Source: a virus
Strand: one strand, 5' to 3'
Virus record (IMG/VR): IMGVR_UViG_3300048088_000128
Location: 1 to 21,402 of that record
Length of the DNA stretch: 21,402 nucleotides
The notes below the pieces were generated by a model, which had not been told where the DNA came from, searched no databases, and saw only the letters and a list, made by a program, of their open reading frames with translations. Below, in pieces: positions 1 through 21,402 of the stretch. The stretch's first letter is position 1; the number at the start of each line of letters is the position of its first letter. A program made the translations under genes and the position numbers.

Positions 1-2862
1 GATCGGCACCCGCCCATCGGTGGGCAGGCGTACCGGGTCCAGGCCGAGGATCGAGCTATCCAGCGGCAGGTAGCTGTAGGCCACCGCGTTGAACACGATG
101 GTGCTGGCGAAGGCCGGGTAGGGCTTGAATATTTTGCCCAGTTCGGTCACCGCGCTGGCGTTGTACCAGACCTGCGACTCGTTGCCCGCCGCCGTCACCA
201 TCTGGCCGAAGCGCAGATTGACCACGCCGGTCTGGTAGTTGACCGTGCCGAACACGTTGGTGCCCGAGATCGTGCCATCCGAGTTGGCCGTCACCGTGAC
301 CGTTCCGCCCGTGACCGGAGAGAACTGGATCTGCAGGCTACCAGGTACCACAGGCGCGGCCGGGATGCGGAAGGTGGCAAAGTCAACCGGGGTGCCACCT
401 TGCGTGGTCAGCATCGACAACAGGGTTAGCGTGTTGGTGCTACCCGCATTGAACGTCGTGATGGAGCAGTCGCCGGTCGCATAGTTGATGGTGCCCGCCG
501 CCGTGCCGGCGTTGGTGGACGGATTGAAGTCACAGAGCAGCGTACCCGTGCCGTTGTCGTAGTAGGTCTTGCCACCCCATCCGAATAGGACCGAACCCGG
601 CACGATGTTCTCGGCGTACTGGTACATCAGCTTCAGATTCCACGAGGTCATGGTCACCGTCTGCTGCGTCGCACTGCCTGAGGTGGTCAAGTACTCCACG
701 TCCACTGAGCCGGAGAGGTCATTGGGATAGGTGGCTGCCGCGTCGTAGTACTGGATGCCCTGTAAGACGTTCTGGTAGACCGGATCGCCGTGGGTGAAGC
801 CGATCACACCGTTGCCGATGGCGTTCTTCATGTAGCCGATCAGGCTCGATGAGAACAGCGGTTGAGCGATCTTGACGATGATGTCCGGGGTGAAGGTCGC
901 CGTGCCGGTGGCGTAGTTGACGGCGCCGTTGGTAACCGGGGTAGTGGTGCCGTCTGCGTTGTAGCGCTTCAGCACGCCCGAGCCGTCATCCTGCGCGGTC
1001 ACGTAGGGGTCGGCCTTGAAGTACTGCATCTGCGCAGGGATGTTGCTGATCAGGCTGTAATCGTTGATCAGCACATTCCATGTGACCTTGACCGAGCCAG
1101 GCACAAGATTGGTGTCAGCCACGGTCACCGACAACTTACCGTTGCCGTCGCGGGCCGGCGCGTTGAAATGTTGGGTCTTCTTGGTGCCGAGGTTGTAGTT
1201 GGCGGTGAACACCGTCCCGCTGGCCGTGATAACGTTCGGGCGCATACGCAACTCGTACTGGCCGTTGATCCAGCGCGCGAAGCCAGTGCCATCCCCGGTG
1301 AACTGCTGGGTGGCCGGATTCAGCGTAGCGGTAAAGTTGCCACCGCTACCATTCGGCCACGTCACGGTGACAGTGTTCTGCACCAGTTGCTGACCCGCTG
1401 CCGGCGTGATGAAGAAGCTCACGTAGGGTGCGAACGGGACCGTATTGGAGCGATTGAAGGTGGTGGCCGGCGATGCCCATGTAAATAGGATCGAGGACGC
1501 GTCATCCGGCAGGCTGCCCAAGGTCACGGTCACGGTGCCGGTGGCGTAATTGATCGTGCCAGCGCCCAGCGAGGGGTCCGAGCCCTTGATCGAGCCGCTG
1601 GCACCACCGCCCACATCGGTCAGGGTGTACCAGTTGCCCTGCGACATATAGGACACCGACAGACGACGCGGAGCCGGCGAGGGTACCAGCGTCATCACGA
1701 ACACATTGACCCGGTTGGTCTGGTCGATGTCAATGGCGGCGGTGTTCTGCGGCAGGATCGGTACACCGGCAGGCATCCACGACAAGGTAACGCTGCCCGA
1801 GGTGCCAATCGACTGCGCAACGGTGATCAAGTTGGTCGTGTAGGTCACCGTGCCGACGATCACGCCCGTGGCGGTGACAATCAGGTTGCCCATGCCATCG
1901 TCCGAGGCCGGGCCGAGTACCAAGGTGCCAGGCTTGATAGCGGTCGGCACGTAGATTGTCTGCGCTGCCCCAGTCACCGTCACGGTCTCCGACTGGGTGT
2001 TCGTGCCGGACTGCACGGCTGGATTTGTGGTGCCCGCCGCGCTCAAATTGGTCAGTGGGGTCTGCTGCTGCGAACTTGGCACCAGTTGCGAAAAGATCGA
2101 GGCTGCCTGTATCGAAATGTCGCCCGGATTGGCCGGCGCGGTGACCGGTGCGATCCCGTAATAGTTGGCGGCGTTGGCTACCTGCGTGTCGCGGCAGATG
2201 CAGCCCGCCGACGAGCCAAGGTCCAGCGGTGAGGCATCAGGGCCGGTGAAGGTGTACAGCAACTGCGACGAGATCGTGCAGGTCACCATCACCGCCGTGA
2301 ACGTCGTCGAGGTGTTGCCCACCAATACGGTGAACTGGCGGGTGTTGGTGGTGACGGTCTGAACCCGCACGAACTGCGAGAACTCTGTAGGCTTGCCTTC
2401 ATCCTGGATCAGTACCAGGCTTTGCCCGACCTTGGGAAGCGCATCGCCAACCTTCAGCAAAAGCTGAATTGAACGCTGTCCGGCAAGTTGGATACCCAGC
2501 ACCTGTCCCGGCCATTTCACGCTCTTGGCCAGGTAGCTCTGGATATTGTTGGCAGCGGCGAGGCGCTGGTCGTACCACGACTTGGTGGTGAACATCGTCA
2601 CGCTCACAGCCGGGTCAGCCGGCTCCTTGAGCACAATGGCATGCGCGCCGAGGTAACTGTCCGTGCCGGTCACCTGCACCGAGGGGTATGCCTTGCGCAG
2701 CCCGATACGGCCGTAGACCCGATCCAATTCCGACACGTCCGGGAACAGGTTGTTCGATACCCCGTCCACAACCTCGTTCGCCGTGATTTTTCCGCCACCA
2801 TTGTCGGTGTCGAGCAGGACTTCGGACTGCATTAGCTTGATGTCACCCGATTGGATGGGCAT
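1..2862 (-). CDS. Giant beta-rich phage tail protein (C-terminus off the left edge)
   Basis: The frame is open for 954 codons from the ATG at 2862 to the window edge, so the C-terminus is missing. It starts MPIQSGDIKL, 3 bases after the preceding tail gene, with GGAG upstream. The sequence is rich in Thr, Gly, Val and Asn with alternating hydrophobic residues, as expected of stacked beta domains. A motif of form G-[TA]-[VI]-[NT]-Y-x-T-[GN] recurs at about residues 337, 435, 646, 790 and 872, several times preceded by a PGS/PGT turn and a DDGxGxL-like segment. The visible end reads LDPVRLPTDGRVPI, a segment I associate with siphophage tail-tip or fibre proteins. Its place after tape measure and Dit-like genes fits a central tip, hub or fibre protein that contacts the host surface (inference). 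No enzyme motif was recognised. Confidence 0.85.
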   Translation of the reverse strand, partial: MPIQSGDIKLMQSEVLLDTDNGGGKITANEVVDGVSNNLFPDVSELDRVYGRIGLRKAYPSVQVTGTDSYLGAHAIVLKEPADPAVSVTMFTTKSWYDQRLAAANNIQSYLAKSVKWPGQVLGIQLAGQRSIQLLLKVGDALPKVGQSLVLIQDEGKPTEFSQFVRVQTVTTNTRQFTVLVGNTSTTFTAVMVTCTISSQLLYTFTGPDASPLDLGSSAGCICRDTQVANAANYYGIAPVTAPANPGDISIQAASIFSQLVPSSQQQTPLTNLSAAGTTNPAVQSGTNTQSETVTVTGAAQTIYVPTAIKPGTLVLGPASDDGMGNLIVTATGVIVGTVTYTTNLITVAQSIGTSGSVTLSWMPAGVPILPQNTAAIDIDQTNRVNVFVMTLVPSPAPRRLSVSYMSQGNWYTLTDVGGGASGSIKGSDPSLGAGTINYATGTVTVTLGSLPDDASSILFTWASPATTFNRSNTVPFAPYVSFFITPAAGQQLVQNTVTVTWPNGSGGNFTATLNPATQQFTGDGTGFARWINGQYELRMRPNVITASGTVFTANYNLGTKKTQHFNAPARDGNGKLSVTVADTNLVPGSVKVTWNVLINDYSLISNIPAQMQYFKADPYVTAQDDGSGVLKRYNADGTTTPVTNGAVNYATGTATFTPDIIVKIAQPLFSSSLIGYMKNAIGNGVIGFTHGDPVYQNVLQGIQYYDAAATYPNDLSGSVDVEYLTTSGSATQQTVTMTSWNLKLMYQYAENIVPGSVLFGWGGKTYYDNGTGTLLCDFNPSTNAGTAAGTINYATGDCSITTFNAGSTNTLTLLSMLTTQGGTPVDFATFRIPAAPVVPGSLQIQFSPVTGGTVTVTANSDGTISGTNVFGTVNYQTGVVNLRFGQMVTAAGNESQVWYNASAVTELGKIFKPYPAFASTIVFNAVAYSYLPLDSSILGLDPVRLPTDGRVPI

Positions 2863-2865
2863 TCT

Positions 2866-3264
2866 TTAAATCTCCATGAGTCGCAGGGTGACAAGGAACC
2901 AGTCGCCATCAACCACGTCGCTGTAATGCACAACGGGCTTGGCTTCGACCCCTGCGCCGTCCTGATGTCGGAAGATCACGGTGCGAGCCTGCCCGCGCAG
3001 TGTAAGAGTCATCTGCTGCCCTGCGACTGCGGCCCAATTTCGCAATTGATCCTTCGTCGCCCCATTCATCCAGGCGCTCGAATCGTCTTCGGGCTCAAGC
3101 GTGATCGGGCGGCCGGCGAGCCGCGTGGCGCTGCTCACGATGAGCGCCCCCGTGAGGGTCCGCTGCACGGTCTGCTCGACCGGGTGCCAATTGTTTTCGT
3201 CGGACCAGTACAGGTCCGGATGCAGATCGATGGATGTGGCGCCTACCGCCAGGGTGATGCTCAT
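2866..3264 (-). CDS. Minor tail protein, distal-tail/gpM-like
   Basis: This 132-residue protein starts at an ATG overlapping the tape measure stop by 4 bases (ATGA), so it is translationally coupled, and ends 3 bases before the giant tail gene. It has no signal peptide or membrane segment. The body has alternating beta-type strands and a segment GRPITLEPEDDSSAWM followed by a helix (KDQLRNWAAV), a pattern seen in small distal tail or minor tail proteins coded just after the tape measure in siphophages. By position it matches lambda gpM, which sits where the tail tip meets the tube. The family is inferred from position and fold-like features rather than a clear signature, so it could instead be another small tip protein. 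Confidence 0.7.
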   Translation of the reverse strand: MSITLAVGATSIDLHPDLYWSDENNWHPVEQTVQRTLTGALIVSSATRLAGRPITLEPEDDSSAWMNGATKDQLRNWAAVAGQQMTLTLRGQARTVIFRHQDGAGVEAKPVVHYSDVVDGDWFLVTLRLMEI

Positions 3265-6200
3265 GCGTTGGACCTCCCGGACAAGCTCTCAAGCTGCCGC
3301 ATCACGCCCGCGAGGTTGTTGGCATCCGCCTCGCTCGCGACATTGACCGCCGTGCTCTTGCCTCCGACATTGATGTTGATGGTGCGCGTCCCGGTCCCGG
3401 GTTGCGCCGTCTTCGAGCCCGGGGCGCCGGCAGCACCCTTCCCCGCCGCGGCCTGCACTGCGTCTAGGATTGACTTCGACTGGGTATATGCCGCTGTCAC
3501 GCTCGTTTGACCGGCGAGCGTGTATTGCGAGCGGTACTGCTGCATCATCTGGAAATTGGCGTCGGATGCTTGAAAGACGGCCTGTGCGGCCTTCAGGTCA
3601 TCGGCGCTGAGCGTTCCCGCCCTCTGCTTCGCCGCCAGCGACATCAACCCATCGTTCTGCGACGCGGTGACCGATCCGTTCGTGTGGCTCTTGATGCGCG
3701 ATTCCTGCGCCGCGGCATCGATGCGCTGCGAGTTTTCGGCTTCGACATTCCGGTTGCGGATTGCCTCGATTTCGAGTTGGAGTTGGCGGATCGACTGCTC
3801 ACCAGCCTGCGCCTCCAATTGTTTCGCCTTCGCGTTGCGGATCCGCAAGTCGATTTCATCCTGCTGGGCAGGTAGGAGCGGACCCTTCGCAGCCATTTCG
3901 GCGCGATCCGCCTCGATCTTTGCAAGGGTTGCTTTCGTCTCCGCATCCACGGCGGCCATGTGGTTACGCACCTGCTCGATCTCGATCTGCTTCTGTTTGA
4001 TACGCGCGTCGGCGGCGGCCCAGGTCTGCCCGTAGAGGTTCGCTTCCTGCTCCTGTGTCTTGGCGTAGGCTAGGCGCGCGCGCGTGCTTATGTCCGTCTC
4101 GGCGGCATCCTGGCGCAGAATCGCCACCTTGCGCGCGGCAGCCGATGCGGTATCGGCTAGAGCGTCGTGATACATCCCTTCCGCATAAGCGGCAGCCTCA
4201 GCCGCGTGCGCAACATCCTCGTGTGAAGCTGCGCCGAGTACTTCCTGCTGCCGCATGTGCGCAAGTTCATCGGTGGCATTCTTCGCGGCATCGCGCAGCT
4301 CGTCTAGCCTGCCGGAATTGTCTTTGTACGTCTCAAGGGCGAGTTTCCTCGCTTGCGCTTCAATTTCAGCGGCAGTCGCAGCCTGCTTGGATCGCTCCGC
4401 TTCAGCCTGCTTCTTTTCGATCAGGTCGGTGAGTGTCTTGATTTGCTCCTTCTGGTCGTCGCGCAGGCCGCCCGACGCCGCAGCTGCTGCATTCAGCGAC
4501 TCCACCTGCGCCTTCAGGTTATTCACCTCCTGCTGGCGGGCGCTCGATAGCTGCTGCAGGGCTGTGTGATCCTCTTCCGCAGCGGCAACCGCCGCACTGC
4601 GCATCTGAATCTCGTTGCCGGCCATCGTCGCCAGATGCACGGCTGCCGCACCCTCAGCCTTCTTGGCCGCCGCCAATTTTTCGGAAATGACGGTAGCCTG
4701 TTCCGCGTCCTTGTTTAGCTTCAAGTAGGCCGCCATGATCGTGTACCAGCCTGCTGCCCCGCTCGCGGCTTGATCGCCCGCCTGCACTGCGGCGGCACCC
4801 GCTTGCGTCTGCGCCTGCGCATGCTCCGTTGCGGCTGCAGCGGCGCCGCGCTGGGCCTGCGCATTGGCGTTCACCCCTGGTACCGCAGAGGCAACATCTT
4901 GCCCGGCCTGTTTTGCGGCAGTACCGGCTTTCGATTGCGCGGACGCGGCGCCGCTTGTCCCATTGGCAAGATTTTGCAACGCAAGGCCGAACTTGGCCTC
5001 CCGGTCAACAAAATCGTCCATGATCTTGCTGGCCGCCTCCTTCGCATTCTTTAACTCGCCATTGACGACGCCATCCAATAATGTGCTGATCGCCTTTATG
5101 CCCGAAAAAGCAAAGTCAAGCGGGGCAGTGATACCCATTGCGACTACGCCCGCCGCAACAGCAAGCTGACGAAGCGCCCACGTCATCGCGTCAAAGGCGC
5201 CCGTGTCACCTAGCGCCTGTGCGGATAGCGTGACTTCGTTCTTCAGGCGAGCCCACGACGCCTGGAACCCCTGCACATCGTCGGTGCCCTTGGCGATGGT
5301 CTTCGTCAGGGCGGAGGCGAGCGCCGGCAGCATGTCAGCCGCCATCACCTGTCCGCTCTCCACCATCTGCGTTAACTGCTTGACTGTGAGCCCGAGCCCG
5401 TCTGCCGCCACCTTCAGCGCGCCGGGGAGTGAGTCGCCGAGTTGCTGGCGCAACTCTTCCATCGACACGGTGCCCTTGCCCGCCATCTGCGCAAGTGCAT
5501 CCAGGGCCAGGGCGGCGCGCTCGCTACCCTGCCCCATAACGCCAGCCGTGCGTGTGATGGCGGCGAAAACGTCATCCACCACCCTCGCCTCGATCCCAGC
5601 CATCTTGGCGGAGGTCGAGAACCGGACATAGGAGTCGCTGATGTCCCCGATTGCGATGCCGGACCTGTTTGCCGTGACGCGCAAAAACTCGATCTGCCGC
5701 GCAGCCTCTTGCGCGCTGCCCGAGGTAACGGCAAGCGATCGGCGCAGTTTCTCCAACTGCACGTTCGCATCGATGAACTTCGTGGTCAGCTCGATACTGC
5801 CGTAGACTGCCGCCAACTGCCCGAACGCGCCGCTCACCAGGCGCGCGGCGCCGGATGTCTTGCCCATCGCCCCCTGCGCGTCATCGAGGGAGTCCTTCAG
5901 CGACTTGATGCGCCGTTGCGCGCCCGCAAAGGCACGGTCGAACTCGGCCCCGCTCACCGACGCATCGTTCGCCAGCATATGCAGCGCTGCGTTGACCTTG
6001 CTGATCTCGACTTCCACCGACCTTGCCGAGCGCACGCCCGTCTGCGCGAAGGCATCGTCGAGCGCCTTGCGCGCCTGCGCCGAACCCTTGACGAAATCAC
6101 TGTACTGGCGCTCGGCCGCGATCTTGGCGTCGGTGGCCGTCTTCGCCAGGCGGGCGGATTCTGCATACTGCGTCCGCTCGGCGTCCAGTTGCTCGCGCGC

Positions 6201-7070
6201 AACCGCGGCGAGGCGGTAGCGGTTATTCTGCTGGATGGTGGCGAGGCGATCTTCCTCCGCGGCGGCCTGCTTAGCGAGTTCCGCTGCGGCGGCTTCGGCC
6301 TGCCGGCGCTCGACGAGGGCGGCCTGCTGCTGCTCGACGGCCGCTGCGGTTTCCGCGAACGCCTTGCGCACGTCTGCCTGCGCCGTGGCCACGTCCTCAG
6401 ACGCGACGCCCGTTGCCTTCAGCGCGGCCTGCGCATCGTTCAGCGCCGCATTGCGCTGCGTCAGCTCCCGTGTGGTCGCCTTTACCTCGGCGTTCGCGAG
6501 TTTGCTCTGCGCGGACAACTGCTGCTCGGCATCAGTAGCGCCCTTCGTGGCCTGCTGCGCCGCGACCAGGGCGTCCTTCTTGTCGCGCAGCGCGACCTTC
6601 GCATCGAGGATCGACAGGTTGAGCGCCTGCACCTGCTGCCTGTAGTCGGCGCTCTGCTTCCCCGTGTCGTCGTATTCGAGTTTCAGGCGTGCCAGGGCGT
6701 CGCGCTTGTCGGCAATTCCGCGCTGGGCGTCGCGCACTTCCTGCTTCGCCTGCGCCTCGGCAGCCTGGAATTCCCCGGTCGTTCCGGAGAGCTCTCGCAG
6801 TTTCCCGCTCAGTTCCCCAGCGCTGTCGGCCGACTTCTTCTGCTCAGCCGCCAGTTGCTCGATCTCGTGGCGCAGATCGGAAAAGTTCTGGACGGCGGTG
6901 GCCTGGCCGGAAAGGCGGTCGAGTTCGGCCGCCAGGCGTTGAAACTCAGGCGCGGCATCACCGCCCTGCTTCGCGAGGTTGCGAACGTCGTCGGCGAGCT
7001 TCCGGATACTCTCGGCGCCATCTGTCGAAGCAGTAACCCGGAGGGATACGTCGGTGTTATTGTCTGCCAT
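3261..7070 (-). CDS. Tail length tape measure protein
   Basis: At 1269 residues this is the longest complete gene in the window, as usual for the protein that sets siphophage tail length and fills the tube lumen. Residues about 60-320 and 780-1130 are long Ala/Glu/Gln/Arg-rich helices with coiled-coil character. Residues about 430-620 match the tape measure N-terminal domain in style, with LEKLRRSLAVTSGSAQEAA, GDISDSYVRFSTSAKMAG and SMEELRQQLGDSLPGALK. A hydrophobic patch follows at about 635-670. The end carries INVGGKSTAVNV, common at tape measure C-termini. The ATG at 7070 has only a weak ribosome site (GCGGGCC). It lies 89 bases after the tube gene stop with no tail chaperone genes between. 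Identity is firm. Confidence 0.93.
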   Translation of the reverse strand: MADNNTDVSLRVTASTDGAESIRKLADDVRNLAKQGGDAAPEFQRLAAELDRLSGQATAVQNFSDLRHEIEQLAAEQKKSADSAGELSGKLRELSGTTGEFQAAEAQAKQEVRDAQRGIADKRDALARLKLEYDDTGKQSADYRQQVQALNLSILDAKVALRDKKDALVAAQQATKGATDAEQQLSAQSKLANAEVKATTRELTQRNAALNDAQAALKATGVASEDVATAQADVRKAFAETAAAVEQQQAALVERRQAEAAAAELAKQAAAEEDRLATIQQNNRYRLAAVAREQLDAERTQYAESARLAKTATDAKIAAERQYSDFVKGSAQARKALDDAFAQTGVRSARSVEVEISKVNAALHMLANDASVSGAEFDRAFAGAQRRIKSLKDSLDDAQGAMGKTSGAARLVSGAFGQLAAVYGSIELTTKFIDANVQLEKLRRSLAVTSGSAQEAARQIEFLRVTANRSGIAIGDISDSYVRFSTSAKMAGIEARVVDDVFAAITRTAGVMGQGSERAALALDALAQMAGKGTVSMEELRQQLGDSLPGALKVAADGLGLTVKQLTQMVESGQVMAADMLPALASALTKTIAKGTDDVQGFQASWARLKNEVTLSAQALGDTGAFDAMTWALRQLAVAAGVVAMGITAPLDFAFSGIKAISTLLDGVVNGELKNAKEAASKIMDDFVDREAKFGLALQNLANGTSGAASAQSKAGTAAKQAGQDVASAVPGVNANAQAQRGAAAAATEHAQAQTQAGAAAVQAGDQAASGAAGWYTIMAAYLKLNKDAEQATVISEKLAAAKKAEGAAAVHLATMAGNEIQMRSAAVAAAEEDHTALQQLSSARQQEVNNLKAQVESLNAAAAASGGLRDDQKEQIKTLTDLIEKKQAEAERSKQAATAAEIEAQARKLALETYKDNSGRLDELRDAAKNATDELAHMRQQEVLGAASHEDVAHAAEAAAYAEGMYHDALADTASAAARKVAILRQDAAETDISTRARLAYAKTQEQEANLYGQTWAAADARIKQKQIEIEQVRNHMAAVDAETKATLAKIEADRAEMAAKGPLLPAQQDEIDLRIRNAKAKQLEAQAGEQSIRQLQLEIEAIRNRNVEAENSQRIDAAAQESRIKSHTNGSVTASQNDGLMSLAAKQRAGTLSADDLKAAQAVFQASDANFQMMQQYRSQYTLAGQTSVTAAYTQSKSILDAVQAAAGKGAAGAPGSKTAQPGTGTRTININVGGKSTAVNVASEADANNLAGVMRQLESLSGRSNA

Positions 7071-7159
7071 GGCGGCCCGCAGAGAATGATGATGTAAGTG
7101 AGCGTTAGCGCCCTCACCGCGCGCCCAAGGGCGAGTGCCCCGGGCGTGCGCTTACCGCT
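7071..7159. other. Structured gap between tail tube and tape measure genes
   Basis: These 89 bases lie where most siphophages carry the tail assembly chaperone pair. No ORF of useful length is present. The gap has GC-rich inverted repeats, including cgccc/gggcg at 7122-7133 and gtgag/ctcac at 7098-7117, with no following T-run in the direction of transcription, so it is not a classic intrinsic terminator. Its right end has a short stretch (CGCCCGGGGC on the minus strand) that only weakly recalls the 18-bp repeat found in other gaps. Confidence 0.5.
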
Positions 7160-7936
7160 TTAGATCGCGGTATCCAGCAACTTCACGGTGTAGGGCTCAG
7201 ACTTGCCCGCAGGGGTCTTGAGACGGCCCGGCAGCGAGATCGTCGCGAAGTCGTTCTGCAAGAAGTCGAACGCGCTGTTTGCGGCAACGACACCTTCATA
7301 GATGTCGACGAGCACTGGCAGGTTGTCCGCAAAGTTGACGCCATCGAGACGGAAGCGCGCACGAATCTCATTGGAGGTCGAGCCACGAATCTGCGTGCCG
7401 CTGACTGCGTTGTAGGTACCGGTCACCTTGAGCGAATCGCCGTCCAGGATCGCACCGCCAACCAGGGGGCGAATCCAGCCCATGCGCCAATTGACTTCGT
7501 AATCGGTGCCAAGCACGTAGGTCACGGCACCGGCTTGGTTCTTGACTGTGAAGCCGGCCTGCGCGAAGTTCGTCTTCGACAGTTCCGACCAGCCGCCCGC
7601 CTTGGCGCCAAGATGGGCGACGGCTACCTCGTCAGTGATGGTCCCGCCCGCGGTGTTGAGAACCGAGTCGGTACCGAGCAGCGCGATCGAGAGCGAGTCC
7701 TTGTTGACTTCGGGCAGTTCGATCGTGAACTCGGTTGGCTTCGGCAGCGTGACCGTCTCGATCACCTGACCATAGGTACTGCGGCCGCGCGAAGCCAAGT
7801 CTTTGATGTCCACGGACGGCTTGATTTCAAACTTTTTGGCTTCATACGGGCCTTGGAAGGCATCGTACAGCGCGGTGGTTGGGTTATAGCGGGCGATGTA
7901 AAGATCGCCAGCGCCAAGAAATCCACGAGCAGACAT
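7160..7936 (-). CDS. Major tail tube protein (gpV-like position)
   Basis: This 258-residue protein forms the stacked rings of the tail tube. I chose the ATG at 7936 (MSARGFLGAGDLYIARYN) because GGAG sits 8 bases upstream. The in-frame GTG at 7960 has no ribosome site and lies inside a hairpin arm. The text is typical of tube proteins: KKFEIKPSVDIKDLASRG, a beta-rich centre, and an end of the form FLQNDFATISLPGRLKTPAG. Length is close to lambda gpV (246). It follows the gpU-like gene after an 80-base gap that contains a repeat and a strong hairpin, perhaps because this protein is needed in many copies. High confidence from position and composition. Confidence 0.88.
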   Translation of the reverse strand: MSARGFLGAGDLYIARYNPTTALYDAFQGPYEAKKFEIKPSVDIKDLASRGRSTYGQVIETVTLPKPTEFTIELPEVNKDSLSIALLGTDSVLNTAGGTITDEVAVAHLGAKAGGWSELSKTNFAQAGFTVKNQAGAVTYVLGTDYEVNWRMGWIRPLVGGAILDGDSLKVTGTYNAVSGTQIRGSTSNEIRARFRLDGVNFADNLPVLVDIYEGVVAANSAFDFLQNDFATISLPGRLKTPAGKSEPYTVKLLDTAI

Positions 7937-7952
7937 AGGGGTATCTCCGATA

Positions 7953-7985
7953 ATCGCCACACTGGCACGGTGGAAGTGTGGCGAT
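7953..7985 (-). promoter_or_regulatory. Strong hairpin just upstream of the tail tube ribosome site
   Basis: The arms atcgccacact (7953-7963) and agtgtggcgat (7975-7985) form a perfect 11-bp stem with an 11-base loop. In the transcript the hairpin ends a few bases before the GGAG used by the tail tube gene. No U-run follows, so it is unlikely to be an intrinsic terminator. It may shield the tube message from decay, serve as a processing site, or affect translation (inference). Confidence 0.6.
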
Positions 7986-7999
7986 CCGGGGGTCTACAC

Positions 8000-8017
8000 G
8001 CCTGCGGGGGAATTTCG
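8000..8017 (-). repeat. Post-stop intergenic repeat, copy A
   Basis: The minus strand reads CGAAATTCCCCCGCAGGC directly after the TGA of the gpU-like gene (0-base spacing). It matches 17 of 18 positions of copy B. The perfect 11-bp hairpin at 7953-7985 begins 14 bases downstream in the transcript. Confidence 0.75.
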
Positions 8018-8476
8018 TCAGGGGTTCGTCAGGTCTTCGGTGTAGAAAACCGTGATATGGATGCCGGCGAACACCATGCCGGCGCCGTCTTCGCGCGCAC
8101 CCATGACGCGCCCGCGGTAATTGAGCGCCCGCACTTTTCCGTTCAGGCGCAGCCCGTGCTTCGGCTCCCCTGAGAAAATCGCGCGCTTCAGGTCGGCGAT
8201 CATCAGGTGTGCCTTGTCGTTCGGGTTATCCGGATCGCAGAAATCATGCGACTCGAACAAATACGCCTGCTCAATACCGACGCTTGTGAGGTTGTCGTCG
8301 GTCTTCGGCGAGTCGTTCCCCTCGACCAGAATCACGCACGGCAGGTGCGCTTCTTCGTCCAGGCGGCGCTTGCCGCGGAACGTATGCGTGCCGATGTCCG
8401 TGGCGTAGCCGTTCGCCTTGGTGATCGTGGCGATACGCGCGACGAGTTCTCCCGCGATCTCGCTTGCTTTGCTCAT
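8018..8476 (-). CDS. Minor tail / tail completion protein, gpU-like
   Basis: This 152-residue protein overlaps the preceding gene by 4 bases (ATGA at 8473-8476). It starts MSKASEIAGELVARIATI and has a mixed alpha/beta layout with LPCVILVEGNDS and a beta strand HITVFYTEDL near the end. This resembles tail terminator or completion proteins that cap the tube and join it to the head. The order Z-like, U-like, tube is the same as lambda Z-U-V. Lambda gpU has 131 residues, so size is compatible. The family is assigned mainly by order and fold-like features. The stop is followed at once by repeat copy A. Confidence 0.7.
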   Translation of the reverse strand: MSKASEIAGELVARIATITKANGYATDIGTHTFRGKRRLDEEAHLPCVILVEGNDSPKTDDNLTSVGIEQAYLFESHDFCDPDNPNDKAHLMIADLKRAIFSGEPKHGLRLNGKVRALNYRGRVMGAREDGAGMVFAGIHITVFYTEDLTNP

Positions 8477-9174
8477 TCCATTGCCTTTTTCAGTTCATCG
8501 GCCGTGAGCGTCACAACGGTCTTGCTCAGGCGGTCCGCCACGTCTGCTAGGAACGTGGTGTCCAGCGCGGCGCGGAACAATTGGTAGACCGATGGGCCAT
8601 ACAGCACCTCGATCTTGCGGCGTGTCCCCGGAACGCGCTTGGCGGTCAGTAAATTGCCGTTGCGCCCACGGATGACGAACGCATAACTGATCGGCTTGCG
8701 GCTGCCGCGCGTCACCTCGACGGAGAGGCCCGCCTGCTTCATATTGACCGGGATGCCACGGCTCTCATCGCCCGTGCGGAGCTTCCAGGGGAGCATTGCG
8801 CCAGCCTTGCGGGGGTTCTTCCCCATCGTGCCAGAGGTGAACGAGCCATTCGGGAACCGCACGGGCTTCGTCAACTGCTGTGCACCGTAGCGTGTCAGCG
8901 TCGAGTGCTCGCGGCGCGCGGTAACCACGGCAGTCGGCTTCACGGTGTCCGTGGCCGGCGTGAACGACATATTCGCCTGCAGATAGGCATCTGTCAGGTT
9001 GATACCCTCGTTCATCTTCTTGCGGGCATCATTGAATGCTTGCTCAGCGACAGTATTCACCGCCGTCATCGCGGCGCGGCCGAGCGCGGCACCGTCGATG
9101 CGGCCGAGCGACTGCGCGACCTCTTCGACCGCAATGGTATCGACGGTGACCGAGAAGCTGCTGAGACGTGCCAT
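8473..9174 (-). CDS. Minor tail protein Z-like
   Basis: This is a 233-residue protein with the ATG at 9174, chosen because GGAG lies 6 bases upstream. A GTG one codon earlier is possible. The text fits the prophage minor tail protein Z family: a helical N-terminus (LGRAAMTAVNTVAEQAFNDA), LTDAYLQANMSF, a basic middle, then LYGPSVYQLFRAALD and a C-terminal helix. Lambda gpZ (192 residues) acts in tail maturation and helps join the tail to the head. The gene starts on the last bases of the FII-like gene (TGATG) and overlaps the gpU-like gene, so the three are coupled. Confidence 0.82.
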   Translation of the reverse strand: MARLSSFSVTVDTIAVEEVAQSLGRIDGAALGRAAMTAVNTVAEQAFNDARKKMNEGINLTDAYLQANMSFTPATDTVKPTAVVTARREHSTLTRYGAQQLTKPVRFPNGSFTSGTMGKNPRKAGAMLPWKLRTGDESRGIPVNMKQAGLSVEVTRGSRKPISYAFVIRGRNGNLLTAKRVPGTRRKIEVLYGPSVYQLFRAALDTTFLADVADRLSKTVVTLTADELKKAME

Positions 9175-9485
9175 CACGTGCTCCGGAGGACATACCGCGC
9201 GGTGTATCCGTTCTCTTCGAATGGGGGCGAGTCGATTGCATACGACTGCGCGGGGATCGGCATACCGGCAGCGTCGACAAACACCAGGGGGTCGCCCATG
9301 CGAGGCTTGAGGGACTTCAGCATCGTCGCCACCGAGCGGGAATAGACCATCTGCCCGTCATTTCCGGCGATTTCGACGTTGTGCTCGATGTTCACTCGGC
9401 ACACCTCCGCAGTACGCAAAACCGCATCCTCACCCAATCGAGCGAGGATGCGGTCCGCGAGGCGGTTGAACGCGCTCAGTGCCAC
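9174..9485 (-). CDS. Head-tail connector protein, FII-like
   Basis: This 103-residue protein starts at a GTG (9485) 4 bases after the capsid gene stop; no strong ribosome site is seen, so coupling to capsid translation is likely. The N-terminus is a helix (FNRLADRILARLGEDAVL) followed by beta-type segments (VCRVNIEHNVEI, DPLVFVDAAG, YTARYVLRS). This matches the small connector coded right after the capsid gene in lambda-like phages (lambda FII, 117 residues), which completes the head and offers the tail-binding surface. The assignment rests on size, position and predicted shape; sequence signatures in this family are weak. Confidence 0.65.
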   Translation of the reverse strand: MALSAFNRLADRILARLGEDAVLRTAEVCRVNIEHNVEIAGNDGQMVYSRSVATMLKSLKPRMGDPLVFVDAAGMPIPAQSYAIDSPPFEENGYTARYVLRST

Positions 9486-9489
9486 GCGA

Positions 9490-10485
9490 TTACGAGATCG
9501 AAAGCTCGATCAGCGCATCCGGGCGGGTGCAGAAGGTGATCGGGTTCGACTGCGCCTCGATCTCCACGCCCTTGTTGAACTCCTTGAGTTCCTGCTTGGC
9601 GTAGTACGGCAGGCCGACAGTGTTCACGGTCTCCATGTAGTCGGCCGGTGCGTAGGTCGTGCTGAAGAGGTCGGGTACGCCTTCCGGAACCATATGCGCC
9701 TTACCGTCCGCAATGAACGGCTGGCCGCTGATGTTGCCGCGGTACTCTTCCCAGAACACACCGCCCCACATGAAGCCGCCGCGCAAGTCTTCCTGGAGCT
9801 TGGCACGATCCTGGAAGTTGTCATAGGCACGCTGCACGGCAGGGTGATCGACGAAGGCGTCGAAGAAACTCGCCGAGCACAATGTGCGGATGCTGCGGTA
9901 TCCTAGGCCGCCGAGGTTCACTTCCATCGTGCGCTTGGCGCCAACGACCAGCGAGCGCAACTTGGTGGCATCGACGTTCAGCGCGAGCGCCTTGGTGACC
10001 TTGCTGAGGCCGAAGGTCTGGAAGAGGTCGAGCAGCACCGAGCCGTCCGCGTCCAGAATCTGCCCCTTGACGGCACCCATGCGCTGCCACTCAATCGTGG
10101 TATCGATGTTGCGACGCAGCTTCACCAGACGCTTGTTCACCAGGGACATGACGGTCATCTCGTCCGTCTCGCTGCCGAATGCACGCACGTTCTGCACCTC
10201 GTCGGCGTTGATGGTCGCGCGCTGTGGCAGGTGGACGGCCGGCAGGGGCACGACCTTGCGCTTGTCCGGACCAACGGGCTTCGCGGGCGCACCGCGGGCG
10301 CCGGATGGGACCAGGCTGATCGTGGTGCCCTCGCGCTCAATCATCAGCGATGTGGTGGTGACGCCCTCTTCCGAGAACCAACCGAGCTCGCCGAGTCGCT
10401 TCGGTTCATACGGGACATCATTGATCGCCTTGGTGAGCGACACGACGCCGAAGGCGTCATTCTGGAAAATATCGAGTGCCGGCAT
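9490..10485 (-). CDS. Major capsid protein, lambda gpE family
   Basis: This 331-residue protein is close to lambda gpE (341). A strong ribosome site AGGAGAACC precedes the ATG at 10485. It starts MPALDIFQNDAFGVVSLTKAIN and has GELGWFSEEGVTTTSLMIE, LPAVHLPQRATI and FWEEYRGNI, all in the style of this HK97-fold family. It forms the icosahedral shell, stabilised by the decoration protein coded just before it. The 39-base gap to the gpD-like gene contains the ribosome site and nothing else visible. Identity is firm. Confidence 0.94.
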   Translation of the reverse strand: MPALDIFQNDAFGVVSLTKAINDVPYEPKRLGELGWFSEEGVTTTSLMIEREGTTISLVPSGARGAPAKPVGPDKRKVVPLPAVHLPQRATINADEVQNVRAFGSETDEMTVMSLVNKRLVKLRRNIDTTIEWQRMGAVKGQILDADGSVLLDLFQTFGLSKVTKALALNVDATKLRSLVVGAKRTMEVNLGGLGYRSIRTLCSASFFDAFVDHPAVQRAYDNFQDRAKLQEDLRGGFMWGGVFWEEYRGNISGQPFIADGKAHMVPEGVPDLFSTTYAPADYMETVNTVGLPYYAKQELKEFNKGVEIEAQSNPITFCTRPDALIELSIS

Positions 10486-10524
10486 GTTGCGGTTCTCCTG
10501 AAATTGGGTTGTCGTTGCCGCGGC

Positions 10525-10872
10525 TTAGTCGCGGACGATGATGCCGACGGCAGCGAGGTCTACGCGAGCCGGCGCATCCAGACCGACCAAGGCGTAGGAA
10601 GCGACTTCAGCCTGGCGGGCGACGATGGTGACTTTCTGATCAACTGCCAGGTCGGGGGCGTGTGCGTACAGAATTGCGACTGCCGTTTCGGTGCCGTCCG
10701 AATTCGTGTTGACATAGGGCGCGTACTTGCCGCTGGCGGTGATCTTGCCAAGCAGCGTGCCGGGTGCGAGGTCCGCCGCTGCAGCGGCCAGGGTGACTTG
10801 CTCGCGGCTGTAGCTATCCTCATCGTCCAGCAGGAACTCAGCCGTGTGCAAGCCTTCGGTGTACATCGTCAT
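10525..10872 (-). CDS. Head decoration protein, lambda gpD family
   Basis: This is a 115-residue protein (lambda gpD 110) with a near-consensus ribosome site AAGGAGTTGAGTC before the ATG at 10872. It has the familiar order of gpD: an N-terminal arm ending FLLDDEDSYSREQVTL, then APGTLLGKITASGKYAPY, AVAILYAHA, KVTIVARQAEV and a C-terminal segment LAAVGIIVRD. Trimers sit on the capsid at local threefold points and stabilise the expanded shell. It lies between the protease/scaffold and capsid genes, as in lambda. Confidence 0.93.
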   Translation of the reverse strand: MTMYTEGLHTAEFLLDDEDSYSREQVTLAAAAADLAPGTLLGKITASGKYAPYVNTNSDGTETAVAILYAHAPDLAVDQKVTIVARQAEVASYALVGLDAPARVDLAAVGIIVRD

Positions 10873-10883
10873 GACTCAACTCC

Positions 10884-11945
10884 TTATTGAGATGCCTTGT
10901 GGCGCGCAGCCCAAATGCCAGATGCGCTCACCGCCTCGGGCTGCGCAGCCTTGGCGGACGGATTCTTGGAACGGGGGGTCGTGTCGATCTGCACCGACTC
11001 GTCTTGGGCAGCACGACGGTTGACCAGGTTCTCGCGGGCCTTCTCGACAGACATTCGCGCGACAATGAATGCCGCCGCGTCATCGGGCCGCTTGGCAAGC
11101 GCGCACAGCGCCTTGATCTCGCGGGCTTCCTCGATACGGGCTTTCACGTCGCCGATGTCGGCAGTGGCAAGCGCCCAGTGCGCGGCGAAGTCCGCCAGGC
11201 CGGCTGCCGTCGCCAGCGCGAGCACCTGATCTGCAATCGGCGTGGCGGCCGCAGCGGCAGCGGCTTCGGTAGCGGCAGTTGCGGCAGCAGCAGAAGCGGC
11301 TTCGGCGGCGGCCGCAGCGGCAGCAGCTTCAGCCGCGGCGGGGTCAGCGGCAGCCTTGAACACCGCCTGGATGTCCGCCGGCAGGCGGTCCAGTTCAAAT
11401 GCCGCAGTGACCTTCAGGGCCGGCTCCACCTCGTCGGCGAAACCCTGTGCGACCGCTTCCTCGGCGCTCAGGTAGGTTTCCGCGTCCAGCAGCGCCTTCA
11501 CATCGGCCTCGCTGCGACCGGTGCGCGCGACATAGGTGGCGACCAACGACGCACCCACCTTGTCAAGCACGTCGGCCATATCGCGGAGGTCGACCGCGTT
11601 GCCGAACATCCCGGCGAGCGGGTTGTGCACCATCATGAAGGTGTTTTCCGGCATGACGCGCTTGTCGCCGACCATTGCCAGCAGGCTCGCCGCGCTCGCC
11701 GCGATGCCCATCACCCGGACCGTGATCTGCGCCCCAGTGGCACGCAGGGCGTTGTACATCGCCAGGGCATCGAATACCGAGCCCCCCGGCGAGTTGATCG
11801 AGAGCGTAAGTTGCTTCACGTCGCCGATCGCCTTTAGGTCTGCAATGAAGCTCTTTGCGGTGACGCCCCATGCGCCGATCTCGTCGTAGACGGAGATTTC
11901 GGCGCGCGCGTCGGCTTTGGCGATGATCTGGTACCAGGTCTTCAT
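10884..11945 (-). CDS. ClpP-like head maturation protease with probable scaffold tail
   Basis: The true start is the ATG at 11945 (MKTWYQIIAKADARAEIS), preceded by AGAGGACTGCC, giving 353 residues. Residues about 15-175 are a ClpP/crotonase-type serine protease: LSINSPGGSVFDALAMYN, GIAASAASLL with the probable catalytic Ser84, and FMMVHNPLAG with His107. The third position aligns near Glu156 (ETYLSAEEAVAQGFAD), where ClpP has Asp. Residues about 198-235 are an Ala-rich linker, then a helical 118-residue C-terminal part. No separate scaffold gene lies before gpD, so this C-terminal part probably serves as scaffold, as in lambda gpC/Nu3 (inference). It cleaves itself and other head proteins during capsid assembly. 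Confidence 0.9.
   Translation of the reverse strand: MKTWYQIIAKADARAEISVYDEIGAWGVTAKSFIADLKAIGDVKQLTLSINSPGGSVFDALAMYNALRATGAQITVRVMGIAASAASLLAMVGDKRVMPENTFMMVHNPLAGMFGNAVDLRDMADVLDKVGASLVATYVARTGRSEADVKALLDAETYLSAEEAVAQGFADEVEPALKVTAAFELDRLPADIQAVFKAAADPAAAEAAAAAAAAEAASAAAATAATEAAAAAAATPIADQVLALATAAGLADFAAHWALATADIGDVKARIEEAREIKALCALAKRPDDAAAFIVARMSVEKARENLVNRRAAQDESVQIDTTPRSKNPSAKAAQPEAVSASGIWAARHKASQ
11241..11354 (-). repeat. Alanine-codon-rich low-complexity tract in the protease gene
   Basis: About 38 codons here are nearly all Ala, with a few Glu, Ser, Thr and Pro, giving GCC/GCG/GCT-rich near-repeats that stay in frame. The tract separates the ClpP-like domain from the C-terminal helical part and is probably a flexible linker. 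Such tracts vary in length between relatives and can confuse assembly. Confidence 0.75.
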
Positions 11946-11978
11946 GGCAGTCCTCTGAATAATGCGGATTGTGGTTTT

Positions 11979-12010
11979 CCGCAAGGCATACTGCCTGCGG
12001 GCGAATTTCG
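11979..12010 (-). repeat. Post-stop intergenic repeat, copy B, with hairpin
   Basis: The minus strand reads CGAAATTCGCCCGCAGGC (11993-12010), 2 bases after the TGA of the 91-residue gene. Its last bases form one arm of an inverted repeat at 11979-12000 (CCGC/GCGG and AGGCA/TGCCT, one bulged base, 3-base loop). It sits in the 67-base gap before the protease gene. Confidence 0.75.
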
Positions 12011-12012
12011 TA

Positions 12013-12288
12013 TCAGTTGAACGGGTGTTCTGCCCAGCCCTTGATCCGGGCCCATGAGTACATCGCAAACCCGCCGAGCATGCCGATCCAAGACAGCGGG
12101 CGGGCGATCTTGCCGATGATCTCCAGGGTCTTGAACGCACCCTTCGCCGCGCGGAAGGCATCGATCAGGTCAGAGGTGTTGTCCTCGATGCGCTTCGTGC
12201 GCTCTTCCACTATCCCGACTCGCTCGGCGAGCGCAGAGAAGTCCTGCGCATCGGGGTGACGGAAAGCATTGCCGTAGTCGTCTTGCAT
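12013..12288 (-). CDS. Small membrane-associated protein between portal and protease
   Basis: This 91-residue protein starts MQDDYGNAFRHPDAQDF, 3 bases after the portal stop. Residues about 20-45 form a charged helix (VEERTKRIEDNTSDLIDAFR). Residues about 56-80 (IIGKIARPLSWIGMLGGFAMYSW) are a likely membrane segment. A short coiled coil followed by one membrane helix resembles XhlA/holin-associated or small prophage membrane proteins. Its location inside the head gene cluster is unusual for a lysis gene, so the function is left open. The gene is followed by repeat copy B. Confidence 0.7.
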   Translation of the reverse strand: MQDDYGNAFRHPDAQDFSALAERVGIVEERTKRIEDNTSDLIDAFRAAKGAFKTLEIIGKIARPLSWIGMLGGFAMYSWARIKGWAEHPFN

Positions 12289-12291
12289 CGA

Positions 12292-13785
12292 TCACCCCTT
12301 TTTCGTTCCCGGATACTGGCCGGGGCCCGTATCGTCGGCCGGATGCGCTGCACCAGGTTGCGGCGCAGAGATTGGCAGGCCGAGTTCTTCGGCTCGCTTA
12401 AGGTCTGCCGCGCGCTCAGCGTCCACCGTCTCGGGGTCATCCCCGCGCTCGGCGATGACGCTGGACCGCGACCGGAAGCCGCTATCGACTTCCATCTTCT
12501 TGCCCTGCACGTCCTGAACCGGATGGATGTACTGCCAGCCGTGCGGCGCCCACTCGACTGCGGCAGCCTCACCGATGACCGGCCTAGGGATTGCGTCAAC
12601 CAAGGCGGCCTGATCGACCCATGCATCGCGCACGCGCTGGCAGAACATAGGAATGAGGACGTGCCACTGGCGTTGCTCAGCGAAGCGTCGAAACTCTTGG
12701 ATGATGACGCGCAGGGTCCGGTCGGACACGTTGATGATGTCGCCGGAAAGCACTTCGTAGGGAACACCCTGACCCGCTGCTGTGGCGATATGCTGCGTGC
12801 GCATGTACTCGCTGTATGTCGTGCCAGCGTCTGGCGGGCTTGAGAACACGGCCTTCTCGCCTGGCATCAGCTCCTGCGAAATACCCGGCTGCAGGCCGGC
12901 GAGCGGCATACCGTCCGCACCATACTCAATGAGTTGCCCGCTGAGCGTGTCAACACCGTCAGCCCCAGCTGCCGGCATCGCCTTCTCGATGAACAGCGCG
13001 AACAGGTTGGCCAACTTCTGGCGCTCCAACACGGCGTCGTCGAAGTCGGCGACATTACGCAGGCGCGCGAGGACGGAAGCGAACTCGGGCACGCCGCGAA
13101 GCTGGCCGGGGCGCTTCGGCTCGTAGATGTGCAGCATCTCGTCGGCTGGCACGCGCACCAGGTGCGACTTGTCAATCGTTTCCGAGGTGAAATCGGTCGG
13201 GTGCGCGCGGTAGACCCAGTAGGCGACGCGGGCGCCGATGCGATCAAGCTCGACGCCTTGGCGGATACGGTTTCCGGTCGGCATGCCGGGCCAATAGTCC
13301 GAATCGAACTGCGGTGCGAAGTCGGATTCGATCACCTGGATTTGGAAGGGCACTTCCATCGAGCCCTTGCGCCGGTAGCGCAGGCGCACGAACACCTCGC
13401 CCGACTCGATCCATGCGCGGGTCACCATCGCCTGCTGCCCGTAGAAATTGAGCACGCCATCGGCATCAGACTGTTTGACCCATCGGTCCCACAGTTCTGT
13501 GACGGCCGTTTTCAGTTCCTTGTCGGTGATCTTCTTGGCGCGCGGCACAATGCCGGTGCCGATGAGGTTCGTCACCCACCGCTGTGCGCCTGCAGAGGCG
13601 GTCCAGTCGTTCCGGCCGGCATCGCGCGCCCGGTCGCGTACCTTCGTGGCAGACAGCAGCACCCGGTTCGGGCCGGCGTTGGGGGCATTCCAGCCGCGCA
13701 TGCGCCGGCCGTTGCCGCCCGCGTCGTAGCGCGCTACGATCTGCGCGACCTGGCGTGCGATGGCAGTCTTGAGGCGACCGATCAT
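12292..13785 (-). CDS. Portal protein, lambda gpB family
   Basis: This 497-residue protein (lambda gpB 533) starts at the ATG at 13785, which overlaps the stop of the gpW-type gene by one base. It has the family's N-terminal pattern: RMRGWNAPNAGPNRVL, then LLSATKVRDRARDAGRNDW and NLIGTGIVPRAK. The middle contains DEMLHIYEPKRPGQLRGVP and a later YSEYMRTQHIATAAGQGVPYE, both typical of lambda-type portals. The C-terminal tail is hydrophilic. The protein forms the dodecameric ring at one capsid vertex through which DNA enters and to which the connector attaches. Identity is firm. Confidence 0.95.
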   Translation of the reverse strand: MIGRLKTAIARQVAQIVARYDAGGNGRRMRGWNAPNAGPNRVLLSATKVRDRARDAGRNDWTASAGAQRWVTNLIGTGIVPRAKKITDKELKTAVTELWDRWVKQSDADGVLNFYGQQAMVTRAWIESGEVFVRLRYRRKGSMEVPFQIQVIESDFAPQFDSDYWPGMPTGNRIRQGVELDRIGARVAYWVYRAHPTDFTSETIDKSHLVRVPADEMLHIYEPKRPGQLRGVPEFASVLARLRNVADFDDAVLERQKLANLFALFIEKAMPAAGADGVDTLSGQLIEYGADGMPLAGLQPGISQELMPGEKAVFSSPPDAGTTYSEYMRTQHIATAAGQGVPYEVLSGDIINVSDRTLRVIIQEFRRFAEQRQWHVLIPMFCQRVRDAWVDQAALVDAIPRPVIGEAAAVEWAPHGWQYIHPVQDVQGKKMEVDSGFRSRSSVIAERGDDPETVDAERAADLKRAEELGLPISAPQPGAAHPADDTGPGQYPGTKKG

Positions 13786-14006
13786 CAGTACCCCCGCCCG
13801 CTTTGGTAGAGCAAGGTGCGGCGACGCTGCGGCGTACCGCTGGCCTTGGCATCTGCGATCGCCTTTTGCTGCATCAGGTCGTTTCGCGCCTGAATCATCT
13901 CGGCGATGCTGTAATACGTGATGCTCTGGCTGCCGAGCGTGACCCGCCGCTCGCCCGAGGCGATGGCCGTGTTCAGCGCATCAATGTCCGTTTGAGTGAC
14001 TGGCAT
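13785..14006 (-). CDS. gpW-type head-tail joining protein
   Basis: This 73-residue protein is near the size of lambda gpW (68). The ATG at 14006 (MPVTQTDIDALNTAIASGER) has AGGTG upstream; longer in-frame starts lack support. It carries the two-helix plus hairpin pattern of the family, with RRVTLGSQSITYYSIAEMIQ and the helix ARNDLMQQKAI. gpW binds the portal after packaging and forms the binding site for later joining proteins. The order terminase large, W, portal matches lambda A-W-B exactly. Confidence 0.9.
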   Translation of the reverse strand: MPVTQTDIDALNTAIASGERRVTLGSQSITYYSIAEMIQARNDLMQQKAIADAKASGTPQRRRTLLYQSGRGY

Positions 14007-14052
14007 GCGGCGTGCACCTGTGGATAGAAGCACGCCGATTGTGCTGTGGGGT

Positions 14053-14080
14053 CCGCAGCCCCGCCTGCGGCCAGATTTCG
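14053..14080 (-). repeat. Post-stop intergenic repeat, copy C, with hairpin
   Basis: The minus strand reads CGAAATCTGGCCGCAGGC (14063-14080), 2 bases after the TGA of terminase large. An inverted repeat CCGCAG/CTGCGG (arms 14065-14070 and 14053-14058, 6-base loop) shares the last bases of the repeat. It lies in the 76-base gap before the gpW-type gene. Confidence 0.7.
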
Positions 14081-14082
14081 CC

Positions 14083-16224
14083 TCAGCCCAGGTACGGGGA
14101 CCGAGCAACGCGGCGCCGGGCGAGCTGCGGGGCCGTCTGTGACGTGCCGGCCGGCGCGGGAGGCACGGGTTCGTTCGCCTTCATCTCACGCCGATCCTCG
14201 GTCGTGATGACCTCGCTGTTCTCGGCCAGAGGGCGGGCCCAGGTGGGCGTAAGGTGCATCTCACCCCATTTCAGCTTGTCTAGTCCCAGGCGCAAGCAAC
14301 CGGCGCGGATGTACGCCGCGAGGTCCAGCGCTTCATTGCGCTTGCGCACCTGCGACCAGGTACCGCTCGGCATCCGCACCTCGGAGCGGAGCAGCTCATC
14401 GAAGAACGCCTGCGCCGGCCACTTCGGCAGGTGGATGTAGCCGGGTCCGGGCGACTGGCGCTTGAGTCCGGTCCATACCGCGTCTTTCAGCAGGTTCGGG
14501 TTCAGGTTGTAGAGCGGCACGTCGCCCTCTTTCCCGTTCTTGCCCCCGACCATCGACTCACGGATCATCGGCGCCGTGCGGGACGATGCCCCCTTCACCA
14601 GCATGATCCGCTGGGCGTACCCCTGCCGGCGCATTCGCCGGTACCAATCGTAGGCCTTGTCGGTGACGCCATCCTCGCCGCCCGAGTCAACCACGGTTAA
14701 CTTGACGCGCAGTTCCTTCCCCTCGACGCTGGTGCGGTACGTCGCGCGAACGATGCGCTCGGTCAGCAAATCCCAGTCCTCTGCATAGGATGCCGGATCA
14801 ATCGGGGCCATGCCGCCCATCCCCTCGCGCGCCGACTCCGTGATGTTGTAGCGGTCCACGGGCCACTGCTCGAGATGCGGCCCAATCGCGTGCACTTGCA
14901 CGACGAAGCGCGCGTTGGTGCCGCCCTGCACGTCCACCGAGGCAATGAGGCACCGCGCCTCGTCGGGGACGACGTACCGTTCAAGCGCCCCATCCTTCCG
15001 GCTCTCCGGGTCGTTCGTGTCCGCGGCGGCGTTCGCCAGGTGCCGACTCATGTACGGCATACCCTGGTCCACGTTCGTCGTGTTCTTCAGCGGCTCTTCA
15101 TCGGCGCTGAGCTCGTACTGGCGGAGTGCCTGCAGGTAGCGCAACAGCAGCGACTTCCACGACTGGAACGCCGCGGCGACACCGCCGAGCCAGTAGCCGG
15201 CAACAGGTGATGTGGTCGCATCGCCGATGATCTCGTCGTCGGCGGTGATCTGCGCGCCATCAGGAAGCCAGATGCCGCTTCGGTTGAGTTCAGGCTTCCG
15301 CTTGGGCAGATGGATCGAGCCGCAATGCGGGCAAACGATGAAATTGTATTGGTCGGCCAGCGCGTTGATATCGCCCTCGCGGGCCATCTGACCTAATTGG
15401 TCCCCGGGCGGCAGGTTGAACAGGCCGAGCCCGGGTTCTGCCTCGAACCACTCGCGGCAGTCGAGGCACTTCCAGTACCAGCGGCGCCGGTCACTGCCGT
15501 TGTACAGGCCCAGGATGCCATTCGTAGGCGGCGCCTCGTGCGGCGTTGCCGGCCGCCAGTTGGGGTCGGTCAGGTCGCGGCCCGGGGACGACTCGGCCAG
15601 GGCCATGCCGCGGCTCATGAACGTGGTAGTACGCTTCAGCCCGAGCGGGAACGGCGCGCCCTCCCCCCCGATGTCGTCCGGCATCCGGTCCAGGTCGGTG
15701 AAGGCGACGTAGCGGTAGGTCGAGCCCGACAGGTTGGAGACAGTCGGCCAGCCGATCTTGAGCCACATGCCATGCTTGAACTGCTTGTCATGCACGGTGT
15801 CGTCCTGGCTCGACCTGCTCTTCATCTTTTCCAGGTTTGGGGAGTGCCGGAGCGCGCGGTCGATGTCCGTCTTGCTGAACTCGCGGGCTTTGTCCTGCGA
15901 CATCTGGACGAACAGCATGTCACCAGGGTCGTTGACGACGGCATGAGCCATCCAGCCGAGCAGTAGCGCGGCCGTCTTGCCGGTCCGCGCGGGCCCGACG
16001 AAGATCGTCGCTTCATGGCGCCGGCTGGCGAGCATGTTTGTCGGCTCAACCATGTAAGGCGTTTCGTCGGCGGACCATGGCATCGCCGGGCCGCCGGTCT
16101 GCTTGATGATCAGATTCTGAGCCGCCCCCTCGCTGACCGTGACCCGCTTCGGCGGACGAAATGCGGCATATGGACTGATGACATCGGCCAGTGCCACATC
16201 GTAATGCTCAGAATCCTCAAGCAT
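14083..16224 (-). CDS. Terminase large subunit, GpA family
   Basis: The likely start is the ATG at 16224 (MLEDSEHYDVALADVISPY), overlapping the small subunit stop by 8 bases, for 713 residues; an upstream in-frame ATG at 16275 lies deep in that gene. The ATPase half has the variant P-loop GPARTGKT (residues 77-84) and a Walker B-like segment VAFTDLDRM (173-181). Two CxxC pairs (253/256 and 298/301) suggest a metal site. The nuclease half has Asp431 in SVDVQGGTNARF and Asp513 in VVDSGGEDGVTDKAYDWY. It cuts the concatemer and drives DNA through the portal. All visible key residues seem present, so it looks intact. Confidence 0.95.
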   Translation of the reverse strand: MLEDSEHYDVALADVISPYAAFRPPKRVTVSEGAAQNLIIKQTGGPAMPWSADETPYMVEPTNMLASRRHEATIFVGPARTGKTAALLLGWMAHAVVNDPGDMLFVQMSQDKAREFSKTDIDRALRHSPNLEKMKSRSSQDDTVHDKQFKHGMWLKIGWPTVSNLSGSTYRYVAFTDLDRMPDDIGGEGAPFPLGLKRTTTFMSRGMALAESSPGRDLTDPNWRPATPHEAPPTNGILGLYNGSDRRRWYWKCLDCREWFEAEPGLGLFNLPPGDQLGQMAREGDINALADQYNFIVCPHCGSIHLPKRKPELNRSGIWLPDGAQITADDEIIGDATTSPVAGYWLGGVAAAFQSWKSLLLRYLQALRQYELSADEEPLKNTTNVDQGMPYMSRHLANAAADTNDPESRKDGALERYVVPDEARCLIASVDVQGGTNARFVVQVHAIGPHLEQWPVDRYNITESAREGMGGMAPIDPASYAEDWDLLTERIVRATYRTSVEGKELRVKLTVVDSGGEDGVTDKAYDWYRRMRRQGYAQRIMLVKGASSRTAPMIRESMVGGKNGKEGDVPLYNLNPNLLKDAVWTGLKRQSPGPGYIHLPKWPAQAFFDELLRSEVRMPSGTWSQVRKRNEALDLAAYIRAGCLRLGLDKLKWGEMHLTPTWARPLAENSEVITTEDRREMKANEPVPPAPAGTSQTAPQLARRRVARSPYLG

Positions 16225-16603
16225 CGTTGGGCCCCATCCGCTCGAAGACATCCGCCAACTCGCCAAGCGCTTCATCGATATGGCGGCCGACCTCTTCCGC
16301 TACCTCTGGCGCCAGGGCAACGCGGCGCTCGAGGTGATCGGGCAGGGAGCGCAGGGTCTGGGCGATAGTCGCGTATGCCGTCGCGGTGGCCTGGATGACC
16401 GCCGCGCGGGAGACGTACTCGCCGCTCTTGATCTTAAACTCCAGCTCGTTCAGGTCAGCCTTTGCCGACTCGTTGCGCGCCCGCGCCTCATCGAAGTCCT
16501 CGATCGCTTCAGACTTCACGTAGTCCTTGGGCTTCCGGCCGGCGCCGGGCCGTGCCCCGCCGTGCCCGTTGCCACCCCTGGATGTCTCGATGGGCTCGCT
16601 CAT
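16217..16603 (-). CDS. Terminase small subunit-like DNA-packaging protein
   Basis: This is a 128-residue protein with the ATG at 16603 (MSEPIETSRGGNGHGG), overlapping the preceding gene by 4 bases. The N-terminus has the basic, Gly-rich GGARPGAGRKPK segment common in terminase small subunits. A long helix follows (EARARNESAKADLNELEFKIKSGEYV), then SRAAVIQATATAYATIAQTLRSLPDHLERR and a C-terminal helix, a layout seen in GpA-associated small subunits. It would recognise the packaging site and recruit the large subunit. Direct overlap with terminase large supports the role. A longer ORF in this frame reaches upstream, but only as a shadow of the previous gene. Confidence 0.82.
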   Translation of the reverse strand: MSEPIETSRGGNGHGGARPGAGRKPKDYVKSEAIEDFDEARARNESAKADLNELEFKIKSGEYVSRAAVIQATATAYATIAQTLRSLPDHLERRVALAPEVAEEVGRHIDEALGELADVFERMGPNDA

Positions 16604-16863
16604 GCCAAGCCGTCCTCGTGAGCGGGTTGATCTGCGGCCGGCGCATTGGAATTGACGGCTGCCGCCCCCTGAAGCCATGCATGGAGTTCAACCGCGCGCA
16701 CGAACAACATCCCGCGACTTCCCAGTCGCAACAGTGTGAGGGGTGCCTCGCCGCGCTTGATAGCTGACTCCAGCAAGTCAGGGGAAATGCCGACCAAAGC
16801 AGCCGCCGCGGCGATTCTGTAGAGCCCGGGCGGTGCCGACGCGGCAACTTGATTTCGGTCCAT
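16600..16863 (-). CDS. Small helix-turn-helix DNA-binding protein
   Basis: This 87-residue protein opens the morphogenesis operon and overlaps the terminase small gene by 4 bases. The segment YRIAAAAALVGISPDLLESAIKRGE looks like a helix-turn-helix of the MerR/excisionase type, followed by a wing-like LLRLGSRGMLFVRAVELHAWLQ. It may be a second DNA-packaging recognition factor (Nu1-like DNA-binding domain) rather than an excisionase, because it is coupled to terminase (inference). No clear ribosome site precedes the ATG at 16863. Confidence 0.72.
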   Translation of the reverse strand: MDRNQVAASAPPGLYRIAAAAALVGISPDLLESAIKRGEAPLTLLRLGSRGMLFVRAVELHAWLQGAAAVNSNAPAADQPAHEDGLA

Positions 16864-16885
16864 GGCGCCAATGCTGCTGTTATGG

Positions 16886-16914
16886 GGCGCCTCGGCGCCT
16901 GCGGGCGGATTTCG
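16886..16914 (-). repeat. Post-stop intergenic repeat, copy D, with inverted repeat
   Basis: The minus strand reads CGAAATCCGCCCGCAGGC (16897-16914), 3 bases after a TAA triplet at 16918-16920. Two adjacent GGCGCC palindromes (16886-16891 and 16894-16899) follow. It lies 34 bases upstream of the first morphogenesis gene. The gene to which the TAA belongs, if any, is not clear. Confidence 0.7.
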
Positions 16915-17295
16915 GAGTTAAGGAATAGCTTTCGGGGTTATGCCGGTGGATTGAGGGCCAATGGCGCCCTGCCGGGGCCAATCTGGGCTGGCCATCCTCA
17001 CTGATTCAAGATTGGAAATACGAAAAACTCTCGAAGATCGCGCCTCTTCGGCCCCGCACGTTGCCCAAGCCCGTCAGGGTCCCCCGCGCCCGCCGCGCCC
17101 CGCCACCCGACACTCCCGGCCAGGCAGCCTGCACGCAGCGGATCGCTGTGCCGCAGCATGTCGATGGCCAGCGCCTCATTGACCAAGGGCGCAGCCGTCC
17201 CTCCCTGTGAGCGCAGGCACAGGCAAGGCAGAGTCACATTGATCAAGCATGCGCGAGGGGTGTGGCTGTGGTGGATAGCCAAGCAGCACTACGCC

Positions 17296-17311
17296 CTATC
17301 TATATAGATAG
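17296..17311. promoter_or_regulatory. Perfect 16-bp palindrome, candidate regulator-binding site
   Basis: ctatctatatagatag is identical on both strands and AT-rich inside a GC-rich region. A TATAAC hexamer at 17313-17318 (minus) has no matching -35 box. Another -10-like TATCCA (minus, 17272-17277) would place the palindrome centre near -38. Phage Mu Mor binds a dyad centred close to this distance at its middle promoter. As a Mor-family gene lies upstream, this is a candidate activator site; a repressor operator is the alternative. Confidence 0.5.
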
Positions 17312-17416
17312 CGTTATAGAGGTGGCCTGCTGGGCAAGGTGGGGCAATGCACTGCAAGGCCGCATCAAGTAAGGCCTTCGGGGGAATCAGGAGATAGGCA
17401 TCAGCCAGCCCGGGGG

Positions 17417-17518
17417 TCAATCCGGGATCGCGTTGAGTTCGGCGACGGTATGGCGCGCGGCATACATCGCCTCGGCGGCCTCACGATACTGCGCCCAAAT
17501 CTTACTGGCAGCGCTCAT
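17417..17518 (-). CDS. 33-residue hypothetical protein
   Basis: A short ORF starting MSAASKIWAQYREAAEAMYA and ending AELNAIPD. Its ATG overlaps the stop of the preceding gene (ATGA), and GAGGTG lies just upstream. It is almost entirely a charged alpha helix. No family was recognised. It is the last gene of the early/middle operon before the gene-poor region. Confidence 0.6.
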   Translation of the reverse strand: MSAASKIWAQYREAAEAMYAARHTVAELNAIPD

Positions 17519-17850
17519 CGGGTCACCTCGCGCACCATCGTGGCGAAAGCACTATGTGCTGGCGCGCCCTCTCCCTCTTGGTAAGGTGCCGGCTTGTACA
17601 GAGTGATACGCGCCACGGCATATCGCTCACCACGCTCGAACCCGAGCCCACGGTATAAGCGCATCGCTTTCTCAGCCCCTTCGCGCCCCGGATGTCCGCC
17701 ATCCACAAGCTTGGGGTTGCCGTACTGGTCGAGCTCGGCGAGCCACCACGCCTCCCCGATGACATCCCGGCCGGCGCCTTTACCGCAAACTTCGGCACGT
17801 GCGTCGTTAGCCAATTTTCGGTAATTGGCCTTTCCCTCGATCTTCGACAC
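17515..17850 (-). CDS. Hypothetical phage protein, 111 residues
   Basis: The start is a GTG at 17850 with a good ribosome site (AGGAG, 6 bases upstream). The protein begins SKIEGKANYRKLANDARAE and is soluble, with EAWWLAELDQYGNPKLVDGG, AEKAMRLYRGLGFERGERYAVARITLYKP as its most structured part. No catalytic motif or family signature was recognised. It is coupled to the 33-residue gene downstream. A small accessory function in the early/middle operon is all that can be said. Confidence 0.75.
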   Translation of the reverse strand: MSKIEGKANYRKLANDARAEVCGKGAGRDVIGEAWWLAELDQYGNPKLVDGGHPGREGAEKAMRLYRGLGFERGERYAVARITLYKPAPYQEGEGAPAHSAFATMVREVTR

Positions 17851-17863
17851 TGGTAACTCCTAA

Positions 17864-18001
17864 TTACCCGGAATCAGGTCTTCCACATCGCTCAGCCCGA
17901 CGGTCGGCGCGGTCTTCTAGCACCTCAATGATTCGGTCCACCGCATGGTTATCGGTCGCTGTGGCGGGAACATAAAGGGTTAAGCAGCCTTTTTTTGGGG
18001 G
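17864..18001 (-). pseudogene. In-frame Mor-like extension or relic after the mor-like stop
   Basis: Directly after the TGA of the Mor-family gene the same frame stays open for 45 codons to a TAA at 17864. It contains LYVPATATDNHAVDRIIE, which repeats LYVPATATEDHAVARLIG inside the Mor-like protein, with different codons. No ATG, GTG or TTG in a usable place and no ribosome site is seen for separate translation. The junction is TGA-C, then CCCCC and AAAAAAA runs. It may be a decayed duplicate, a readthrough extension, or a gene whose start was lost by an indel in the homopolymers. Confidence 0.5.
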
Positions 18002-18463
18002 TCAGGCGAGAGGCAGTAGGAGCTGTGCCGGATGGCTGATTGACTCGCGGCGGGCAGCCTTGGCTGTGCCTCGTGGACTGCGGGCTCGCGTACGCACGAG
18101 CAACAGGATCAAACCCGTCTGCTCTATCCTGGTGCGCAGCTGCTGCACCCGGCGCTCGGTGATACCGAACTCGGCGGCGATCTCGCGCGGACCGGCGCCG
18201 CATCCCAGCCGTTCGGCGATTAGGCGGTCTCGCCGGTCCATCTCTTCTAGGTGTCCACCAGGAACCGACAGCGTCGTGCCGCCGTATTCAGACACCAGCC
18301 GGCGGAATGCGGGAAGACCGATCAGTCGGGCTACCGCGTGGTCTTCTGTTGCGGTAGCGGGTACATAGAGGTTCGCGCCGCCGAACCAGGCGACCAGCCG
18401 CGAGGTGGCGGTGTAGCCAATCTCGGCTGCTACATCCTCGAGGGTGCCGTTTGCCCGCTCCAT
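18002..18463 (-). CDS. Mor-family transcription activator
   Basis: This 153-residue protein has two GG-x-x-[LV]-x-VP motifs, FGGANLYVP (27-35) and YGGTTLSVP (60-68), then a helix-turn-helix at about 89-112 (GPREIAAEFGITERRVQQLR). The second motif plus the helix-turn-helix lines up with phage Mu Mor (LGGGQVYIP followed by LTTRYGVTFNTVYKAIRR), which activates the middle promoter as a dimer. The first motif is an added copy. The last 40 residues are a basic extension. No Q-type antiterminator is visible, so it may switch on the late genes from the gene-poor region downstream (inference). The ATG at 18463 lies 6 bases after the membrane-protein gene and has a modest ribosome site. Confidence 0.85.
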   Translation of the reverse strand: MERANGTLEDVAAEIGYTATSRLVAWFGGANLYVPATATEDHAVARLIGLPAFRRLVSEYGGTTLSVPGGHLEEMDRRDRLIAERLGCGAGPREIAAEFGITERRVQQLRTRIEQTGLILLLVRTRARSPRGTAKAARRESISHPAQLLLPLA

Positions 18464-18469
18464 CTGGTG

Positions 18470-18646
18470 CTATCCCTGTATCTGGCTGGGGCGCGCTGCT
18501 GGAGCCGAAGCCTGCACCATGGCCGACAGCGCCAGGGTCCACAGGCTCAGGATGATGCCAAGGGCGGCGAAGGTGCAGCCGCGCATCCCTACCCGGAAGG
18601 ATACCGGGGGAGCTTTCCGTCGGGTATGGGATGCGCGAGTGCTCAT
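18470..18646 (-). CDS. Small single-helix membrane protein, 58 residues
   Basis: The ORF runs from an ATG at 18646 (MSTRASHTRRKAPPVSFRVG) to a TAG at 18470, with AAGGG upstream. A basic N-terminus is followed by one hydrophobic stretch, about residues 24-46 (CTFAALGIILSLWTLALSAM). The C-terminus is short and polar, so an N-in membrane protein is expected. It could be a small holin-like, antiholin-like or superinfection protein, but no family was recognised. It sits 6 bases before the Mor-family gene, so the two are probably one transcript. Confidence 0.65.
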   Translation of the reverse strand: MSTRASHTRRKAPPVSFRVGMRGCTFAALGIILSLWTLALSAMVQASAPAARPSQIQG

Positions 18647-18706
18647 GGTCTGCCCTTAGCAGATGATCTTCGGATTTATTGCGCCGGCGTGAATACTTGG
18701 CGGATG

Positions 18707-18739
18707 CGGCAATCCTAGGGGCTGGACAGCAATTCTAGG
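18707..18739 (-). repeat. Two direct repeats 20 bp apart upstream of the membrane/Mor genes
   Basis: The minus strand has CCTAGAATTGCTG (18727-18739) and CCTAGGATTGCCG (18707-18719), 11 of 13 bases alike, with starts exactly 20 bp apart (about two DNA turns). They lie 61-93 bases upstream of the 58-residue gene, overlapping the end of the winged-helix gene. This is suggestive of a tandem protein-binding site. Confidence 0.4.
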
Positions 18740-19064
18740 TGTGTGGTACGAGGCTGCGGAAGAACGATTCCAGCCCATTGTGTCCGGTGTTCGTTTTCAC
18801 CCGCCCCCAGCGGGCGGTGAACTTGCGCCCGGCGCGCGAGACGCGGCGCTCTTCATGCAGCACCATGAGGGCGTTCAATGCCTGCTTGTATGAGAGGCCT
18901 GTGCGCAAGGCGACTTCCTGTCCAGTCAGAAGGCCATCAGCGCTGGCAAGCACCTCGAGTACTTTGCCCCGATGCGTCTTCGCGCGCTCCACCTCGAAAT
19001 GGAACGCAAACCCCAATTGCCCAGCCGCGACCGCGGCGGCATACCGCCTTGCATATGTTCCCAC
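18735..19064 (-). CDS. Winged-helix-like regulatory protein
   Basis: This 109-residue protein starts at a GTG (19064) preceded by GGGGGAATTGG. The middle, KVLEVLASADGLLTGQEVALRTGLSYKQALNALMVLHEERRVSRAG, has the three-helix plus wing pattern of a winged helix-turn-helix, in which TGQEVALRTGLSYKQALNAL would be the recognition part. It probably binds DNA, perhaps as a phage replication or regulatory factor. It lies 27 bases after the NinB-like gene. The gap of 88 bases downstream may hold a promoter. No named family was recognised. Confidence 0.72.
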   Translation of the reverse strand: MGTYARRYAAAVAAGQLGFAFHFEVERAKTHRGKVLEVLASADGLLTGQEVALRTGLSYKQALNALMVLHEERRVSRAGRKFTARWGRVKTNTGHNGLESFFRSLVPHT

Positions 19065-19091
19065 CCCAATTCCCCCGAATTGAGCACCACA

Positions 19092-19508
19092 TCAATCGAA
19101 CACCACTCCGTAGGTCGTGGCGGCGTGCGCCTCGACCTTCATGATGAATTCCCCCATTGCGCCGACCGTGATCTCACCCCGCGCGATCGAGGGCGGCACC
19201 ATCTGCACCGTCCCATCCTGCATGCGTACCTCACGCGGCGGCAGGAACATGCCCTTGAGCTGCTCGTGCCAGGCCTTCTCGCTGAAGCGCCGGCCATCCA
19301 GCCATACCTGCTCGGCAATGGGCTCGATCACCGCCGACCAGTAGAACTTCACCTGCTCTTCCAGGCGATCTTCGCCGCCATCTACTAAGATCAACCGCAG
19401 CGGCCGGCCGTCTCTGGCCTTGATCGGGGCAGCGGCCTTGACCGCGGCCACCACCTCTTGCCAGTCTGCACGGCCGCGCAGGATGAATTCCCGGCAGATC
19501 TCGGTCAT
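19092..19508 (-). CDS. ninB: NinB-like recombination protein
   Basis: The start is the ATG at 19508 (MTEICREFILRGRADWQEVV), which overlaps the upstream stop by 4 bases; the frame extends further upstream only as a shadow. At 138 residues it is near lambda NinB (146). Shared features are the N-terminal repeat-like strand-helix, LRLILVDGGEDRLEEQVKFYWSAV in place of lambda's SLDQNRKLWACL region, then the helix RRFSEKAWHEQLKGMFLPP and the end RMQ...TVGAMGEFIMKVEAHAATTYGV. NinB (Orf) binds single-stranded DNA and can replace RecFOR in loading recombinase. It fits an early/middle recombination role. Confidence 0.82.
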   Translation of the reverse strand: MTEICREFILRGRADWQEVVAAVKAAAPIKARDGRPLRLILVDGGEDRLEEQVKFYWSAVIEPIAEQVWLDGRRFSEKAWHEQLKGMFLPPREVRMQDGTVQMVPPSIARGEITVGAMGEFIMKVEAHAATTYGVVFD

Positions 19509-19921
19509 ACCTTGCGACGCTCCGCCCGCCGGCGCTCGTCGATCTGCTTGTTGATGGCTGAGCTCCCGAAGCCGTCCGTCGGCGCGATGCCCTCGCCACA
19601 GTGCGGGCACGTCGGGACCATGGAGCGGCTTCGCCAGGCACTTTCCACCGTCTGCGCGGCTTTCAGGTGGATGGTCTTCTGCTCGGCCATAGCTTGCGCG
19701 CGCTCGCGATTCTTCAACTTCGCCATGGCCCGCTCGTAGTGCTCCGACAGCATCCTGAGCGCCCAAAAGGCGGAGACCTGCATGCCGCAGTCATCGCACT
19801 TCACGATGTCACCCTCTTCGTCCGTCGTCAGGTGCAAGTGGCGGCAGTCGGCTCGCCGGCCCATCTCGAAGCGGCTTTTCTGGGTCAGCCGCATCTCATT
19901 GATCTGTATAACGTTGCTCAC
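19505..19921 (-). CDS. Hypothetical protein with Cys/His metal-binding motifs
   Basis: A 138-residue protein overlapping both neighbours by 4 bases. It has Cys26-x-His28-x-His30 followed by Cys42-x2-Cys45 (CDDCG), and a second pair Cys105-x2-Cys108 (CPHCG). These could form one or two small zinc sites. Between them is a long charged helix (EHYERAMAKLKNRERAQAMAEQ). The C-terminus is basic. A nucleic-acid-binding role near NinB is plausible, but no family was recognised. Confidence 0.75.
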   Translation of the reverse strand: MSNVIQINEMRLTQKSRFEMGRRADCRHLHLTTDEEGDIVKCDDCGMQVSAFWALRMLSEHYERAMAKLKNRERAQAMAEQKTIHLKAAQTVESAWRSRSMVPTCPHCGEGIAPTDGFGSSAINKQIDERRRAERRKV

Positions 19922-20634
19922 ACCGACATCCCAGCACCGATCAGCACCGCCAGCTTCGTGAGCCCCTTTGGCGTGACCAGTACTTGCTCGCAGATCTTCT
20001 CCGTTCCGTCGTTCCGCGTGACTGTCGTCGTCTTGTGCGTCAGGTAGCCCGCCTGAATCTTGTCCTGGTAGGCGACATTGCTCTTTCCGCCGGCGCGGCG
20101 GTAGATCCAGCCCAGTTGCCGCAGGCTCTCGCAGAACTTCACGGGCTGCTGCTGCAGGGCCTTGGCGGCGCCGGTCAGGTTCAGCAGGCCGTCGGCCGTG
20201 GCGATCCGGTCCAGTGCGGCCACCTTGGGCGCGGCGATAGCGAGCTGCGCCTCTGCTCTCTCCTTCTGTTCGGCCATATCTGCCGCCAGGCGAAGCGCGG
20301 CCGCATAGTTTGGCGGGATGGCTGGCGCAGCGGCGGCCGCGGCAGACTCCAGTTCCTGCCAGCGATCCACCAGACGTGCCGTGAACTCCGGCAAGAGTTG
20401 GGCGACGATGATGTAGCTGTCGCGCTTGCCCACCTGGTACTCCGTGGCCGGGCGGCCTAGACCGTCTTTGTATTCCACCGTTGGTGGAACACCTATGACG
20501 CCCTTCTCAGCCAGGCGCTCAATGGTGCGTTTCACGCTGTCATGCCGCGACTCGACCAGTTCCGCAATTTCGCGGCTGCTCATGGTCAGGGTCGCCACGG
20601 CCGGGCCACGCTCAAGGATTGCAATTTCGCTCAT
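19918..20634 (-). CDS. Rha / KilAC-type phage regulatory protein (antirepressor-like)
   Basis: This 238-residue protein has an excellent ribosome site (GGGAGG) and an ATG at 20634 that overlaps the previous gene. Residues about 17-93 match the Rha domain: SREIAELVESRHDSVKRTIERL, a Tyr-Lys-rich turn, then SYIIVAQLLPEFTARLVDRWQELE. A long helix joins it to a C-terminal KilAC/antirepressor domain (about 140-238) with LLNLTGAAKALQQQPVKFCESLRQLGWIYRR and LVTPKGLTKLAVL. Proteins of this mixed type act in phage gene control, often as antirepressors. No complete CI-like repressor is visible in this window. Confidence 0.88.
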   Translation of the reverse strand: MSEIAILERGPAVATLTMSSREIAELVESRHDSVKRTIERLAEKGVIGVPPTVEYKDGLGRPATEYQVGKRDSYIIVAQLLPEFTARLVDRWQELESAAAAAAPAIPPNYAAALRLAADMAEQKERAEAQLAIAAPKVAALDRIATADGLLNLTGAAKALQQQPVKFCESLRQLGWIYRRAGGKSNVAYQDKIQAGYLTHKTTTVTRNDGTEKICEQVLVTPKGLTKLAVLIGAGMSV

Positions 20635-20810
20635 GCCACCTCCCGTTGTTTGTTGCGCGCCTCAGTCAGCGTGCGTGTTCCAGCCAGCTTGCATGCAATC
20701 TGCATGGCCCGGTTCCGGCTGATGTTGAAGGCTGCCGCGGGGACCGCCAGCGGCTTACCCTCGATCACCACCACGCGGTAGATGACGACATTTCCTTCTG
20801 CCGTGTTCAA
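20631..20810 (-). CDS. 59-residue hypothetical protein with TTG start
   Basis: The frame from a TTG at 20810 overlaps the upstream stop (TTGA) and ends in an ATGA overlap with the Rha/KilAC gene, filling the space exactly. GGAGG lies 7 bases upstream of the TTG. After the start codon the protein reads NTAEGNVVIYRVVVIEG and ends LTEARNKQREVA. No family was recognised. The tight fit and ribosome site argue it is real despite the rare start. Confidence 0.6.
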   Translation of the reverse strand: MNTAEGNVVIYRVVVIEGKPLAVPAAAFNISRNRAMQIACKLAGTRTLTEARNKQREVA

Positions 20811-21151
20811 ACCCCGCCCTCCGAGATTCGGTAGTGGTGCAGCGCCTCTGCCGCACGCGTGATCGCCATGCGGGTGGCTGCCGCGCGGCTCTCTCCGACC
20901 TCTTCAGTGAGGATCAGCGCACCATCCCCACCGGTGAAAGCCGTCACTGCCACCGCCTTCTCGCCCACGGTGACGGAGAGGCGACAGTCAACCTGCAGGC
21001 GGAACGCGTCGATGTCGCTGCGCCGCGGGTCGAACAGTGCCCACTGGTCGCCCACGCCGATGTGGACTACTTCGAGCTCACGGACGCGGTACCGGCGCAC
21101 CTCGTAGCCCGCGGCGCGGGCGGCTGCCTCAATCAGATTCAGATCTGTCAT
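20807..21151 (-). CDS. Small phage protein of the 'DxDAxRL ... RAA' type
   Basis: The start is the ATG at 21151 (MTDLNLIEAAARAAGYEVRR), which overlaps the 39-residue gene by 4 bases; a longer frame extends upstream only as a shadow. The 114-residue protein has LFDPRRSDIDAFRLQVDCRLSV and a C-terminal AAATRMAITRAAEALHHY. This order resembles short phage proteins with W-x-P...DDxDAxRL and ATRRAIVRAA motifs found in early regions of many temperate phages. Their function is not known to me. Confidence 0.78.
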   Translation of the reverse strand: MTDLNLIEAAARAAGYEVRRYRVRELEVVHIGVGDQWALFDPRRSDIDAFRLQVDCRLSVTVGEKAVAVTAFTGGDGALILTEEVGESRAAATRMAITRAAEALHHYRISEGGV

Positions 21152-21267
21152 CTCACATTCAGGTAAAGGTCGACCGGGCCAAGCTCTAGCACAGCAGCGC
21201 CGCGCGGCGCGCGCCAGTAGCCAAACCCCCATCGGAGCGGGTTCAACCCGCGAAACTTGATGCGCAT
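21148..21267 (-). CDS. 39-residue phage protein
   Basis: A short ORF starting MRIKFRGLNPLRWGFGYWRA and ending VDLYLNVR, with GAGG upstream of the ATG at 21267. Its stop overlaps the next start (ATGA) and it begins 8 bases after the previous stop. Aromatic and basic residues are dense. I recognise this style as a small conserved phage protein without known function. Confidence 0.7.
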   Translation of the reverse strand: MRIKFRGLNPLRWGFGYWRAPRGAAVLELGPVDLYLNVR

Positions 21268-21275
21268 GGCCTGCC

Positions 21276-21402
21276 TCACGAAATGATCGTTGCCGTGTCC
21301 GGCGCCTCGATGAGAGTGACGACGCGCGTGTAGCGACTTGGGAAAGGCTCGTCCAGGATCGCCTGCTGAAACCGATTGATCGGCTCGACGCGCTCACGGA
21401 AC
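21276..21402 (-). CDS. C-terminal end of an early phage gene (start off the right edge)
   Basis: The last 41 codons of a gene enter from the right edge and close with TGA at 21276. The visible part reads FRERVEPINRFQQAILDEPF and ends VVTLIEAPDTATIIS. The frame and 8-base spacing to the next gene fit the operon. Too little is visible to name it. Confidence 0.6.
   Translation of the reverse strand, partial: FRERVEPINRFQQAILDEPFPSRYTRVVTLIEAPDTATIIS

Follow-up and report, generated by a model that had tools for sequence, protein, structure and literature searches.

In phage Mu, the activator Mor has a 16-bp element at -51 to -36 of a promoter with a -10 but without a -35, contacts RNA polymerase alpha and sigma and, as C does, binds dyads (PMC4287176). 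Mu C serves four late promoters, i.e., lys, I, P, and mom (PMC4461284). In phage lambda, Q works by antitermination at one late promoter. Short repeats are also known from mycobacteriophages, where start codons and translation signals accompany the start-associated sequences of cluster K, and the stoperators of cluster A are repressor sites.

We have analysed a viral DNA stretch of 21,402 nt (IMG/VR record IMGVR_UViG_3300048088_000128), hereafter the window. Its minus strand carries a lambda-type late operon, which starts with the terminase small subunit, a GpA-type large subunit and the head-tail adaptor, continues with a lambda-family portal, a ClpP-type protease, decoration protein D and major capsid protein E, and also has tail genes, the major tail protein and the tape measure protein. 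Upstream of the late operon there are a Rha/ANT antirepressor, NinB, and a Mor-family protein of 153 aa. The closest sequenced relatives are Cupriavidus prophages, Curvibacter phage PCA1, and Acidovorax phage ACF1.

Near-identical 18-mers are repeated along this operon. We propose, with a probability of roughly 80%, that the 18-mers are those halves of activator-dependent late promoters to which the activator binds, and that the Mor/C-type protein would be this activator. The proposal builds on what can be read from the sequences, i.e., the site, the -10, their fixed spacing and orientation, the conservation in the same gaps, and the phage-wide variants.

18002..18463, minus strand: Mor-family activator gene, 153 aa, the proposed site-binding protein

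Compared with Mu C and Mor, the likeness consists in a small phage activator of the Mor/C family (here a predicted one), several late promoters per genome, and a site upstream of and overlapping the -35 region with a non-consensus -10, Pm of Mu being likewise without a -35 (PMC4461284, PMC4287176). At our locus, the site of ~16 bp would lie just upstream of the -35 region and overlap it, and the -10 comes without a -35. On the other hand, the operator here is asymmetric whereas the Mu type is dyad-symmetric, packaging and head genes are of the lambda type in these phages with the activator at the place of lambda Q, and the promoters lie in the gaps between late modules, one being intragenic. 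With lambda, the same late gene order is shared, and the regulator gene follows NinB, at the place of Q; however, the gene at this place is Mor-like, and there are five promoter-like sites rather than antitermination at one promoter. With the start-associated sequences of cluster K, the common feature is a short boundary repeat in many gaps, but the repeat here is tied to a -10 hexamer.

Five copies of the repeat on the late strand

The sequence-only reading had reported the near-identical 18-mers in four gaps, and they are real: all four lie on the minus strand, i.e., the late strand of the window, exactly where they had been placed. They are not all copies, as a fifth had been missed. It was picked up by a profile scan (19.9 bits vs. 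11.2 for the next candidate), reads 3042-3025 inside gene 2866-3264, and is conserved in relatives.

16897..16914, minus strand: predicted activator site 1, CGAAATCCGCCCGCAGGC, preceding the first late gene; equivalent place in L124, L125, L126, L127, and L152
14063..14080, minus strand: predicted activator site 2, CGAAATCTGGCCGCAGGC, in the gap between the terminase large subunit and the head-tail adaptor
11993..12010, minus strand: predicted activator site 3, CGAAATTCGCCCGCAGGC, preceding the ClpP-type head protease
8000..8017, minus strand: predicted activator site 4, CGAAATTCCCCCGCAGGC, preceding the major tail protein
3025..3042, minus strand: predicted activator site 5, CGAAATTGGGCCGCAGTC, within the CDS of gene 2866-3264, upstream of gene 1-2862

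When 3 mismatches are allowed, 3 sites are found in the window vs. 0.08 expected. The gapped form CGAAATN4CCGCAGGC recovers exactly the four reported copies, all of them late-strand, and has no match on the opposite strand. With the -10 included (CGAAATN4CCGCAGN22-23ANNNT), the late strand has five matches and the opposite strand zero, while ~0.0002 are expected. These observed and expected counts rule out a chance repeat in the window.

The repeat had also been tied to stop codons, and this link breaks down, as one copy follows no gene and one sits inside a gene. Actually, no plausible gene terminates at the TAA before the 16897 copy: upstream, the nearest gene end is 600 bp off, and downstream, this copy is followed after 33 bp by the first late gene. 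The stop-codon spacing is a by-product of the compact gaps in the late operon. Similarly, the statement that nearly all late-operon gaps over 60 bp are filled is right for three of the four intra-operon gaps, but the 89-bp gap at 7071-7159 has no copy.

A -10 hexamer at fixed spacing

The common layout is CGAAAT-N4-CCGCAG(GC), followed after 19–20 bp by a sigma70-type -10 hexamer, NANNNT. Such a hexamer is present at all five window copies, with CACAAT, CACACT, and TACACT as examples.

16871..16876, minus strand: -10 of promoter 1, CAGCAT, assigned by position and the spacing rule; predicted RNA start near 16864
14038..14043, minus strand: predicted -10 of promoter 2, CACAAT
11968..11973, minus strand: predicted -10 of promoter 3, CACAAT
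7975..7980, minus strand: predicted -10 of promoter 4, CACACT
2999..3004, minus strand: predicted -10 of promoter 5, TACACT

In the terminase relatives, allowing at most 1 mismatch in 12 and without choosing by the -10, we have found 81 distinct sites on the late strand vs. 5 on the other strand; as the phages are drawn from one terminase clade, these sites are not independent. In 77 of the 81, the distance from the 18-mer to the start of NANNNT is 20 or 21 bases, while the background for other pairs of adjacent offsets is 7–8% on average. For exact cores the proportion is 54/54 distinct sites, all on the late strand and with NANNNT at one of the two adjacent spacings. Hexamer positions 4/5, which were outside the selection, show A in 80% and A/C in 87% (100 sites). 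In IMG/VR, the full pattern with its -10 occurs in 50 stretches, three in several contigs, and the reversed control pattern gives 8 matches, one per contig.

No -35 hexamer is conserved in the site alignment. Ordinary sigma70 promoters with a -35 were rejected as well, since a consensus scan picks up 0/5 window sites. If the -10 is taken to end at -7, the 16-bp core spans about -50 to -34. This is the geometry of the Mu Mor promoter, which argues for activation of the host sigma70 polymerase. Both half-sites are near invariant in 88 sites (selected with at most one mismatch). Two operator models were tried and dropped: for a dyad, CGAAAT and the reverse complement of CCGCAG agree at 1/6 positions only, and a direct repeat (CGNA, period 11) suits the standard class but fails for PCA1 and for G033, a phage with a diverged Mor-like protein.

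The -10 sits 6–9 nt before the ATG in 5/5 cases for the first late gene and at ~14/32 sites for the head-tail adaptor gene, which predicts transcripts with little or no leader there. In the window, an RNA start near 16864 would leave the gene at 16863 with next to no leader.

The coupling to the -10 bears on a repressor reading, in which the copies would be stoperators by which a phage repressor silences the late genes in the lysogen. Asymmetric sites in gaps with a single orientation would suit it. However, the sites are few, lie mostly at the starts of late modules, and are coupled to a -10, which stoperators do not require, and we regard this reading as scarcely credible.

It also bears on the idea that the repeat acts in RNA, as a hairpin or a processing or decay-control site after stop codons. 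Indeed, CCGCAGG forms the 5' arm of a hairpin in many of the protease gaps (mean z -1.35) and in some of the tail gaps, and in PCA1 the hairpin arms have changed together with the site. Nevertheless, there is no hairpin excess at the head-tail adaptor, first-gene, and intragenic sites (mean z -0.09, -0.26, and +0.37, respectively), four core bases vary freely while the -10 spacing is fixed, and Rfam gives no match in the window. This makes an RNA element highly improbable. The inverted repeat that had been described at each copy is enriched at the protease gap of the relatives only, and as a common feature the hairpin had to be abandoned for a gap-specific one. The second half-site forms the hairpin 5' arm at some sites, e.g., window 12003-11978, L127 14230, and L254 3251 and 8629, and such hairpins could possibly have an extra RNA role in read-through transcripts. 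Overall, RNA processing, antitermination, decay control, or a recombination linker, all of which had been offered as functions, find no support; what is constant is the distance to the downstream -10 hexamer.

Conservation in relatives and phage-wide variants

Among the terminase relatives of 76–95% identity, whose gaps were checked as far as each sequence reaches, the element occupies four places: it precedes the first late gene, the protease, and the major tail protein, and it follows terL. It is also present in relatives at 54–65% identity. In total, 25 of the 31 records searched have the pattern, which is co-oriented with the late genes in nearly all phage records, while the backwards-read control pattern is near zero in phage records. 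It had been said that relatives lacking the element in the same gaps would refute its role; the relatives do have it there, so the view of a conserved and apparently functional boundary element of the late operon is borne out. The proposed check in a host genome agrees: of the 7 exact CGAAATN4CCGCAG matches listed for Cupriavidus yeoncheonensis, 5 are in a prophage.

In the phages with diverged activators, the sites have changed throughout the genome. In PCA1, CGTTG replaces CGCAG at six places, the intragenic one included (CCGCAG to CCGTTG). G020 and G011 have CGCAAT or CGCAAA as the first half-site, and a metagenomic phage has CCGGTC as the changed site. The promoter geometry is kept in these phages.

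On the other hand, control relatives are without the sites. Phage mEp460, a relative by its terminase family with an annotated Q-type late regulator, lacks both a set of sites on its late strand and a close activator. Site set and close ortholog are likewise missing from a Vibrio phage, an Aliivibrio phage, and other terminase relatives. L134 shows a single match, on the opposite strand, and no activator. L200 and L133 have no more than a weak Mor-like ORF, which follows terL. This ORF lies directly after terL at 12073-12387 in L200, 4958-5296 in L133, and 2604-2945 in L135, and none of the three has sites.

Of all copies, the intragenic one is the cleanest test, as its synonymous bases are kept while the surrounding codons drift. 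Its codons CGA AAT TGG GCC GCA GTC keep 17–18 of 18 bases in 8 of 9 relatives, two of these eight being identical at the locus, while codons for the same residues elsewhere in the gene share the third base in just 45–74%. Its -10, CTTACACT, is likewise conserved. In PCA1 the locus reads CGAAATCTGGCCGTTGTA, so that the protein is altered, with CAG to TTG as at its five other sites; in G020 and G011 it has CGCAAT, matching the other sites of each. Sites within a clade are not independent, but simple inheritance is disfavoured by the silent-site conservation, the phage-wide variants, and the relatives that lack the sites.

The Mor-family gene as candidate activator

The product of 18002-18463 matches PF08765 with 34.2 bits (curated cut-off 24.9) and phrog_836, 'late transcriptional activator', with an E value of 1.3e-20. 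Its AlphaFold model has a modest pLDDT of 69, and residues 70–130 alone matched HTH proteins in the PDB. Sequence and fold searches of the PDB did not return Mu Mor, which is uninformative either way. Among the eight motif phages compared, this is the sole non-packaging, non-structural window gene in common, and orthologs are found in every motif phage in which the region upstream of the late operon is clearly present. Two long records with sites, G009 and G014, have no Mor-like match, and these records may be incomplete. We infer that the Mor-like protein is the binder and that transcription starts at these promoters.

As a half-blind test, phages were gathered by the Mor-like gene alone. The Mor-like protein of one of them, G033, is 33% identical, and G033 is without the standard core. 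Instead, the site in front of its protease gene and of its tail genes, i.e., of the major tail protein, can be written as CGAAATTGTCCGGTCG or CGAAATTGTCCGGTCGG, and TAGACT and TATACT follow as -10 hexamers at the spacing seen elsewhere. The remaining Mor-like loci of this collection show no standard sites, and some of them contain little late sequence. By-eye inspection of the distant Mor-like phages Suso and B23 revealed no matching motif. B23, an Alteromonadaceae phage (L343), is Mu-like with a Mor-like gene and has dyads CTGAA-N4-TTCAG at about 10140-10300 and 17610-17895, ~25 bp before TAATCT/TAGTCT and with an ATG close to each; judged by eye, these dyads probably mark Mor/C promoters of its own.

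In G033 the recognition helix, SERRVQQICREL, matches that of the standard-site phages, yet the second half-site differs, which does not support the recognition helix as the sole determinant of specificity. One helix earlier, all nine standard-site proteins start with a conserved Glu ([RK]E[IV][AS]), which is replaced in PCA1, G020, and G033; from these few sequences, it may be taken as a lead on specificity.

Since the recognition helix does not follow the second half-site in G033, one may ask whether the copies are late promoters of which all or part of the core is read by another protein, be it a further factor of the phage, a regulator of the host, or an alternative sigma factor. The asymmetry of the core, whose halves vary separately between phages (CGCAAT with CCGCAG; CGAAAT with CCGTTG), would also fit. 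But no second regulatory window gene is common to the eight motif phages, a host factor leaves the phage-wide change at all sites unexplained, and the -10 is sigma70-like, which speaks against an alternative reader of the promoter. Another reader thus seems rather unlikely to us, and the Mor-family protein stays the preferred one.

Between the activator region and the late operon there is one more feature.

17032..17050, minus strand: terminator-like hairpin; a similar sequence lies upstream of terS in PCA1

Many contigs of the relatives begin 480–850 bp upstream of terL, which suggests a cos near 17050-17032. Also upstream of terL, L160 has an array of 15-bp tandem repeats at 2634-3010 (TAGTCCTGCATGGTC and variants).

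Discussion

According to the proposed mechanism, the Mor/C-type protein is probably made before the late period and would bind at about -50 to -34, where the 16-bp core CGAAAT-N4-CCGCAG offers it an asymmetric site. The bound activator would then recruit the host sigma70 RNA polymerase to a weak NANNNT -10 located 19–20 bp on, with no -35. The five promoters, at the first packaging gene, the head-tail adaptor, the head protease, the major tail protein, and within a tail gene, would turn the late modules on jointly, with each module boosted locally. The particle-building genes would thus probably be switched on together, by a layout conserved across dozens of related phages.

It also seems fairly likely that these phages make up a widespread clade of lambda architecture, whose late genes are driven from several Mor/C-type promoters with a non-dyad operator, and in which three or more genome-wide changes of operator specificity have taken place that extend even to the intragenic site. 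Our searches of the open-access literature turned up no account of this promoter, and the late promoter layout is apparently new to it.

If true, this would provide a concrete late-gene switch for a large phage group, with hosts in the Burkholderiales and elsewhere, to which the lambda Q model does not apply. With activators and operators that vary in a natural series, the protein-DNA specificity of Mor/C proteins would become testable, and the dual-coding promoter would show cleanly how a regulatory signal can constrain a protein. In addition, the rule of core, 19–20 bp, and NANNNT would mark late promoters in uncharacterised phage genomes from sequence alone.
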